From assembly GCA_013112715.1 (NCBI GenBank), contig JABFGB010000015.1, positions 62,001-126,000 on the forward strand: 64,000 nucleotides of DNA, written 5' to 3'. The notes under the pieces were generated by a model. It worked only from the letters and a program-made list of their open reading frames with translations, ran no database searches and was not told the DNA's origin. The position numbers and the translations under genes were made by a program. The stretch is from Chloroflexota bacterium (GTDB lineage: Bacteria; Chloroflexota; Anaerolineae; Aggregatilineales; J027). Position 1 is the first letter of the stretch; each line of letters starts with the position of its first letter. Positions 1 to 64,000 of this stretch are shown here, piece after piece.

Positions 1-210
1 GCCCCCGGTCAGTGTCTCTATCTCACTAATGGTGCCCCGGGTGACCCAAGCCCTCCTCAGCTGTGCGATGTCTTGACACGTCTCGACCTTGCACCCAACA
101 CCATTTTCTGGGTAGCAGCGTTTGAGATTGACGGTGTGACCCGTGACCGCAATGGAATCTGTCCCGCAGCAACACCGGGACGCTTGACCATCTGTGCCAT
201 GCCAAGATAG
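1..210 (+). CDS. C-terminal fragment of an unrecognised protein (5' end outside window)
   Basis: Frame 1 is open from the first base to a TAG at 208-210, giving the last 69 residues of a protein. The fragment contains three Cys residues (in QCLYL, QLCDV and GICPAA, plus one more in TICAMPR), which would fit a secreted, disulfide-containing domain. No family is recognised. The frame is supported by lack of stops and by the absence of competing frames, but the start is off the window, so length and function cannot be given. Confidence 0.5.
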   Translation, partial: APGQCLYLTNGAPGDPSPPQLCDVLTRLDLAPNTIFWVAAFEIDGVTRDRNGICPAATPGRLTICAMPR

Positions 211-985
211 AAAAAATGCTATACTACGCCGGTGCCTTGAACAGATCTATCATCGCCACAAGCGTCTTGTTCAACGTGAATGAAGTTCGCTAAAAATTCA
301 GGGTTGGCCGGTACGGTGCGAGAGGACAGTTGCCGTTTCAGCCACAGCAAAACTGCTGATACCAGTATCAAGCGTGTACGCCCCTTCACGCTGCGTGGGT
401 GGGGTTATTAGTGTGCTATACTGGTTGGATGTCCAAGTTACCACGCCCAAAGAGGCTTGTCCGGTATTGGTGGAAATGGCATGAATTAGGGATACCAGCC
501 GCGTAAGTCTCGCCATGTCGGAGGGACGCAACCGGTTGCGTCCGTACCCAAGACCCTTGATCTATGCGATTTTCTACCAATCACCGTCAAGCGAATACCG
601 GACAAACCCAAAGCAGCGTGGCAGCATTTTGGGTGGGCACTGGCACGGCAAAACGTTATCCGTCGGAAGAAGAAAAACGCCCATCGCCCCAATAATGACT
701 GAGGGGTTGGGCATATGGGAAATTGACCAAGCGGGTGGTCGCTACTTGGAAGGGTTTCTTCGGGTAGGTACCAGTTGTTCGCCCAAGACAAGTGGTGGTA
801 AGACAGATTACCCACATCCACCATCTGCTGAAAATCAATGTTGCGTGCTTGCGCCAAGATGACGGTGTAGAGGTGGCAGTTCAAATCGGGAATGCGTGGA
901 CTACTGCCAGCCGCATATTCACTACCGCCGCTTTTCCTCCCTTTGCTATCAACAAGGCCGATACCCCCAGATGGACGCTCTCTGG
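211..985. other. Long non-coding stretch with a MITE-like element
   Basis: No convincing gene lies in these 775 bases. Open frames on both strands are short, lack good ribosome-binding sites and resemble no family I know. The only clear structure is the inverted-repeat element at 452-609. The rest may be gene debris between the upstream + strand gene and the convergent transporter operon. Confidence 0.5.
452..609. mobile_element. MITE-like inverted-repeat element, copy 1 (degenerate right end)
   Basis: The left end GAGGCTTGTCCGGTATT is matched in inverted orientation by AATACCGGACAA at 594-605, with the last few bases of the right arm mutated. The centre holds a second palindrome, GGACGCAACCGGTTGCGTCC. 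The same ends and the same central palindrome recur at 54633-54795, so this is a dispersed, non-coding repeat of about 160 bp. It encodes no transposase and would need one supplied in trans. Confidence 0.7.
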
Positions 986-2077
986 TCACCTAGTCCCCAC
1001 TTTTGCGTGGTCTCCATCATCCACGATAACGCCTTGTAAATTGAGTTCCTCTGAAAAATGGCATTTCACGATACCTTTGTCAGGTCCTTTAGACCGAGAC
1101 TCCGGTTCTTCTGTGGAACATCTATCCTGAGCATAGCCGCATCGTGGATGGAAGTAGCAACCCTTTGGTGGATTGGAGGGGTCAGCGACTTCACCGGTTA
1201 AGCGAATGCGACTACGTTTACCTCTATCCAAAGGATCGGTGATCGGTACAGCCGAAAGTAACGCTTCGGTATAGGGATGTTTTGGCTGGCGGAATAAATC
1301 GTCGCCGGTTGCCGTTTCGACCAGTTTTCCAACATACATCACCGCTATACGGTCACAAATATGACGGATAACGCTTAAGTCGTGCGAGATAAAAAGATAG
1401 GTGAGTTGAAATTCATCCTGTAACTCTTTGAGCAGGTTGAGTATCTGCGCACGCACCGAGACATCCAGCGCTGAAACGGCCTCATCAGCAACAATCAGAC
1501 GCGGTTCAGTAATCAGGGAACGTGCAATGCCAATGCGCTGCCGTTCGCCACCGCTAAAGGCATGAGGATAGCGTGACATATATTCTTGACGTAAGCCTAC
1601 ACGCCGTAAGATCACAGCCACACGTTCCTGCATTTCGCTGCGGGGGGTACCACTAATTTTGAGCGCTTCGCTAATATTTTCAAAGACGGTCATGCGCGGG
1701 TTAAGTGATGAATAGGGGTCTTGGAAGATCATACGAATCTCATGCCGTAGACCTCGCAATTGATTAGCGGGCAGGTGTGCAAGATCAACAACATGACCCG
1801 ATTTCTGCTGATAGAGCATATGTCCTTGTGTAATGTTATACGCACGGACAATACAGCGTCCAATAGTTGATTTACCACAGCCACTTTCACCCACCAACCC
1901 AAAGGTTTCGCCGTTACGAATTTCCAGCGAGACCCCATCGACTGCTTTTACGTGCCCTGTTGTCTGCCCAAATATACCTTTACGAATAGGAAAGTGCATC
2001 TTCAAATCGCGGAGTTCCAACATATTGTGAGGGTCATTCATGGACAGCCCCTCTGGCTTGATTGTTTGTGCTTGCAT
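986..2077 (-). CDS. Oligopeptide/oligosaccharide ABC importer, ATPase subunit 2 (OppF/DppF-like)
   Basis: A 363-residue cytoplasmic ATPase that would power one half of a family-5 solute importer. Walker [10 protein letters not shown] is at about residues 63-71, the ABC signature FSGGERQ at 174-180 and Walker B LIVADE at 194-199, followed by the oligopeptide-transporter C-terminal extension with the Cys-containing FHPRCGYA motif. The start lies 1 base after the stop of the upstream ATPase gene, with GAGAGG as ribosome-binding site inside the end of that gene; an internal ATG at residue 13 is an alternative. It is the last gene of a five-gene operon. Substrate may be peptide or, given the xylosidase genes next door, xylo-oligosaccharide; the latter is inferred from context only. 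Confidence 0.93.
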
Positions 2078-2078
2078 C

Positions 2079-3095
2079 TTAAACCTCTCGCTCTAATTGC
2101 ACGCTGTTCTGAGAGGCCAATAAGCACCGCACCTGATGGTTGTCACTCAGTCGCGTTATTTCTGGCACGACATGGCTGCACTGCTCAATACGTTCACGAC
2201 AACGGGGGTGAAAAGCACAGCCACTTGGTCGGCGGAATGGGCTAGGAACCATCCCTTCAATTGGGTTCAGCACGCTGCGCTGCGTTGCTATTTTGGGGAT
2301 GCTTTCCAGTAAGGCTTTGGTATAGGGGTGTTTTGGACTATGGAAAATCGTATTGACATCCGCATGTTCCACAATACGCCCAAGATACATCACCGCCACT
2401 TCATCGGCGATTTCGGCGACGACCCCTAAATCATGGGTGATAAAGAGGATCGCCATGTCATATTTTTCTTGCAGCGAACGCATCAGATCGAGAATTTGGG
2501 CTTGCGTGGTGACATCGAGGGCCGTTGTTGGTTCATCCGCAATCAACAGCGCCGGGTTACACGCTAGTACCATTGCAATCATCGCTCGTTGGCGCATCCC
2601 ACCACTCAGGCGAAACGGATATTCATCTATTAAACGTTCTGGTCTTGGGATTTCGACGAGGCGCAATAACTCGATTGCACGTTCGCGGGCTTCTTGCTTG
2701 GTAGCATCGGTATGGAGTTGGATCATTTCAATGATCTGATTCCCAATGGTGTGCATGACACTCAGGGACGACATCGGCTCTTGGAAAATCATCGCAATTT
2801 CCTTGCCGCGTATTCTCCGTATCGCCCGTCCTTTTTCATCAAGTTTAGCGATGTCAATCGGCGGGCCGTCGGATTGGTGATACAGCAGTTCGCCCTTCAC
2901 AATTTTACCAGGGCTGTGGATGATTTTGAGAAATGAACGGCTGGCTACACTTTTGCCGCAACCGCTCTCCCCTACCAAACACAGTGTTTCGCCACGCTTA
3001 ATGACCAAATCAACACCATCAACAGCCTTTACCACGCCAGCGTCGGTGGAGAAGTGGATGTGTAAATCTTTTACTTCAAGTAATGTCTCTGCCAT
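2079..3095 (-). CDS. Oligopeptide/oligosaccharide ABC importer, ATPase subunit 1 (OppD/DppD-like)
   Basis: A 338-residue ATPase, partner of the OppF-like subunit encoded directly downstream. Walker A GESGCGKS is at residues 42-49, the Q-loop FQEPMSSL near 104, the signature LSGGMRQ at 163-169 and Walker [13 protein letters not shown] from 183. The C-terminal oligopeptide-transporter extension ([12 protein letters not shown]) is present. Length is normal for OppD. Both ATPases carry complete motifs, so the importer is likely a heterodimeric-ATPase Opp type. It follows the two permease genes and belongs to the same operon. Confidence 0.93.
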
Positions 3096-3150
3096 AATAA
3101 GCCTTTATAAACCCTTAAATTTCAAAAAGCCCGTGTATTTTTAATACAAG

Positions 3151-4296
3151 CTAGTACGGGTCAGCCGCGTCACGCAAGCCATCGCCCAAAAAGTTAAAGG
3201 CTAGGACGATAATAATCACGGCAATTGCTGGTGCAAGCATCCAAGGATAATTTGAAATCACATTGATCTGTTGAGCCTGTTGCAATTGCACCCCCCAGCT
3301 AACGGCAGGCGGACGCAACCCAAAACCAAGATAACTGAGCGCTGTCTCTGCCAGAATCATGCCGGGCAAAGCAAGGGTGACGGAAGCAATGATGTGACTG
3401 TAAAATGATGGGAGCATATGCCTAAAGATTAAGCGTCTAGACCGCGCCCCATCAAGGCGTGCGGCAAGGACAAAATCTTCCTCACGCAGCACTAGGAATT
3501 TACTCCGCACCACACGCGCCAGCCCAGTCCAGCCGGTAATAGCCAGCAGCAGCACAATAATGGTATAGACCCGCAGGGTGCTCCAATCAATTGGAACTAG
3601 GGCCGCAATTGCAATAATGATAGGGAGCGTAGGGATTGACATCGTAATTTCGATAAGCCGTTGGATGATGTTATCAACCATACCACCTAGCAAACCTGAG
3701 ATTCCACCAAGGATAATCCCAATGGTCATACTGATGGAAACGCCAACCCAAGCAACGACTAGCGAAATACGCGCACTAAAGATAGTACGGCTAAGAAGAT
3801 CGCGCCCGATAGCATCGCCGCCTAACAGGTAGAAAGGCTGCCCGTGTTCTTTTGCGCCAAAAAGGTGTAGATCTGTTTCAAACAGGCCCAATACCTCGTA
3901 AGAATCACCATGTACAAACAAGCCCACTGGAATGATTGTTTCGGTATCTACCTTATAGATTTTCTTGTAAGAAAGCGGATCCCGTTCATAGGTATAGGGA
4001 TGAACATAGGGCGAGAAGCGACCATCTTGGAAAAAATGGAGCTGTTGTGGCGGCGAATATACATATTCGGCGATATATGTTTTGGTGGATTGCGGGGCAA
4101 AAAAGTTGGCGAAAAGCGCAACGACATAATAGGTGATGACGACAATCAAGCCGACGACTGCCAAACGATGTTTGCGGAACTTCCACCACATTAATCGCCA
4201 TTGCGACGCGAATTCGACAGATACCTCGGTATCGGTATGGGCGGTATTCTTTGCCACAGGCGCTAAAGTCTCGGGTTGATCTAAAATTGTATCCAT
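3151..4296 (-). CDS. ABC importer permease (OppC/DppC-like)
   Basis: An inner-membrane permease of 381 residues. The N-terminal region (about residues 30-60) has the conserved OppC WRKFRKHRLAVVG-like segment before the first membrane helix. A roughly 100-residue periplasmic-loop insertion follows before the core BPD_transp_1 domain, whose EAA-type loop (AARLDGARSRRLIFRHMLP) lies near residue 290. I chose the ATG at 4294-4296 over the TTG one codon upstream because AAGGA sits 9 bases before it. The gene starts about 12 bases after the OppB-like stop, so the two permeases are co-translated from one operon. Confidence 0.92.
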   Translation of the reverse strand: MDTILDQPETLAPVAKNTAHTDTEVSVEFASQWRLMWWKFRKHRLAVVGLIVVITYYVVALFANFFAPQSTKTYIAEYVYSPPQQLHFFQDGRFSPYVHPYTYERDPLSYKKIYKVDTETIIPVGLFVHGDSYEVLGLFETDLHLFGAKEHGQPFYLLGGDAIGRDLLSRTIFSARISLVVAWVGVSISMTIGIILGGISGLLGGMVDNIIQRLIEITMSIPTLPIIIAIAALVPIDWSTLRVYTIIVLLLAITGWTGLARVVRSKFLVLREEDFVLAARLDGARSRRLIFRHMLPSFYSHIIASVTLALPGMILAETALSYLGFGLRPPAVSWGVQLQQAQQINVISNYPWMLAPAIAVIIIVLAFNFLGDGLRDAADPY

Positions 4297-4308
4297 CAAT
4301 ATTCATCC

Positions 4309-5298
4309 TTATTCTAGGCGGATGCGCGGATCGAGGATGACTAGTAGCACATCCGAGATAAAGGTTCCAATGACAGTTAAGGTGCTCAAAACGAGTATAA
4401 ATCCGGCTGCTACATACATATCCTGCTCTTTGAGGGCCTCAAACAAGACAGGGCCTGAGGTTGGCAAATTCAGCACAATGGACACAATCACCTCACCCGC
4501 GACAAGTCCGGGCAATGCCCACCCAATGGTGCTCACAAATGGATTTAAGGCGTAGCGTACCGGGTATTTCCATATGAGGCGTGTTTCGGGAAGGCCCTTT
4601 GCACGGGCAGCATCAACATAGGGGCGTTTCAGTTCATCAAGGAGATTTGCCCGCATCGTGCGGATCAAGCCAGCCGTATACGATGTGCCGATGATAATCA
4701 CGGGGATGATCATATGTTTCAGCAGATCAGCAACTCTGGCCCAACTCCAAGGTGCATTGACGTATTCCTTTGAGAATAAGCCAATTAAGGCACGACCTCC
4801 ATAACGATAACTGAGATACATCAGGATTAAAGCGAAGAGGAAATTGGGGGTCGCTACTCCGATGAAACCGATAAAGGTCGCTATGTAGTCCCAAATAGAG
4901 TATTGCTTGACTGCCGAAAAGACCCCAATTGGTAAGGAGACAAACCATACGAATAACACTGATGAGCTTGTCAATAAGAATGTCATGGGGAGACGCTCAA
5001 GGATTAAGACCCTTGCATCGCGCCTAAATGTCAAGGAGTATCCAAAGTTACCTTCGGTAACAATGTTCTTCATCCACTTATAATACTGAACATAGACGGG
5101 ATCATTCAGGCCATATTGGTCGCGCAACTGTTGTGTAACAGCCGGATCAATTCTGTCTGACCCTTGCGACATCATTTCAGAAACCATGTTGGTTACGTAA
5201 TCGCCCGGTGGTATTTGGATGACCACAAATGCGATCACAGTAATAATCCACACAGTCAATATCATAAAGATTAAACGACGGGCAAGATATTTTAGCAC
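4309..5298 (-). CDS. ABC importer permease (OppB/DppB-like)
   Basis: A 329-residue inner-membrane permease with about six helices. The N-terminus (LKYLARRLIFMILTVWII) is the usual OppB opening helix, and the EAA loop (DAARAKGLPETRLIWKYPVR) lies near residue 230. The start is a GTG at 5296-5298; no ATG is available that keeps the first helix, and the ribosome-binding site is weak (AGAAAG). It follows the solute-binding-protein gene across a 92-base gap containing a strong hairpin, a frequent arrangement that lets the binding protein be made in excess. Confidence 0.92.
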   Translation of the reverse strand: MLKYLARRLIFMILTVWIITVIAFVVIQIPPGDYVTNMVSEMMSQGSDRIDPAVTQQLRDQYGLNDPVYVQYYKWMKNIVTEGNFGYSLTFRRDARVLILERLPMTFLLTSSSVLFVWFVSLPIGVFSAVKQYSIWDYIATFIGFIGVATPNFLFALILMYLSYRYGGRALIGLFSKEYVNAPWSWARVADLLKHMIIPVIIIGTSYTAGLIRTMRANLLDELKRPYVDAARAKGLPETRLIWKYPVRYALNPFVSTIGWALPGLVAGEVIVSIVLNLPTSGPVLFEALKEQDMYVAAGFILVLSTLTVIGTFISDVLLVILDPRIRLE

Positions 5299-5334
5299 GG
5301 CTATTTTCTTTCTAAACTCTATTTCTAGGCGGGG

Positions 5335-5364
5335 AGGGGTTCTCCATCCAGTGGAAAACCCCTT
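5335..5364 (-). promoter_or_regulatory. Intercistronic hairpin between binding-protein and permease genes
   Basis: AGGGGTTCTCC at 5335-5345 pairs with GGAAAACCCCTT at 5353-5364 around a 7-base loop. No T-run follows on the - strand, so this is more likely an attenuator or mRNA 3'-stabilising stem than a full terminator. Its place just after the binding-protein gene fits differential expression within an ABC operon. Confidence 0.55.
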
Positions 5365-5390
5365 AAATCAAACTCTATCAGCGTATTAGG

Positions 5391-7334
5391 CTATTGCTTC
5401 AGATACCATTGCTCAGGGTATGTAATCTTTTCGACGCCTTCACCCCACCCATGGATCCATTGGTCGGGGAAGTTTCCAATCCGTTCATGATAGGGCTGGA
5501 AGCCATTCCCGGGGCGCGAGATGCCAATTACCCAGAAGTTATCCGCCGCAATATTCAAAACTTCAGTCATCGCTGCGATCTGAGCTTCCTGAGTGGGTTG
5601 TTGACCCACTTGTTCAAACTTCAATCGCAGGTCTTTTACTTCCTGTGGCGGCTCAATCGTTACAGCATCCTGCGCACCCGCCCACCAGTAGAACCAGCTA
5701 ACCCCAAACAGACTGTCATATTCGCCGGGGACGTAGTAGCGCGGCTGAAGAATTGGTGTCAGGCCCGCACCACCTTCTCCCGTGTAGATTGTGGCTTCAT
5801 AGTTGTTCTGTTCACGGCGTTCGGTCATCACGTCGGCAGCAACGGCATCGAGGAGAACTTCAACACCCACAGCTTCCCAGTAGCCAACCAGTAATTCACC
5901 AACGGATACCCAATTGGCCTGCCATGCCTCGGAATTCGGGACAGAGAGGACGAATGATAGCCGTTCACCGTCTGGGCGCAAGCGATACCCGTCGGAGTCT
6001 CGTTCTGGGGCGACCTTATCAAGGTACTCATTTGCGAGGTCAACATTGTATTCAATATACTGCGTGGCGAGGCGTTCATTGTACAGAGGTGAGGATTCCA
6101 GCGGTGCAACCTGTGCAGGTGTACCCTGTCCCTGATGGACAATTTCGATTATCTCTTCACGATTGATTGCGTGCGACATCCCGATACGGAAGTTGATGTC
6201 TTTGAAGATTTCTGCAAGCACGGTGTCTTGTGTATTGAAATTAAAGTGAATTGAGTTGGTATTGCCCGCTTCGTCATTCCAGAAGGACATCGCCAGTGGG
6301 GCGCCGGAATCGAGGGCATCGAAGAAGAATTCACGACCTGTCGCGTCTTTGATGTAATCAATATCCCCATTTGCCAGCGCAAGATTACGGGCTTCGTCAT
6401 CTTGGTAAGACACACCGACGACCTCATCAATGTAGGGTAATTGATTGCCTTCAGTGTCTACTTTAAAGTAGTAGGGATTACGTACCATGTTCATCTCGGT
6501 GCTACCACCCAGTACACTGGTTGGAATCCACGGGAAGAGCAGGGGGCGTTCCAAATTGTTGAAGTAATTATTGGTATCTTCTGTGGGGCCAGAGGCTTTG
6601 ATGTTGAAGAGGCTTACCCAGTCTTCTGCACCCTCGGTTTCTGCCACCAGATCAGCAACATTGGGATTGTAGTCCGCATGGAACTGTGACAAATAATGTT
6701 TCGGGAACCATGTGATATGACGACCATTCCATTGTGGGAGGGTGTACAGGAAGGTACCGTAAGGATTAGCAAAGATAAACTTTACTGTGTAATCATCAAT
6801 TTTCTCAGCACGGAATTCCGCAGCACCTTCGCGGGGTAACCAGTCTGCGCTTGGGCCAGCAGGTGATAATTCTTCATTGAATAGAATGTCCTCGATGTAG
6901 AACATAATATCATCAGCAGTGAAGGGTGCGCCGTCTGACCATTTCATCCCCTCACGTAGGTGGAAGGTGTATTCACGCACGTCATCACTGACTTCCCAGC
7001 TTTCGGCAATGTTAGGGACAACGCCAGAGAAATCAGGAGCCCACGAGGCGAGGTTTTCCCAGCCTGTCACATACCACAGACCGCCCCAACCGGGATTGTT
7101 CCCAACGAAACCCATACGCATTGCACCGCCGTATTCACCAACTTCCTTGAAGGGTTCCACGACTCGCGGATTCGCTGGCAAACGCTCTTCGACGGGTGGC
7201 AACTCTCCAGCTTCAACCAGTGCGGTTAACATTGGAGATTCATGATATGTTCCCTGTGCTTTTACTATGTTACCGACAGGGGCCAAAGAGACCAAGAGTA
7301 ATATAGCCAAAAAATAAAGGCCAAGTTTACGCAT
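5391..7334 (-). CDS. Family-5 extracellular solute-binding protein
   Basis: A 647-residue exported binding protein for the adjacent Opp-type importer. Residues 1-26 form a signal peptide (MRKLGL, a leucine-rich core, then KAQG). The SBP_bac_5 signature is visible near residues 120-150 (LREGMKWSDGAPFTADDIMF). It is about 100 residues longer than E. coli OppA, as is common in this subfamily in Chloroflexota and in sugar-linked homologues. The start is an ATG preceded by GAGGAG. It is the first sizeable gene of the operon; two LacI-type operators lie 340-450 bases upstream, suggesting carbohydrate-responsive control. Whether it binds peptides or xylo-oligomers cannot be read from sequence. Confidence 0.92.
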   Translation of the reverse strand: MRKLGLYFLAILLLVSLAPVGNIVKAQGTYHESPMLTALVEAGELPPVEERLPANPRVVEPFKEVGEYGGAMRMGFVGNNPGWGGLWYVTGWENLASWAPDFSGVVPNIAESWEVSDDVREYTFHLREGMKWSDGAPFTADDIMFYIEDILFNEELSPAGPSADWLPREGAAEFRAEKIDDYTVKFIFANPYGTFLYTLPQWNGRHITWFPKHYLSQFHADYNPNVADLVAETEGAEDWVSLFNIKASGPTEDTNNYFNNLERPLLFPWIPTSVLGGSTEMNMVRNPYYFKVDTEGNQLPYIDEVVGVSYQDDEARNLALANGDIDYIKDATGREFFFDALDSGAPLAMSFWNDEAGNTNSIHFNFNTQDTVLAEIFKDINFRIGMSHAINREEIIEIVHQGQGTPAQVAPLESSPLYNERLATQYIEYNVDLANEYLDKVAPERDSDGYRLRPDGERLSFVLSVPNSEAWQANWVSVGELLVGYWEAVGVEVLLDAVAADVMTERREQNNYEATIYTGEGGAGLTPILQPRYYVPGEYDSLFGVSWFYWWAGAQDAVTIEPPQEVKDLRLKFEQVGQQPTQEAQIAAMTEVLNIAADNFWVIGISRPGNGFQPYHERIGNFPDQWIHGWGEGVEKITYPEQWYLKQ

Positions 7335-7389
7335 TTCAAGCTCCTCAACTCATTATGCTTAATATGTATAATACTACATACATGCTAAA

Positions 7390-7659
7390 TCATGTACTAC
7401 CGACTGAGATACTAAATTTGTGCTGGGCGCCTCCTTTTTCTGATCCGCTTACATTGATTTGAAATACAAATCCCGGATGGGAACGCAGGTAAGGACCTGT
7501 ACGACTGAGGATGGTGAAGCCATGATGAATTTGAAGTGACGCTCTGACAAATGCATAGTCAGTTACTAGATAACTGGCATTTGAATAGAAAACCCCAGCT
7601 GTCTGGGCAACAATATGATTAGCAAGGTCTTTCAACCCAACAACTTTGTGTTGTTTCAT
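7390..7659 (-). CDS. Small unrecognised ORF in the transporter-operon leader
   Basis: An 89-codon frame that begins 15 bases downstream of the 16-bp operator at 7675-7690, with GAGG eight bases before its ATG, and ends 55 bases before the binding-protein start. The first residues (KDLANHI) faintly recall the helix-turn-helix opening of LacI regulators, but the match does not continue. It could be a small leader gene, the wreck of a regulator gene, or a chance frame in a long 5' UTR. No function is assigned. Confidence 0.25.
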   Translation of the reverse strand: MKQHKVVGLKDLANHIVAQTAGVFYSNASYLVTDYAFVRASLQIHHGFTILSRTGPYLRSHPGFVFQINVSGSEKGGAQHKFSISVGST

Positions 7660-7674
7660 AAGAGCGCCTCATTT

Positions 7675-7690
7675 TTGCAAGCGCTTGCAA
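7675..7690. promoter_or_regulatory. LacI/CcpA-type operator, site 1
   Basis: TTGCAAGCGCTTGCAA is a perfect 16-bp palindrome with the central CG and half-site pattern of LacI-family operators. It lies upstream of the importer operon. Two further near-identical sites are at 7764-7779 and 8904-8919. Confidence 0.75.
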
Positions 7691-7763
7691 TTTTTACTAA
7701 AAAAAATATGGCTCTTATTTCAAGACGATATTCTATTAGTTGGATGCCAAAACAATAAAATCT

Positions 7764-7779
7764 TTGCAAGCGTTTGCAG
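7764..7779. promoter_or_regulatory. LacI/CcpA-type operator, site 2
   Basis: TTGCAAGCGTTTGCAG differs from site 1 at two positions and keeps the central CG. The centre-to-centre distance to site 1 is 89 bp, about 8.5 helical turns, so looping between the two is possible but not clearly in phase. Confidence 0.65.
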
Positions 7780-7817
7780 AAAGCATATCACGGAAAATGA
7801 TACTTTGTCAAGCAATT

Positions 7818-7832
7818 TGACTTTAAAAGTCA
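7818..7832. promoter_or_regulatory. Perfect 15-bp palindrome of unknown role
   Basis: TGACTTTAAAAGTCA is a perfect inverted repeat in the 659-base space between the binding-protein gene and the PhyH gene. It could be an operator or a weak hairpin. Apart from this, the two operators and the small ORF, I see nothing in 7335-7993. Confidence 0.35.
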
Positions 7833-7993
7833 TAGCTTAAGAGTCAGTGGGACGGTAGGTAAACCGTTTTGGTCTAAGATTCGCTACATGGAGCCTGCAC
7901 CACGCTGAATCAGCATTGGGCAGGCAAAAGATAGGCTCTCTGGTGTAGTGACTGGATTGAATTGCTGTATTGCGATTTTGTACTCGGACTCAA

Positions 7994-8857
7994 TCATGAA
8001 TTTTGCTTCTGGGCGCGTGCTTCACGATAAGCCTTTGCATCAAATCGCCGACGTTCGCCCTCAATTTGGAAATCAAGCCGTTCAACCCCCAATGCTTTCA
8101 AAACCGCCAATTCAACGGGTGAGAAATCGTCCACATTATCCCGGTTAAAGTTCATCGGCGCTTTTAATGCTACGGGTGGATTGGTGATGAAGCGGGCTTT
8201 GCCGGAATGGTTTTGTGAGGACGCATGGAGCATAAAGGGATGCATAATGACGACATCACCCGCTTTTCCGGTTAGTTCACGAAAGTCTTTGCATTCATAA
8301 ATGAACTTACCAAAGCCGCCTTCAAAGGGATGTAAACCTTCGCGGTTGTTGTTCAAATATTCAGCGACGGGTTTGATCGAGTCGCAGGCCATAAAAGTCC
8401 CCCCACCCCTCGGTTCAATGTCCCGCCAAACGACGATCAAAAGCAGACCCTGTTCGGGGCTATCCAGAAAATGCCAAAAGAAATCGCCATCCTTGTGCCA
8501 GCCGCCAGACTCTGGAGATGGGGCAACCCATTCGCGGTCAGCACCGAGTTTAAAGTTGACAATATAGCCATCACCCCAACGAACAGGGGTTTCAACACGA
8601 TCTTCGCCACCCAACAAATCACAGATAGCACCATAGGCCTTTGGCGCAAATTCTTTTACATCAACAAACCCTTTATTTGGCATATGGATTATGGGCTGTT
8701 CCCATGTTGCGGGATCATCTTCCCGATACCCAAGTCGTTCGAATGCAGCAGAGGTTGATTGCGCGGCAAAGTCGGTATCAAAGCAATTGGTTAGGTGAAC
8801 AAAACCATAGTCCAAAAAATGTTGAACTTCTTCCGGTGACAGCGTTGTATAGTCCAT
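7994..8857 (-). CDS. PhyH-family Fe(II)/2-oxoglutarate dioxygenase
   Basis: A 287-residue cytoplasmic enzyme of the phytanoyl-CoA dioxygenase family, which use Fe(II) and 2-oxoglutarate to hydroxylate small molecules. The iron-binding HxD is visible in GGWHKDGDFFWH, the distal His in MHPFMLHASS and the 2-oxoglutarate Arg in GKARFITNPP. I chose the ATG at 8855-8857 because AGGAGAT sits just upstream and because an earlier start would run through the operator at 8904-8919. It is divergent from the GH43 gene and shares its control region, so it is probably part of the same sugar-responsive regulon. The substrate is unknown. Confidence 0.85.
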   Translation of the reverse strand: MDYTTLSPEEVQHFLDYGFVHLTNCFDTDFAAQSTSAAFERLGYREDDPATWEQPIIHMPNKGFVDVKEFAPKAYGAICDLLGGEDRVETPVRWGDGYIVNFKLGADREWVAPSPESGGWHKDGDFFWHFLDSPEQGLLLIVVWRDIEPRGGGTFMACDSIKPVAEYLNNNREGLHPFEGGFGKFIYECKDFRELTGKAGDVVIMHPFMLHASSQNHSGKARFITNPPVALKAPMNFNRDNVDDFSPVELAVLKALGVERLDFQIEGERRRFDAKAYREARAQKQNS

Positions 8858-8903
8858 GTTCTTATCTCCTGAAAAGGGTTTCTCATCGTTTTTATCAATC
8901 TTT

Positions 8904-8919
8904 TTGCAAGCGCTTGTAA
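8904..8919. promoter_or_regulatory. LacI/CcpA-type operator, site 3, between divergent genes
   Basis: TTGCAAGCGCTTGTAA matches site 1 at 15 of 16 positions. It lies between the PhyH gene (- strand) and the GH43 gene (+ strand), 46 bases upstream of the former and 65 upstream of the latter, and so could control both. Confidence 0.72.
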
Positions 8920-8932
8920 ACCAGTCTATACT
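8904..8932 (+). promoter_or_regulatory. Candidate sigma-70-type promoter of the GH43 gene
   Basis: TTGCAA at 8904-8909 and TATACT at 8927-8932 are separated by exactly 17 bases. The -35 box and most of the spacer are covered by operator site 3, so a bound LacI-type protein would block RNA polymerase. A weaker reverse pair (TTACAA, 17 bases, GATAAA) reads toward the PhyH gene. Confidence 0.55.
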
Positions 8933-8984
8933 ATATCCAATTACATTAGATTCGTCTATAAAACACATTTGCGAGATTTGACCT

Positions 8985-10574
8985 ATGACATTTCATAATC
9001 CGATATTGTCGGGCTTTTATCCTGATCCGTCTATCTGCCGAGTTGATGAAGATTACTATCTGATAACCTCAACTTTTGAATATTTTCCGGGGCTGCCCAT
9101 TTTCCACAGCCGCGATCTGGTTCACTGGCGACAAATTGGGCATATCATAGATCGCCCATCGCAGCTAAGTTTAGATGGTTTGGAAGGTTCAAGAGGCTTA
9201 TTTGCGCCTACCATCCGTTACCATGATGGGCTTTTCTACGTTATCAACACGCTGGTTCCCAATTTCAAAGACCCGACGCCCCCCTACGGCAATTTTATTG
9301 TGACAGCTACCGATCCAGCAGGCCCTTGGTCTGATCCCTACTGGCTAGAAGATGCGCCGGGAATTGACCCATCCTTATTGTTTGATGATGACGGGCGCGT
9401 ATGGTACACCGGGAATCGTATTCCACAAACGGGCGAATCCGATCATGGTCATCGGGAAATCTGGCTTCAGGAACTAGACCTGAACTCCATGCAACTTATT
9501 GGAGAAAAATATGCGCTGTGGGATGGTGCGGCCAAGCGAGCCATTCATCCCGAAGCTCCGCACCTATACCATATCGGTGACACCTATTATTTGATGATTG
9601 CCGAGGGTGGCACAGATGCCTATCATGCCGTCACTATAGCCCGCAGCAAAACTATCACCGGACCCTATGAGTCGTGTCACCGTAACCCCATCCTCACGCA
9701 CCGTCATAAGGGTTATTTCTCCGAGATTGCGGCGACAGGTCACGCCGATTTAGTCCAGACCCAAAATGGTGAATGGTGGATGGTTGCATTAGGCGTCCGT
9801 CCCTACAGCACACCCTTTGAGCCGGGCTACCATTACAATCTGGGACGCGAAACGTTTATGGCACCGGTTACATGGGAAATGGACGGTTGGCCTGTCGTTA
9901 ATCCGAGACGTGGTGGCATCGAACCGGAATTTCCGTCGCCCGATCTGCCTCCTCATCCGTGGCCTGAACAACCTAGCCGTGATGATTTTGACGCGGGTAC
10001 CTTATTAGCCTTTTGCTGGAATTTCTTACGCAATCCTCGTGAGCCGTTTTGGAGTCTGACGGATCACCCCGGTCATTTGCGTTTGCGTTTGCGACCAGAG
10101 CAAGTAAGCGAGTGGGTAAATCCTAGTTTTGTGGGGCGACGACAACAACATATCAATTTTGTTGCTGAAACGTTGATGGACTTTGCGCCAGCAAATGAGC
10201 ATGAATGTGCCGGGGTCGTTGTATATCAAAACAGCGATCACCACTTTCGGTTGGTGGTGTCACTCATCAATAATACACGCATGGTCTCGCTCATAAAACG
10301 CGACAAGGCTATAGAAGAAAAACTCGCCGAAGTACCGCTCTCGCCCGATCATTCCTATCTCAAAGTGACCGCCCAAGGGCAAGCCTATAGTTTTTTTGCC
10401 AGCGAAGATGGCAAACAATGGCATCACGTTGCTGAAAATGTAGATGGGCGTATTCTCAGCACAACAGTCGCAGGCGGATTTGTCGGAACTTATATCGGTT
10501 TATACGCCAGCAGTAATGGCTCAACCAGCCAAAATATTGCTGACTTTGACTGGTTTGATTATCGGGGAGTCTAA
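8985..10574 (+). CDS. GH43 beta-xylosidase (XynB type)
   Basis: A 529-residue glycosidase that should release xylose (and perhaps arabinose) from short xylo-oligosaccharides. The five-blade propeller opens with NPILSGFYPDPSI; catalytic base Asp14, the pKa-setting Asp128 (GIDPS) and general acid Glu190 (HPEAPH) are all in place. Length and the C-terminal beta-sandwich (from about residue 330, ending ADFDWFDY) match the GH43 subfamily 11/12 beta-xylosidases. No signal peptide is seen, so it acts in the cytoplasm on imported oligosaccharides, which fits the adjacent importer. Expression is likely controlled through operator site 3. Confidence 0.92.
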   Translation: MTFHNPILSGFYPDPSICRVDEDYYLITSTFEYFPGLPIFHSRDLVHWRQIGHIIDRPSQLSLDGLEGSRGLFAPTIRYHDGLFYVINTLVPNFKDPTPPYGNFIVTATDPAGPWSDPYWLEDAPGIDPSLLFDDDGRVWYTGNRIPQTGESDHGHREIWLQELDLNSMQLIGEKYALWDGAAKRAIHPEAPHLYHIGDTYYLMIAEGGTDAYHAVTIARSKTITGPYESCHRNPILTHRHKGYFSEIAATGHADLVQTQNGEWWMVALGVRPYSTPFEPGYHYNLGRETFMAPVTWEMDGWPVVNPRRGGIEPEFPSPDLPPHPWPEQPSRDDFDAGTLLAFCWNFLRNPREPFWSLTDHPGHLRLRLRPEQVSEWVNPSFVGRRQQHINFVAETLMDFAPANEHECAGVVVYQNSDHHFRLVVSLINNTRMVSLIKRDKAIEEKLAEVPLSPDHSYLKVTAQGQAYSFFASEDGKQWHHVAENVDGRILSTTVAGGFVGTYIGLYASSNGSTSQNIADFDWFDYRGV

Positions 10575-10599
10575 AGAGTCGTGGCCGAGACAAAGTATC

Positions 10600-11829
10600 A
10601 TGCAAACGATTACTCCTGAACGGATTGAAGTTTCATCTGAGCGGCTGTCTTTTCTCGATAACGCTCTGCAACGCTATGTTGACCAAGGCAAAGTAGCAGG
10701 CATTGTTGCTGTGCTGTCGCGGCGTGGACAGGTTTTCCATGCCAGAGGTTATGGTGCTGCCAATCTCTCCACGCATCAACACATGCAGCCTGATACCTTA
10801 GTCCGGCTGTGGTCAATTACCAAAGTGATCACGGCAGTTGCCACGCTGATTTGTTATGAACGTGGTGAATTCGTGCTCGACCAACCCATTGCAGACTTCA
10901 TTCCCGCGTTTGGATCAACCCTTGTCTACGCAGGCATGGAGGGGGATGAACCCCGTTTCGCCAAACAAGAACGTCCGATCACCATCCGGCATTTGCTTAC
11001 CCATACAGGCGGTATCCCATCCGGGTTTGGTGGAGCAACCGAACCCCCTGAAGGGATGCTTCGCGCTAGAATTCAGGCGCTAAAAACATCCCATATTTCG
11101 GTAGCAAAGATTGTGGAGACCATTGCCCAAGTCCCGTTGGTTGCTCAACCGAATACGCTTTGGCGTTATGGTCAATCGTTTGAAATCTTGGCTCGTCTGG
11201 TTGAAATCACTTCAGGATTGCCATTTGCCGACTTTTTACAAACTTATATTTTCGATCCACTGGGAATGACGGACACAAGTTATGTTATCGGGGATGACCG
11301 GATTGATCGTTTCAGTGCATTTTACAGGCGAGCGCAGGATGGCAGCCTGTCTCTTCTGGAAGCACCAAGTCAAAGTGTTCATTACACATCGAATGGTCAC
11401 AGACCACCCGGCCAATGGCAGCACGGCGGGGCGGGCCTTGTGTCAACAGCATCGGATATTCAACGACTTGGCAATATGCTGCTCAATCGGGGCACACTCG
11501 ATAAGGTGCGCATTCTCGCGCCTAGCACCGTTGATCTCATGACCACAAACCACCTTCGGGCTGATCTACTACCCTACCACTTCCCGAATGCACAGCCAAT
11601 CTACGGCTACGGGCACGGTCTGGGTGTCCACACATTAATGGATCGCGGGCTGGCGGGAACGCCTAGTGCAAATGGGGAATACTGGAAGGATGGTGGTTCT
11701 GGAACTTTGCTCTGGGTGGATCCCCATTATGAACTTGTGGGCACAGTTTGTTATCAGCTAGATCCTTTTTGGATTTATCCTATCTTTGCAACGACCAAAG
11801 CACTCACCTATCAGGCAATACTGGCTTAG
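10600..11829 (+). CDS. Beta-lactamase-fold serine hydrolase (esterase/peptidase)
   Basis: A 409-residue protein of the class C beta-lactamase/EstB family. The nucleophile motif is SITK (in RLWSITKVITAV), the second motif is probably WRYGQSFEIL (Tyr-Gly-Gln instead of the usual Tyr-x-Asn) and the third region is KDGGSGTLLWVD. I place the start at the ATG at 10600, 25 bases after the GH43 stop, because an upstream frame would overlap the GH43 coding region. There is no signal peptide. Members of this family next to xylanolytic genes are often acetyl- or feruloyl-esterases, so a deacetylase role on xylo-oligosaccharides is a fair guess, not shown. Confidence 0.82.
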   Translation: MQTITPERIEVSSERLSFLDNALQRYVDQGKVAGIVAVLSRRGQVFHARGYGAANLSTHQHMQPDTLVRLWSITKVITAVATLICYERGEFVLDQPIADFIPAFGSTLVYAGMEGDEPRFAKQERPITIRHLLTHTGGIPSGFGGATEPPEGMLRARIQALKTSHISVAKIVETIAQVPLVAQPNTLWRYGQSFEILARLVEITSGLPFADFLQTYIFDPLGMTDTSYVIGDDRIDRFSAFYRRAQDGSLSLLEAPSQSVHYTSNGHRPPGQWQHGGAGLVSTASDIQRLGNMLLNRGTLDKVRILAPSTVDLMTTNHLRADLLPYHFPNAQPIYGYGHGLGVHTLMDRGLAGTPSANGEYWKDGGSGTLLWVDPHYELVGTVCYQLDPFWIYPIFATTKALTYQAILA

Positions 11830-11929
11830 TTATGTGGATCGTAGACAAGGTTTTTTGGGAGTATGCGCTAAGGAAAGCGGACCCCAGTTTCAAAAAATTC
11901 CTTCTCTTGTTTAGGGAGCGACCTTAAAG

Positions 11930-13468
11930 ATGACAAAAACAGAAATCACGATTGACCGCAATAAAGCAGGTGAACCTCTTAACCCATACTGGAAGGTGTG
12001 CGTCGGTGGCGGACGGGTCGCAGAAGCCCTACGCGCCGACTTCCAAAAACATCTGGAACTTATCCAGCGCGAGATGCCCTTCGACTATATGCGAATGCAC
12101 GGGTTATTCCACGAAGATATGATGGTCTATCGAGAAGAAGGCGGCCAGCCTATTGTGAATTGGCAATACGTCGATCTCGTATACGACCACTGGCTCTCTA
12201 TCAATATTCGCCCTTTTGTCGAACTTGGTTTCATGCCATATGATCTTGCAAGTGGCGAGGAGACGGTTTTCTGGTGGAAAGGCAACATCACCCCGCCCAA
12301 TAATTGGGAGCGCTGGGAATGGTTTATTCAACAATTTATCCGGCACATTATCGAACGCTATGGTCGGGATGAAGTACGACGCTGGTATTTTGAAGTCTGG
12401 AACGAGCCGGACCTATTTTTCTTTTGGAAGGATGCGGATTTTGATGCTTATATGGAGTTGTATAAACGGACCGTGCGTGCCATTAAGCAGATTGATGCAT
12501 CCCTCAAAGTCGGTGGCCCTGCAACTGCGTCGGCATCTGCTGGCCCCGGTATAGCATCGTGGGGCAATAAGTTCCTAAGTGCGTGCCGTGAAGAAAATAT
12601 TCCGATTGATTTCTTCTCAACACATCCCTATCCCACCAATCACCCATTTGATGCAGATGGTACTGGCTATATGACGTGGGATGGGCCAGAGCGTCTCATG
12701 ATTGACCTGACTGGCTATGAAAAAACGCTTGAGGTAAACGGTTTTTCACATCTCGAAAAGCATTATACTGAATGGAGTAGTAGCCCAAGTCCGCGTGACC
12801 CCATTCACGATACAGCATTCCTTGCTCCCTTTATCGTGCAAAACAACTTAGCCGGACGTGGTCATGCCGATTCTCTATCGTTCTGGGTTATCAGTGACAT
12901 TTTTGAAGAATCGCGTGCCGGGGATACGCCGTTTCATGGTGGCTTTGGTTTGATTAACACGCAGGGGCTGAAAAAACCTTCCTATCATGGCTACTGGTTC
13001 CTTTCCCGATTGGGGGACGAGATACTGGATATGAGCGATTCGTTCATTGTGACGCGCCATACGAGCGGGAAAATCTCGGTTCTGGTGTGGAATTATTGCC
13101 ATTACACGGATGAGGCAGCAAGTGATAACCGTTTCATCCAAAAAGCTGCTGGCACGCGCCGACTTTACGATATGTTTGCGCAGAAGGCAGAGAAATCATT
13201 TACCTTGAATTTGCCGGGATTTGAGCGAAAAGTTCGTGTTCAGACCACCCGTTTTGACCGTGAACATGGTAGTGTGCTGGATGCTTGGTTTGATATGGGA
13301 TCGCCGGAACAGATTCTGCGTGAAGACCTTGACATACTCCGGCAAAAGATGGAACTGACGATGAACGTCGAATATCTTGCGCCTGCTCCAAATCTGTTGA
13401 CCTTGAATTTAACAGTGCAACCGCATGGGGTAACACTCGTAGATATTTCAGAGAGCGCTTTCTCCTGA
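11930..13468 (+). CDS. GH39 glycosidase (beta-xylosidase-like)
   Basis: A 512-residue clan-A retaining glycosidase. The acid/base Glu159 lies in FEVWNEPDL and the nucleophile Glu281 in HYTEWSSSP, the positions and spacing expected for GH39 (E160/E277 in the Thermoanaerobacterium xylosidase). The N-terminal (alpha/beta)8 barrel is followed by a beta-rich C-terminal domain. There is no signal peptide. It follows the serine hydrolase by 100 bases, so the three + strand genes may form one transcript. Beta-xylosidase is the best guess; GH39 also contains alpha-L-iduronidases and other specificities. Confidence 0.88.
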
Positions 13469-13476
13469 AGATGATT

Positions 13477-14052
13477 TTAGAGCGTGTTATGAACATTAGA
13501 GACAAAAAGCCATAGCATGGATGAAGCGTTGAGCCATGAGCATAGCAAAGGCAAGCCTTTAAGGGTGTCCGGCAGACGTTCATAGTCACGGGCCAAGCGT
13601 CGGCAACGGGCCAGCCAGCCAAAACTGCCCTCGACCACCCAACGGCGGGGCAGCAGGACAAAACCTTGTTTGGCTTCGGGCAGTTTGACGACGAGCAACT
13701 GTATCCCGTAGTCTTGAGCCGCTTGGGCTGCATCATCGCCCGTGTAGCCTTGATCGACATACGCCAATGCAACGCTCTCCCCAGTGGCCGCTTGGACCGC
13801 CTGTGCCAACGGACCCACCTGAGCGCGGTCTTGCTCATGGCCGGGGTCACCAACAAGGCCAGCAAATGCCCCAAGGTATCCACCGCCATGTGCGTCTTGC
13901 TCCCTTTGCGTCGTTTGGCCCCATCGTAAGCCCCACGTTCGCCGCTTTCGGGGCTGGATTGCAGCGTGCGACTGTCCAGAATGGCGGCACTGGGGGCTTC
14001 CTTGCATCCGGCGGCCCAATTGCAACAGTGCCAGCAAGTCATTGGGAATCAT
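13477..14052 (-). pseudogene. Frameshifted, N-terminally truncated IS5-type transposase
   Basis: The protein is spread over two frames. A short piece ([11 protein letters not shown]) is in one frame, the middle ([12 protein letters not shown] through [12 protein letters not shown]) in a second, and the end ([13 protein letters not shown] onward, including [12 protein letters not shown] and [12 protein letters not shown]) is back in the first. The DDE residues are recognisable as Asp in LDSRT, Asp in VDQGYTG and Glu in VVEGSFGWL. The usual N-terminal DUF4096 domain is missing. At least two frameshifts plus the deletion make it inactive. Confidence 0.82.
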
Positions 14053-14101
14053 GCTCCACCAGTATATCAGTCTCTCTCTTAAAAGTGCATAACACGCTCT
14101 A
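13478..14101. mobile_element. Decayed IS5-family insertion sequence with intact ends
   Basis: TAGAGCGTGTTATG at 13478-13491 is matched perfectly by CATAACACGCTCTA at 14088-14101. If the outer TA is taken as a target duplication, the element is bounded by GAGCGTG...CACGCTC. At about 620 bp it is shorter than a full IS5-family element because the 5' part of the transposase gene is gone. It inserted just after the GH39 stop codon. The 238 bases between it and the next gene hold only a weak hairpin (14197-14211). Confidence 0.8.
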
Positions 14102-14339
14102 GAAACAACCCTTTTTGAGCGCCGCTATCCAGCAATACACTCACCACGAGCTTTTAGGATAGCCTACGTATCACATTTAACCAGAGGGGTGGAACAGCAA
14201 GCCGTGCTTGCACCTTTTGCACTAACGAGATCAAGTGGTTTAGCACGGCTCCGCCAGTATTCACAAATCTAAGTAAGCGCCTTCCCTCCTCGGTTATGCT
14301 CCGACTTGCAGTACCCAATATTCGATGAGGAGTGCCAGA

Positions 14340-14801
14340 TCAGGGCTGACGCAGGCCATACACATCCAGTATCTGCTCACGGGTGAAGTCTAGGGTCTTC
14401 ATAATTTTGTGCGAAAAGCGCTTCATGAACTCATAACCGAGCTTCGGATCGGCTTCGCATTTGTTCCGTAAACATACTCCATCGAGTGCGATCACCCGTG
14501 TAAGTTCCATTGCGCGGCCACTGAACCGCCAGACATACGGCGAAAAAAGCCATGACCAACCCACCACATCCCCCTCATCGTGGGTATAGATCGTAATCAG
14601 TTGTCCCGGCACTGACATTTCCACGGCTATTTTCCCATAGCGGATGATGAAGAATTTGTTGGCTTCAGCGCCCTCCTTAAAGAGATATTCACCACCTTCA
14701 TAACGTTCGTTAGATGCACAACCGGTTAGTAGTTCGAGATAGATTTTGTCGAGTCCCTCAAAAAATGGGTGTTGGGTCAGGATTGGTTCAAGTGTTTCCA
14801 T
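14340..14801 (-). CDS. Stand-alone cyclic-nucleotide-binding-fold protein 2 of the hydrogenase operon
   Basis: A 153-residue protein made of a single CAP_ED (cNMP-binding) fold with no DNA-binding domain. The phosphate-binding cassette is altered: where classical binders have a GE(L/I)A...RxA motif, this has GDVVGWSWLFSPYVW followed by SGRA, so the ligand-contacting Glu is replaced. The start at 14801 is set by AAGGAG ten bases upstream. It is the last gene of the hdr-mvh operon, 31 bases after its paralogue-like neighbour. A regulatory or assembly role for the hydrogenase is inferred from position; cAMP binding should not be assumed. Confidence 0.8.
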   Translation of the reverse strand: METLEPILTQHPFFEGLDKIYLELLTGCASNERYEGGEYLFKEGAEANKFFIIRYGKIAVEMSVPGQLITIYTHDEGDVVGWSWLFSPYVWRFSGRAMELTRVIALDGVCLRNKCEADPKLGYEFMKRFSHKIMKTLDFTREQILDVYGLRQP

Positions 14802-14832
14802 GATTTTGTTTCTCCTTAGCTGGCTTGTTGGA

Positions 14833-15300
14833 TTAAGAGTGAGTGCCGATGAGTTGTAGACGAGTATCATGCAGCCGTGACAAAGCCGTGGTGGCGATGT
14901 GATGGACCAATACAGAATCTAGCTTGAGGTCTTTTTCGCACAGGGTACGCAAGGCGGGTGCCGCGATTTCAATGACTCGAGAGAGGCTGTTCGCTAAAGC
15001 GGTTGCCGTGTATTGATAGGGTTCAATCAGGGCTGAGATCCCAAACGGCTCACCCGGATTGATATGCCCGACATAAAAATCTTTTCGTAAGGTTGGGTTA
15101 TCCCGATCTATCACAACATAATGCAAATCAATCAGCCCTTCGACCAAAATGAACAAGGCATGGGCAGGTTGATCCGTCTGGATCAGCGTCTCACCTTTTG
15201 CATAGGCGACCTCGTTTGACAGCATGGCAATCGCTTTGAGTTGCGTGTCATCCAGATGGGCAAAAAATGGGAAACGGCGCAAGAGTTCAGGAGATATCAT
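14833..15300 (-). CDS. Stand-alone cyclic-nucleotide-binding-fold protein 1 of the hydrogenase operon
   Basis: A 155-residue single-domain protein with the CAP_ED beta-roll (FPFFAHLDDTQLKAIA, then GETLIQTDQPAHALFILVEG). Its cassette reads GEPFGISALIEPYQYTATA: the Gly-Glu is kept but the essential Arg of the canonical motif is absent. No helix-turn-helix follows. Its ATG overlaps the TGA of the protease gene by 4 bases, so the two are translationally coupled. Together with the next gene it may form a heterodimeric sensor or an accessory subunit for the hydrogenase-Hdr complex. Confidence 0.8.
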   Translation of the reverse strand: MISPELLRRFPFFAHLDDTQLKAIAMLSNEVAYAKGETLIQTDQPAHALFILVEGLIDLHYVVIDRDNPTLRKDFYVGHINPGEPFGISALIEPYQYTATALANSLSRVIEIAAPALRTLCEKDLKLDSVLVHHIATTALSRLHDTRLQLIGTHS

Positions 15301-15875
15301 AGAACCTCCTCAGCAATCTGATCTAGTTTTTTAATAACCAACTGCACTGCACAGGGTACAGCCGCCATGATAGCTGGTGTAAGGCTTTCACTAAAAATAA
15401 AGGTGGGTTCGACCTCGACCCCAATGACCCATATGGCATCGGGGAGCTTGGCGACTAGATTACGCCCCATCTCTAAAGCTACTTGGAGGCTGGTATCATG
15501 CGCAGAATAGAGATGCCCAACCGAGTAAGAGGGCAATGATTCCAGCGAGTAGGAGTACAGGCTGCCGATGGGTTGCTGACCCAAGGTGATGGCATCAATC
15601 AGGATTGCCGCGTCATAGCCAATCATCTGCTCCATGAGACGCAGCCCACCAACCGCTAATCGCTCGACTTCCACAGCAGCGACCATAGAGGAGTGAGTTT
15701 CTCCCTCCCCTACGGTTTTAGATTGTTCTTGTAGAGCGCATTCAACATGACTTGCGACGCGCCAGCCGAAACCATCATCACCCAGTAGGGGATTCCCCAA
15801 CCCGATAATCAAGATGCGCGGTTGTGGTATCACACCTCCGGTGAGAGGACTGTCACTGACGGATCGTATTTCCAT
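15297..15875 (-). CDS. [NiFe]-hydrogenase maturation endopeptidase (HyaD/HycI family)
   Basis: A 192-residue cytoplasmic protease that clips the C-terminal tail of the hydrogenase large subunit after nickel insertion. The family opening IIGLGNPLLGDDGFGWRVA is at about residues 22-41, and the other conserved acidic and His residues appear in ILIDAI and GHLYSAHD. A roughly 20-residue N-terminal extension precedes the core; the ATG has GAGGAGGG upstream at a long spacing. The large-subunit gene directly upstream has a 27-residue cleavable tail, which is the expected substrate. Confidence 0.9.
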   Translation of the reverse strand: MEIRSVSDSPLTGGVIPQPRILIIGLGNPLLGDDGFGWRVASHVECALQEQSKTVGEGETHSSMVAAVEVERLAVGGLRLMEQMIGYDAAILIDAITLGQQPIGSLYSYSLESLPSYSVGHLYSAHDTSLQVALEMGRNLVAKLPDAIWVIGVEVEPTFIFSESLTPAIMAAVPCAVQLVIKKLDQIAEEVL

Positions 15876-15900
15876 CCTATTGCGTTCCCTCCTCGTTCAA

Positions 15901-17403
15901 TCAGCAGTGCTGATGGAGGACATCAACGGTATTCCCCGCCGCGTCCCGAATAATCACTTCCAGTGGCATCTGGCCCGGTAAGGAATGTGTGGCACATCCA
16001 AAACACGGATCATAGGCTCGAAAGGCCATCTCAATTTGATTCAGGAGGCCTTCGGTGACGACAGTTCCATGTTGTATAAGCTGCTGGGCAGCCTTTTTGA
16101 TAGACATGGTGATCGGCGCATAATTGTTGGTCGTGCCGACAATTAAATTGACTTTTGTCAAAATACCACGCTCATCTGTCCAATAATGATGCGTGAGAGT
16201 TCCACGCGGCGCTTCTACACAGCCAACCCCTTCGGTTGGGGCCTCTTGGGGTACGGCGTGAATTTGAGGTGAGGTAATTTCCGGATCGGTGGCAAGTTCA
16301 ACCCAGCGTTCGGCAGCATAGAGCAATTCCACAAGGCGTGCCCAGTGTGTTGCCAAGCGATGATGCACCACCTTGGTATCGCCCGTGGCGGTATAGCGTT
16401 TGGCTTCTTCCGTCACCAATGTGGCATAAAAACGTTCATATTCCTCTTGGGCACGGGGGGTTGCCATCCCATCCGCCGCGTTGAGTCGTGACAAGGGTGT
16501 GGCGCAGTACACCCCGGAATCCTTGCCGTCCACAAAGCCTTTCCAGCCGATTTTCTTTAAATAGGGGAATTTGAGATATGTCCACGGCTCGACATGTTCC
16601 GCAATCCAATCGGTATAGTCATGCGGGTCATACATCCCAATGCGTTCGCCATCAGGAGCCACGAGGCTGATTTGTCCATCATAGAAATTCACATGCTTCT
16701 TTGCATCCACCATGCCCATATAGTAGGTACGGTGGGAGTACGTGTCGCCCACGACTAAATCCACATAGGCCTGATTGCCCAGCACAATGTCATCAAACAA
16801 CTTGAGGCTGAATTGGGCAAACTCAACCGCCCAGTGCCCCATCTGCTCGATTTCCTTACGCTGTTCCTCGGTGATGCCTTTGGTCAACCCGCCGGGGATG
16901 GAGGTACAAGGATGCACCTTGCGACCCCCGATCATCTCAATCACCGTATGACCATATTTGCGGGCTTGGATGACCTTGCTGCCAATCTCAAGACCGACTT
17001 TGTGAATGACCCCCAAGATGTTGCGCTCGGCAACTGGCGCAGTCGGCCCCATGATGAAATCTGGGCCACCCAGCGCATAAAAGTGGGTGGTATGATCGGT
17101 GACATAAAACGCACTGTACAGGAGTTCGCGCAGTTTTTTTGCGGTGGGTGGGGGATCCACATGATAAACGGCATCCCCAGCTTTGGCTGCCGCCATATGG
17201 TGTGCTTCAGGGCAAACTCCACAGATGCGGTTGGTCAGAATGGGCATTTCTTCAACGGGTCGCCCAACACAAAACCGTTCAAAACCGCGCAATTCAGGTA
17301 TTTGAAAGTAGGCATTGGCAACGTCACCCGCTTCATTCAAAAAGATTTCGACCTTGCCGTGTCCCTCCAAACGAGTGATGGGATCAATGGTGATGCGTTG
17401 CAT
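15901..17403 (-). CDS. mvhA: [NiFe]-hydrogenase large subunit, group 3 (MvhA/HoxH-like)
   Basis: A 500-residue catalytic subunit that binds the NiFe(CN)2CO centre and oxidises or evolves H2. The first ligand pair is in RICGVC (Cys61, Cys64) and the second in DPCFGCATH (Cys467, Cys470, His473). A 27-residue tail follows His473, the site where the maturation protease would cut. The start ATG at 17401-17403 lies inside the end of the small-subunit gene (20-base overlap); a longer frame upstream is only the shadow of that gene. Neighbouring mvhD and hdrABC genes point to the cytoplasmic group 3c-type enzyme. The tail sequence SLPGQMP resembles HoxH tails, so the exact subgroup needs a tree. Confidence 0.93.
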
Positions 17404-18403
17404 ACTGCTCCTCCTCTTCCAATACCACCGGGGCAGCCCGCAACATCGAATGGGCGAGACTGAAACGGTAAAATTGACCCACTGGGTCGGGCAGGGTATC
17501 AAGAACCCGCTCAATCTCGGCAGGCTCTTTACCTTCGATGACCGAAGCAAACGCCGTCATCAGGCGTGCTCCAAAGTCTAAGGTGCCGTCGCTTGATCCG
17601 TAACAGCCAATACACTGAGCACCAGCGCGAGGACACAACGCCCCACAGCCACTCCGGGTTGCCGGGCCATTACAGGGGATACCCTGCTCCAATAAACAGA
17701 GATTGGGGTCAATCGCCGCCAGCTGCTGAATGCGCGTAAAGTGTTGGATGGTTTTGACATTACGAATGCGGGGACATTCATCACACACCGTCGAAGTGCC
17801 CGCCCCGATGACACTGCCCGTTGGCGGCAGCGTGGCCTTCCCTTGAAGAGCTTGAATCACCAGATCAACGACTGCCCCTATCTGATGAGATTCTGGCGGA
17901 CAACCCGGCATGTAATAGTCCACTGCGACCACTTGATCGAGGGTCTTGAGGACAGGATAGAACTCTGGGATGTGCAGATTGCCTTCGGGTGCCGCCCACT
18001 GAAAATCTGGACGAATGCCCGTCGGGTTATCGGTACTGACCCCCTCATATACCGCCTCAAAAATCTGCTCACGAGTGCTCAGATTGGCTAGTCCGGGGAT
18101 ACAACCAGCGCAGGCGCATGATCCAAACGCGACCAAAATCTTAGATTTACGGCGCATCAGATGAGCCATCGCTTCGTTTTCGGTATTGCGAATACCCCCA
18201 TTAAACAAAGTCAGGGTTATCGCTTCGTCCGGCATGGCCTCGACATCTTTGTATTTGGCGTCCATTGCGACAGGCCAGAAAACAACCTCAAAATTCGCAT
18301 CCACATCAAGGATTTTCTCATGGATATTCAGCACGGCGATTTCGCACCCGCCGCATGACGCCGCCCAATACATGGCAAATTTGGGTTTACCATTTACGCT
18401 CAT
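17384..18403 (-). CDS. mvhG: [NiFe]-hydrogenase small subunit (MvhG-like)
   Basis: A 339-residue iron-sulfur subunit passing electrons from the NiFe site. Proximal-cluster ligands are seen in ASCGGCE (Cys17, Cys20), GSCACAGC and PGCPP; further Cys-rich segments (CDECPR, CLLEQGIPCNGPA, SGCGALCPRAGAQCIGC) supply medial and distal [4Fe-4S] clusters. There is no twin-arginine signal and no membrane anchor, so it is cytoplasmic. Its ATG overlaps the mvhD stop by 4 bases. About 30 residues at the C-terminus, ending in three His, are extra and overlap the large-subunit start. Confidence 0.93.
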   Translation of the reverse strand: MSVNGKPKFAMYWAASCGGCEIAVLNIHEKILDVDANFEVVFWPVAMDAKYKDVEAMPDEAITLTLFNGGIRNTENEAMAHLMRRKSKILVAFGSCACAGCIPGLANLSTREQIFEAVYEGVSTDNPTGIRPDFQWAAPEGNLHIPEFYPVLKTLDQVVAVDYYMPGCPPESHQIGAVVDLVIQALQGKATLPPTGSVIGAGTSTVCDECPRIRNVKTIQHFTRIQQLAAIDPNLCLLEQGIPCNGPATRSGCGALCPRAGAQCIGCYGSSDGTLDFGARLMTAFASVIEGKEPAEIERVLDTLPDPVGQFYRFSLAHSMLRAAPVVLEEEEQYATHHH

Positions 18404-18876
18404 GCTGTCCCCCTTTCTGCTGTCGGTTGCACATGAGCAACCTCGGGGGGGTTAAGCGGCAGGGGGTAGCGTGATTTAAACGGCCCCAACGCGCGGATTT
18501 GTTCCACCATGTCGGTGATTTCTTGGGCCAATTTGACCCCTTCGGCGGCACTTGCCCAGACCAGTTTGATGCGTTCTGGTTCGATACCCATCTGGGTCAA
18601 GACTCGTCGCAGCATCAAATAACGACGGAGCGTCTTATAGTTTTGCTCCAAATAGTGGCACTCGCCGGGATGACAGCCCGTGATGAGAACACCATCCGCC
18701 CCGGAAGTCAATGCTTTGAGCACAAAAGTAGGATCAAGCCGCCCGGAGCACATCAGCCGAATCAGCCGGATGTTGGGTGGATATTTGACCCGTGCGGTAC
18801 CCGCCAAATCAGCGGCGCGGTAGCTGCACCAGTTGCAGGTGAAACCAATGATGACTGGTTCAAAGGTGTCGTTCAT
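18400..18876 (-). CDS. mvhD: MvhD, [2Fe-2S] linker between hydrogenase and HdrA
   Basis: A 158-residue protein of the methyl-viologen-reducing hydrogenase delta-subunit family. Five conserved Cys (CNWC at 14-17, MCSGR at 43, GCHPGEC at 68-73) should hold one [2Fe-2S] cluster. In methanogens MvhD carries electrons from the hydrogenase to the bifurcating flavin of HdrA. The gene overlaps hdrA by 4 bases upstream and mvhG by 4 downstream, as expected for a stoichiometric complex. The C-terminal 20 residues are Pro-rich and unconserved in appearance. Confidence 0.92.
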   Translation of the reverse strand: MNDTFEPVIIGFTCNWCSYRAADLAGTARVKYPPNIRLIRLMCSGRLDPTFVLKALTSGADGVLITGCHPGECHYLEQNYKTLRRYLMLRRVLTQMGIEPERIKLVWASAAEGVKLAQEITDMVEQIRALGPFKSRYPLPLNPPEVAHVQPTAERGTA

Positions 18877-20912
18877 GCCAGCACTCCTTCCGTCATCGGT
18901 GGGCGCTCGATATTGTGCAGCAGCAGCCCTTCCATTTGGGCAAATATCTGCTCATTACTGAACACCGTCCCGCTGATAGCGCCTGCTGGACAGGCGGCTA
19001 CACACGTTCCACAGCCTTGACATAAGGCCGGGTTCACTTCTGTTACCATCCGATCTTCATGGAAGAGGATGGCATTAAATGGACATAGACCATTGCAGAT
19101 GCGGCAACCAGAACATTTACTCTCGTCCACACTGGCTCGCACAGGCTCAAGCGCGATTTCCTTTTGTTGAATGCGCCCCAGTACCCGCGCGGCGGCGGCG
19201 GCGCCCTGCGCCACACTGTTAGGAATATCCTTTGGCCCTTGTGCGCAGCCCGCCACAAAAACCCCTTCGGTCATGGTCGCTACCGGGTCGAGCTTGGGAT
19301 GTTTTTCGATAATCCAGCCGTCTGAACTGCATGAGATACCGAACAACTTGGCAACCTCGTGGGAATCTCGACGTGGTTCCAACCCTACTGAAAGAATGAC
19401 CATATCTACGGGAATCCGGCGCTGTCGGCCCGCGAGAGTATCCTCGACTTGGACAATGAGTTTGCCCTCTTCATTGGGCATTCGTGCGGCATCGGTCACT
19501 TCTGCCACACGCCCACGCACAAAGATCGTACCTTCATCCAAGACGCGTTGATAAAACTCATCATAGGCTTTCGCCGTTGTACGAATATCAATATAGAAGT
19601 TGTAGACTGTTGCGCCTGTGCGCTCCTTGACCAAATGGGCAAATTTGAGACTTTGCATACAACAGATGGCCGAACAATAGTTGTTAAAATTTCGGTCACG
19701 GCTGCCAGTACAGTGAATGATCCCAACCGTTTGGGGTACGGTGACTCCATCCCGCAGCACGATGTTGCCATTGGTTGGCCCGGCAGCATTGCTCAACCGC
19801 TCAAATTCAATACTGGTGAAGACATTCGCCAATCGCGCATACCCATATTGGGCGACACGACGCGCATCAAAGACATCATAGCCTGTAGCAAGCACGATAT
19901 TCCCAACCTGAAGCGTGACGATTTCATCTTCTTGCTTGAAGTCAATCGCGTCGGTAGGACAGAGTTTCTCACAGGCGCGGCAGGTGCCTTTTTGGAAATA
20001 GGTGCAATTCACGTCGTCAATCACCGGGTATTTGGGGACGGCCTGTGGGAAAGGCGTATAAACGGCCTTCCGATAGCCAAGACCCGCTTCAAAGGTGTCA
20101 TCTATCACTTTCTTAGGACATTTTTCTTGACAGATGCCACACCCGGTACATAGATCGGTGTTGATATAACGGGCTTTCTTTTTCACCGTCACCGTGAAGT
20201 TGCCAACATAGCCTGCAACATTCGTGACTTCACTCCAAGTCATTAAGGTGACGTTGGGGTGAGAGCCAATGGAGACCATACGCGGGGTCAGGATGCAGGC
20301 CGCACAATCCAACGTGGGGAAGGTTTTATCAAACTGCGCCATGTGACCCCCGATAGAGGGTTCACGTTCAACCAGATAGACCGGAAAGCCTGCGTCGGCT
20401 ATTTCGAGCGCGGCTTGGATACCGGCAATCCCACCACCCACCACCAGCGTCGCCGGATGAATGGGCACGTGCAAGGGATCAAGTGGTGCGTGATGCAGCA
20501 CCCGTTCAACACCGCCCGACAGAATGGCTTTGGCTTTTTCGGTAGCGGCGTGTTTATCGGTGTGAACCCACGACGCTTGTTCTCGAATTGAGACTAGTTC
20601 ACACAAGTATGGATTTAGCCCTGCTCGCTGGCAGGCCACACGAAAGGTTGCTTCATGAAGGTGTGGTGAACAAGCAGCCACCACAACCCGCGTGAGGCCG
20701 AGTTCTTGGATATCTTTTTCGATCAGTTCCTGCCCAAGACTGGAACACATAAACTTGTAGTCCCGCGCGATGACAACGCCTCGATCTTTGAGATGTTCGG
20801 CAGCCCACTTCGCAACGGCCTCAACATCAATCACCCCTGCGATATTGGTGCCGCAGTGGCAGACATAAACCCCCACACGCTCAGTTGTTGAATGATTGAT
20901 CTTGGACATCAT
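18873..20912 (-). CDS. hdrA: HdrA, flavoprotein of the heterodisulfide-reductase-like complex
   Basis: A 679-residue FAD and iron-sulfur protein, the likely electron-bifurcating core. In order: an N-terminal HdrA domain with CHCGTNI near residue 18; a Rossmann FAD motif (VVGGGIAGIQAAL, near 157); TLDCAACILTPRM near 200; a ferredoxin pair (CTGCGICQEKCP, then CRACEKLCP); the second half of the FAD domain; and a C-terminal ferredoxin (CSGCRICNGLCP, CQGCGTCVAACP). Length is normal for HdrA. The start follows the hdrB stop with no gap, with AGGAGG as ribosome-binding site. Confidence 0.94.
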   Translation of the reverse strand: MMSKINHSTTERVGVYVCHCGTNIAGVIDVEAVAKWAAEHLKDRGVVIARDYKFMCSSLGQELIEKDIQELGLTRVVVAACSPHLHEATFRVACQRAGLNPYLCELVSIREQASWVHTDKHAATEKAKAILSGGVERVLHHAPLDPLHVPIHPATLVVGGGIAGIQAALEIADAGFPVYLVEREPSIGGHMAQFDKTFPTLDCAACILTPRMVSIGSHPNVTLMTWSEVTNVAGYVGNFTVTVKKKARYINTDLCTGCGICQEKCPKKVIDDTFEAGLGYRKAVYTPFPQAVPKYPVIDDVNCTYFQKGTCRACEKLCPTDAIDFKQEDEIVTLQVGNIVLATGYDVFDARRVAQYGYARLANVFTSIEFERLSNAAGPTNGNIVLRDGVTVPQTVGIIHCTGSRDRNFNNYCSAICCMQSLKFAHLVKERTGATVYNFYIDIRTTAKAYDEFYQRVLDEGTIFVRGRVAEVTDAARMPNEEGKLIVQVEDTLAGRQRRIPVDMVILSVGLEPRRDSHEVAKLFGISCSSDGWIIEKHPKLDPVATMTEGVFVAGCAQGPKDIPNSVAQGAAAAARVLGRIQQKEIALEPVRASVDESKCSGCRICNGLCPFNAILFHEDRMVTEVNPALCQGCGTCVAACPAGAISGTVFSNEQIFAQMEGLLLHNIERPPMTEGVLA

Positions 20913-21917
20913 TCATTCCTCCTCACTGTGGAGCATCTGAGGCATGGGCAGACCCGCTTTTTCTTTCTTCTTGCGGGCGGGCTTGTCTTCTACCATTTCG
21001 AGTTCTGGCTCGGCGGCAGGCACCTCAATGCCAATGCGACTGAGCGCTTGGCTGGCATTCACAAATTCCTTACCCAGCCCCAGAACTTCCGGCTCTAAAC
21101 CAAACGCCAGCCCCATTAGCTGGGTGAAATAGAGGATGGGCATGTGGTAGTTGGTGTGGAAATGCCGATTCATTTCGGACTGATAGGCATCTAAATTCAG
21201 TTGGCACATGGGGCACAAAGTCACCATGAGATCGGCATGGTACTGCGCCGCACCATAGACCAAGCGCCGGATGAGTTCGTAGGCGGTAGGCATATTGATT
21301 TGGGTCATGTGTCCACCACAGCAGTGTGTCTTCAGTGGGAAGTCTATCACCTCCGCACCAATGGCCTTCATCAACTTATCCAGCGCAAGGGGATGTTCGA
21401 CATTGTCCCAGCGATTGTCGCGGTCTGGGCGCGCGATCATACACCCATAGTAAGGAGCGATCCGTAAGCCCTTTAAGGGACGAACGACCTGCTTTCTTAT
21501 TTCTTCAATACCGATGTCATTGACGATGATGTCAAGGAGATGGCGTATTCGCACCGTGCCGGGTTGGTAATGGAGGCCACCCGCTTGTAGGGCGTCATTG
21601 ACCTGCCGATTCAACTGGGCATTGACCTGCATATAGCTGTCGGTCTTGGCGAGGTTGAGATAACATGCACTGCACGCCGCCATAACGGTATGGGTGCCGT
21701 TGCTTTGTTGGGCAGCTAAGGCCAGATTTCGCCCGACCAGCGCATGAGACGCAAGGTGGTGGATCGCAATATATTCCGTCGCGCCACAGCAGTTCCAGTC
21801 TTGGATTTCCTCTAGTTCAATGCCGATCAGAGGACTGATGGCGACCAACGAATCTAGGTAGGGTCGGGCGGTGCGTTGCAGCGAACAACCGGGATAAAAG
21901 AGCAGCTTCGTTGTCAT
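20913..21917 (-). CDS. hdrB: HdrB, catalytic CCG-domain subunit
   Basis: A 334-residue protein with two CCG modules that bind the noncubane [4Fe-4S] clusters reducing heterodisulfides in methanogens. First module: Cys11, CysCys43-44 (WNCCGATEY) and Cys82/85 (ACSACYLNL). Second: YYGCMIARP, HCCGGHM and LCPMCQLNL. A Lys/Glu-rich tail of about 40 residues (KPARKKKEKAG region) is added beyond the usual end. The acceptor cannot be CoM-S-S-CoB in a bacterium, so the natural disulfide or other acceptor is unknown. It overlaps hdrC by 4 bases. Confidence 0.93.
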   Translation of the reverse strand: MTTKLLFYPGCSLQRTARPYLDSLVAISPLIGIELEEIQDWNCCGATEYIAIHHLASHALVGRNLALAAQQSNGTHTVMAACSACYLNLAKTDSYMQVNAQLNRQVNDALQAGGLHYQPGTVRIRHLLDIIVNDIGIEEIRKQVVRPLKGLRIAPYYGCMIARPDRDNRWDNVEHPLALDKLMKAIGAEVIDFPLKTHCCGGHMTQINMPTAYELIRRLVYGAAQYHADLMVTLCPMCQLNLDAYQSEMNRHFHTNYHMPILYFTQLMGLAFGLEPEVLGLGKEFVNASQALSRIGIEVPAAEPELEMVEDKPARKKKEKAGLPMPQMLHSEEE

Positions 21918-22516
21918 ACCCCCACCTCCAATTCGATGGCACGGGCCAAAATCGCTTGGAGTTGCTCGATTTTCTCAATCCGCTGGGGCGCAAAATCCAT
22001 GCGGCGTCGGGCCAGCATCCCTAAGCCAAGCGGAACCATCGAGGGCAGTTGTAGCGGGCGATGTCGCAGGTTGTGGCGTGTCGCCAAGCCAAGTTCATAA
22101 CTGCGACCATAACTTTCGATATAACCGATAAACGTCTGTGAAAAATCGGGGGCCGTGGAATCGTCGTAGCGTTTTTCGCGGATTGCCATACTTTTTAGGG
22201 TGTACATTACGTCGGTAATGTGGACTTCTTGGGGACAGCGGACTGTGCAGAAATAGCAGGATACACAGTACCAAGGGGTGTTACTTCGAAGCACTTCTTC
22301 ACGCAGATCGGCCCGTATCATGGCAAAGATCTGCCGAGGCGTATGGTTCATATCCGCAGCGGATGGACATGAACCGCCACAAGTCCCGCATTGGATACAC
22401 ATGCCGAGGCGGGAATCTCCGGGAGTGGCTTCAATGACCTCCTGTAAAAAACTACCGGGAGGCGAGACAGCTGTTGGCGGAGAGGCATTTTGCACTCTTA
22501 GACTTTGATCGTCCAA
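21914..22516 (-). CDS. hdrC: HdrC, ferredoxin-like subunit of the Hdr complex
   Basis: A 200-residue iron-sulfur protein linking HdrA to HdrB. Two [4Fe-4S] motifs are complete: Cys40/43/46/50 (MCIQCGTCGGSCP) and Cys84/87/90/94 (YCVSCYFCTVRCP). The start is a TTG at 22514-22516: AGGAGGTG lies five bases upstream and no ATG or GTG is close enough. It is the first gene of the nine-gene hydrogenase operon, preceded by a promoter-like sequence and a CRP/FNR-type palindrome. The C-terminal half beyond residue 100 is helical and typical for HdrC. Confidence 0.92.
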   Translation of the reverse strand: MDDQSLRVQNASPPTAVSPPGSFLQEVIEATPGDSRLGMCIQCGTCGGSCPSAADMNHTPRQIFAMIRADLREEVLRSNTPWYCVSCYFCTVRCPQEVHITDVMYTLKSMAIREKRYDDSTAPDFSQTFIGYIESYGRSYELGLATRHNLRHRPLQLPSMVPLGLGMLARRRMDFAPQRIEKIEQLQAILARAIELEVGV

Positions 22517-22603
22517 AAAGCACCTCCTCTACCAGAGATACTGTTCAAAAAAGATATATTTTTAAATGGGCACAGTACCCCTTTCTTTAAGGAGATACGA
22601 ATC

Positions 22604-22615
22604 CCCTAATTAGGG
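22604..22615. promoter_or_regulatory. Palindrome over the presumed hdr promoter -10 region
   Basis: CCCTAATTAGGG is a perfect 12-bp palindrome overlapping the proposed -10 box. It may be an operator or a coincidence. Confidence 0.3.
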
Positions 22616-22634
22616 CAAGTAGCTTTATAACCAA
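22607..22634 (-). promoter_or_regulatory. Candidate promoter of the hdr-mvh operon
   Basis: On the - strand TTGGTT (22634-22629) and TAATTA (22612-22607) are 16 bases apart, 91 bases upstream of the hdrC start. The CRP/FNR-type palindrome ends four bases before the -35 box, so its centre would be about 47 bases from the start of transcription, near the position of class II activators. Confidence 0.4.
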
Positions 22635-22789
22635 TTACTTGTGATAAATATCACAAAGTTCTGGATAGGTGAGTGATTCCAACAAACACAGGAGACCCTA
22701 CTCTGCATGGTGATGAGCTTAACCAAATCTTCAAACGGGGTGGCGCGTTGTTCTCGAAATTTGTGATATTGGTCGGGGTTCCACGGCAT
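22625..22789 (-). pseudogene. N-terminal stub of a trans-aconitate-methyltransferase-like gene
   Basis: A 54-codon frame begins MPWNPDQYHKFREQR and continues ATPFEDLVKLI, the characteristic opening of class I SAM methyltransferases of the Tam type. After about residue 26 the similarity stops and the frame runs through the hdr regulatory region to a stop. No SAM-binding motif follows. The stub suggests that the hdr operon control region arrived by a rearrangement that cut this gene. Confidence 0.55.
22639..22656. promoter_or_regulatory. CRP/FNR-type binding site upstream of the hdr-mvh operon
   Basis: TTGTGATAAATATCACAA has 7-bp perfect arms around AAAT and contains an exact TGTGA-N6-TCACA, the CRP consensus; FNR-like proteins bind related sites. 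It lies 123 bases upstream of hdrC. No CRP/FNR regulator with a DNA-binding domain is encoded in this window. Confidence 0.6.
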
Positions 22790-22963
22790 GATATTTTCCT
22801 CGCGGTGTGTAGATACGGCTTAATGCGATAATTGAGCCACTAATCTCAATGTACTCCCATCGAAACCACGCGAGGAAGTATCCGACTGACCTTTTTCGGT
22901 CAGCGACCACCCATATGAAATTTGTCGCTTTTCAATGATGCGAAATCTAGAATTATTGGAAGA

Positions 22964-23368
22964 TCACTGAGAAGTAAAAAGTCGCAGATAGATCAATGTC
23001 GGAATAAGGCTCAAACCTAGATAAGCATACATGAGGAGCTTTTTTGAGGGGCTTACGGCGCGTGGTATAAATTTATCATTAGCGTCAGTTAGAATTATCT
23101 GCTGTACGCTTATCTGGATAGCGCCATTGGCTAAGGTCTGGATTTTAGCCTCAATCTCTTTAGTAAAAAACCAGACAAGTATTATGTTTACAATCCCACC
23201 AAAGATTCCAAAAATCATCAGAAACGTGGTTAGCAGCATGAAAACCTCATTCGTGGGAACACCGTTGAGTATGGCCGTCGTTTCAGTTTGTTCAACCAGA
23301 CGCCACCCGTGTCTTTGGTACTTTTTGATAACATCGCCTAAGATATTTTGCTTAGAATAGCTAATCAT
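22964..23368 (-). CDS. Small membrane protein of unknown function
   Basis: A 134-residue protein with two likely membrane helices (about residues 42-67, FMLLTTFLMIFGIFGGIVNI, and 109-130). The N-terminal 35 residues (KKYQRHGWRLVEQTETTAIL) are soluble and resemble the short amphipathic segment seen in several conserved small membrane proteins. No family is named. The region from 22790 to 22963 upstream of its stop holds nothing recognisable. It ends 42 bases from the HNH pseudogene stop in the same orientation. Confidence 0.6.
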   Translation of the reverse strand: MISYSKQNILGDVIKKYQRHGWRLVEQTETTAILNGVPTNEVFMLLTTFLMIFGIFGGIVNIILVWFFTKEIEAKIQTLANGAIQISVQQIILTDANDKFIPRAVSPSKKLLMYAYLGLSLIPTLIYLRLFTSQ

Positions 23369-23410
23369 CGTATGTTACCACCACAAAATCGGTCAAGATT
23401 TCCTATCGAG

Positions 23411-23831
23411 TCATTCCTCAAAATCTGAGTACAGCCCAGCAGCAATCAGTTCAGCGCGTTCCTCTAGGAACTTCGGGTCATTAAAACGCAATAAAAACGC
23501 GGTTGCACGTCCTCTTGGGGTTAACCCCTCAATCCGCGCTCCCACTAGCCGAAAATGTTCAGCCCATTTATCTTGACGGGGGTTAAAGAGGTACTCAAAT
23601 TCTTTAGTGTCTGGATCAACCGAAGCCAGATTACTACCCTTATAACGATTACATTTGAAACAACCCAAGCAGAGGTTTTCGCTAATCGTCTCGCCACCGT
23701 GTTGTTCAGCGACAATATGGTCAATCTCATAATTGATTGGGTCTAAATCGGCAATGAATCAAACAATACTCGCAATGCCCTTTTGCTCGATCAAACACCA
23801 ACTGTTTCAATTGTTCAGGAATATGGGTCAT
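23411..23831 (-). pseudogene. HNH endonuclease gene with a frameshift
   Basis: The gene starts at the ATG at 23829-23831 (MTHIPEQLKQLVFDRAKGHCEY) and reads through CEYCLIH; near 23750 the reading frame shifts by +1, after which DLDPINYEIDHIVAEQHGG, CLGCFKCNRYKGSNL and the remaining 80 residues follow to a stop at 23411. CxxC and DH...H...N of the HNH fold are all present across the two frames. The ATG overlaps the stop of the small partner gene by 4 bases. A single-base error or real mutation would explain it; with that base restored, a roughly 140-residue nuclease results. Confidence 0.72.
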
Positions 23832-24085
23832 GCCCCCGCATGTTTCAATTTAGCAAGCGCCCGAATTTTCATCATCGTGGCGGTGTGTTCGATTTCAATA
23901 AATGCGTCCAGCTCTATCTTTTCCTCAGCCGTTAATGTGCCATTGCGATTTGCATCAAGTAGATAACTGGTTCGTGTTTGAACATCTTCCGAGAACATGA
24001 AATCTGCCATTTCCTCAAGCGTTGGTGCAGATTCAATAAAGGCCCAGAGTTCCGCTTCGGCACTCACCACTACCCTGTCTGCCAT
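23828..24085 (-). CDS. Small partner protein of the HNH nuclease
   Basis: An 85-residue soluble protein; the start ATG at 24083-24085 has TGAGGTG just upstream. The central segment (LLDANRNGTLTAEEKIELDAFIEIEH) is a motif often seen in small proteins encoded immediately before HNH endonucleases in Chloroflexota and cyanobacteria. The 4-base overlap with the HNH gene supports a functional pair. An antitoxin- or adaptor-like role is a guess from the arrangement. Confidence 0.65.
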   Translation of the reverse strand: MADRVVVSAEAELWAFIESAPTLEEMADFMFSEDVQTRTSYLLDANRNGTLTAEEKIELDAFIEIEHTATMMKIRALAKLKHAGA

Positions 24086-24191
24086 GTTCACACCTCATTC
24101 ATCATCTGTGTTTGCACCTAGACTGATTGTACAACACCTCCCACCTGTCCGCCGATTTAACCCAAATGGTGTCTGGTCATCTTTACGCAAA

Positions 24192-24236
24192 CAAAAAAGC
24201 CCCCTCACCGATTATCCAACGGGCGAGAGGGGCTTA
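24192..24236 (-). terminator. Rho-independent terminator
   Basis: On the - strand a GC-rich stem (AAGCCCCTCTCGCC pairing with GGTGAGGGGGCT) is followed by a T-run (CTTTTTTG). It lies 23 bases after the stop of the receiver-like gene and ends that transcript. Confidence 0.8.
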
Positions 24237-24258
24237 TTCGTTTTTGCTGATGGATGGC

Positions 24259-24669
24259 CTAGAGTGCCTCAATGGGGGCATATTGGCGCTCATAAACGGC
24301 GTCTTCACGTGCCCGCAGCAGTTGGCGCACGGCCATAAAGACTTCCGGTGGCTCGGCACAGCATGAAATCTGGCTCAGTACGGCACCTTCGGGGGCATCC
24401 CACACCACATCATCAGACAGAACCAGCATAGCCTCTACATAGCGCGGCGAAGCATAGGCCACTTCTGACAGGTGTTCAAACGCATTCTGGGCCAACAAGG
24501 TGTCACCCTCAAATACAATCAAGTGGGGGGCATAAAAAATGTACATGCCCAACGCCTCGTTGATGGATTCCGGGAGATATGTTTCCCAACCTTGCGTTTT
24601 GGCAATGGCCTTAAACCCACGTCCACCTGCGTCGCTTCCGATGTATAAGACATTTAGCAACTCTGCCAT
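24259..24669 (-). CDS. Receiver-like domain protein of unknown function
   Basis: A 136-residue single-domain protein. The alternation LLNVLYIGSDAGG ... YAPHLIVFEGDTLL ... AMLVLSDDVVWD suggests the alpha/beta fold of response-regulator receivers, but the paired acidic residues after strand 1 and the phospho-Asp after strand 3 are not in place (GSDAGG, FEGDT), so phosphorylation is unlikely. AAGGAG precedes the ATG. It has its own terminator and is probably a monocistronic gene. The fold assignment is tentative. Confidence 0.65.
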   Translation of the reverse strand: MAELLNVLYIGSDAGGRGFKAIAKTQGWETYLPESINEALGMYIFYAPHLIVFEGDTLLAQNAFEHLSEVAYASPRYVEAMLVLSDDVVWDAPEGAVLSQISCCAEPPEVFMAVRQLLRAREDAVYERQYAPIEAL

Positions 24670-24769
24670 AGCGATTCTCCTTTGAGCTTAGGCGTCGTCG
24701 TAGTTTTCTTTTGGAATAACCCTCGCAAGAAATATTTTTGAAGCAGGGGATGGTCGCCCCCTGCCCACT

Positions 24770-25780
24770 TTATCCTTCGGCGGTCTGCACCTGAATTGGC
24801 CCGGTTGACCGCACCGATTTTGTCTCTAGTTTCGGCTCCAATTTTTTCTCGGCTATTTCAATCTGGGTCGGTGGTTTGCGGTTGCGATACACTGTGATGA
24901 TGAACACCGCGCCCAAGATAATGCCAGCCGCGACAAAGGTACGGGGTGTGATTTCTTCATCGGCAAACGCCCACCCCAAAAACAGCGCCACTACGGGATT
25001 AACATAGGCATAGGTCGCCACACGTGCCGGCGTACTCACTTTCAAAATCCACACATAGGCACTAAACGCTACTATCGAGCCGAACACCGCCAGATATACC
25101 AGCGACGCACCGGATTTGAAGGATATTTCGGCTAGGTCAAGTTGTCCCCAATCACCATGTACCAGCGCCAGCAACCCAATGAACACGCCACCCGATAGCA
25201 TTTCAGCCGCCGTCGTCATGGTGGAATTTTTCGGCAGGGTGGCGTGGCGCGAATAAATCGAGCCGATTGACCACGACACCGAACACATCACCACGACTAG
25301 CGTAGCCACCAGATTGGTATCCGCATTTTTATCAAAGATTTGTTCTGGCCCGATCAGGAAGATAATCCCGCCAAAGCCAATAATCACGCCGATGATGACG
25401 GCTCGTGTGGGTCGAGACCCACCCCACATCCAGTCAAACAACACCATCCACAGCGGCACAATTGCCACCAGCAGGGCCACCAAACCGGACGCGATGTGTT
25501 TTTCGGCCCACACCAGACCGCTGTTCGCCACAAACAGCAACAGCGCCCCTAAAATCGCCGTCGAACGCCATTCCCGCCACGTCGGATTTGGCACCCCGTT
25601 GAACTTGGCAATCGCAAACAACACGCTCCCCGCCAGCAAAAACCGTATCGAGGCCATTGCAAACGGGGGAATCGTCTCAATCGCAAACGCGATGCCGAGG
25701 TAGGTCGAACCCCAGATGAGATAGACTGCCAAAAATCCGGCAATGATGAGGCCGCGTGAAGGTGTCTCGGCTTTAGACAT
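24770..25780 (-). CDS. EamA/DMT-family transporter
   Basis: A 336-residue inner-membrane transporter with about ten helices in two EamA repeats (first from GFLAVYLIWGSTYLGIAFAI, second from LVVVMCSVSWSIGSIYSRH). I start it at the ATG at 25778-25780, which has AGGA upstream, rather than 14 codons earlier. It overlaps the Lrp-type regulator gene by 8 bases. This pairing suggests an amino-acid or small-metabolite exporter under control of the regulator. The last 35 residues are hydrophilic and cytoplasmic. Confidence 0.9.
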   Translation of the reverse strand: MSKAETPSRGLIIAGFLAVYLIWGSTYLGIAFAIETIPPFAMASIRFLLAGSVLFAIAKFNGVPNPTWREWRSTAILGALLLFVANSGLVWAEKHIASGLVALLVAIVPLWMVLFDWMWGGSRPTRAVIIGVIIGFGGIIFLIGPEQIFDKNADTNLVATLVVVMCSVSWSIGSIYSRHATLPKNSTMTTAAEMLSGGVFIGLLALVHGDWGQLDLAEISFKSGASLVYLAVFGSIVAFSAYVWILKVSTPARVATYAYVNPVVALFLGWAFADEEITPRTFVAAGIILGAVFIITVYRNRKPPTQIEIAEKKLEPKLETKSVRSTGPIQVQTAEG

Positions 25781-26276
25781 TCGGGAATTCCTGTTCTTCG
25801 GGTTGTGAACGCTCTTGACCAATCAATTCCAGTGGCAGGACTGCACTTTCCTTGACCGTTTCCAACACCACTGTCGTGCGGGTGGTGGTCACGGATGGGA
25901 TAAACGCGATTTTCTCTTTGAGCAGACGGAAAAGGCACTGCGTATTCGGCACACGCACCTTGACCAACAAACAGTCTTCACCTGCCACGTAATGAACTTC
26001 TTGCACTTCCGAAAATCCAGCTAATAAGCGCCCTGCCCCTTTTTCGTCGCGGGGGTCGGCCAGTCGCACAAAGATGAAGGCGGTCAGTTCCAAACCTAAC
26101 GCCTGCCCATTCAAGCGCGTCTCATAATTTTGGATGAATCCGGCGGTTTCGAGCTTCCGCATCCGTTCCAAAATCGCACTAGGGGCCATACCCAACCGCC
26201 GCGCAATATCCGCGTTGGTGATTCGGGCGTTCTCCTGAAGAATATTCAGAATTTCGAGGTTAATTTCGTCAATCAT
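25773..26276 (-). CDS. Lrp/AsnC-family transcriptional regulator
   Basis: A 167-residue regulator. The N-terminal winged helix-turn-helix (residues 1-60, INLEILNILQENARITNADI then RRLGMAPSAILERMRKLE) is followed by the RAM ligand-binding domain (about 65-150). The last 17 residues are a polar tail. AAGGG lies upstream of the ATG. Co-transcription with the DMT exporter implies that it senses the exported compound, likely an amino acid. Confidence 0.92.
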   Translation of the reverse strand: MIDEINLEILNILQENARITNADIARRLGMAPSAILERMRKLETAGFIQNYETRLNGQALGLELTAFIFVRLADPRDEKGAGRLLAGFSEVQEVHYVAGEDCLLVKVRVPNTQCLFRLLKEKIAFIPSVTTTRTTVVLETVKESAVLPLELIGQERSQPEEQEFPNV

Positions 26277-26403
26277 TTTCCAATTCCCTTTATATAAAGA
26301 TTATAATTCGGTTTGGGGGGTAAAGTCAAGCAACCAGCGATGGAGAACACTCCGTCTTTTGGCCGATTTTTGTCACGAAAATAGCGATAGGGTATTAGAT
26401 GAA

Positions 26404-27036
26404 TTAACTGCTGGCGAGGTTCAGGAGGAACTGCTTGATTTCGTCAAAGGCAGGATGTCCCCACGACCAATACCCTTTTTGTGTGGCAAGTCCCAGTCGT
26501 GGATCGGTTTCAGGTTTGGATGCAAGGTACGCGAGGAGGCGGGCTTTAACAGGGTTTTTAGGTGGTTCATAGGGGCTTGATCCACTCAAGCACTCAAAAT
26601 AGGCATCACCACAATACAGTGCAGGGTCATTTTGAATGGATGCAAGACACAAATCTTCCAACATCCCGGTGGCATTGGCATCAGGGAGAATAGCAATACC
26701 GATTCTCAAATCTTGTCCTGCCCACCCAAATGCGGTGGACGGAATGGGCAATCTTGCCGCCTGCAAGTCAGAACATAGACTGCTGAACGCAGCATGGGGG
26801 TCTTGATCGGCATCCCGTATTATGCCAATAGCACGCACATGGTTAGCTTGGTCATCATAACCCGGTGTGGTTCGTATGGACTTCAAAAAAGTCCCAAATT
26901 TACTTTTGCCCCCCACTTCCCATAGTTGCACACCCCCCAGTCCAAGATATTTAAGCAGTGCGTCGAAAAATTCTCGTTCATCACGCCCCTCGACTGCCAA
27001 CAGGAATGGTTTTTCAAACTTCTGCGGTGGTTCCAT
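26404..27036 (-). CDS. DUF3226 TOPRIM-type protein, partner of the AAA ATPase
   Basis: A 210-residue protein with the TOPRIM metal-binding pattern: the Glu of LLAVEGRDEREFF (near residue 15) and the DxD of IGIIRDADQDP (near residue 75). DUF3226 is the recognised family and the fold is shared with OLD-type and DUF4435 nucleases. The start codon overlaps the ATPase stop (TAATG), so both proteins are made together. By analogy with OLD and PARIS systems it could be the nuclease or effector half of a phage-defence pair; that function is inferred. Confidence 0.8.
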   Translation of the reverse strand: MEPPQKFEKPFLLAVEGRDEREFFDALLKYLGLGGVQLWEVGGKSKFGTFLKSIRTTPGYDDQANHVRAIGIIRDADQDPHAAFSSLCSDLQAARLPIPSTAFGWAGQDLRIGIAILPDANATGMLEDLCLASIQNDPALYCGDAYFECLSGSSPYEPPKNPVKARLLAYLASKPETDPRLGLATQKGYWSWGHPAFDEIKQFLLNLASS

Positions 27037-28130
27037 TAGCGAACCTCTAAGCCTGCTTCAACCGCATATTCGAGGTTCTCTTGGTCATAATCGGCAACCG
27101 CGATCTCGCCCTTGCTGTTGCGGTAGAGACGATAGAGGCCTAAATCATATCGTTCAGTTTGTGAGAACCCCTCGTGCGCCGCAACTACACATTCACGGCT
27201 ATGGGTGGTTGCAAAAATCTGGGTATTGAATTCTCGAGCCGCCTTTGAAATTGCTTCCCACACTCGTGACATAACCGAGTAATGGATTCCAATTTCGATT
27301 TCGTCTACCAGCAGAATCCCATTTGACGCTACAGCAATTGCATTCACAATACTCGTGAGTCGGACGATACCCTCTCCCATTTCTGCTAACGGCAACATGC
27401 GTCCAAGACCAATATCGCCATGTAAGATTGGCCCTGCTTCATATATCACGGACAATCGCTGAAGCCGAGGCTCTAGAATCCGCAGCATCTCTAATAGAAT
27501 ATGCTGTTTACCTTTTTTGTCGAGATTCCCAAAACGTCCTGCTTCATCTTCAGGCGACACTCTGCCTCGTGACGACAGAAAGAGTGTCAAGAAGGTTGGC
27601 GAAGCAGGTTGTGGGGTTATTCGCAATTCTCCTGCATTGAACGTCATGTAATGAGAACGTGTTAAATCTCCCTCTGTATATGTATATCTCACCGCCTGGG
27701 AAGTCTCAGCAGTGCTTAAGACACCCTTGATTTCGTCATAGAACTCGCCAGTACGTGGGTTGCCGGATTGAATTAGATTGTCAAGTTCAGATACATCCAG
27801 ATGCGTCGAGATTTCAACTGATCTAATCCCAATGTCACTGCTGAGTTCGCCATCTAGCCTAACATTGATAGAGTCTTGGTGGTTATGAAAAAGCGATGAC
27901 CAAGACGACTCGCCCCATTTACCGAAAGCCAAGTACAATTTTTCCAGACCCCTCAATGTTCTAATACTAAGAATGGAGTTGGGTGTGTTGGAACTACAGA
28001 GAAAGAGCGCCTCCAGCAATGCCGTTTTTCCAACATTATTGAACCCTGTAATGAGATTAACATGGCTCAAATTCTCAATAGTAAGGTCCGAAAATCCTCG
28101 AAAGTTTTGCACGTGGAATCGCTGATACAT
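27036..28130 (-). CDS. AAA-family ATPase of an OLD/PARIS-like pair
   Basis: A 364-residue SMC/ABC-like ATPase. It opens with FHVQNFRGFSDLTIENLSHV, has Walker A GFNNVGKT near residue 30, a Walker B ILLVDEIEIGIH near 273, and ends with the TTHSRECV switch region near 310. The insertion between is the helical arm seen in AAA_15/AAA_21 proteins. It has no TOPRIM domain of its own; that domain is supplied by the overlapping downstream gene. The ATG has AGGAAAG upstream. Confidence 0.82.
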   Translation of the reverse strand: MYQRFHVQNFRGFSDLTIENLSHVNLITGFNNVGKTALLEALFLCSSNTPNSILSIRTLRGLEKLYLAFGKWGESSWSSLFHNHQDSINVRLDGELSSDIGIRSVEISTHLDVSELDNLIQSGNPRTGEFYDEIKGVLSTAETSQAVRYTYTEGDLTRSHYMTFNAGELRITPQPASPTFLTLFLSSRGRVSPEDEAGRFGNLDKKGKQHILLEMLRILEPRLQRLSVIYEAGPILHGDIGLGRMLPLAEMGEGIVRLTSIVNAIAVASNGILLVDEIEIGIHYSVMSRVWEAISKAAREFNTQIFATTHSRECVVAAHEGFSQTERYDLGLYRLYRNSKGEIAVADYDQENLEYAVEAGLEVR

Positions 28131-28193
28131 AGTTGGCTTCTTTCCTAGATCAATTCAATCCATCTTGATTATGCCACACTCACAGGCCCAACA

Positions 28194-30596
28194 TCACCCC
28201 TTGCCCTCTGGAACAGGCTGCAAATCCAGTGGCGCATAATACAAAATCAGTTCCTTATCCTCCGGAATATCATAAGGGGTTTCCTGTGGAGGCAGCAGTA
28301 CAAAATACTGACGCAACAAGTTCACCGCCGCCACATTTTCCGGTGCGATATAAAACGCAACATCCCCGGTGCGTGGCAATCCTTCCAGAAATTGAGGTGT
28401 GAAGCCTACCGATGGTATCGTCTGCACCCACATGCCGAATTTCAGATAACCCATGATTCCGCGTGCATAACCTTCATCAATGACGTAATCCCCCACAATA
28501 TAAATCTGTGTGCCCGCCGGAAAATCCACCGAACGGAACAGGGCGTCTTCGCCATCTTTGGTATGGGGTTGGCGGATTTGCACGTTATAGCGTTCCAGAT
28601 GCGGCCCCATGAAATAATCCACCTGCACAATCCCCAGCGCCGCTACAAGCCCAACCATAACCACTGTCTGATAGGCGGGCTTGACCTCACGCGGGACTAT
28701 CAAGGCGAATGAGTGCCGTATGCCCACTGCTGCCAAGAGCGCCATTGCTGGAAACACCACCACAAACCGTGCCGACACCGACGGGTCTTGAATCAAGCTG
28801 TTCCCAATAGACGCGGCGATAATCCACATAAACAGCAAAAACAGCGGGGTCCGTACCCGCCACAGCGCAAACGCCCCACCCAACAAAAACAGGGGTACGA
28901 TTTCTTGCAGCAGCAGCGGCGTATCGCCACCATAATACAGCGCCCGAAATTCTGGCAGATTCACATACACACGAAAGGCCTCTTTGATGCGTGGCAGATA
29001 TTTCTGTTTGGCGGATTGGTCATTTTGCGTCGTGCCGATTGCATCATCGGGCTTGCCCACATCGCTGAACCGTGCCGTCAATGGCAAATCCAGCCCTTCC
29101 AGCGTGTAATAAATCGGCATCGCAACCATAAACGCCGCCAGTGCTGCAATAATCAACCCTTTGAGTGAGGGCTGGGGTCGCCAGAAAATCAGGCCGATGC
29201 ACACCCACCCCACCATCAAAGGGGGATAGAGCAGCCGCCCGCCCTCATAAAAATATTGGGTCAATCCCAACGCCGCCCCACTCAACGCATAATCTACCCG
29301 CTTTTGGGTACGAAAGGCCCGCGCCATAAACGCAAACGCCAACGTGCCAAACAGCGGATCACCGATATTATTAAGCGCCAGTCGGCTAAATTGGATATGC
29401 GGAGGTAAAGCCGCCAGCAGCATTGCCGCCATCAAGCCGGTTCGTTTATCTACCAATTCCCGCCCCAGCAAATAAATCGCCGGGATGGTCAGCGTGCCCA
29501 AGACCACACTCAACATGCGAAGGCCTTGCAAATTCCGGCCATACTGCATCACGCCCCAATTTTGCAGATAGGCATAGATGGTCGGGAAACCGCGAATCTC
29601 AGGTCGCAGCAGCGGAATATTGGCTGGTCCCCAAAACGCCGAAACGACGGTGCCAAAATTGAGTTCATCCACAAACCAATGCACGGCGGTTTCCAATCGC
29701 CACACCCGCACACCCAAACCCATCGCTGATACCGCGATCACCATCAGCCATTCGAGGGCCGTCGCACGCGAGGGTTTCCAATCGGCCAGTCTGGGCAACT
29801 TGACCCCACCCAAGCCCACCACGACCAGCGTCACCCCCGACACTAACCATACAAATTGGTCTTGGTGGGGCACATCCTCGAACTGCTTCCAGCCCAGCAA
29901 ATGTCCATTGGCTTCAGCGAGTAAAATGAGAATAATAACCCCCAATGCAAAAATCAGCGCATTGGAGGCGACAGGTCGCAGCCGTTCATCGCTTAGGCGC
30001 AGCACAGGCGGTGACCAGTTGCTGGCAAAAAGGGCAAATCCAACGACCACCGCCCCAAAAATTGTATAGCGTAGGCCGGATATCAATTCAGCATCATTCG
30101 CCCCCGGCAAAAAGCGTTCCGCCGCCAACCCCATCGCTACGAGGCCCAGAATCCCCGCTGCGACGGCCATCCGCATCCGGCCTTCCTGAAATCCGGCCCA
30201 CTGCCGATGGATAGTCTCCCATAGCGCGGCATATTGACGATTCAGGTAGCGTGCCAGTTCATTACGATATGTCGGCCCAATCACTATCAGCAGCACCCCA
30301 CTGCTAATCAGCATTCCCCCAACCACGCGGCGCCGTGTTTCCGCATCCGGTAGCGCATAGAAAAACAGCAATACCGCTACAATGACCCCAATAGCGATGC
30401 CCTGCGCCATATACTGCCGCCGAAAATCCCGCACAGCGGCGCGAGTATCCTGCCATTGTCCCCGGAGCCAAGCCCATATTTGCGCTGCGAGGCTTAATCG
30501 TGGGATTGGCTCAAAATCAGGTTCAAGATTGGGTTGAATTTCCAGTTCGTCGGCCCGCGTCGAAATGGGGTCGGGTAGCGATTGCGGATTCACCAT
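28194..30596 (-). CDS. ArnT/PMT-like membrane glycosyltransferase, copy 2
   Basis: An 800-residue polytopic protein of the GT39/GT83 (PMT_2) superfamily, using lipid-linked sugars at the outer face of the membrane. A cytoplasmic N-terminus of about 60 residues and five to six extra helices precede the catalytic part, which has the DE motif in VHWFVDELNFG (near residue 318) and the EGG loop in QYFYEGGRLLYP. The C-terminal 170 residues are extracytoplasmic. It is clearly paralogous to the upstream gene with the same domain order, 36 bases away. The acceptor is unknown. Confidence 0.82.
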   Translation of the reverse strand: MVNPQSLPDPISTRADELEIQPNLEPDFEPIPRLSLAAQIWAWLRGQWQDTRAAVRDFRRQYMAQGIAIGVIVAVLLFFYALPDAETRRRVVGGMLISSGVLLIVIGPTYRNELARYLNRQYAALWETIHRQWAGFQEGRMRMAVAAGILGLVAMGLAAERFLPGANDAELISGLRYTIFGAVVVGFALFASNWSPPVLRLSDERLRPVASNALIFALGVIILILLAEANGHLLGWKQFEDVPHQDQFVWLVSGVTLVVVGLGGVKLPRLADWKPSRATALEWLMVIAVSAMGLGVRVWRLETAVHWFVDELNFGTVVSAFWGPANIPLLRPEIRGFPTIYAYLQNWGVMQYGRNLQGLRMLSVVLGTLTIPAIYLLGRELVDKRTGLMAAMLLAALPPHIQFSRLALNNIGDPLFGTLAFAFMARAFRTQKRVDYALSGAALGLTQYFYEGGRLLYPPLMVGWVCIGLIFWRPQPSLKGLIIAALAAFMVAMPIYYTLEGLDLPLTARFSDVGKPDDAIGTTQNDQSAKQKYLPRIKEAFRVYVNLPEFRALYYGGDTPLLLQEIVPLFLLGGAFALWRVRTPLFLLFMWIIAASIGNSLIQDPSVSARFVVVFPAMALLAAVGIRHSFALIVPREVKPAYQTVVMVGLVAALGIVQVDYFMGPHLERYNVQIRQPHTKDGEDALFRSVDFPAGTQIYIVGDYVIDEGYARGIMGYLKFGMWVQTIPSVGFTPQFLEGLPRTGDVAFYIAPENVAAVNLLRQYFVLLPPQETPYDIPEDKELILYYAPLDLQPVPEGKG

Positions 30597-30632
30597 GAAA
30601 ATGTGTCTCGTCTAGGTTGATGACGGAAAATC

Positions 30633-32954
30633 CTACGGCTGCGGCTCAATCCCCAACACAGGTGGATAGGGCTGCTGCTGCAAATAGGTCGGTGCATAGT
30701 ACATCAAAAACTGCTTGTCTTCGGGAACATTGTAAGGCGATTTTTCGGGCGGCAACAAGATAAAAAATCGGCGTATCCGGTCAATGGTGCGTGTATCCTC
30801 GGGTATCACGAAAAAAGCTGCATTCTCAAGTTTGGTCATCGCCTCTAAATAAAGCCATGTCACTTGATCGGGCGCGAGTATTTCAACCGTCATGCCGGGC
30901 CGCAGATAGATCATAATACCTTGAGCGTATCCGTAGTCAATAATATCATCCCCAATGATGTAGATATGCGTTCCAAGTGGCAGTTTCCGCGCCCGAAACA
31001 GGGCGTCTTCGCCATCTTTCTGCTTGGTACGAATCTGCTCATTAAAATAGGTCAATTGTGGCCCCATAAAGAAGTCCACTTGATAGATGCACAACGCCGC
31101 GACCAACCCTGCGACCACTATCCCCTGACTAAAGGCGGGTAGTCTCTTCGGCCAAATTCGCGTCCCTGTCTCCCGAATCCCTACCGCAATAAGCAAGGCC
31201 AATGCTGGAAAAACGACCACATAGCGGGCTGAAATGGCGGGCGCATTGAGGAAACTGTTGCCAACCGATGTGCTGACCAACCAAATCACCAACACAAACG
31301 CGGGGGAACGCAGTCGCCACACGGTATAGGCTATTCCCAATAGTCCAAACGGAATCAGCCCCCCCAACACCAGCGCATGTTCGCCCCCAAAGTAGATAAC
31401 AGGCCCTTCTGGTTGATGGGTATAGACGCGCAAGGCCGTTTTGAGTCGGGTAATATATAAATCCTGATTCGTGGTTTCGTCAACTGTGCGTTCTAGATCT
31501 GTGACCCGGGATACGTCGTCGAAGCGCGGGGTAAAAGGCGCGTCAATCCCTTGCAGTGTGTAATATATCGGCCCGGCGACGACCACAAATGCCAGTGCTG
31601 CAATGCCCAGTCCTTGCAGCGAGGGTCGCTGTCGCCACAGCACCAAACCGAGGATAATCCACGTCACCATGAGCGGGGTGTAGAGCAGTTTCCCACCTTC
31701 ATAAAAATACTGGGTCAACCCCAAACACGCCCCGCTAATCGCATAATCGCGCCGTTTTTGTGTTTTCACCGCACGGGTCATCGCGGCCAGCGCCAACACC
31801 CCAAACAATGGGTCGGCAATATTATTCAACCCCAAACGGCTGTATTGAATATGGGGTGGAAATGCCGCCAACAGCGCCGCCGCTATCAAACCCGTATATT
31901 TGTCGAATAGTTCCCGCCCCAGCCAATAAACCGCTGGAAGGGTCAGCCCCCCGAAGACCACACTGACAATTCGCAATGTAAACAGATCGCGGCCATACGC
32001 GCCTACCCCCCAATGCTGCCAATAGGCATACAACGCTGGAAAGCCCCGAATACTGGGATGCAACAGTTTGATGGTGTCATTCCCTTCAAAATACAACACC
32101 ACGCTCCCAAAATTGAGTTCATCCACAAATCGGTGGACGGCGCTTTCCAATTGCCACAGACGGATACCCAAGCCAAGCAATAGGATCACCGTCATCACGA
32201 CCCATTCCCATGCCACGTCGCGTTTCAGTTGGATATCCCTCAGCCACTGTACGCCCCCTAAGCCGACAGTCACCAACCCCAACCCCGCGCACAAATACAC
32301 AAACTGGTCGTCCTGTGGCAAATCATCTATGAGCTGGACGCCAACAATCTGTCCATTTGCCTCAGCCACCACCCACAAGATCAATACCCCGGCCCCAAAG
32401 GCTATCCAGTTACTCTGGTCACGTAGATGCGTTCGTATCTCCCGCCACTCTTGGGTCTGCGCACGTGGGATAACGCCAACTACCGCAATCCCAAGCGCTA
32501 GATACACCAAGCCTGCTTCCAGTTCCGCATTATCCGCCCCCGGCGAAAATCGGTTGCCTGCCAACACCATCAACCCCGCCGCCAACACTGCTAGCCAAAA
32601 CCCGACTCGTGCGTGCTTTTCCCGATAACTCGTCCGTAACCGCCGAATATCCCGTAGCAGTACAGCCCGAATGGTCGGAAGGTTCTGGATGCCCTTAATG
32701 CCAACCACCCCTCCCACCAAAAGGCTCACGGCACCCCAAAAAACCACCCCCGCCGATTCACGTGGCAGCAGGGTGATCGCCATCAGTATCGCCAGCGTGA
32801 CCAAGCCAAACGCCAACCACTGCGCTTGCATCTGCTGTTTCGTTTTCGGCGGGCGGGGCGGCTTTCGGCGCTTACGGGATTTCATTCCACCCCAATCGTC
32901 ACCATAATAAGGTGATGGGGTCGAGAAATCGGGTGGTGGTTCAGTGGGCAGCAT
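30633..32954 (-). CDS. ArnT/PMT-like membrane glycosyltransferase, copy 1
   Basis: A 773-residue polytopic glycosyltransferase, sister of the downstream gene. The shared landmarks are VHRFVDELNFGSV, SIRGFPALYAYWQHWGVGAY, LFDKYTGLIAAALLA and LTQYFYEGGKLLYTP. The N-terminus is basic (MKSRKRRKPPRPPK) and cytoplasmic. The gene starts 10 bases after the TPR gene stop, so the three genes form an operon. Side-by-side paralogues suggest that each adds a different sugar or works on a different surface polymer. Confidence 0.82.
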   Translation of the reverse strand: MLPTEPPPDFSTPSPYYGDDWGGMKSRKRRKPPRPPKTKQQMQAQWLAFGLVTLAILMAITLLPRESAGVVFWGAVSLLVGGVVGIKGIQNLPTIRAVLLRDIRRLRTSYREKHARVGFWLAVLAAGLMVLAGNRFSPGADNAELEAGLVYLALGIAVVGVIPRAQTQEWREIRTHLRDQSNWIAFGAGVLILWVVAEANGQIVGVQLIDDLPQDDQFVYLCAGLGLVTVGLGGVQWLRDIQLKRDVAWEWVVMTVILLLGLGIRLWQLESAVHRFVDELNFGSVVLYFEGNDTIKLLHPSIRGFPALYAYWQHWGVGAYGRDLFTLRIVSVVFGGLTLPAVYWLGRELFDKYTGLIAAALLAAFPPHIQYSRLGLNNIADPLFGVLALAAMTRAVKTQKRRDYAISGACLGLTQYFYEGGKLLYTPLMVTWIILGLVLWRQRPSLQGLGIAALAFVVVAGPIYYTLQGIDAPFTPRFDDVSRVTDLERTVDETTNQDLYITRLKTALRVYTHQPEGPVIYFGGEHALVLGGLIPFGLLGIAYTVWRLRSPAFVLVIWLVSTSVGNSFLNAPAISARYVVVFPALALLIAVGIRETGTRIWPKRLPAFSQGIVVAGLVAALCIYQVDFFMGPQLTYFNEQIRTKQKDGEDALFRARKLPLGTHIYIIGDDIIDYGYAQGIMIYLRPGMTVEILAPDQVTWLYLEAMTKLENAAFFVIPEDTRTIDRIRRFFILLPPEKSPYNVPEDKQFLMYYAPTYLQQQPYPPVLGIEPQP

Positions 32955-32964
32955 GACGGCGAGG

Positions 32965-33948
32965 TTATCCTTCTGTGTTGTCAGGGCTGGAAATTTCGCT
33001 CGCCAGCACCGCTAGCAATTTCTCAGCGGCCTCGGTCATTGGCGGATATATCTTGCCGATTTCACGGAGGGCCTCCTCGGTGTGAGGCGGTGCGAACATC
33101 TCATTAAGGATGACAAACACCTTCCACTGATGGAGTGCATCCTCCGTCTGGCCCATCTGCGCAAGCGCCATGCTGGTCATCAAGGCTGGCAGGCCAAAAT
33201 TCACATCATCCAGTTCGACACCCTTCTGAAAATCGGCCAGTGCGGTTTCCCACTGCCCTTGCGCGGCATAGACCAGACCCCGTTCAACATAAAAGGGTGA
33301 AATGTCGCCCGCCGCTTTTTCTAACTCAGCAAAGTCAACCAGCGCCTTGTCAAACTGCCCCATCGCTCGATAGGTAACGGCCCGCTGGAAAAGCGCCATT
33401 TTGTTATCGGGTTGAAGGCGGAGCGCTCGATTAAAATCATTGGATGCCTTCGCAAAGTTGTTTAGGCCCTTATGGGCCAAACCGCGCTGCATATAGACAT
33501 CCGGTTCGTCCTCAAAAATTTCCGCTGCCTGATTCAACGCCGCCAGTGCCAATTTGTATTCATCCATTTCCAAAAAGATCAGTGACGCTTCAAAACAGGC
33601 CTCAAAGATTTCCTCCAAAAGCGGCCCAGCCATACGCACCATCATTTCTTCGCCTGCCATCTCGCCCAGTTCCATAAAACTGGCAATCGCCGCGCTGTTC
33701 AAATCCACCGAATCGGCTAAATCTGCCACCGCTCCCTCGGCATCACCCAAGAGATAACGTGCCAATCCTCGCTGGTAATAGGCCCGCCCCAACTCCGGAC
33801 TCAATTGGATGGCACGGGTCATGTTTTGAATCACGCCCGCATAATCCTCTTTTTCGGCACACTGCATCCCGGCTTGATAATACTTGTCGCCTGTGTCAGC
33901 GCTCGGTTGTTGTTTATGCGCGGGTCGGCGCGGTGGTTTCTTGCTCAT
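32965..33948 (-). CDS. TPR-repeat protein
   Basis: A 327-residue soluble protein with a basic Lys/Arg/Pro-rich start (MSKKPPRRPAHKQQ) and about six tetratricopeptide repeats (for example AYYQRGLARYLLGDAEGAV, VYMQRGLAHKGLNNFAKAS, YVERGLVYAAQGQWETAL). There is no signal peptide. It is the first gene of an operon with the two glycosyltransferases and may act as a scaffold or regulator for them. Confidence 0.85.
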   Translation of the reverse strand: MSKKPPRRPAHKQQPSADTGDKYYQAGMQCAEKEDYAGVIQNMTRAIQLSPELGRAYYQRGLARYLLGDAEGAVADLADSVDLNSAAIASFMELGEMAGEEMMVRMAGPLLEEIFEACFEASLIFLEMDEYKLALAALNQAAEIFEDEPDVYMQRGLAHKGLNNFAKASNDFNRALRLQPDNKMALFQRAVTYRAMGQFDKALVDFAELEKAAGDISPFYVERGLVYAAQGQWETALADFQKGVELDDVNFGLPALMTSMALAQMGQTEDALHQWKVFVILNEMFAPPHTEEALREIGKIYPPMTEAAEKLLAVLASEISSPDNTEG

Positions 33949-34019
33949 AACGGCCTCATTCTTGTTGCCATATCTAAATGCGAACCCTCTAAAATATACT
34001 GAACTTACCCTCTTCTGCG

Positions 34020-34583
34020 CTACAGGTCATTCATGCTGGTGACGATTTCGCCTCTCTCTAAATCTACTATGGTAAAAGCAGGCATCCCGATAGATTTCCA
34101 GAATGCAACAGGCTCAATACCCACCAACCGCGCAATATACAATGTCATCACGGTGCCATGTGTCGCAATTGCCAATGTCTGATGTGGGTAGCGCTCAAGG
34201 GCAGTCTGTACAGCCGACGAAAATCGCTCGTGCGCTTCATCCGCCGTTTCTGCTCCCATCACCAATTCGTCGGGCCGATTCAATAACGCGGCGACCTGTG
34301 CCTCGAATTGTTCGCGGCCCATCCAATTGGCCTTCGGGCGCACATGCTCATGTAACCCCGGCGCGGTTTCAAAGGGTATGCCCAAAATTTCTGCGACAAT
34401 TTGGCCTGTCTCGGCGGCTTTCATCTCCTCGCTGGCAATTACCCGATCCAACCCCAAGTCCCGCAGACGTTCACCCAACAGGCGGCTGCGTTCTCGTCCC
34501 ACATCCGAAAGCGGCCATTCATGGGCGGGTTTCCGTTCATCAATCGCAGGATTGGCATGGCGTATCAAGATCAGTTTGGTCAT
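34020..34583 (-). CDS. Histidine phosphatase superfamily protein
   Basis: A 187-residue phosphatase/mutase. The catalytic His is in LILIRHANP (RHA instead of RHG), with the second His in IATHGTVM. The conserved Glu/Arg context (LSDVGRERSRLLGERLRDL, IASEEMKAAET) is complete. AGGAG precedes the ATG. Substrate unknown; members include cobalamin-pathway and sugar-phosphate phosphatases. Confidence 0.88.
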   Translation of the reverse strand: MTKLILIRHANPAIDERKPAHEWPLSDVGRERSRLLGERLRDLGLDRVIASEEMKAAETGQIVAEILGIPFETAPGLHEHVRPKANWMGREQFEAQVAALLNRPDELVMGAETADEAHERFSSAVQTALERYPHQTLAIATHGTVMTLYIARLVGIEPVAFWKSIGMPAFTIVDLERGEIVTSMNDL

Positions 34584-34703
34584 CTGTGATCTGGCTCCTA
34601 TGGAATGCTGGCAAACACAATTGGGTAGGGAGTTGCGCTTGACCCGACCCCGCCATTATACTTAGCCTATCATGCCCAATCAACGACATTAGGTACAAAG
34701 CCG

Positions 34704-35387
34704 ATGCCATTTATTGACCTTTCGCATCCCCTCGAAAACGGAATGCCCGGTTTTCGCCTCAAAAACGAGCAGGGTGGGGTGACGGAGTTCTCAATTCAAA
34801 TTCGCCCCTTCATTACCCATGAGCAGTCCCGCCCCCGCTACAACCATCAGGCCGAATTTGAAATCACCGAAATGACCCTCCACACCTCCATTGGTACCTA
34901 TCTCGACTCCCCCTACCACCGCCATCGCCATCGGCGCGACATCAGCCAACTCGACCTATCCGAAGTCATCCTCCCCGGTATCCTGATTGACGCACGCGGA
35001 TATGACCCATTTACCGAGGTCGGCCCGGAAGTTCTGCCCGCTCATCTGGATATTTCAGGTAAGGCCGTCCTGTTCCATTTTGGCTGGGATGCACATTGGG
35101 GTACGGAGCAATATTATACCTACCCATTTCTTTCGCAGTCGGTCGTCGCCACCCTCTTGACTGGTGGTGCTAAACTTGTGGGTATGGATACTCTCAATGC
35201 CGATGATTCTCGCAACCCGGCCCGCCCTACCCACACCCTTTTACTTCAAGAGGATGTCCTCATTCTGGAAAATCTAACCAGACTCGAACCACTCTATGGG
35301 AACAACTTCCGCTTTTTCGCCGTCCCACTCAAAGTCAAAGGTGCAGCGGCGATGTCCGTGCGGGCCTTTGCCGAAATCCTTGTGTAG
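34704..35387 (+). CDS. Cyclase-family (kynurenine-formamidase-like) metal hydrolase
   Basis: A 227-residue protein. The family opens with FIDLSHPLENGMPGF, and the metal motif appears as LHTSIGTYLDSPYHRH. Compared with the canonical HxGTHxDxPxH the middle His is Tyr and the spacing before GT is longer, so this belongs to a divergent branch. Further conserved residues are in GWDAHWGTEQYYTYPFLS and MDTLNADD. It is divergent from the histidine-phosphatase gene, 120 bases away, and probably stands alone. The substrate is unknown. Confidence 0.82.
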   Translation: MPFIDLSHPLENGMPGFRLKNEQGGVTEFSIQIRPFITHEQSRPRYNHQAEFEITEMTLHTSIGTYLDSPYHRHRHRRDISQLDLSEVILPGILIDARGYDPFTEVGPEVLPAHLDISGKAVLFHFGWDAHWGTEQYYTYPFLSQSVVATLLTGGAKLVGMDTLNADDSRNPARPTHTLLLQEDVLILENLTRLEPLYGNNFRFFAVPLKVKGAAAMSVRAFAEILV

Positions 35388-35461
35388 TTCATCAGGAGAT
35401 TCGCTATCCAACCTCCTAGTGTTTTAGCCTTAGCCATTCTTGTTTTTTGTAAGGAGTTTAC

Positions 35462-37477
35462 ATGAAATCCAGCTATCTGCATTTGTATCCGCGTCGTTTC
35501 GTGTCGCTGCTGCTGACGGTCTGCCTCTTACTCATGGTCGTTAGCTCGGCCTTTGCACAAGGCTTGGGCCAAACCTATACCTCATCCGACGGGTCTCTGA
35601 CCTTCAACTATCCCGATGGGTGGGTAACACAAGAATTGCTCCCCGGCTTCCTGTTTGTGGCGAGTTCGGAAGATGCTCTCGCGCGGGTGAATGGCGAATC
35701 GGAAGAAGACGGCCTACTGCCCGGCGATGTCGTGTATTACATCATTGGCCCAACCGCCGCCAAAGCTGCTTTTGATGCCGATCCTTCCGCCAGCGCGATG
35801 GACAACCTCGCTCTGCTCAGTGCATCCTTAGGGGAATCTTCCGACTCTGAAAACCCCACCACCCTCGGCGAACCTGCGGAGTTAACCATCGGCAATTTCG
35901 CTGCCGCCCGCGCCACCATCGCCTCACCCGATCTTGAAGGCTTGATCATCGCCCTCAAACCTTCCGATGATACGGTGATTCTGACCCTGCTGGCGACCCC
36001 TGTCGGCGAAACTGAATCCGCCGAACCCCAATTCCGGGCCGTGCTAGAAACCATTCAGTACACGCCCCCTGCCCCTCCCGAACCTGTTGAAGTGGGTGAT
36101 CTGGTCGTCAGCTTCGCCAGTGCTGATGGTCGTCTGACCGTTCAACTGCCCGAAGGCTGGGTGGGTCGTGAAAGTTACGGAGACTATGAACTCGCTAACA
36201 GCCAAGCGACTATTGATAAGTACGAAGAAGAATTCACGGTAGACCCCGGCAACGTCCTCGTTACCCTCATCACCCCCGATACCCTCAGCGACACCTATGA
36301 AGCGCCAACCGATGATCCGCAGGGGGCACTCGTCAAATTGGCTGAATATTGGGGCTTTGAAGGTGATATAACCCCGGTGGACGTATCCCGCGACGGCCTC
36401 ACCGCTTTTTCTATCACCAGCACCGACCTGTTTGGTTATTCCTATTTCCTGACCTTCATGCTCAATGATGAGGTTTTTGCCCTGCGCGTTACCTCTGCTT
36501 TTGGCGACGACCCCAGCATCTGGCAGGATGTCCTAATTGCCATCGCTCAGACCATCAGTTATCGTACCTTTGTCGCACCGGAAGCCGCCGCCACCATCAA
36601 TTGGCGTGTTCTACCCGATGCCAATACCGACCTCGCTTTTGTCGTGATTTCGCAGATAGAACTTGGGGCGGATGGTACGCTCTACGGGATGGATTTATCG
36701 TCCGGTTCGGTCTATACCATTGCCCTTGATGGCACGCTAACGACTGTCCTTTCAGCCGTCAATTTCACCGCATCTACGTACAGCAGCGATTTCGCTGTAG
36801 CCCCAGACGGCACCTTCTGGGTGACCGATTCGTCAGATTACAGCGTGCATCACTTTGGCGCCGATGGCAATGAAATTGGGACGATCCCCGGCGATCCCGA
36901 AAATCCGGCCTATACCACGCTAATTGAATTTGGCCCCGATGGCAATCTGTACGTACTCGATGGTGTCAAGAATCCTGACGATGAATTTGTCACCGATTCG
37001 CGCATTCGAGCCTTTGATGCGGCGGGCACGCAGGTGAAGGAAATCATTCTCGATGGCGGGGATGCCAGTTCGCCCACCGAATTCACTATCAGCCCGGATG
37101 GGAATTTCTATATCATCGGCTATTCGGCCATGATCGTCGCTGACCTTGAAGGCAATCTAGTCTCCGTCCCAGCGATTTTGCGCCCCGCGCTGCCAGCACA
37201 AATCGAATTTGCCGCCGATGGTTCACCCATCCTCAGCTTTGAAGTGACCGATTACAGCACCGACACGCCTGTGACCTATCGCAGCGTGGTGAAATATGGG
37301 CTGGATGGCCTACCCGTCGCCGCTTTTGGTACCGCCGCAGTGGACACCTCTGCCGTTCCCATGCCTGAAGGGGAACTCGTGCGGGTCAACGATCTGGCCG
37401 TCCTTCCCGATGGTAGCGTTGTCATCTCGGACGGCTACTACCCTTCGCAGCAGTTGATTAGCGTCACCTTCCCGTAA
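35462..37477 (+). CDS. Secreted protein with duplicated PsbP/DUF1795-like domains and an NHL-type propeller
   Basis: A 671-residue exported protein. Residues 1-33 are a signal peptide (basic start, RFVSLLLTVCLLLMVVSSAFAQ). Two copies of a beta-sandwich domain follow (first TYTSSDGSLTFNYPDGWVT, second SFASADGRLTVQLPEGWVG), then from about residue 385 a series of NHL-like blades (GADGTLYGMD, APDGTFWVTD, GPDGNLYVLD, SPDGNFYIIG). It is highly acidic. It may bind a surface polymer or partner protein; no enzymatic motif is seen. A ribosome-binding site AAGGAG is 7 bases before the ATG. Confidence 0.8.
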   Translation: MKSSYLHLYPRRFVSLLLTVCLLLMVVSSAFAQGLGQTYTSSDGSLTFNYPDGWVTQELLPGFLFVASSEDALARVNGESEEDGLLPGDVVYYIIGPTAAKAAFDADPSASAMDNLALLSASLGESSDSENPTTLGEPAELTIGNFAAARATIASPDLEGLIIALKPSDDTVILTLLATPVGETESAEPQFRAVLETIQYTPPAPPEPVEVGDLVVSFASADGRLTVQLPEGWVGRESYGDYELANSQATIDKYEEEFTVDPGNVLVTLITPDTLSDTYEAPTDDPQGALVKLAEYWGFEGDITPVDVSRDGLTAFSITSTDLFGYSYFLTFMLNDEVFALRVTSAFGDDPSIWQDVLIAIAQTISYRTFVAPEAAATINWRVLPDANTDLAFVVISQIELGADGTLYGMDLSSGSVYTIALDGTLTTVLSAVNFTASTYSSDFAVAPDGTFWVTDSSDYSVHHFGADGNEIGTIPGDPENPAYTTLIEFGPDGNLYVLDGVKNPDDEFVTDSRIRAFDAAGTQVKEIILDGGDASSPTEFTISPDGNFYIIGYSAMIVADLEGNLVSVPAILRPALPAQIEFAADGSPILSFEVTDYSTDTPVTYRSVVKYGLDGLPVAAFGTAAVDTSAVPMPEGELVRVNDLAVLPDGSVVISDGYYPSQQLISVTFP

Positions 37478-37516
37478 TCTTCCTTGTGTTCAGCGAAGGC
37501 TTTGGGATGGGGTCAG

Positions 37517-38434
37517 TCACTCCATCCTGTTAACCGATAGAAGGTGATATTCGGGCGGTGTCGTCAATGCGGCATCGCCCGTACTCTTATAAATCGGTGT
37601 GGACGATGGTCTCCGCATGAAATGGACAACCAACGATTGACCGCCCTTCCCCTCAAACGTCACCCACCATTCATCAGAAGGGAGAACCTCACTCCGCACA
37701 AAACGATAGGCGTCGTCATCCAGTCCTCCGGTGAACTGCCGTAGAAAGTATTCCGCTGCCTGAATCGGTTCAGCATACAGCGCCCGCCCCCGTAATTTCT
37801 CCAACCACACGCGCTGTTGACGGGTAGCCTCTGCCAATGAGTCAGCATCCTCAGCAAATAGATAGCCATACGTCAATCCGCTTGGCAAAATGACCGCCGT
37901 CCCCGCAAACCGATGCCCACCGATATGGGTAGTTTGCCACACCTGCACCCCGACTACCTGATTTAGGCCGTCAAACAGCGCCCGCCCATATTTCGCACAG
38001 GAAATGTCACGCTTGCCGTTGGTACACACCAGATAGATCGGCTCGGATTGCAGCAACCTGTCAAATTCCGCTTTTCCGGCGACCATGCCTGCCACATCTA
38101 CCGCCAACAGTGCCTCATAATTGGGGATATGTAGACGATACAACCGCGAATTTCCCATATCCGATGCCACTGCCACGATAAACGTATACCCGTCGGCACG
38201 GATAGGTTCATTTCCTCGCCGGATAAATTGCACCCGTCCATTGGATACGACGCCACATTGGGTTTGCAGCCATGTCTGCACCTCAGTGGGCAGTTCATTT
38301 TCATCCGTCGCGTTTTTGCCCCATGGCCTTGTATATTCCAACAACAGCCACACCCCCACCTGTGAGGCCGTCCCAAACAATTGTGAATTGGCCTGCCGCG
38401 AATAATCCGCACAGAGCATCAGCGAATCGCTCAT
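37517..38434 (-). CDS. Sucrase/ferredoxin-like (Suc_Fer-like) protein
   Basis: A 305-residue protein of the thioredoxin-like ferredoxin family (PF06999). The cluster region is LVCTNGKRDISCAKYG near residues 145-160, followed by TTHIGGHRFAGTAVILPSG with the two His that complete a [2Fe-2S] site in AIM32-like proteins. The N-terminal third resembles the first half of the same family. A cytoplasmic electron-transfer role is likely but no partner is visible nearby. Confidence 0.85.
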   Translation of the reverse strand: MSDSLMLCADYSRQANSQLFGTASQVGVWLLLEYTRPWGKNATDENELPTEVQTWLQTQCGVVSNGRVQFIRRGNEPIRADGYTFIVAVASDMGNSRLYRLHIPNYEALLAVDVAGMVAGKAEFDRLLQSEPIYLVCTNGKRDISCAKYGRALFDGLNQVVGVQVWQTTHIGGHRFAGTAVILPSGLTYGYLFAEDADSLAEATRQQRVWLEKLRGRALYAEPIQAAEYFLRQFTGGLDDDAYRFVRSEVLPSDEWWVTFEGKGGQSLVVHFMRRPSSTPIYKSTGDAALTTPPEYHLLSVNRME

Positions 38435-38503
38435 AATGAATGAATATCCTTACTCGTTAATCGCGTTATGGAGGTTTATTCTAACGCATGAAAAGGGGTA
38501 TTA

Positions 38504-38540
38504 AAGCCCCCTCCCAATGAATGCCTTGGGGAGGGGTTTT
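38504..38540 (-). terminator. Stem-loop downstream of the secreted-protein gene
   Basis: CCCCCTCCCAA (38507-38517) pairs with TTGGGGAGGGG (38526-38536) around an 8-base loop. On the - strand CTTTAAT follows, a weak T-run, while TTTT follows on the + strand. It sits 21 bases after the stop of the gene at 38561 and probably ends that transcript. Confidence 0.6.
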
Positions 38541-38560
38541 GGGGGTAGGGACAAGGTTAT

Positions 38561-39391
38561 TTATTCGCTGGCGGGCGCTGTCGCATCAATATTCAGCCCA
38601 ATGCTGCTGGCATCAGGCCGACCTCCGCGACACAGCAGCACGACATTGCCATCGGCACGCACGCGATAGCTGTATACCCATCCGTTAACCGTCAAGGTAA
38701 TGCGATAGGCCAGCGTGTCGCGCACGTCATACGTCACTCCGCCGCCCTGTGGACAGCCCAAACTGGCATCGTTATAGACCACTGACAACCAGCGATAGAA
38801 CACTCGGGGAAAATCCTCCGTGTCGGGGTCGTCATCGGCTTCGGGTGGATCATCTGCCAGCGCAACCGTAATGGTTTGGCCCAATTCTAAAAAGCCCGAC
38901 AAGTGGCGCATGGCGATATTGGTGGCGCTTGTCCCGTCAATCGTCGCCCCGATGCCGCGTGGGGAACCGTTCCAATCCACTTCACGTCCACTTTGGCAGC
39001 GAATGACTGGGCTGGCATCCATATTGGTGCGGAACTCATAGCGTCGCCCATTTAAAGTAATCAGCACGCGGAACCCCACGCTCCCGATAATGGTTTCATT
39101 GTCATCCATGATGCGGGACGTGCAGCTAACCGGGCCATCGCGCAAATCCAGCCCTTGAAATTCATAGCTGGCGACAAAGGGCCGATTTAATTCACCCAAA
39201 TCGAGTTCGGCGGTATACAGCGGTGGGCTAATCCCCACATAGTTACTAAATTCGTACAGCACTTGATTGATAATCGAGGCTTGGGCCTCGGCGCGTTTTG
39301 GTGCAAAAGGTTGATGATTGGCGTGGGGCACAAGTCCGACGACCAGCGCAATAGTCGCCGCCAAAACCAATAGTCGCAATAGTCGGGTCAT
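38561..39391 (-). CDS. Secreted protein of unknown function
   Basis: A 276-residue exported protein. The ATG at 39389-39391 has AGGAGGG seven bases upstream; it opens a signal peptide (MTRLLRLLVLAATIALVVG). The mature part has two similar halves, each with a Cys pair and an RITLTVNG/RVLITLNG strand (YEFRTNMDASPVIRCQSG, and YSYRVRADGNVVLLCRGG), suggesting an internal duplication. No known domain is recognised. Confidence 0.68.
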   Translation of the reverse strand: MTRLLRLLVLAATIALVVGLVPHANHQPFAPKRAEAQASIINQVLYEFSNYVGISPPLYTAELDLGELNRPFVASYEFQGLDLRDGPVSCTSRIMDDNETIIGSVGFRVLITLNGRRYEFRTNMDASPVIRCQSGREVDWNGSPRGIGATIDGTSATNIAMRHLSGFLELGQTITVALADDPPEADDDPDTEDFPRVFYRWLSVVYNDASLGCPQGGGVTYDVRDTLAYRITLTVNGWVYSYRVRADGNVVLLCRGGRPDASSIGLNIDATAPASE

Positions 39392-39564
39392 CTCAAAAAT
39401 CCCTCCTGAGGTGAGGCGCAATATCCAGTAGTATAGTCTAACGTGCCATTTTAGGGAACACGCCAACGTTTTCTCAACGCTTGCCATCGGCCCGCGTCAG
39501 TCAATTGTCAGCTTTCCCCACTTTATCAAGACGCCCGTGCCCCGCCATCGTTACATTTGCATTT

Positions 39565-39593
39565 TCGTAGGGGTGCGGTCTGTGACCCATCCC
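39565..39593. repeat. Degenerate GTAGGGG-type intergenic palindrome
   Basis: CGTAGGGGTGCGGTCTGTGA followed by CCCATCCCG resembles the short palindromes clustered at 45527-45690, with a poorer right arm. It lies in the 267-base space before the TPR gene, where nothing else is seen. Confidence 0.45.
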
Positions 39594-39658
39594 GCGTGTA
39601 ATTCTTGTAGAATAATTTATGACGAATCCCAGAAAATTGATGCGGATAGGATAGGCAC

Positions 39659-40381
39659 TTGGACGAAAAACGGGATGTAAAATTTTATTTCGAAAGATCA
39701 GAGGAACGCCTAAAGAATGGTCAAATTGGCGGTGGCCTCGCTGATTTGGATTACGCTATTCGCCTTGACCCTAATTTTTTGGAAGGCTATCGGAGACGGG
39801 CCGAATTTCGGTACGATGGCAAAGAATATCAGTTAGCCATTGAAGATTTGACCAAAATCATCGAATTGAGTGATGATATAGATGAAATCGCCGACTGTCG
39901 CAAGAAAAGAGCTATATGTTATGAGCACGTCGGGTTGTATTGGGAACTGGTAAAGGACTTAGATTGGCTTATTGAAAACGGATTTGGGACGGTCACTCGT
40001 TATGATTGGCGCGGGCTGCATAAATTCAGAGCCGGGGATTTCGAAGCTGCCATTCGAGATTTTAGCGAGGCATATAAAATGTCTCCCGACATCAGTACGT
40101 ATTTATTGCAGCGAGGGTACAGCTACTATTATGCACACCGTTATGAAGAAGCAATTCAAGACTTTAACACCATTCTAGAATCATACGAATCCCACCCGCT
40201 GTTTTTGCGGGCAGTTTATATTTGGCGTGGCAGAACCTATTTCAAAATGGGCGAACACGACAAAGCCTTGAAGGACTTTAACGAAGAATTGCGCCTTATT
40301 GGGAATGAACCATTCTCAAGCGCCCTTGCCTATATGCAACAACATCATCCACAAGATTTAGTGGATGATAAACCCAGTTAG
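39659..40381 (+). CDS. TPR-repeat protein
   Basis: A 240-residue soluble protein with about five tetratricopeptide repeats (GLADLDYAIRLDPNFLEGYR, YQLAIEDLTKIIELSDD, GDFEAAIRDFSEAYKMSPD, RYEEAIQDFNTILESY, GEHDKALKDFNEELRLIG). The start is a TTG at 39659-39661: an in-frame stop lies 12 bases upstream and AGGATAGG precedes it. No signal peptide. It is likely a protein-interaction scaffold; the neighbours give no clue to the partner. Confidence 0.75.
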   Translation: MDEKRDVKFYFERSEERLKNGQIGGGLADLDYAIRLDPNFLEGYRRRAEFRYDGKEYQLAIEDLTKIIELSDDIDEIADCRKKRAICYEHVGLYWELVKDLDWLIENGFGTVTRYDWRGLHKFRAGDFEAAIRDFSEAYKMSPDISTYLLQRGYSYYYAHRYEEAIQDFNTILESYESHPLFLRAVYIWRGRTYFKMGEHDKALKDFNEELRLIGNEPFSSALAYMQQHHPQDLVDDKPS

Positions 40382-40390
40382 TAGGATTTC

Positions 40391-40432
40391 GTCACCACCC
40401 CAATCGCCTAGCCAGCGTAGACGACCCGCCCC
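40391..40432 (+). repeat. 42-bp direct repeat, copy 1
   Basis: The 42 bases from GTCACCACCCCAATCGCC to GACGACCCGCCCC occur again, identical, at 41200-41241. The two copies bracket the membrane-protein gene at 40483-41181. Confidence 0.85.
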
Positions 40433-40482
40433 TCTTGAAATCCTGTACATGATGAACAGGAAATCTCAAAGGCTGTGAAAAT

Positions 40483-41181
40483 ATGGACAAACTTCAAAGG
40501 TTATCACTCCACTGGTCTAAATTATCTACCACAGACCACATTCTAATTGTGTGTTTTGGCTCAATAGTCGTCTCCATGATTTGTATTGGGATAGCACTTG
40601 TGGGCGGCAGGGAAATTAACTCATATCTTCGTGAATATGACGAAAGATTAGTGAGGATGGACGACAGCGCCAACTACATATTGGACTTCCGGGCAATACT
40701 TGGTTCGGATTGGCAGACCTCACAGGGAATTCAACGAGACCGTGAGGATTTGCGAGGGCCGAGTCGAGCCATCGCGGGTCGTTCAAGAGTATTTGGATGG
40801 AACATGCCAAATCAGGTTGCCCTGATTGATTATCACATAATCACCTATACCAATGAAGAAAAGGCTGAAGATAGATACTACTCACAAAAACAGTGGATAT
40901 TTAAGTACCAAATGGGAATCCCGCCTGAAGTTCAGCAGTTCCCATGGAAGCGACAAAATTTAGCCAGTGTGACAATCAGTGCTGACAAATTCTATATGGC
41001 CCACAGAGAAATCTTTGACTCCGCTGGGCAGTTAATGAGCCAAGAGTATACAGGGTTATTCCTATACAACAATCATATTGTCTACATTAATATATCGACG
41101 CGATCATTGTACATTGATTATTTATCGGAAGAACAAATAACCCAAATCTACAGAGCCATTGATGAAAGAATGCGACCTTAG
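40483..41181 (+). CDS. Single-pass membrane protein of unknown function
   Basis: A 232-residue protein with one membrane helix (about residues 19-42, HILIVCFGSIVVSMICIGIALV) near the N-terminus and an extracytoplasmic domain of about 185 residues. The domain has no recognised motif; it is rich in aromatic residues (YHIITYTNEEKAEDRYYSQK). The gene and its promoter region sit between two identical 42-bp repeats, which suggests that it arrived, or was duplicated, as a unit. Confidence 0.6.
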   Translation: MDKLQRLSLHWSKLSTTDHILIVCFGSIVVSMICIGIALVGGREINSYLREYDERLVRMDDSANYILDFRAILGSDWQTSQGIQRDREDLRGPSRAIAGRSRVFGWNMPNQVALIDYHIITYTNEEKAEDRYYSQKQWIFKYQMGIPPEVQQFPWKRQNLASVTISADKFYMAHREIFDSAGQLMSQEYTGLFLYNNHIVYINISTRSLYIDYLSEEQITQIYRAIDERMRP

Positions 41182-41199
41182 CCAGCATAAAGTGTTTTT

Positions 41200-41241
41200 G
41201 TCACCACCCCAATCGCCTAGCCAGCGTAGACGACCCGCCCC
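41200..41241 (+). repeat. 42-bp direct repeat, copy 2
   Basis: Identical to 40391-40432, 809 bases away. It begins 18 bases after the stop codon of the enclosed membrane-protein gene. Confidence 0.85.
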
Positions 41242-41316
41242 ACACCCAATTTTGATTTCACGGTACAATCGGAAAAACGCGCAACTCGATTGGTGGCAAA
41301 TTAAAGGGTGTGGGCC

Positions 41317-43137
41317 ATGCTTGGCAGATTCAAAAAATGGTTTCGGCTGGTTTTAATCCTTCTAGCACTCACCTTGGCGGCCTGTCGTCAGACCCTTGAA
41401 GGTGAACGCACCCCCACCGTCGCGCCGACCAATTCGCCCAATGTGACGCGCATCGCTCAACTGCCGACCCGCACCCCCATTCCGAGTCGAACGGCCTCCG
41501 ATACGCCCCTCCCTGCGTCAGCGACTGCCACCTCAAGTTTGACCGGAGCGCCTGTGCCGACCTTGACCGCCAGCTACACCCTCACCCTCACCTTGACGCC
41601 CCGCCCCACCGATACAGCATCCGTCACGCCCTCCACTACCGCCAGCGTCACCATTCCGCCGACAGCCTTCCCGACCCTGACTAATACCGCGACGATTACC
41701 CGTACCTTTACGATCACTCCGTCGCCGATTCCATCCCGCACCGCAACCGTCACCCGTACCGATACACCATTGCCCACCGATACGCCGCGCCCCACGTTTA
41801 CCTTTACACCAACGGCAACTTCGACGTTTACCGCGTCGCCGACGTATTCCACCACACCAAGCCGGACACCCTCACCAACCGCGACATTTACGCCATCGCG
41901 CACGCCGTCGCCGCGCCCAACTAATACACCGAGCGGGACCCCTAGTCCGACGCTTGGCCCAACGAATACCCCCACCCCAACGCCGAGCATCAGCCGCACG
42001 CCTAATCCGGATGAGGCGACCCTCGTGCTGCCGAATTCCACACGCAGTGTGCCATCCACCAGCACGCCCTTGCCCACTTTTACCTTTACGCCGTTCCCAA
42101 GCGCGACACAGGGCTTCGTCATCCCGCCAACAGTCACACTCGCTGGGGGGGGCGGATTCGCTACTGTGACACCGTTTGGCGGCGGCAGTTCCGGCATCAT
42201 CCCTAGCTCATCGTCCGGCGAACAATCGGGCGTAGTGGTACGTACCGATGCGGGGGTGCTGCAATCCGCTAATGGGGAACCGCTCGGTATCGCCTATGAT
42301 GTTGGGCCACAGGGTCAAGAGGCCATTTTTGTCCTCGAAGGCGACATCTACCAGATGTATATCAGCGGTTTCCGGCTCAACCGCTCACCCGCCAGTGAGT
42401 TCGGCATGGGGCAGTCGGTGCGGGTGGTATACGCCAAATATGATTGGGGCGGGGGTCGCATCGCGCTGGTGCTGAACGCCGACCAAGCTGTGACCGATCA
42501 AGGTGGGGTATGGGTGGTGGACATCAATACCCAAGAAGGCCGTCAGGTCATGCGGAATGACTGGGAGAACACGGCCCGTGAAGCCATTTGGTCGCCAGAT
42601 GGCTCGAACTTGATTATCCGCATGAATACCCCGGCTGGCCCAGCCAACACCTTTATCACCGCCGGACAGGATGCTAATGCCGGATTCCAGCGCTATCCCT
42701 ATGCCAATGCCACATGGTCAGCCGATGGCACGTCGGTTATTTTCAGCGGGGCACAGCACGGCGGGGGCGCGGTTTTGGGCTATGTGTCCCTGTATGATCC
42801 CAACCATATCTTCCATGCGGTTGATTTTTCCGCCGCCGGGTCGTGGACAGAGGCCGCTACCGAGATTTCGCCCGGACGCCTCGTATTTTTGGCTGGGCCG
42901 GGGCCAAGTGGGCCATTCCGCCTGTATGTCATGAATGTCGGGGGGACACCAACCGCCCTATCTGCGCCGATTAATGGGCAGGTGATTTCATGGCAGTGGA
43001 ATAACAGCCGATCCGCCCTATTGGTGCTGGTGGATGGCTCGGATGGGCGGCGGGTGTATGTGATGGGGACGGACGGCAGTGTGCGCGACGCGACCCCGGC
43101 CAACGCTTATCCGACTCGCGTTGAGTGGCGAAATTAA
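41317..43137 (+). CDS. Lipoprotein with long Thr/Pro linker and a TolB-like propeller
   Basis: A 606-residue exported lipoprotein. The lipobox LAAC ends a short signal (RLVLILLALTLAAC). Residues of about 25-290 are a low-complexity linker of TPT, TPS and TAT repeats, likely glycosylated and wall-spanning. The remaining 300 residues form a beta-propeller of the TolB/WD40 type (EAIWSPDGSNLIIRM, NATWSADGTSVIFSG). The ATG at 41317 has AAGGG eight bases upstream; a GTG three codons earlier is an alternative. A long open frame on the opposite strand is an artefact of the repeat composition. Confidence 0.78.
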   Translation: MLGRFKKWFRLVLILLALTLAACRQTLEGERTPTVAPTNSPNVTRIAQLPTRTPIPSRTASDTPLPASATATSSLTGAPVPTLTASYTLTLTLTPRPTDTASVTPSTTASVTIPPTAFPTLTNTATITRTFTITPSPIPSRTATVTRTDTPLPTDTPRPTFTFTPTATSTFTASPTYSTTPSRTPSPTATFTPSRTPSPRPTNTPSGTPSPTLGPTNTPTPTPSISRTPNPDEATLVLPNSTRSVPSTSTPLPTFTFTPFPSATQGFVIPPTVTLAGGGGFATVTPFGGGSSGIIPSSSSGEQSGVVVRTDAGVLQSANGEPLGIAYDVGPQGQEAIFVLEGDIYQMYISGFRLNRSPASEFGMGQSVRVVYAKYDWGGGRIALVLNADQAVTDQGGVWVVDINTQEGRQVMRNDWENTAREAIWSPDGSNLIIRMNTPAGPANTFITAGQDANAGFQRYPYANATWSADGTSVIFSGAQHGGGAVLGYVSLYDPNHIFHAVDFSAAGSWTEAATEISPGRLVFLAGPGPSGPFRLYVMNVGGTPTALSAPINGQVISWQWNNSRSALLVLVDGSDGRRVYVMGTDGSVRDATPANAYPTRVEWRN

Positions 43138-43334
43138 TTCATTCGACGTATAAGTGATAATATAAATCTTTCGAAGTTGAGACTATTAAACGGGGTGCAT
43201 TTGTCAAGTGGTGTCATTGATTATGGCGGAAGGTTATAATTGTCCGTTAGGATTGGGAAAATGTGGTAGGTCAGTGATTTGCTAAAATGAGTGTGGCGCT
43301 GTACCCTCGCTCGCTGCAAAGTAGGAAAACAACG

Positions 43335-45398
43335 ATGAATCATGCACGATTTCTCAAGGTCATAGTTCTTATACTCTTCGGCTTTGCCACACTGATCCGG
43401 CCCAACGTCGCCAGAACGTATCAGGCAACGGATAGGGTCATTTATGACGATGCCCTTGCCACTGGATGGGATAATTGGTCATGGGATAGCACCATTGATT
43501 TTGCCGCCACCGATGCCACCCACAGCGGGTCAGCGGCGTTGGCGATTACCATCAACGCGGCATGGGCGGGGCTGTATCTCCATTCACAGACGGGACTGCA
43601 ATATCAGACCCTGCGCTTCTGGATACGGGGCAATGGGCAGACCCTTGTGGTATTCCTCGCCAACCAAAGCGGTGCTTTTGTGGAAGGCGCACGGATTACC
43701 CCACCCCTCAACACGTGGACACAGGTAGATGTTCCGCTGGCGGCACTCAACGGCGCGGCGCTATGGGGATTTAGCCTAGCCGATGGCACAGGCAACCCGC
43801 AACCGCGTTTCTTGGTGGATGACATCCAGCTTATGGGCGGCCAAGCCCCTGTTGCGCTGGCCCTGACCATTAACGCCAATGCCAATCAGCATCCCATCAG
43901 CCCGTATATCTATGGCCTGAATTTTGCCGACCCCATCCTTGCCGCCGACATCCGCCTGCCCGTCAATCGCTGGGGGGGCAATGCCACGACGCGCTACAAC
44001 TGGCAGAACGACACCTCCAATCGCGGCAGTGACTGGTATTTTGAAAATATCCCGGAGGAAAACGCCAATCCTGCCGCCCTGCCCAATGGCTCATCCGCCG
44101 ACCGATTCATCGCCCGGAATGTCGCCCTTGGAACCGACACCCTCTTGACCATTCCCATGATTGGCTGGACACCCAACAGCCGCGCCGGAATTACGTGTGG
44201 ATTCAGTGTCAGCGAGTATGGCCCACAGCAAAGCACCGACCCCTATCGGCCTGACTGTGGCAACGGCGTCCACCCCAATGGCACACTGATGACGGGCAAT
44301 GACCCTACCGACACCAGTACCGCGATTGGCCCCACTTTTGTGCAGGCGTGGATGCAACATCTGATGGGGCAATTTGGCACAGCGGCGCAAGACGGTGTCC
44401 GGTTTTACAATCTCGATAACGAACCCGCCCTGTGGAACAGCACCCACCGCGATGTGCATCCCCAACCGTTGAGTTATGACCAATTGCGCGACCTGACTTA
44501 TCAATATGCCGCCGCGATTAAAGCAACCGACCCCAATGCCTTGACGGTTGGCCCAGCGGAATGGGGCTGGTCAGGTTATTTTTATTCGGCGCTGGATATG
44601 GCCTCTGGCCCGCAGTGGTGGCTCAATCCGCCCGACCGCAACGCACATGGCGGGATGCCTATATCCGCATGGTATCTGCAACAGATGCAACTGTATGAAC
44701 AGCAGCATGGGATACGCATTTTGGATTATTTTGACCTCCATTATTATCCACAATCCAACGGCGTGGCCCTCTCGCCAGCGGGGGATGCCAATACACAGGC
44801 GCTCCGGTTGCGTTCGACCCGTAGTCTGTGGGACCCGACTTATGTGGACGAAAGCTGGATCAATGAACCCGTGATGTTGATTCCGCGTATGCAGGCGTGG
44901 ATAGACCAATATTACCCCGGCACGCTGATTGCCATTTCGGAATATAACTTTGGCGGATTGGAAAGCATCAACGGGGCACTGACACAAGCCGACGTGTTGG
45001 GCATCTTTGGGCGTGAGGGGGTTGATTTGGCGACAATGTGGGACCCACCCACCGCCGACCAACCCGCCGCCCATGCCTTCCGTGTTTATTGTAATTACGA
45101 TGGGTCGGGTAGTGTATTTGGCGACACCAGCGTGCAAGCCACCAGCACCGACCAAGAGCGCCTCTCGATTTATGCCGCCCTACGTAGTGATGGGGTGTTG
45201 ACGGTGGTCATCATCAACAAAACCAATGGGGCGTTGAGTAGTCCCTTGACGATTAATGGTTTTGCGGGTACGACGGCGGAGGTCTATCGGTATAGCGCGG
45301 CCAATCTGGGCCAAATCGTACGGGAAAACAACATGGTCTTGAGCAACGCGGCTATCGAATTTCCTGCGAGTTCGATTACGTTGCTGGTGATTCGATAG
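43335..45398 (+). CDS. Secreted GH44 endoglucanase-like glycosidase
   Basis: A 687-residue secreted enzyme. The ATG at 43335 opens a signal peptide (LKVIVLILFGFATLIRPN). A beta-sandwich (about residues 35-170, ending RFLVDDIQLMGG) resembles a carbohydrate-binding module. The GH44 catalytic domain follows: RWGGNATTRYNW (about 222), acid/base Glu363 in LDNEPALW and nucleophile Glu536 in AISEYNFGG. A terminal beta-sandwich (TVVIINKTN to ITLLVI) completes it, as in known GH44 enzymes. It should cleave beta-1,4-glucans or xyloglucan outside the cell. Confidence 0.88.
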   Translation: MNHARFLKVIVLILFGFATLIRPNVARTYQATDRVIYDDALATGWDNWSWDSTIDFAATDATHSGSAALAITINAAWAGLYLHSQTGLQYQTLRFWIRGNGQTLVVFLANQSGAFVEGARITPPLNTWTQVDVPLAALNGAALWGFSLADGTGNPQPRFLVDDIQLMGGQAPVALALTINANANQHPISPYIYGLNFADPILAADIRLPVNRWGGNATTRYNWQNDTSNRGSDWYFENIPEENANPAALPNGSSADRFIARNVALGTDTLLTIPMIGWTPNSRAGITCGFSVSEYGPQQSTDPYRPDCGNGVHPNGTLMTGNDPTDTSTAIGPTFVQAWMQHLMGQFGTAAQDGVRFYNLDNEPALWNSTHRDVHPQPLSYDQLRDLTYQYAAAIKATDPNALTVGPAEWGWSGYFYSALDMASGPQWWLNPPDRNAHGGMPISAWYLQQMQLYEQQHGIRILDYFDLHYYPQSNGVALSPAGDANTQALRLRSTRSLWDPTYVDESWINEPVMLIPRMQAWIDQYYPGTLIAISEYNFGGLESINGALTQADVLGIFGREGVDLATMWDPPTADQPAAHAFRVYCNYDGSGSVFGDTSVQATSTDQERLSIYAALRSDGVLTVVIINKTNGALSSPLTINGFAGTTAEVYRYSAANLGQIVRENNMVLSNAAIEFPASSITLLVIR

Positions 45399-45404
45399 TA
45401 CCCA

Positions 45405-45690
45405 CCGACTGAAGTCGGCGGCTAGGGTTGCAAAGTCCAATAAATTGGACTGGGGAGCGTTACGGCGCATGGGTAAGCCATCTCAGTCCAATTATGCGAT
45501 TTAACAAAGTAAGCCGGAGATGGTTTCGTAGGGGTGGGTCACCGTGCCCACCCGGCTTTGAGAAAGGCGGGATGGCACAGGGCCATCCCCTACGAGTGGC
45601 TTATTTATCTAGTTTCAAAGGCAGGGCGGGTCTTAGACCGCGCCCCTACAAGGCCGTTTTCAATCGTAGGGGCATGGCTCAGACTTGCCC
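45405..45690. repeat. Cluster of short intergenic palindromes (GTAGGGGC type)
   Basis: Six palindromes lie in tandem between the GH44 gene and the WD40 gene: CCGACTGAAGTCGG (45405), AGTCCAATAAATTGGACT (45434), GGGTGGGTCACCGTGCCCACCC (about 45531), GGGATGGCACAGGGCCATCCC (45569), GCGGGTCTTAGACCGCGCCCC (about 45626) and GGGGCATGGCTCAGACTTGCCC (about 45669). CGTAGGGG at 45527 and CCCCTACG ending at 45594 pair over two of them. No gene is seen in 45399-45752. Confidence 0.7.
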
Positions 45691-45752
45691 GCATTTGGAC
45701 TTCGCAATAGAGCAGTTTTGGCAGACTTTGCCAACGATAGCTGGATGGTTAG

Positions 45753-46853
45753 TTATTCCCCCTTCACCGCCCACAGCCGCACGAAGCCATCCTCGGAGGC
45801 AGTGGCGACCATTGTGCCATCGGCGCTGAAATCTATATCCCATACCGGATTTGCGCCGCCATTGGTCAGATCAATTAGGCTGACCTGTTCACCCGTCGCT
45901 ACGTCCCAAAAGCGCAGTGTGCCATCACTCCCTACCGAAGCCAACAAAGTCCCATCCGGCGAAAAGGCCATCGCGTTGACCTCATCGGTGTGGCCCTTGA
46001 ATGTCATGACTGTTTTGCCTGTCGTTGTGTCCCACAAACGCACAGTGGTATCGGCACTGGCAGAGGCAATATATTGACCAGTCGGGTCGTATTTCACATC
46101 CCACACCGCCCCTGTATGCCCTTCCAAGGCAGCCACTTCCGCGAGTGTTTCCACATCCCAGATTTTGACCCGTCCTCCCGACTCAATCGAATTGCCACCG
46201 CCAATCCCCGCCGCAATATGGATTCCATTCGGGCTATAGGCGATGCTATTGATCTGTCCAGTAGTCTCCGAAATTCTCTCGGCGGTCTGAAACGCTACCG
46301 GTATGCCCAATTCTGGTTGAAGCAAGGATATTACACCTCCGCCGGGAATCGGTTCACCATCTGAAACATCTATCAAATCAGAACCACTGAATGCCAACGT
46401 AGACCCATCTACACTAAAAACGACAGATAGTACACTACCACTTCTCTGATAAACGGCATATATTTCAGGAGGATTTAATGACCAGACCATTGCATCTGAT
46501 AGCCGTCTACCGGATGCCAAATAATCGCCGCTTGGATTAAAAGCTACATCCATAATCGGCCCTGTACCATATGCCAATTGAGTGACGGTATCCTCATCCA
46601 ACTGGCCCAAATAGGTATACCCTGCCATCGTGCCATAGGCGATTAAATTGGGGTCGCGTCGGCTGAATTCCACACTCGTCACCGCCGATTCGTCGCCCTC
46701 CCAAGTGTCCATCTGCTCAAGTTGGCCTACATTGTCCGGCGTAATCGGCACAAGATTTTTGTCGCCATCATCCTGCGCTCGAATCCCCTGCCCGCCTGTA
46801 AATAGGCCGATAACCGCGATTCCAACAATCAAGCCAAGCAAGCGCCGTCTCAT
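45753..46853 (-). CDS. Secreted WD40-repeat protein
   Basis: A 366-residue exported beta-propeller. Residues 1-26 are a signal peptide (RRRLLGLIVGIAVIGLFTGG). About seven WD40 blades follow, with typical HTGAVWDVKYDPTGQYIASA, HTDEVNAMAFSPDGTLLASV and TVRLWDTTTG strands; the first two blades are more diverged. The likely role is protein binding at the cell surface; no partner is evident. Confidence 0.83.
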   Translation of the reverse strand: MRRRLLGLIVGIAVIGLFTGGQGIRAQDDGDKNLVPITPDNVGQLEQMDTWEGDESAVTSVEFSRRDPNLIAYGTMAGYTYLGQLDEDTVTQLAYGTGPIMDVAFNPSGDYLASGRRLSDAMVWSLNPPEIYAVYQRSGSVLSVVFSVDGSTLAFSGSDLIDVSDGEPIPGGGVISLLQPELGIPVAFQTAERISETTGQINSIAYSPNGIHIAAGIGGGNSIESGGRVKIWDVETLAEVAALEGHTGAVWDVKYDPTGQYIASASADTTVRLWDTTTGKTVMTFKGHTDEVNAMAFSPDGTLLASVGSDGTLRFWDVATGEQVSLIDLTNGGANPVWDIDFSADGTMVATASEDGFVRLWAVKGE

Positions 46854-47025
46854 CCCAAGCCTCCTAATACATGTTTATCAGGATCGAGTATAGCCCTGAA
46901 TCGTGTCCTGAGAAACAATCCCTTATACGCTACTCATTTTTTTAATTGAGATAGCCATAGACGCCTAAGAATGTTATTCTCTACACCAAAAGAAGAAACT
47001 ATAAAAAATTCTTTAAGGGTTTCCT

Positions 47026-48858
47026 ATGATTAAGCGATATTTAATTTGGGGCATCATGCTAGGGGGGCTATCGCTTGTCGTCATGGCGGGTTCGCAAATC
47101 CATGCCCAAGATGACGGCGAATCGCCTCCCAAATATGCGGGAAGTAGTGAATGTGCCGATTGTCACCGTGATCTTTCGCGTCCGTATCGGGAGAGTAACC
47201 ACGCCAAAGCCTTGCAAGAGGCTGATGACGAAGACACGGTGGTGCTGGCCGATTTTTCCGCTGGAGCAGAGGTACGGACGGTTGTTTTCTCCGTCAATGG
47301 CAGCCCGCGACCCTTTACTTTGGAAGATGTGGCGTGGGTCATGGGCGCAGGCCGCTATCGCCAAGCCTTTGTCTATCAAAATGAAGACACCTATCGGGTT
47401 TTTCCGGCGGTGTGGAATGTGACCACGCAGCAATGGGATGCCTATGAGCTTGGTGCGGGCGATTGGCTGACCGACCCGGCCTATGATTGGCTAGAGAACT
47501 GCGCGGGCTGTCACACCACTGGCCTCGACCTTGAAGAGCGCGAATGGGAAGACGACGGGGTGATGTGCGAAGCGTGTCACGGCCCCGGCGAAGCCCATAT
47601 TGACGCGGCGGATGAAGCGGGTTCGCGGCCTACCGACGAAGACATCGCCACGATTCATGCGGCGATTGTCGTCAGCCCCGATCCGGCCATTTGCGGGCGC
47701 TGTCACAGTCAAGGCGTTGCCGCTGACACGATCCATCCTTTTTCAACCACCTATCTACCCGGTAAAGATTTGCTGGCGGATTTCACGCTGGTGGACAAAG
47801 AAGACGCCGATTATTGGTGGACATCGAACCATGCCCGCCGAAATAATATGCAATTTAATGAATGGCGCGATTCAGCCCATGCGACGGCACTGGAAACGAT
47901 GGCGTCGTCCAGCCAAGCGCAGGATGCGTGTTTGCAATGCCACAGTGCCGATTATGGCTTTACCCAAACCCTCCTCGTCAGCTATGAAGCGGGCGATCTC
48001 ACGGGTGTCCCGCCGGAAATGCCAACCCTGCAATCGGCGCAATATGGGATTACCTGCGTGACCTGCCATTCCTTCCATGTAGATGCCGAAACCCCACCGC
48101 CGTCAGCTTTGCGCGACGATGCCTATGCCTTATGCGTTCGCTGCCACACGCAGACGGACGTGACGGAGAGCCTGCACCATCCCGTTCAACAAATGTTTGA
48201 AGGCGTAACGGTCATCCCCTCGGTTGAAGGCGTACCGGGTAGCCATTTTGTGGCGGAAGATGGGCCAGACTGCCTGAATTGCCATATGACCCGGCTGCCG
48301 ATTGATGGCGATTTTACATTGGCGACCCATGCCCTTAAGCCACTTTTGCCAGATACCGAATCTACGGCTGAGGTGCAGAATATTTGCGCCAACTGCCACA
48401 CGGATTTGACGACCAACGACCAGCAATATCTTGTCACCGATCTGCAAGAGAATGTTCGCGGACGCTTGACGTTGGCCCGGACGCGCCTTAATACGCTACC
48501 TGTTCCCGCCGAAGGCAGTGATGCCAAAACCCTTTATGATGAGGTCGTAACGGCGCTGGATTTTGTGCAAAACGATGGCAGCTTGGGGATGCACAATTAC
48601 GATTACGCCTCCCGCCTGTTGGATTTTGTCGAATTTTCACTTTCGACACTCAGCGTACCGGGGAGTACGGGCCAACCGACCGAAGGCCCTGCCCCAACCG
48701 CGACCCCCCTTCCCTCGGCGGTGACAGTGATTGAGACGCCGCTTGCCGAAGCATCCAGCGGTATCCGTCCGACGGGAGTGCTGATTTTGCTCATCGCGGC
48801 GGTTATGCTCATCATCGGCGCTGTGGTGCTTTTCCGAAAGGGGGTGGGTCATGCTTAA
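47026..48858 (+). CDS. Nine-haem c-type cytochrome, membrane-anchored
   Basis: A 610-residue protein with a signal peptide (YLIWGIMLGGLSLVVMAGSQ), nine CxxCH haem sites (CADCH, CAGCH, CEACH, CGRCH, CLQCH, CVTCH, CVRCH, CLNCH, CANCH) and a C-terminal membrane helix (VLILLIAAVMLIIGAVVLF) behind a Pro/Thr linker. The region between haems 1 and 2 (VAWVMGAGRYRQAFVY then VFPAVWN) is that of the cytochrome-c554-like multihaem family. Two His-rich helices near residues 270-290 (SNHARRNNMQ, RDSAHATAL) may supply distal haem ligands. It starts a three-gene cluster with overlaps, so it should donate to or accept from the membrane cytochrome encoded last. Electron partner unknown. Confidence 0.88.
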   Translation: MIKRYLIWGIMLGGLSLVVMAGSQIHAQDDGESPPKYAGSSECADCHRDLSRPYRESNHAKALQEADDEDTVVLADFSAGAEVRTVVFSVNGSPRPFTLEDVAWVMGAGRYRQAFVYQNEDTYRVFPAVWNVTTQQWDAYELGAGDWLTDPAYDWLENCAGCHTTGLDLEEREWEDDGVMCEACHGPGEAHIDAADEAGSRPTDEDIATIHAAIVVSPDPAICGRCHSQGVAADTIHPFSTTYLPGKDLLADFTLVDKEDADYWWTSNHARRNNMQFNEWRDSAHATALETMASSSQAQDACLQCHSADYGFTQTLLVSYEAGDLTGVPPEMPTLQSAQYGITCVTCHSFHVDAETPPPSALRDDAYALCVRCHTQTDVTESLHHPVQQMFEGVTVIPSVEGVPGSHFVAEDGPDCLNCHMTRLPIDGDFTLATHALKPLLPDTESTAEVQNICANCHTDLTTNDQQYLVTDLQENVRGRLTLARTRLNTLPVPAEGSDAKTLYDEVVTALDFVQNDGSLGMHNYDYASRLLDFVEFSLSTLSVPGSTGQPTEGPAPTATPLPSAVTVIETPLAEASSGIRPTGVLILLIAAVMLIIGAVVLFRKGVGHA

Positions 48859-50008
48859 CAAAAAATATCTCTTGATAGGCTTGGGCCTTGCGCTGATTGT
48901 ATTGGCCCTCTCGGTCAAACCATCCATCCCGGCGGCAAAGGCCATTGAGACACCGCCCCCGCCGCAACCCAGCCCCCAGCAAGATGGGGGACAAGCTAAA
49001 CCCACCAACAGCTATTGCCTGTTATGCCATGCCGAAGCGGGAGAAGCGGGAGAAGACGGACAGATGTGGGAATTGCCCAGTGGCGAAACCCTCCCCTTGA
49101 CGATTGACCCCACGATTTTGGCAGCGTCGGTACATGGGGAGAATAACCCCGAAGGCCCGGTAGCCTGTGCGGATTGCCACCAAGATTATCGTTATCCGCA
49201 TCCCCCCAACGCCAGCCAAAGCGTGCGCCAATTTCGCTTGGAACGTTATGGCTCGTGTCGGACATGCCACGAGGACAAATATCTTGCGGCGCAAGACAGC
49301 ACACACGGGGCGGCGCTGCGGGCGGGACAGCAGGATGCAGCGGTTTGTATAGATTGTCATGGCGGGCACGATATTCAACCACCCCAAGAGCCGCGTGAGC
49401 GAATTTCGCTGACCTGTGGGCAGTGTCATGGGGCGATTTTTGAAACCTATCGGGACAGCGTTCATGGTACGGCACTTTTGGAAGAAGCTAACCCCGATGT
49501 GCCGACGTGTACCGATTGTCATGGGGTGCATACCATCGCCAACCCCACCACCATGTCGTTCCGAACTCATACCCCGGAACTATGTGGCGATTGTCATGGC
49601 GACGCGGATTTGATGGCGAAATATGACATCAGCACGGCAGTCTTGGATACGTATTTGACGGATTTTCATGGGTCAACCGAACTGCTTTTTGCCGAATCCG
49701 ATGGTGAGGAGGCAGGCAACAAAGCCGTGTGCATAGACTGTCATGGCGTACACAATATTCAGGCGGTGGACGACGGCGCGGCGGTGCGTGAAAATCTGCT
49801 GACGACCTGCCGCCAATGCCACCCCGACGCCAGCGAAAATTTCTCCTCGGCTTGGGTGGGACATTACGAGACCTCGCTCGAAGAAAACCCGCTGCTGACA
49901 CTGGTCACATGGTTTTATAAGTGGCTGATCCCGATTGGGATAGGGGTATTTGGCTTGATGATCGCCACGAATGTATTGGGCGGACGTATTTGGGGGAGGG
50001 GACGATGA
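48851..50008 (+). CDS. Nine-haem c-type cytochrome, membrane-anchored
   Basis: A 385-residue protein with an N-terminal signal or anchor (LLIGLGLALIVLALSV), nine CxxCH motifs (CLLCH, CADCH, CRTCH, CIDCH, CGQCH, CTDCH, CGDCH, CIDCH, CRQCH) and a C-terminal membrane helix (WLIPIGIGVFGLMIATNVL). Paired motifs with HGxH spacing, such as CHGGHD and CHGVHT, are typical of cytochrome c3/c7-like multihaem chains. The start overlaps the previous gene by 8 bases. Both nine-haem proteins likely lie outside the cytoplasmic membrane as an electron wire. Confidence 0.88.
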   Translation: MLNKKYLLIGLGLALIVLALSVKPSIPAAKAIETPPPPQPSPQQDGGQAKPTNSYCLLCHAEAGEAGEDGQMWELPSGETLPLTIDPTILAASVHGENNPEGPVACADCHQDYRYPHPPNASQSVRQFRLERYGSCRTCHEDKYLAAQDSTHGAALRAGQQDAAVCIDCHGGHDIQPPQEPRERISLTCGQCHGAIFETYRDSVHGTALLEEANPDVPTCTDCHGVHTIANPTTMSFRTHTPELCGDCHGDADLMAKYDISTAVLDTYLTDFHGSTELLFAESDGEEAGNKAVCIDCHGVHNIQAVDDGAAVRENLLTTCRQCHPDASENFSSAWVGHYETSLEENPLLTLVTWFYKWLIPIGIGVFGLMIATNVLGGRIWGRGR

Positions 50009-51093
50009 GCAAAAATCCTGCTGGAATCCAACGCTTTTCGCCTCGCCAGCGTTTTGAACATCTGGTGTTGATGGTGGCGTTTGTGGGGTTGGCGCTGACT
50101 GGCCTACCGCAAAAATATGCGGACAAAGATTGGTCACAAACCCTCGTGAAATTAATGGACGGGGTTGAGAATATGCGCGTGCTGCATCGGGTGTTTGCGG
50201 TGCTGCTGTTGGGCGAAATCCTCTATCATCTGGTGATAGTGGTCTATAAACTGCGGGTGCTGGGACTCCCGGCCAGCTTGGTTCCCCGGCGACGTGATCT
50301 GCGGGATGCACTTGATTGGCTGCGCTTTAACCTGCATCTGAAAGCCGAACGTCCCGCCATGCCCTATTACAATTTCGCCGAAAAATTGGACTATTGGCTC
50401 ACCGTGACCGGGGTGCTGCTGTTGGCGCTGACGGGGTTGATGCTGTGGAATCCCATTCTCGTGACGGACACCCTGCCGGGTGAGGTCATTCCCGCGGCGC
50501 GTCAGGTACATGGCGGCGAGGCGCTGTTCTTGGTTATTGCCATTGGCATGTGGCATCTGTATGGCGTGCTGCTTAAACAGTTTAATCGCAGCATATGGAC
50601 GGGCAAGATCACCCAACGCCAGATGGAGCAGGAACACGCCGAGGCACTCACCGTCGAACGCCCTGCCCCCAGATTTTCGGCAACCGAGATTCAAAAACGC
50701 CGCCAGCGCTTCTATCCGATAGCCGGGGTGGTTGTGGTGGCGCTTGTCGCGGGCATGTACTGGCTGCTGACCACTGAAAAGACGGCCTTAGAGACCGTGC
50801 CGCGCCAAGAAGTCCAACTTTTTGCCCCGGAATTGGATGTACAGGCGGGAGATGCCACTGTCGGCGAAGCACTGTGGGGGACACTGCGCTGTTCGCGCTG
50901 TCATGGGATGGAGGCAGCCGGGGTTCCAGACGGTGCGCCGTCCTTACGCGGCACAACCCTAACCTTTGATGAATTTCTCTTGCAAGTGCGGGAGGGCGGG
51001 GAAGCTATGCCCGCGTTTAGCCATCTGGAAGTCTCGGATGTGTATGTGCTGCATCTGTGGACATGGCTTAAGGATGCCGCAAGCCCGCAATAG
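50005..51093 (+). CDS. Membrane cytochrome b with a fused C-terminal cytochrome c
   Basis: A 362-residue protein. The first 230 residues are a four-helix cytochrome b of the formate-dehydrogenase-gamma/hydrogenase-cytochrome-b type, with haem-ligand His candidates in FEHLVLMVAFVGLALTGLP, LHRVFAVLLLGEILYHLV and VHGGEALFLVIAIGMWHLYG. A fifth helix (PIAGVVVVALVAGMYWLL) leads to a periplasmic monohaem domain with CSRCH near residue 295 and a distal Met in AMPAF. The ATG overlaps the preceding stop (ATGA). It should link the quinone pool to the multihaem proteins encoded upstream. Confidence 0.87.
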   Translation: MSKNPAGIQRFSPRQRFEHLVLMVAFVGLALTGLPQKYADKDWSQTLVKLMDGVENMRVLHRVFAVLLLGEILYHLVIVVYKLRVLGLPASLVPRRRDLRDALDWLRFNLHLKAERPAMPYYNFAEKLDYWLTVTGVLLLALTGLMLWNPILVTDTLPGEVIPAARQVHGGEALFLVIAIGMWHLYGVLLKQFNRSIWTGKITQRQMEQEHAEALTVERPAPRFSATEIQKRRQRFYPIAGVVVVALVAGMYWLLTTEKTALETVPRQEVQLFAPELDVQAGDATVGEALWGTLRCSRCHGMEAAGVPDGAPSLRGTTLTFDEFLLQVREGGEAMPAFSHLEVSDVYVLHLWTWLKDAASPQ

Positions 51094-51102
51094 ATTTTGA
51101 AT

Positions 51103-51132
51103 GGGGGGTAGAAGAAAAAATCTCTACCCCTC
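51103..51132. terminator. Hairpin between convergent cytochrome genes
   Basis: GGGGTAGA (51105-51112) pairs with TCTACCCC (51123-51130) around a loop of mostly A. It lies between the stop codons of the convergent cytochrome genes and may end both transcripts; the T-run is missing. Confidence 0.5.
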
Positions 51133-51151
51133 CGAACTTAATCCAATTTGC

Positions 51152-52822
51152 TCAATTTTCCGGTGCGCCGTTGCTAATCCATTGACGCAGCAGTTCCATT
51201 TGGTGTTTGGTCAGGCTTGCGAAGTGTCCCCCCTCCAACGTTTGTACGATCAGACTGTCATCGGGTGATCCGGGGACAACCACCACGCCGCTTTCACTAC
51301 CCGCCATTAACCCGGCATATTCAATCAAACGCAGTCCTTTGCTGGGGGTCGGCCCATGACATGCGCCGCACGCCTGTTCAAAGAGGGGTTGTAAGATAGT
51401 ATAGGTTGGCTCACCTGTGAAATCTTCCAACAGCGGTTCGGCCTCAAATTGATACAGCCCAAGAATGGTCGCCATGCCCGGCGCATCAAACCCGGCAAAT
51501 TCCCATTTGTTGCCATGACACGCACTATTCGAGCAAAAACTGGAATTGTCCGTACCCCCCGGATTGCTCACGGTATGGCAATTCGAGCAGGTGGCGTCCA
51601 ATGAAAGATGGTGGCGGGTAATCCATGTTGAATCAAGGTGGGTTTGCGGCTCCAGTCCGGTGGCTAGCGGGAGCGTGGGTTCAATTTGATCGGGCGTGAC
51701 TATTTGGGGGATGGAATGACAAAGATTGCATTCAAGGCGGATGGTCGTACCTGCTGTACTAAAATGTTCACCATCATGACAGCGGAAACACCCCGGAAAA
51801 TTTAGATGCCCGATATTGTCAGGATGCGTTTGCCACGAAAGTTCCTGCTCTGGGAAGTTATTTTGTTCATAGATTTCGGTGAGCACGGTGACGGCCTCGG
51901 CAACCTTCGCGCTGCCTTCTGCATAGAAATCTGAATAATAATCCCGATAATATTGATCGAGGGTCTCAATGGAGGCCACTGCTTCTTCGCTGGTGGCATA
52001 GGCCCCGGAAAGCAGTTCAACCGCCCGCACCCGAATAAATGGGATATCGGTTGAAATATCACCCTGCGCGAGGGCTTTATCTACGGCGTCCTGCGGGGTG
52101 TCAATCAAATGCGAAATGCGGTTGTGGCAGGTTACACAATCCATCACATGAATTTCGTACTGATCGAGGTTGCTGGTGTCAATCGGCGAGTTGATGGCGT
52201 TGTAGTCCGTCACTTGACCATCGGGGGTTTCAACCCGCACCCAAGGGATATCTTGTTCATCTTTGTCCAGCGCGATATAAGAAACCTTGTTTTCAACGTG
52301 ACAATGAATCCCACGCCCCAGCCCTTCACGCTCATTGCCACCGCCTGTGTGCATCAGCAGGTAAACGGAATAGGCATCATTGGCGCGGTTATTTTCATAA
52401 CGGGGGATAATGCGGAGGCTGTCATCTGAAAATTTCTGAGGGAAATGGCATTGTTCACACGTGTCGCGGGCCGGACGCATGGAATGGGTACGGATGGGAT
52501 ATTCGTACCGATCTAGGACCGTCGCGGCGACCAGACGGGTATGGCCGATTTTGCGGCTGAATTGTACGGCTATCCAATCGCGCCCGATGTGACAATCTAC
52601 ACACAAAACCCGCGCATGAGGTGAAATTTGATAGGTTTTGTACTCAGGGGGCATGGTGTGACAGGTGGTTCCGCAGAAGGAGGTGGAATTGCTATATTCC
52701 CAACCGGGGGGGATGGTAAGGAGTGCGCCAATGATGACCACACCCGCACCCATTAAGACATACCCACGCACAAAAAACGTTTTTCGCAATAGTGACCTGA
52801 AAAAGCTAACCACTCTAGACAT
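51152..52822 (-). CDS. NapC/NirT-like multihaem cytochrome with C-terminal cytochrome-c domain
   Basis: A 556-residue membrane-anchored protein. A single N-terminal helix (residues 20-40, YVLMGAGVVIIGALLTIPP) precedes a NapC/NirT-type domain. Seven CxxCH sites are clear (CVDCH, CEQCH, CVTCH, CFRCH, CNLCH, CSNCH, CGACH). Two more sites have unusual spacing: CGTTCH (three residues between the Cys) just after the helix and CSNSACH (four) near residue 440. The C-terminal 90 residues form a planctomycete-type cytochrome c domain (CGACHGPTPSKGLRLIEYAG). Members usually oxidise quinol and pass electrons outward. It is convergent with the other three cytochrome genes. Confidence 0.87.
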   Translation of the reverse strand: MSRVVSFFRSLLRKTFFVRGYVLMGAGVVIIGALLTIPPGWEYSNSTSFCGTTCHTMPPEYKTYQISPHARVLCVDCHIGRDWIAVQFSRKIGHTRLVAATVLDRYEYPIRTHSMRPARDTCEQCHFPQKFSDDSLRIIPRYENNRANDAYSVYLLMHTGGGNEREGLGRGIHCHVENKVSYIALDKDEQDIPWVRVETPDGQVTDYNAINSPIDTSNLDQYEIHVMDCVTCHNRISHLIDTPQDAVDKALAQGDISTDIPFIRVRAVELLSGAYATSEEAVASIETLDQYYRDYYSDFYAEGSAKVAEAVTVLTEIYEQNNFPEQELSWQTHPDNIGHLNFPGCFRCHDGEHFSTAGTTIRLECNLCHSIPQIVTPDQIEPTLPLATGLEPQTHLDSTWITRHHLSLDATCSNCHTVSNPGGTDNSSFCSNSACHGNKWEFAGFDAPGMATILGLYQFEAEPLLEDFTGEPTYTILQPLFEQACGACHGPTPSKGLRLIEYAGLMAGSESGVVVVPGSPDDSLIVQTLEGGHFASLTKHQMELLRQWISNGAPEN

Positions 52823-52946
52823 CGAAACCTCCTACCCCATAAGACAAAACATTTTTTGTGATAACTTAATAATTTGAATGGCTAGAAGTATACCCGCATC
52901 TGCATTAATCCAATAGCTCATTGCCTTGATGCCCTATTTTCGGGAA

Positions 52947-52980
52947 CCCACCCCATCTGTGCCGAAAGTCATGGGGTGGG
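52947..52980 (-). terminator. Stem-loop downstream of the aldo/keto reductase gene
   Basis: CCCACCCCAT (52947-52956) and ATGGGGTGGG (52971-52980) form a perfect 10-bp stem 49 bases after the gene's stop. The T-run on the - strand is weak (TTCCC). Confidence 0.55.
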
Positions 52981-53028
52981 AAATCGGGGATTGTGGCACA
53001 AGTTGGAAGCAGATCAACTCCCACGCGA

Positions 53029-53946
53029 TCAGGGCAGTATGTTACCCGCCGCCAGATAGATGCTGTACCATTCCTCGCGGGTGAGCGTAATATCAGATGC
53101 CTTGCATATATCCTTTAAACGCTCCGGATTGGTCGTGCCAACAATGGGCTGCATTCGAGCGGGGTGGCGCAGAATCCATGCAATGGCAATCGCGGTATTG
53201 GCAACGCCCTTAGCAGCTGCCATCTCATTAATGACCCGGTTGAGTTCTGGGAATTTTTCATTGTCCAAGAAAACCCCCTCAAAGAAGCCGTATTGGAATG
53301 GAGACCACGCCTGAATGGTGATTTCTTTCAAGCGGCAGTAGTCCAAAATGCTGCCATCGCGGTTGATTGAGGCCTCATTTTCCATATTCACATTGATCCC
53401 GGCGTTAATCATGCCTGCGTTGGTGATGCTAAATTGGAGTTGGTTAAAGACAAGTTTCTGCGTAACAAATTTGGTCAATAGCTCAATCTGCATCGGATTT
53501 TGATTGCTGACCCCGAAATATTTGACCTTGCCACTATCATGCAACATGTTGAATGCTTCGGCAACCTCTTCTGGCTCCACCAAAGCGTCGGGTCGGTGCA
53601 GGAGCAGGACATCGAGATACTCGGTTCGCAGACGTTGTAGACTCCCATTGACCGCTTCTAAAATATGGTCTTTGGAAAAATCAAAAGACCCTCGGCGGAT
53701 GCCACATTTGCTTTGGAGCATCATTTTTTCGCGCAGGCTGGGGGTCATGTCTATCGCTTCGGCAAACTTAGCTTCCGATTGCCCGCCGCCATACACATCG
53801 GCATGATCAAAGAAGGTCACGCCCTCATCGAGCGCGGTATGAATTAAATGCGCAATTTCCGCGCTGGTCATCGCGGAGATGCGCATACAACCCAGCGATA
53901 TTTCGGACACGTCAAGCTCAGTGTTGGCAACATGAATGCTTTTCAT
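53029..53946 (-). CDS. Aldo/keto reductase (YdhF-like)
   Basis: A 305-residue NADPH-dependent oxidoreductase. The catalytic tetrad is visible as Asp in FFDHADVYG, Tyr in the same motif, Lys in MLQSKCGIR and His in VLLLHRPDAL. Cofactor-binding residues lie near the C-terminus (IVGTTNPERL). It belongs to the branch typified by E. coli YdhF, whose physiological substrate is unknown. Monocistronic, followed by a hairpin. Confidence 0.92.
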   Translation of the reverse strand: MKSIHVANTELDVSEISLGCMRISAMTSAEIAHLIHTALDEGVTFFDHADVYGGGQSEAKFAEAIDMTPSLREKMMLQSKCGIRRGSFDFSKDHILEAVNGSLQRLRTEYLDVLLLHRPDALVEPEEVAEAFNMLHDSGKVKYFGVSNQNPMQIELLTKFVTQKLVFNQLQFSITNAGMINAGINVNMENEASINRDGSILDYCRLKEITIQAWSPFQYGFFEGVFLDNEKFPELNRVINEMAAAKGVANTAIAIAWILRHPARMQPIVGTTNPERLKDICKASDITLTREEWYSIYLAAGNILP

Positions 53947-54131
53947 CTCAACTGCTCTCCTATTGAACCTATGCCTCGTCTAGACTTTATGCCCCAGCAA
54001 TGGGCAGAGTCTAACGCGGAGGGCGTGCTGAATCCAGCTAAAAATGTGGGATCAACCTATATGAAATTCGGCAACGTCCTCAAAATAGACTACAATTTGC
54101 CCCTAGATAAAATTGAGCAAGGGGGATGCGG

Positions 54132-54611
54132 ATGAAACTCTATTTTTTCCGACATGGTGAAGCCGAGCCGCATGAACTACGGGAGGATTTTGAGCGCCAA
54201 CTCACCGCCGAGGGTCGCGCCGAAACCGCCAATGCTGCCCTTGTTCTCGCCGCCCTCAAAATCAACCCCACCCGCCTCTATAGCAGTCCGCGCATTCGTG
54301 CCCGCCAGACCGCCGAAATCCTTGCCGAAAAAATCGGGAAATCCGTTGAAATCAGCGAGCGCTGCGATCTCCATTTTAATGTCCATGCCGTCCACGATTT
54401 ATTAGAGGGATTAAATGCCCATGATGATGTAATGTTTGTGGGCCACGAACCAAGCCTGAGCATGACATTGGCCTCATTGACGGGGGCCGCGTTGGAAATG
54501 AAAAAAGGCGGCTGTGCGCGGGTAGATTTGTACCCCGGTACACCCTTGCGCGGCACCTTGATCTGGCTGCTGACACCGAAGATTTTTAACGTGTTGGCAG
54601 ACAAGGAATAG
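54132..54611 (+). CDS. SixA-type phosphohistidine phosphatase
   Basis: A 159-residue protein with the RHG motif (LYFFRHGEAEP) at the start, the conserved YSSPRIRARQTAEIL and the second His in VGHEPSLSMTL. The start ATG at 54132 has AAGGGGG six bases upstream, better placed than the ATG two codons earlier. SixA proteins remove phosphate from His residues of phosphotransfer domains. A MITE copy follows 22 bases downstream. Confidence 0.9.
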   Translation: MKLYFFRHGEAEPHELREDFERQLTAEGRAETANAALVLAALKINPTRLYSSPRIRARQTAEILAEKIGKSVEISERCDLHFNVHAVHDLLEGLNAHDDVMFVGHEPSLSMTLASLTGAALEMKKGGCARVDLYPGTPLRGTLIWLLTPKIFNVLADKE

Positions 54612-54632
54612 TAAGGAGAAAATTCCCACCCC

Positions 54633-54795
54633 TAGAGGCTTGTCCGGCATTGGTGAAAATCGCATCAACAAGCGGGACTGGGTTGGCGGCAATAGCGGTT
54701 TCGTAGGGACGCAACAGGTTGCGTCCGTACTCAAAACCCCATATCCATGCGATATTCGGGGCATCGTTCTAAATCGAATACCGGACAAGCCTCTA
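54633..54795. mobile_element. MITE-like inverted-repeat element, copy 2 (complete)
   Basis: TAGAGGCTTGTCCGG (54633-54647) is matched perfectly by CCGGACAAGCCTCTA (54781-54795). The outer TA on both sides could be a target duplication, as left by IS630/Tc1-mariner and some IS5 transposases. The centre has GGGACGCAACAGGTTGCGTCC. Copy 1 is at 452-609. It encodes no protein. Confidence 0.78.
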
Positions 54796-54837
54796 GCCCC
54801 TTCCCACTGACTGGAGAGGGAACAAGATTATCCACCT

Positions 54838-56202
54838 ATGCGCCTCCTACTTCGCTCTTTCATTGCTGCCTTCGTGCTTCTGCTTGTGCTGACCTCCGGT
54901 TGGCTCTATTTCTATCGTGCCCAAGCTAATGCCCCCTATGTCATGATGCTCGATCAGGGCCACATGAACGACAACGACTGGCGGCTGTATTGGTTTGTGC
55001 CGGAACTGAATTATCAACGCCCTTTCACCGACCCGCGTTATGATTTGCTGGTCATCGGGTGGTGGCAGGATTGGCTGTATTACACGGGCAATTCAGGCTG
55101 GTTTGAGGACACCACCGCCAACCAACTACGTAATGTGTATCGCGTGCGGGCTGGTCAAACGACACCGGAACTCGTGACGCGCTCAATCATCCGGCGTGGT
55201 CTAATCTGGCTGCCAGAACAAAATCGCATGGTCTACCCCGCCCCCACTGCCGATAACCGTACCGATTTGTTTCTGCTCACCCTCGCAGACGGCAAGATCA
55301 CCAATTTGACCGCCCGTTTGCCAAAGGGCATTAATATGCGGCGCATCCCTTTGATGTCTACATCGGACGGTCGCTGGGTGCTGCCCTATACCGCCGATGT
55401 CGAGACCCCCCACCTGCTGGCCGTCAGTACGGATGGGCGGCAGTTGATCGAGGTCGGCAGATTAGACACAACATCAAAAGTGAATACGCCCACCGCCGTC
55501 GAGTCGGTTTTCAAAGCCCAAAACGGCCTCTTTCAGATTGGGCCGAACGGTGACGTGCGACTGTTATCCAATAACACCGAAGATCAGCCAATTGTCGCAT
55601 GGCTGCCACAGCAAGGGGTTATGATAGCCCAATCCGTTTTCGGGCAGGACGTCAGGGCCTATTCGCTGAAGGATGGTGGTGTGGTGTGGCGAGTTCCCGG
55701 CCTCTATTTGACCCACCCGCCCGATGGTGAGGTTGTTTATATTACCCAACCCGACGGCGACAACGTGCAAATCGCGGTACAGACGGGCGAGATGGAAACC
55801 ATTGAACAGTATATCTCGTTGGTGTGGGGTTGGACACCGGACGGCGAATGGCTGGTCTATCAAGATGGCAATGCCGACATGCGCCGTCTGCACCGCGACA
55901 CGGGCCAATCAGCTTTGCTTCGCTCACTGGACAATGATTATCTCTACAACATCGGCCCATCACCCGATGGCAGGTGGTGGCTGTTTTTGGAATCTACCTC
56001 GACCCAAACGACCCTCAATCGCATCCGCATGGATGGCAGCGATGAGGAACAATTGTTGATCTTGGAAAGCCGCCGTCCGCAGCCCACCACCATCTTTGCG
56101 GGTTGGACACCCCCCTTTGAAAAAGAGTGGCGGCCCATGTTTTTGGGCATGGTCGCGGCGGGGTGCCTAGCAACCATCCGGGGTGTCTGGCGTCGCCCAT
56201 AA
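54838..56202 (+). CDS. Membrane-anchored TolB-like propeller protein
   Basis: A 454-residue protein with an N-terminal membrane helix (RSFIAAFVLLLVLTSGWLYFY), a TolB/DPP-type beta-propeller exposed outside (LVYQDGNADMRRLHRDTGQ, NIGPSPDGRWWLFLES) and a second helix at the C-terminus (MFLGMVAAGCLATIRG). No catalytic motif is visible. The function is unknown; it may sense or hold a polymer. Confidence 0.7.
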   Translation: MRLLLRSFIAAFVLLLVLTSGWLYFYRAQANAPYVMMLDQGHMNDNDWRLYWFVPELNYQRPFTDPRYDLLVIGWWQDWLYYTGNSGWFEDTTANQLRNVYRVRAGQTTPELVTRSIIRRGLIWLPEQNRMVYPAPTADNRTDLFLLTLADGKITNLTARLPKGINMRRIPLMSTSDGRWVLPYTADVETPHLLAVSTDGRQLIEVGRLDTTSKVNTPTAVESVFKAQNGLFQIGPNGDVRLLSNNTEDQPIVAWLPQQGVMIAQSVFGQDVRAYSLKDGGVVWRVPGLYLTHPPDGEVVYITQPDGDNVQIAVQTGEMETIEQYISLVWGWTPDGEWLVYQDGNADMRRLHRDTGQSALLRSLDNDYLYNIGPSPDGRWWLFLESTSTQTTLNRIRMDGSDEEQLLILESRRPQPTTIFAGWTPPFEKEWRPMFLGMVAAGCLATIRGVWRRP

Positions 56203-56279
56203 TCACCATTTTTTCAGCCTCTCCTCATCTACATTCGATACAATGCGCGGAACGACGTATAAAAATGAGGAGAGTTGTA

Positions 56280-57026
56280 ATGAAACATCGAAGCCTTGTT
56301 CTCGCATTTGTAGTCGTAATTGCTATATTGCCGATGAGTGTCCACGCCCAAGACCCGACGCCCCTACCCATTACCAGTAGCGAAGTTGAAATCGTCAGCG
56401 GTGAGCAAGCCTATGTATCGTATCTCGCCACCCCCAACGAAGGCGGCCCCCACCCCGCCATCGTGCTTATCCATTCGTTTCGCGGATTGGAAGAAGGCTA
56501 CCGCACCATGACCGATCAGTTTGCTGCCGAGGGGTTTGTCGTGCTGGCCGTCGGTTGGCAAACCTTTGAACAGAACCCCAGTGATGCCACAATGGATCAA
56601 CTCCTGCGCGACAGTGTGGCGTTTTTGACAGCCCGTGACGATGTGGATGCTGCCCGTATCGGCCTGACGGGATTTTGTGCGGGAGGACGCTACACCATGC
56701 GCTATCTGCCCTTGTTAAGCGATTTGTTCGCGGCAGGGGTGGCGTGGTATGGTTTTCCCAATGATGGCGACCCCTCCGGGACAGATTTGGCGGGCGATTT
56801 GGTTGACCCGCTGCTAATTATTCATGGCACGGCGGACGACCCCAGCCCGATTGGGGATATTTATGAATATGCCGCCGCATTGGACGACGCCGGCTCGTAT
56901 TTTGAGTTGAAGGTCTATTACGGCGAACCACATGGCTTTATGTTGCAAGGCGGTCAACTGCGGACAGACGAAGTTGCACAGGATGCCTATCAGCAGATGG
57001 TCAGTTTCTTCCAACGCAAGCTCTAA
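56280..57026 (+). CDS. Secreted dienelactone-hydrolase-family protein
   Basis: A 248-residue alpha/beta hydrolase. The ATG at 56280 has GAGGAG seven bases upstream and opens a signal peptide (SLVLAFVVVIAILPMSVHAQ). The nucleophile is the Cys of GFCAGGRYTMR, with Asp in HGTADDPSP and His in EPHGFML completing the Cys-Asp-His triad of the DLH family. An earlier ATG at 56127 overlaps the upstream gene and would give an unlikely N-terminus. Confidence 0.88.
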   Translation: MKHRSLVLAFVVVIAILPMSVHAQDPTPLPITSSEVEIVSGEQAYVSYLATPNEGGPHPAIVLIHSFRGLEEGYRTMTDQFAAEGFVVLAVGWQTFEQNPSDATMDQLLRDSVAFLTARDDVDAARIGLTGFCAGGRYTMRYLPLLSDLFAAGVAWYGFPNDGDPSGTDLAGDLVDPLLIIHGTADDPSPIGDIYEYAAALDDAGSYFELKVYYGEPHGFMLQGGQLRTDEVAQDAYQQMVSFFQRKL

Positions 57027-57135
57027 CCAACGAACGCTCGGCGGGGTCGTGCCGAAATTTGGCATCCCCGCATTTTCCGCTAATATTGAGGGTGTCTATC
57101 GGGTGACAGATTACAAAAATTCGAGTGCGGCCCTC

Positions 57136-60100
57136 ATGTCTGATCTATTGAATTATCTTGCAACCTATGTTCCATGGCTAATGGCGCGGCGCTTTGCCAA
57201 CGACCCTACGCCACCAGCCGCCCCCCAAGCCGACGATTTCCGTGCTGCTGTCTTGTTTGTGGATATTTCCGGCTTCACTCGTCTCGCTCAAAAATTGGCC
57301 GAGGAAGGCACGGGCGGGGCGGAAAAATTGACACGCATCCTGAATGACTATTTTGGTCAGTTGATTAACATCATCACCCTTCACGGCGGGGACGTGGTCA
57401 AATTTGCCGGGGACGGCCTCCAAGCCGTCTGGGCAACCATCGCAACAGGCGAAGATTTGGAGACGGTAACATTACGTGCCGCGCATTGTGGGCTGACGGT
57501 GCAAAAACAACTGCAAAACTATCAACCCACCGATGGAACACGGCTCTCGCTACGTATTGGGATTGGCGCTGGGGATGTCATCGCGGGTAATGTCGGCGGG
57601 GTGCTGAAACGCTGGGAATTTTTGCTGGCGGGTCAGCCGATTGGACAGATGAATGAAGCCAGCGAACTTGCCCTGCCCGGTCAGGTGGTGCTGTCGAACG
57701 AGGCATGGTGGCTGATTGAGGAGCAATGTCGCGGTGAGGCGGCTGGCCCGTCCGGCTATATTTTGCAGGAAATCCCCAAGCCCCTGCCCCCACGTGCGCT
57801 GCCCTCCGCAAAATTGGCCCCCGGTTCGGAAGATGCTCTCAGGTCGTTTGTGCCCGCTGCCATTACCCAACGTTTGCAGGCCGGGCAAGTGAATTTTCTG
57901 GCAGAAAATCGGCGCGTCAGTGTGTTGTTTTTGCAGGTCAATGGTCTGGACGACAGCCAGCAGCGCGATGTTGCCAATTTGCAGGCCGTGATGCAATCGC
58001 TGCAAAACACGCTCTATCGCTTTGAAGGCAGCGTGCGCCAATTCATCGTAGACGACAAAGGCATGGTGTTTATCGCCTCGTTTGGCCTGCCGCCGATTAC
58101 ACATGAGGATGACCCGGCCCGTGCTGTGCAAGCCGCCATCGCCCTCCAAGAAACCCTGCAACTGCGTAATCTCAACAGCGCCGTCGGTGTGGCGACGGGT
58201 TCCATCTTCTGCGGGCCTGTTGGTAATGATGTGCGGCGCGAATACATGATGGTTGGCGATATTGTCTATCTTTCCGCCCGGTTGATGAGCGCGGCCAATG
58301 GCGGGGTATTGGTGGATGAAGCCACCTATCAAAATGCCCGCCAGCGCTTTTCCTTTGAGCAGTTACCCGCCCTGCGTGTCAAAAATCGCCCCCTGCCCGT
58401 CCAAGTATTTGCCCCAAAAAGCACCGACCCACTTGACCCTAATCAGCGTCCACTCGTAGGGCGGGCCAAAGAACAGGCGATTATCCACGAACGCCTTGAA
58501 GCACTGCAAAAGGGCCAAAGCGGAGTGATTTTGATTGAGGGCACGGCGGGCATCGGCAAAACGCGCTTGGTGCTTGACCTTATCCGCCAAGCCAAATCGC
58601 TCGATATTGAAGTGCTCAGTGGCGACGGCGACGCGGTGGATCGTGCGACCCCCTATCACGGCTGGCGTGGCGTGTTCGCCCAGATGTTTAAGATGGAGAG
58701 CTTCACCCAAACACGCAGTCAGGGCATGAAAATTATGGCCCGCCTTGCCCGTGACGCCGACCTTCTGGCAATGGCCCCCTTGCTGAGTGCCGTTTTGCCA
58801 ATGGACTTGCCAGAAAACGACGCCACGCTGCAACTATCAGGGCAGTCACGGGCCGACAACACCCGCGATTTTCTGGTGCGGCTGCTGAAATTTGCCGCCG
58901 AAGAAACTCCAAAGGTCATTGTGCTGGAAAACGGCCACTGGCTCGATTCAGCATCATGGGCATTGGCGGCGGCGGTGCATGAACAGGTCAGTCCGGTGCT
59001 GCTGGTTATCGCCATGCGCCCCCTGACCGAACTGCCTGTCGAAGTACGTCAGCTAATTGAGGGTGAAAATACACGCTATCTCAATCTGGGTGGGTTGTCG
59101 GCGCTGGATACCACAACGCTGATTAATCAACGGCTGTCGGTCAGCCAAGTGCCAGAAGCCGTCGCCCAATTGATTCAGGAAAAATCCGATGGCAACCCAT
59201 TTTTTGCCGAGCAGTTGGCCTATACCCTGCGCGACTCCGGGTTGTTGGATACCGCCGGAGGGCACGCCGTTCTCAAAGGTGGGGTCGAGGATTTACGGCG
59301 TTTGGATGTGCCGGACACGGTGCAAGGTGTTATCACCAGCCGTATTGACCGCCTGCCGCCCGCCCAACAATTAACCTTGAAGGTCGCCAGTGTCATTGGC
59401 ACAACCTTCCCCGTCCGTGCGGTGTTTGATGTCTATCCGATTGCCTCCGATCGCGGCAAACTAAGTGACCATCTGGCGGAGTTGGTGCGGTTGGAACTGA
59501 TTGAGCAAGTTACGCCGGAGCCAGATATATCCTACTCCTTTAAACATACCACCACCCAAGATGTCGCCTATAATTTGATGCTGCAAACCCAGCGCCGTGA
59601 TCTACATGAGGCGGTGGCGCGGTGGTATGAGCGCAATTTTGTGTACGATCTATCGCCGTTTTATGGCATGTTGTCACATCATTGGGAGGCGGCGGGGGAC
59701 ATTGACCGGGCGGTAGATTATCTCAGTCGGGCGGGTGAACAAGCCCTGCGCGGCGGGGCCAATAGTGAAGCCGCTAATTTTTTCATCAAAGCCATCGAGC
59801 TTGATGGCAAAGCCGCCATCCAATCGAATGCCCTACGCCGGGCACGCTGGGAACGTCAAGCAGGCGAGGCGCTATGGGAACTGGGTCAATTGCGTGAAAG
59901 CAGCCTGCACACAGATCGTGCATTGGATTTGTTGGGCCGTCCGCGCCCCACATCCGCTACCGGATTACGCTTGGGCATCCTCCGCCAGATCAGCATCCAA
60001 ACCCTCCACCGCCTATTCCCCAAGCGCTATATGGGGCGGGCCGAGGACGATATTCAAGTGCAAGAAGCGGCCCGTGCCTATCGCCAAGAACAGGAAGTGG

Positions 60101-61212
60101 CGTACTTTGGGCAGGAAATCTTACGCGCCTTCTACGCCGGATTTTATGCGCTGAATCTGGCCGAACAGCTTGGCCCGCGTTACGTTGAGCTTCCTTGGGT
60201 CTATGCCAACGCGACCTTTGGCATGGGCATTGTCCGCCTGCACGGTCAAGCGCGTTATTATCGTACCCGCGCCCTCGAAACGGCGGAACGGGTCAATTCA
60301 CCCACCGTCAAATCCATTGTGGCCCTGCGCACTGGGATTTATGGCAATGGCATCGGGCAATGGGATGAAGCGCAAGAGGCCTTCCAACGCTGTATCCAAT
60401 TGGCCGACAACATGGGTGATTTCCGCTATTGGGGTGACGGCATCAACGCACTTGGCATGAACGCCTATCTACAGGGTCAATATCAACGCAGCTATGAGAG
60501 TTATGCCCAACTGGGCAAGGCGGTTGAAAATACCGATAACATTGAACATCAGGCATGGGCGCTGAATGGGCAAGCTATGAATTTGTTGCGACAGGGCCAA
60601 ACCGATGAGGCGATCACTCTATTGCAAGCGGCCCACAAAATCTTGATGCACGACGCGGATCGTGCCGCGCTGATTTTGAATCATGGGTTGTTGGCAATCG
60701 CCGCCCTGCGCCATGAAGATTTAACAATGGCCCGTCAGGAAGCCGATGTCACCGCTATGCTGCTCACACAATCCCTGCCCTTTTTGTATGCCCTGCTGGA
60801 CAGTTATGCCGCCGTCGCTGAGGTCTATTTGGCGGGATGGCAGCAGGCCGTCCAATCCACCACCCAATCGCACCGTGAGCGCCGCGCTCTGCAAAAACGT
60901 GCCCGTCGCGCCCTCCACGCCTTCCAACGCTATGCCCGCACCTTTCCGATTGGGCAGTCGCGCTATTTGTTATTGCGGGGTCGCTATCAATGGCAGGCGG
61001 GTAAACAGGAAAAAGCTGTGGCCTCATGGCAGCACAGCCTGAGTACCGCCGAATCGTTGAAAATGCCGTATGACACCGCCCTCGCCCATCTGGAACTGGG
61101 CCTCTATCTACCCAATGATGTTGAGCGGGTGGAGCATCTCGAGAAAGCCGCCGAACAGTTTCAGGCGTTGGGGGCGGACTATGAACTGCGACACGTATCT
61201 GCGATAAAATAG
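57136..61212 (+). CDS. Soluble-adenylyl-cyclase-like protein: two class III cyclase domains, AAA ATPase, TPR
   Basis: A 1358-residue cytoplasmic multidomain protein with the order of mammalian sAC (ADCY10). Cyclase domain 1 (about residues 35-210) keeps the metal Asp43 (FVDISGFT) and Asp93 (KFAGDG). Domain 2 (about 255-435) has FLQVNGLDD where the metal Asp should be, so it is a degenerate partner domain. An ATPase follows, with the P-loop GTAGIGKTR near 473, then winged-helix-like and TPR regions to the end (for example INALGMNAYLQGQYQRSYES, AMNLLRQGQTDEAITLL). The ATG at 57136 follows the hydrolase gene by 109 bases; longer frames overlap that gene. Guanylate rather than adenylate cyclase activity cannot be excluded. 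Confidence 0.87.
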   Translation: MSDLLNYLATYVPWLMARRFANDPTPPAAPQADDFRAAVLFVDISGFTRLAQKLAEEGTGGAEKLTRILNDYFGQLINIITLHGGDVVKFAGDGLQAVWATIATGEDLETVTLRAAHCGLTVQKQLQNYQPTDGTRLSLRIGIGAGDVIAGNVGGVLKRWEFLLAGQPIGQMNEASELALPGQVVLSNEAWWLIEEQCRGEAAGPSGYILQEIPKPLPPRALPSAKLAPGSEDALRSFVPAAITQRLQAGQVNFLAENRRVSVLFLQVNGLDDSQQRDVANLQAVMQSLQNTLYRFEGSVRQFIVDDKGMVFIASFGLPPITHEDDPARAVQAAIALQETLQLRNLNSAVGVATGSIFCGPVGNDVRREYMMVGDIVYLSARLMSAANGGVLVDEATYQNARQRFSFEQLPALRVKNRPLPVQVFAPKSTDPLDPNQRPLVGRAKEQAIIHERLEALQKGQSGVILIEGTAGIGKTRLVLDLIRQAKSLDIEVLSGDGDAVDRATPYHGWRGVFAQMFKMESFTQTRSQGMKIMARLARDADLLAMAPLLSAVLPMDLPENDATLQLSGQSRADNTRDFLVRLLKFAAEETPKVIVLENGHWLDSASWALAAAVHEQVSPVLLVIAMRPLTELPVEVRQLIEGENTRYLNLGGLSALDTTTLINQRLSVSQVPEAVAQLIQEKSDGNPFFAEQLAYTLRDSGLLDTAGGHAVLKGGVEDLRRLDVPDTVQGVITSRIDRLPPAQQLTLKVASVIGTTFPVRAVFDVYPIASDRGKLSDHLAELVRLELIEQVTPEPDISYSFKHTTTQDVAYNLMLQTQRRDLHEAVARWYERNFVYDLSPFYGMLSHHWEAAGDIDRAVDYLSRAGEQALRGGANSEAANFFIKAIELDGKAAIQSNALRRARWERQAGEALWELGQLRESSLHTDRALDLLGRPRPTSATGLRLGILRQISIQTLHRLFPKRYMGRAEDDIQVQEAARAYRQEQEVAYFGQEILRAFYAGFYALNLAEQLGPRYVELPWVYANATFGMGIVRLHGQARYYRTRALETAERVNSPTVKSIVALRTGIYGNGIGQWDEAQEAFQRCIQLADNMGDFRYWGDGINALGMNAYLQGQYQRSYESYAQLGKAVENTDNIEHQAWALNGQAMNLLRQGQTDEAITLLQAAHKILMHDADRAALILNHGLLAIAALRHEDLTMARQEADVTAMLLTQSLPFLYALLDSYAAVAEVYLAGWQQAVQSTTQSHRERRALQKRARRALHAFQRYARTFPIGQSRYLLLRGRYQWQAGKQEKAVASWQHSLSTAESLKMPYDTALAHLELGLYLPNDVERVEHLEKAAEQFQALGADYELRHVSAIK

Positions 61213-61240
61213 AGAGGGGAATTTCAAGGAGGATAAGCTT

Positions 61241-61474
61241 ATGCCCGTCTTAGAGAAACTCTACCGTTTGGTTGACCAATTGCCCCATGAGGATTTGGAA
61301 GAACTCAATCGCTATATTCAACAGCGTCGCACGATGGCGGTTTGGGCCGTCGCGCCAGAAGATATAAAAGCGATTGAGGATATCATGCGCCCCACCCACG
61401 AATTGACGGCGCAAATGTCCGAAGGAGAAATCAATTCGGTTTTGGATGAAGCCTTGAGCGAGGTTCGGCGTTGA
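61241..61474 (+). CDS. Small protein of unknown function downstream of the cyclase
   Basis: A 77-residue acidic, largely helical protein. AAGGAGG is eight bases upstream of the ATG and the gene starts 28 bases after the cyclase stop, so co-transcription is likely. The first half (LEKLYRLVDQLPHEDLEELN) has the amphipathic heptad look of small antitoxin or adaptor proteins. No family is assigned. Confidence 0.65.
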   Translation: MPVLEKLYRLVDQLPHEDLEELNRYIQQRRTMAVWAVAPEDIKAIEDIMRPTHELTAQMSEGEINSVLDEALSEVRR

Positions 61475-61546
61475 TTCCCCTCAAAACATCCTATTCTCCG
61501 AAGCTAAGTTGTAAACCCTGACAAGTTGAAAAACACTTATCTCCGT

Positions 61547-62737
61547 CTAGACGTGGCTCCCCGCCATCGCCGTGACCGCCTCCAATACCCGCTGGATTTG
61601 CTCGATATGCACCTGCGTATGCTGGGGTTTGTTGTTTAACTCCATCGAAAACAGCGCGAAAGTACCCTTATAAATTTCAAAATCGGCAGGGACGGATCGC
61701 ACCACCGCGACAGTCATGCGTTCGGCAAGTTTGAGGGCGGCCACCAATTCCGGCGTGGTCGGGTAGGCGGCCAAAAATCCGGCTCGTTGTGCAGGTGGAT
61801 TCATGGGCCAATAGGGACTAGGCCGACGCATGACCAGATGGCATGTCCAGACCTGATAAAAATGTTCGGTGAACAATAAATGGGCCAAGACCTCACGTAC
61901 CGACCATTCATTTTCGGCAGGCGACATACCTAAGACCGCTTCGGGGTGATTCGCCAGCAATTCATCAATCAGGGCGTCCTGCTCGGCATGACGTTTTTCC
62001 AATGTATCGGCGAGATCGTTGATGGTGCGCGGAAATTCGGGTGTAGGTCGGGCCGAAAGAGTCATCTGGGTTTCATGCAAGACCCCATCTCGATAATATT
62101 TGAGGCCAACGACATCCCCCGCTGTGTGCCGATCAAAAATTCCCAAGACCGTGCCGCCGTTTTGAATGGCCTGCCCATCCAGTTCAACAATCACATCTTG
62201 GGGCTGCATCCCGGCCTGTTCACCTGCCATACCCGGAAAAACGAGGCTGACAATCACGCCCTCGGCGGTGGGAATACCCAAGCGTTTCGCCGCGCCCTCC
62301 CCCAATGGCCCGGCCCGCATCCCCCATGTCGGACGACGCACCATGCGCAAATCGAGACCCGTCTCCAAAATGGATTGCAGATTCTCAAAGGCGTCCGACC
62401 AGCGTTTGGGCACGGCTTGTTCCCGCGCCCCCAATCCCCCATTCACAAAACTGAGGCGGGTGGCATCGCCGTCGGGCGTTAACATGATTTGGATGCGCTC
62501 GCCCATCAGCAGTTCGGGGTTGTGCCATGCAAACACCAAGCGCCGATTGGGTTCAAATACCTCAATTTTTCCGGCGATAAATTGACCGCCCTTCCAGCCA
62601 AAATAGATGCGTCCGCCGACGTTCGGTTCAATATCAAAGGTCTCACACAACCACTGTTCAACCAGCGGTGGATTGGTCAGCATTTCAAACACGACTTCGG
62701 GCGCGGCGGGCAATGTAAGCGTCAATGGGGTACTCAT
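61547..62737 (-). CDS. Three-domain fusion: START (AHSA1), PDZ and DinB
   Basis: A 396-residue cytoplasmic protein. Residues 1-125 are an AHSA1/SRPBCC ligand-binding domain (VFEMLTNPPLVEQWL, YFGWKGGQFIAGKIEV). Residues of about 140-225 form a PDZ-like domain (EGVIVSLVFPGMAGEQAGM, DVIVELDGQAI). Residues of about 240-390 are a DinB four-helix bundle with HLLFTEHFYQVW and a second His (QHTQVHIEQIQRV) as possible metal ligands. AGGAG precedes the ATG. The combination is unusual and its role unknown. Confidence 0.8.
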   Translation of the reverse strand: MSTPLTLTLPAAPEVVFEMLTNPPLVEQWLCETFDIEPNVGGRIYFGWKGGQFIAGKIEVFEPNRRLVFAWHNPELLMGERIQIMLTPDGDATRLSFVNGGLGAREQAVPKRWSDAFENLQSILETGLDLRMVRRPTWGMRAGPLGEGAAKRLGIPTAEGVIVSLVFPGMAGEQAGMQPQDVIVELDGQAIQNGGTVLGIFDRHTAGDVVGLKYYRDGVLHETQMTLSARPTPEFPRTINDLADTLEKRHAEQDALIDELLANHPEAVLGMSPAENEWSVREVLAHLLFTEHFYQVWTCHLVMRRPSPYWPMNPPAQRAGFLAAYPTTPELVAALKLAERMTVAVVRSVPADFEIYKGTFALFSMELNNKPQHTQVHIEQIQRVLEAVTAMAGSHV

Positions 62738-62828
62738 GAAATTGGGTCTCCTAAAATTAAATAGGGGTAGTTTTGCCTAGATTACCCCCATTGAGGCCCA
62801 TGAGTTCAGCCACGCTCATCCTTCGGTT

Positions 62829-63872
62829 TCATGATTCATCGTCACGCGCCGCGTCCAAGATTTCCAGAATCGCCTCAATCACGACCTCTGGTTCCTCATT
62901 CTGAATAAAATGGTTAACATCTTCTAGGATGCGGTGTTCGCCATTGGTCGAGAGGGCCGCCAATTCCGCTTGCAATTCCAACCACACCGGACGCTGAACT
63001 GCACTGGGGCTATCCTCCGCCGTCAGCACAATCAGTGGGATGTCCCCAAAATCCCCCACCGCGCCTGCCTCGTCAATACTGGTCAGGAAATCGAGGTGTT
63101 CTGGCCCTGAGCCAACCTGTTGAACTTCATCCACAATCGAGGGGTCAACTTCCGCCAGCCGTTCGATCATACCCGCCGTGCTGACATCCACCATGACCGC
63201 CCCGGCCACCTGATCCAGATGCTCGGCAATAAAAATCCGCAGTATCAGCCCCGCCAGCGAATGCCCCACAAAAATATATGGCCCTTCGATTTCGGCGGTT
63301 TCCATCAGCAGCGCCAAATCATCGGCCATATGTCGCGCCGTGCGAATCTCGCCCTCGACAACCGGGTCACTCAAGCCGACCCCCAGACGGTCATACACGC
63401 AAGCGCGGGTTTCGGTGACAATCGCGGGGAACACATCGTCCCATGTTTCGCTTGGCATGTTGCCCCCACTTTCAAAAATCACAATTGGGTCGTCGGGATT
63501 TTGCCGTTCACCCTCACAGCGCATAAACAAGGAATAATCGCCCAAATCCACCAGCCCCGGCTCGGAATTGGCGATCAGTTCGGCTTCAGCGGCGGCATGT
63601 TCCGCGATTTCCAATTGGGTCTCGGCCATTTCCTGCAACCCCAACGCCGTCTGCAACCGCCGGATGTTGTTGGTGCAGACCGTGACGGCCACGCCTGCCA
63701 ATTCAGCGGCTTGGGCATAATTCCCCGCGTCAAACGCAGCTTGGGCCGCGTTCAGCACATCATTTTCGCCCTCATCACACGTCCAATCAGTTTGGGCATG
63801 GGCGACATGGGGTGTCTGTAAACCCGCCAGCGTCACGATTACCAAGCCTACTAGCGTCATTTTTCGCAACAT
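62829..63872 (-). CDS. Secreted alpha/beta hydrolase with helical N-terminal extension
   Basis: A 347-residue exported protein. A signal peptide (LRKMTLVGLVIVTLAG to AHAQ) is followed by about 80 residues of TPR-like helices with two Cys (DWTCDEGENDVLNAAQAAF, VTVCTNN). The alpha/beta-hydrolase core has the nucleophile Ser in FVGHSLAGLIL, Asp in IVLTAEDSP or a nearby strand, and the catalytic His in LEDVNHFIQ. AGGAGG precedes the ATG. Substrate unknown; esterase or lipase activity is likely. Nothing is recognised in 63873-64000. Confidence 0.83.
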   Translation of the reverse strand: MLRKMTLVGLVIVTLAGLQTPHVAHAQTDWTCDEGENDVLNAAQAAFDAGNYAQAAELAGVAVTVCTNNIRRLQTALGLQEMAETQLEIAEHAAAEAELIANSEPGLVDLGDYSLFMRCEGERQNPDDPIVIFESGGNMPSETWDDVFPAIVTETRACVYDRLGVGLSDPVVEGEIRTARHMADDLALLMETAEIEGPYIFVGHSLAGLILRIFIAEHLDQVAGAVMVDVSTAGMIERLAEVDPSIVDEVQQVGSGPEHLDFLTSIDEAGAVGDFGDIPLIVLTAEDSPSAVQRPVWLELQAELAALSTNGEHRILEDVNHFIQNEEPEVVIEAILEILDAARDDES

Positions 63873-64000
63873 GGTTTACCTCCTAAAGTCTTTTACTGGG
63901 AATTACACCGCCTAGCCGATTGTGGTTCTATCACGTGACTTTTTGTATACGTTTGTTCACCGCACGTCTGTTTTATGGCACAATATCAATCGTATAACCG

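Follow-up and report, generated by a model that had tools for sequence, protein, structure and literature searches.

A quinone-linked extracellular electron-transfer system appears to be encoded at a compact locus of a Chloroflexota (Anaerolineae) bacterium, the envelope of which, judging by the phylum, is presumably monoderm. The probability of this reading is put at about 0.62, with the formation of complexes and the path, outward direction and acceptor of the electrons being inferred. The window, i.e., the whole 64,000-nucleotide stretch of DNA analysed, corresponds to positions 62001-126000 of contig 15 of a 5.55 Mb draft genome. The features discussed below are as follows:

Gene 1: 47026-48858, + strand; 610 aa, nine CXXCH motifs, signal-like N-terminus, C-terminal transmembrane (TM) helix
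Gene 2: 48851-50008, + strand; 385 aa, nine CXXCH motifs, N-terminal signal/TM segment, C-terminal TM helix
Gene 3: 50005-51093, + strand; cytochrome b domain, added TM helix, monohaem c tail
Gene 4: 51152-52822, - strand; multihaem cytochrome, convergent to the trio formed by genes 1 to 3
Gene 1/gene 2 overlap: 48851..48858, + strand; 8 nt, with the gene 2 ATG at 48851 and the gene 1 stop codon at 48856-48858
Gene 2/gene 3 overlap: 50005..50008, + strand; ATGA, with the gene 3 ATG at 50005 and the gene 2 TGA at 50006-50008, preceded by GGGGGAGGGG

The ATG at 50005 is the most likely start of gene 3; a GTG at 49921 was considered and set aside. Two thousand composition shuffles yielded CXXCH maxima of 1 and 2, versus nine motifs in each of genes 1 and 2. 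An earlier note on this DNA described a pair of nine-haem cytochromes together with a cytochrome b-c fusion in three overlapping genes, and the sequence agrees with this description, all three genes being on the + strand, but the total of eighteen c-type haems given there should be 19 (nine in gene 1, nine in gene 2 and one, at a CSRCH motif, in gene 3). Gene 4, which belongs with the trio, lies outside the coordinates of that note and was left out of it.

The nonahaem cytochrome of gene 1

OcwA of Thermincola is a cell-surface terminal reductase that slowly reduces nitrite and hydroxylamine in vitro, and also oxidises hydroxylamine. It exchanges electrons with electrodes and with shuttles, including FMN (PMC6703420). 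OcwA of T. potens is the best solved relative of gene 1, matching residues 36-540 (6i5b_A; phmmer, E 1.2e-51), followed by the undecahaem S-layer cytochrome 6qvm. All nine CXXCH motifs are in register in the alignment with OcwA, and H59, H191, H285, H351, H435 and H523 of gene 1 align with distal histidines of OcwA; these residues would suit the bis-His haems of OcwA, likewise six in number, and presumably belong to haems 1, 3, 4, 6, 7 and 8. The two HH sites of OcwA are 99 residues apart in the chain, in agreement with the published description. The site at haem 5 (OcwA 380/381) is retained in gene 1 as H384/H385, within the motif HHPxxEMFEG...CxxCHM, whereas that at haem 2 (OcwA 281/282) is NN, with loss of the His-His pocket, and it is because of this replacement that gene 1 is called 'OcwA-like' here rather than 'an OcwA'. 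Among the Chloroflexota homologues, the haem-5 site reads HHPxxEMFEG or a close variant, and the haem-2 site is mostly NNMQ(F/Y)NEW or a close variant, the HH of OcwA being replaced by NN, PN or KY in relatives of gene 1. A Met column of OcwA, possibly that of the His-Met haem 9, is another difference, as it is occupied by His407 in gene 1 and by His in nearly all homologues (79 of the 82 aligned sequences).

The C-terminal helix bundle of OcwA is shared by gene 1. Past the OcwA-aligned part, gene 1 continues with a Thr/Pro/Ser-rich linker of about 40 residues and a C-terminal TM helix; this membrane anchor distinguishes it from OcwA, as does the overlap of the gene with those of a quinone oxidoreductase of its own. 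Because the AF2 model of gene 1, built from eight sequences, was of low quality (pLDDT 51), only the rank order of its structural matches was used, OcwA ranking first (Z 14.2). In a quick tree, the Chloroflexota homologues of gene 1 formed one clade, whereas the position of OcwA, which has a long branch, was uncertain. Gene 1 is predicted from its sequence to be a terminal oxidoreductase tethered by the linker and the C-terminal TM helix, in which one NrfA/OcwA-type haem pocket (haem 5) is kept. The earlier note found no catalytic subunit evident, a view contradicted by the homology of gene 1 to a terminal reductase across the haem domain and with the conserved haem-5 His-His pocket. As an outcome that would speak against a conduit, the same note named an evident relationship to some known terminal reductase having a different set of partners. 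This is literally what the comparison with OcwA reveals; however, since OcwA is itself an extracellular electron-transfer protein, this homology narrows the role of the locus without removing it.

The same homology raises the question of soluble nitrogen compounds. Gene 1 could reduce nitrite, hydroxylamine or NO at the haem-5 pocket, with genes 2 and 3 serving as a quinol dehydrogenase, a role that fits the NrfA-superfamily fold of the protein, the conservation of the haem-5 motif, the in vitro reduction of nitrite and hydroxylamine by OcwA, and the co-occurrence of NrfA and gene 1 above chance (with a P value that ignores phylogeny and MAG gaps). It nevertheless appears unlikely. Unlike NrfA, gene 1 lacks PF02335 over most of the protein (no match at E 0.01, and a match over a short stretch only in its relatives) and lacks the CXXCK catalytic haem typical of most NrfA, no such motif being present in its sequence; moreover, it is accompanied by partners of CbcL and ImcH type and not simply by an NrfH. 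A full-length NrfA is encoded separately in the genome, on the same contig but outside the window (G000:C15:31458-32579; PF02335 E 3.5e-146), and a separate full-length NrfA is present in 17 of the 36 genomes carrying genes 1 and 2. NarG exceeded the cut-off in none of these 36 genomes, in a search in which only 7 genomes passed and the weaker matches were probably other molybdoenzymes. The separate NrfA and the lack of a NarG above the cut-off among the 36 genomes make dedicated nitrite reduction unlikely as the main job of the locus.

Genes 2 and 3 and the neighbouring gene 4

Nine histidines outside the haem motifs are invariant, or nearly so, among 53 homologues of gene 2, a number sufficient for the protein to be predicted as an electron wire with nine haems, all bis-His. 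Among solved structures, the best profile match of gene 2 is MtrA, chain A in the structure of the Mtr complex (6r2q; E 1.1e-14); the AF2 model of gene 2 is good (pLDDT 86) and matches this chain with a Z of 6.7 and an rmsd of 4.7 over 217 residues. HAO-like structures matched with slightly higher scores (Z 8-8.7), but gene 2 is not read as HAO-like, because the rmsd was near 11 Å over 230-243 residues. Gene 2 differs from the MtrA of MtrCAB in its C-terminal TM helix, and the ORFs of the cluster include no evident porin partner resembling MtrB.

In gene 3, an FdnI/HydC-type cytochrome b (matching FdnI, 1kqf_C) is extended by another predicted TM helix and by a c domain with one haem, with domain matches to PF01292 (1.8e-15) and PF13442 (2.6e-9). 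Histidines are present at four FdnI positions (H19, H61, H169 and H184), presumably those binding the b haems in FdnI, and gene 3 therefore probably binds two b haems. The membrane cytochrome b proposed earlier is borne out by these histidines together with the PF01292 and FdnI-type matches. One homologue of gene 3 (L036:2634-3674) appears, from the alignment, to be missing the two histidines that correspond to H19 and H184, the ligands of one of the two b haems.

CbcL and ImcH are quinol oxidases of extracellular electron transfer in Geobacter. The use of low-potential Fe(III) oxides and electrodes requires CbcL, which joins nine bis-His c haems to a di-haem b domain of six helices (PMC9129911). 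In one Geobacter genome (MAG UBA9964), the gene 3 profile retrieved a single protein of 615 aa (genome-wide E 8.8e-35), with nine CXXCH motifs followed by a b domain. Gene 2 matches the N-terminal half of this protein, first TM helix included (profile E 1.7e-47, BLASTP 5e-25), and gene 3 matches the C-terminal half (profile E 1.6e-38, BLASTP 6e-27), the two profile values being for comparison with this single sequence alone. The 615 aa protein, which comes from a MAG, is considered to be CbcL because of its architecture and homology and not because of any name attached to it. Because each of the two genes matches one half of a single protein of CbcL architecture, genes 2 and 3 are read as a split CbcL-type quinone oxidoreductase, collinear with Geobacter CbcL (CbcL/MtoC/MtrH) in its nine c haems, first TM helix and FdnI/HydC-type di-haem b domain. 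They differ from CbcL in that the c and b domains are encoded by two overlapping genes rather than forming one polypeptide, and in that the b subunit carries an extra TM helix and a monohaem c tail.

Gene 4 contains one CX3CH, seven CX2CH and one CX4CH motif. It has one match in the same Geobacter MAG, a protein of 507 aa (E 4.9e-82, 36% identity) with three TM helices, one CX3CH and six CX2CH motifs; these seven haem motifs are collinear between the two proteins, their order being the same in gene 4. The published description of ImcH, with three TM helices, a CX3CH and six CX2CH motifs, fits the 507 aa protein (PMC6295460), which is again named from architecture and homology in a MAG rather than from an existing name. 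On sequence grounds, gene 4 is an ImcH-type multihaem cytochrome of the NapC/NrfH family, sharing with Geobacter ImcH the CX3CH beside a membrane helix and the six collinear CX2CH motifs. It differs from ImcH in having one TM helix (N-terminal) rather than three, and in possessing the additional CX4CH and a C-terminal monohaem c domain, relatives of which also end gene 3 homologues in other lineages. The ImcH homologue of Anaerolinea thermophila likewise has one TM helix, and homologues of this form were accepted in the survey reporting it (PMC6295460).

Linkage of the four genes across Chloroflexota

Among 151 genomes of the order, gene 1 was found in 58, gene 2 in 40 and both in 36. Gene 1 lies directly upstream and gene 3 directly downstream at 28 of the 29 gene 2 loci fetched from the order; elsewhere in the phylum, a relative of gene 3 accompanies gene 2 at 28 of 28 loci, and gene 1 at none of them. 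An ImcH-type gene is present in all 19 genomes with a trio of the type found in the window, within 6 kb on the same contig in 17 of them and on another contig of the draft in the remaining two. At these 17 loci, its placement is upstream and divergent, downstream and convergent, or downstream and co-directional, and the persistence of the linkage through such changes in orientation points to a shared function. An ImcH-type gene is also located about 0.8 kb upstream of an OcwA-like gene in three genomes where gene 2 is missing.

A paralogous trio is present in the same genome as the window (L026:2370-6477), with 46-48% identity in genes 1 and 2, KY rather than NN at the haem-2 site, and no ImcH-type neighbour in the stretch examined. 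More distant nonahaem genes of the OcwA superfamily, from gammaproteobacteria and Gallionella (L097, L098 and L099), directly precede a gene for a large membrane protein devoid of haem motifs, possibly a sensor in place of a quinol module.

Proposed electron path and related clusters

The quinone-linked electron conduit suggested as possible in the earlier note is well supported, with genes 2 and 3 as a split CbcL-type protein and an ImcH-type gene next door. In the path proposed here, electrons from menaquinol would pass through the two b haems of gene 3 and its own c haem to gene 2, the products of these co-translated genes probably forming the two subunits of one CbcL-type complex. Gene 2, as a bis-His wire, would pass them on to gene 1 on the outer membrane face, and gene 1 to an acceptor beyond the membrane, which may be Fe(III) or Mn(IV) phases, humics, flavins or another cell, or else, at the haem-5 pocket, a small molecule. 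The ImcH-type protein of gene 4 would provide a second quinol entry feeding gene 1, and the CbcL-type and ImcH-type entries may, by analogy with Geobacter, serve acceptors of different potential. Points against such a conduit are the loss from gene 1 of the haem-2 His-His pocket of OcwA and, by analogy, the slow reduction of nitrite and hydroxylamine by OcwA, which may leave room for a soluble substrate. We know of no experiment linking this lineage to extracellular electron transfer. The genome encodes a haem-copper oxidase, indicating a lifestyle that is not strictly anaerobic.

Electrons might also flow inwards, with the oxidation of a donor in the periplasm or outside the cell (Fe(II), hydroxylamine or a partner cell) and the reduction of menaquinone, as proposed for MtoC. 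This is conceivable because the CbcL/MtoC/MtrH family is known from both Fe(III) reducers and Fe(II) oxidisers. Quinone reduction is the normal activity of FdnI-type b subunits, which usually generate a proton motive force with inward electron flow. The haem-copper oxidase would be compatible with this direction, and OcwA can oxidise hydroxylamine. However, the ImcH family, a member of which is kept next door, has so far been implicated in quinol oxidation only, and gene 1 is closest to a reductase, making inward flow distinctly unlikely. An unrelated respiratory or detoxifying role (e.g., the reduction of sulfur oxyanions, peroxide or metal ions), with a homology to extracellular electron-transfer proteins only superfamily-deep, is very improbable given the presence at one locus of three separate components of extracellular electron-transfer type, kept across families of the order, even though substrate changes come readily in multihaem families and the gene 2 and 3 pair, which is not accompanied by gene 1 at 28/28 loci of other Chloroflexota families, can serve other partners.

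Outward electron transfer, the preferred reading, would draw on parts each of which is a known family, or a split or modified form of one, and the locus unites components known separately from Thermincola and Geobacter. The combination of an OcwA-like protein, a split CbcL and an ImcH-type protein was not found described in the accessible literature, although such an absence is no proof of novelty, and OcwA was not found together with Chloroflexi in the literature searched, outside which lay most subscription journals and all bioRxiv preprints. In a survey published in 2018, a single ImcH and no protein of CbcL type were counted in Chloroflexi (PMC6295460); the split form could have been overlooked, or the genomes could have been unavailable at the time. 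The accessible part of a 2024 study of Chloroflexota from a ferruginous lake credits Anaerolineae with the use of unconventional electron acceptors and with different cytochromes, and names no conduit for them (PMC11650866). A broader proposal, put forward tentatively and at somewhat less than even odds, is that many Anaerolineae use extracellular acceptors for respiration through a distinct monoderm system, in which one OcwA-like terminal protein would receive electrons from two quinol entry points, the split CbcL-type complex and the ImcH-type oxidase, with Geobacter-like potential switching between these two; surveys would have missed the system owing to the split CbcL. Little is known about the respiration of Anaerolineae, which are common inhabitants of sediments, digesters and sludge; the locus offers a concrete marker set (OcwA-like, split CbcL and ImcH-type) for their genomes and transcriptomes, together with a testable model for the feeding of an OcwA-like protein from the quinone pool.

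Another cluster of the same genome (L025:9458-14015) encodes a 17-haem protein with an OcwA-like first half and, after it, a TAT-type FeS protein and NrfD; a sensor kinase/response regulator is found upstream of these genes, and a [NiFe] hydrogenase lies downstream. This cluster resembles the locus described here in this OcwA-like half and in its quinol-linked membrane partner, but has an NrfD/FeS rather than a CbcL-type quinol module, which may represent an alternative for the same kind of terminal cytochrome. The 17-haem protein was also considered as a fusion of genes 1 and 2, an argument that was dropped because the similarity of its C-terminal octahaem part to gene 2, at just 24%, sits mostly in the haem motifs. 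Within the window, about 25 kb from the cytochromes, an Mvh/Hdr-type cluster on the - strand (14340-22516) comprises genes for the large and small subunits of a [NiFe] hydrogenase, an HdrA-like FAD/FeS protein, HdrB/C-like and MvhD-like proteins, a maturation protease and two Crp-like proteins. A glycoside hydrolase family 44 protein is encoded at 43287-45398 (PF12891 6e-79).
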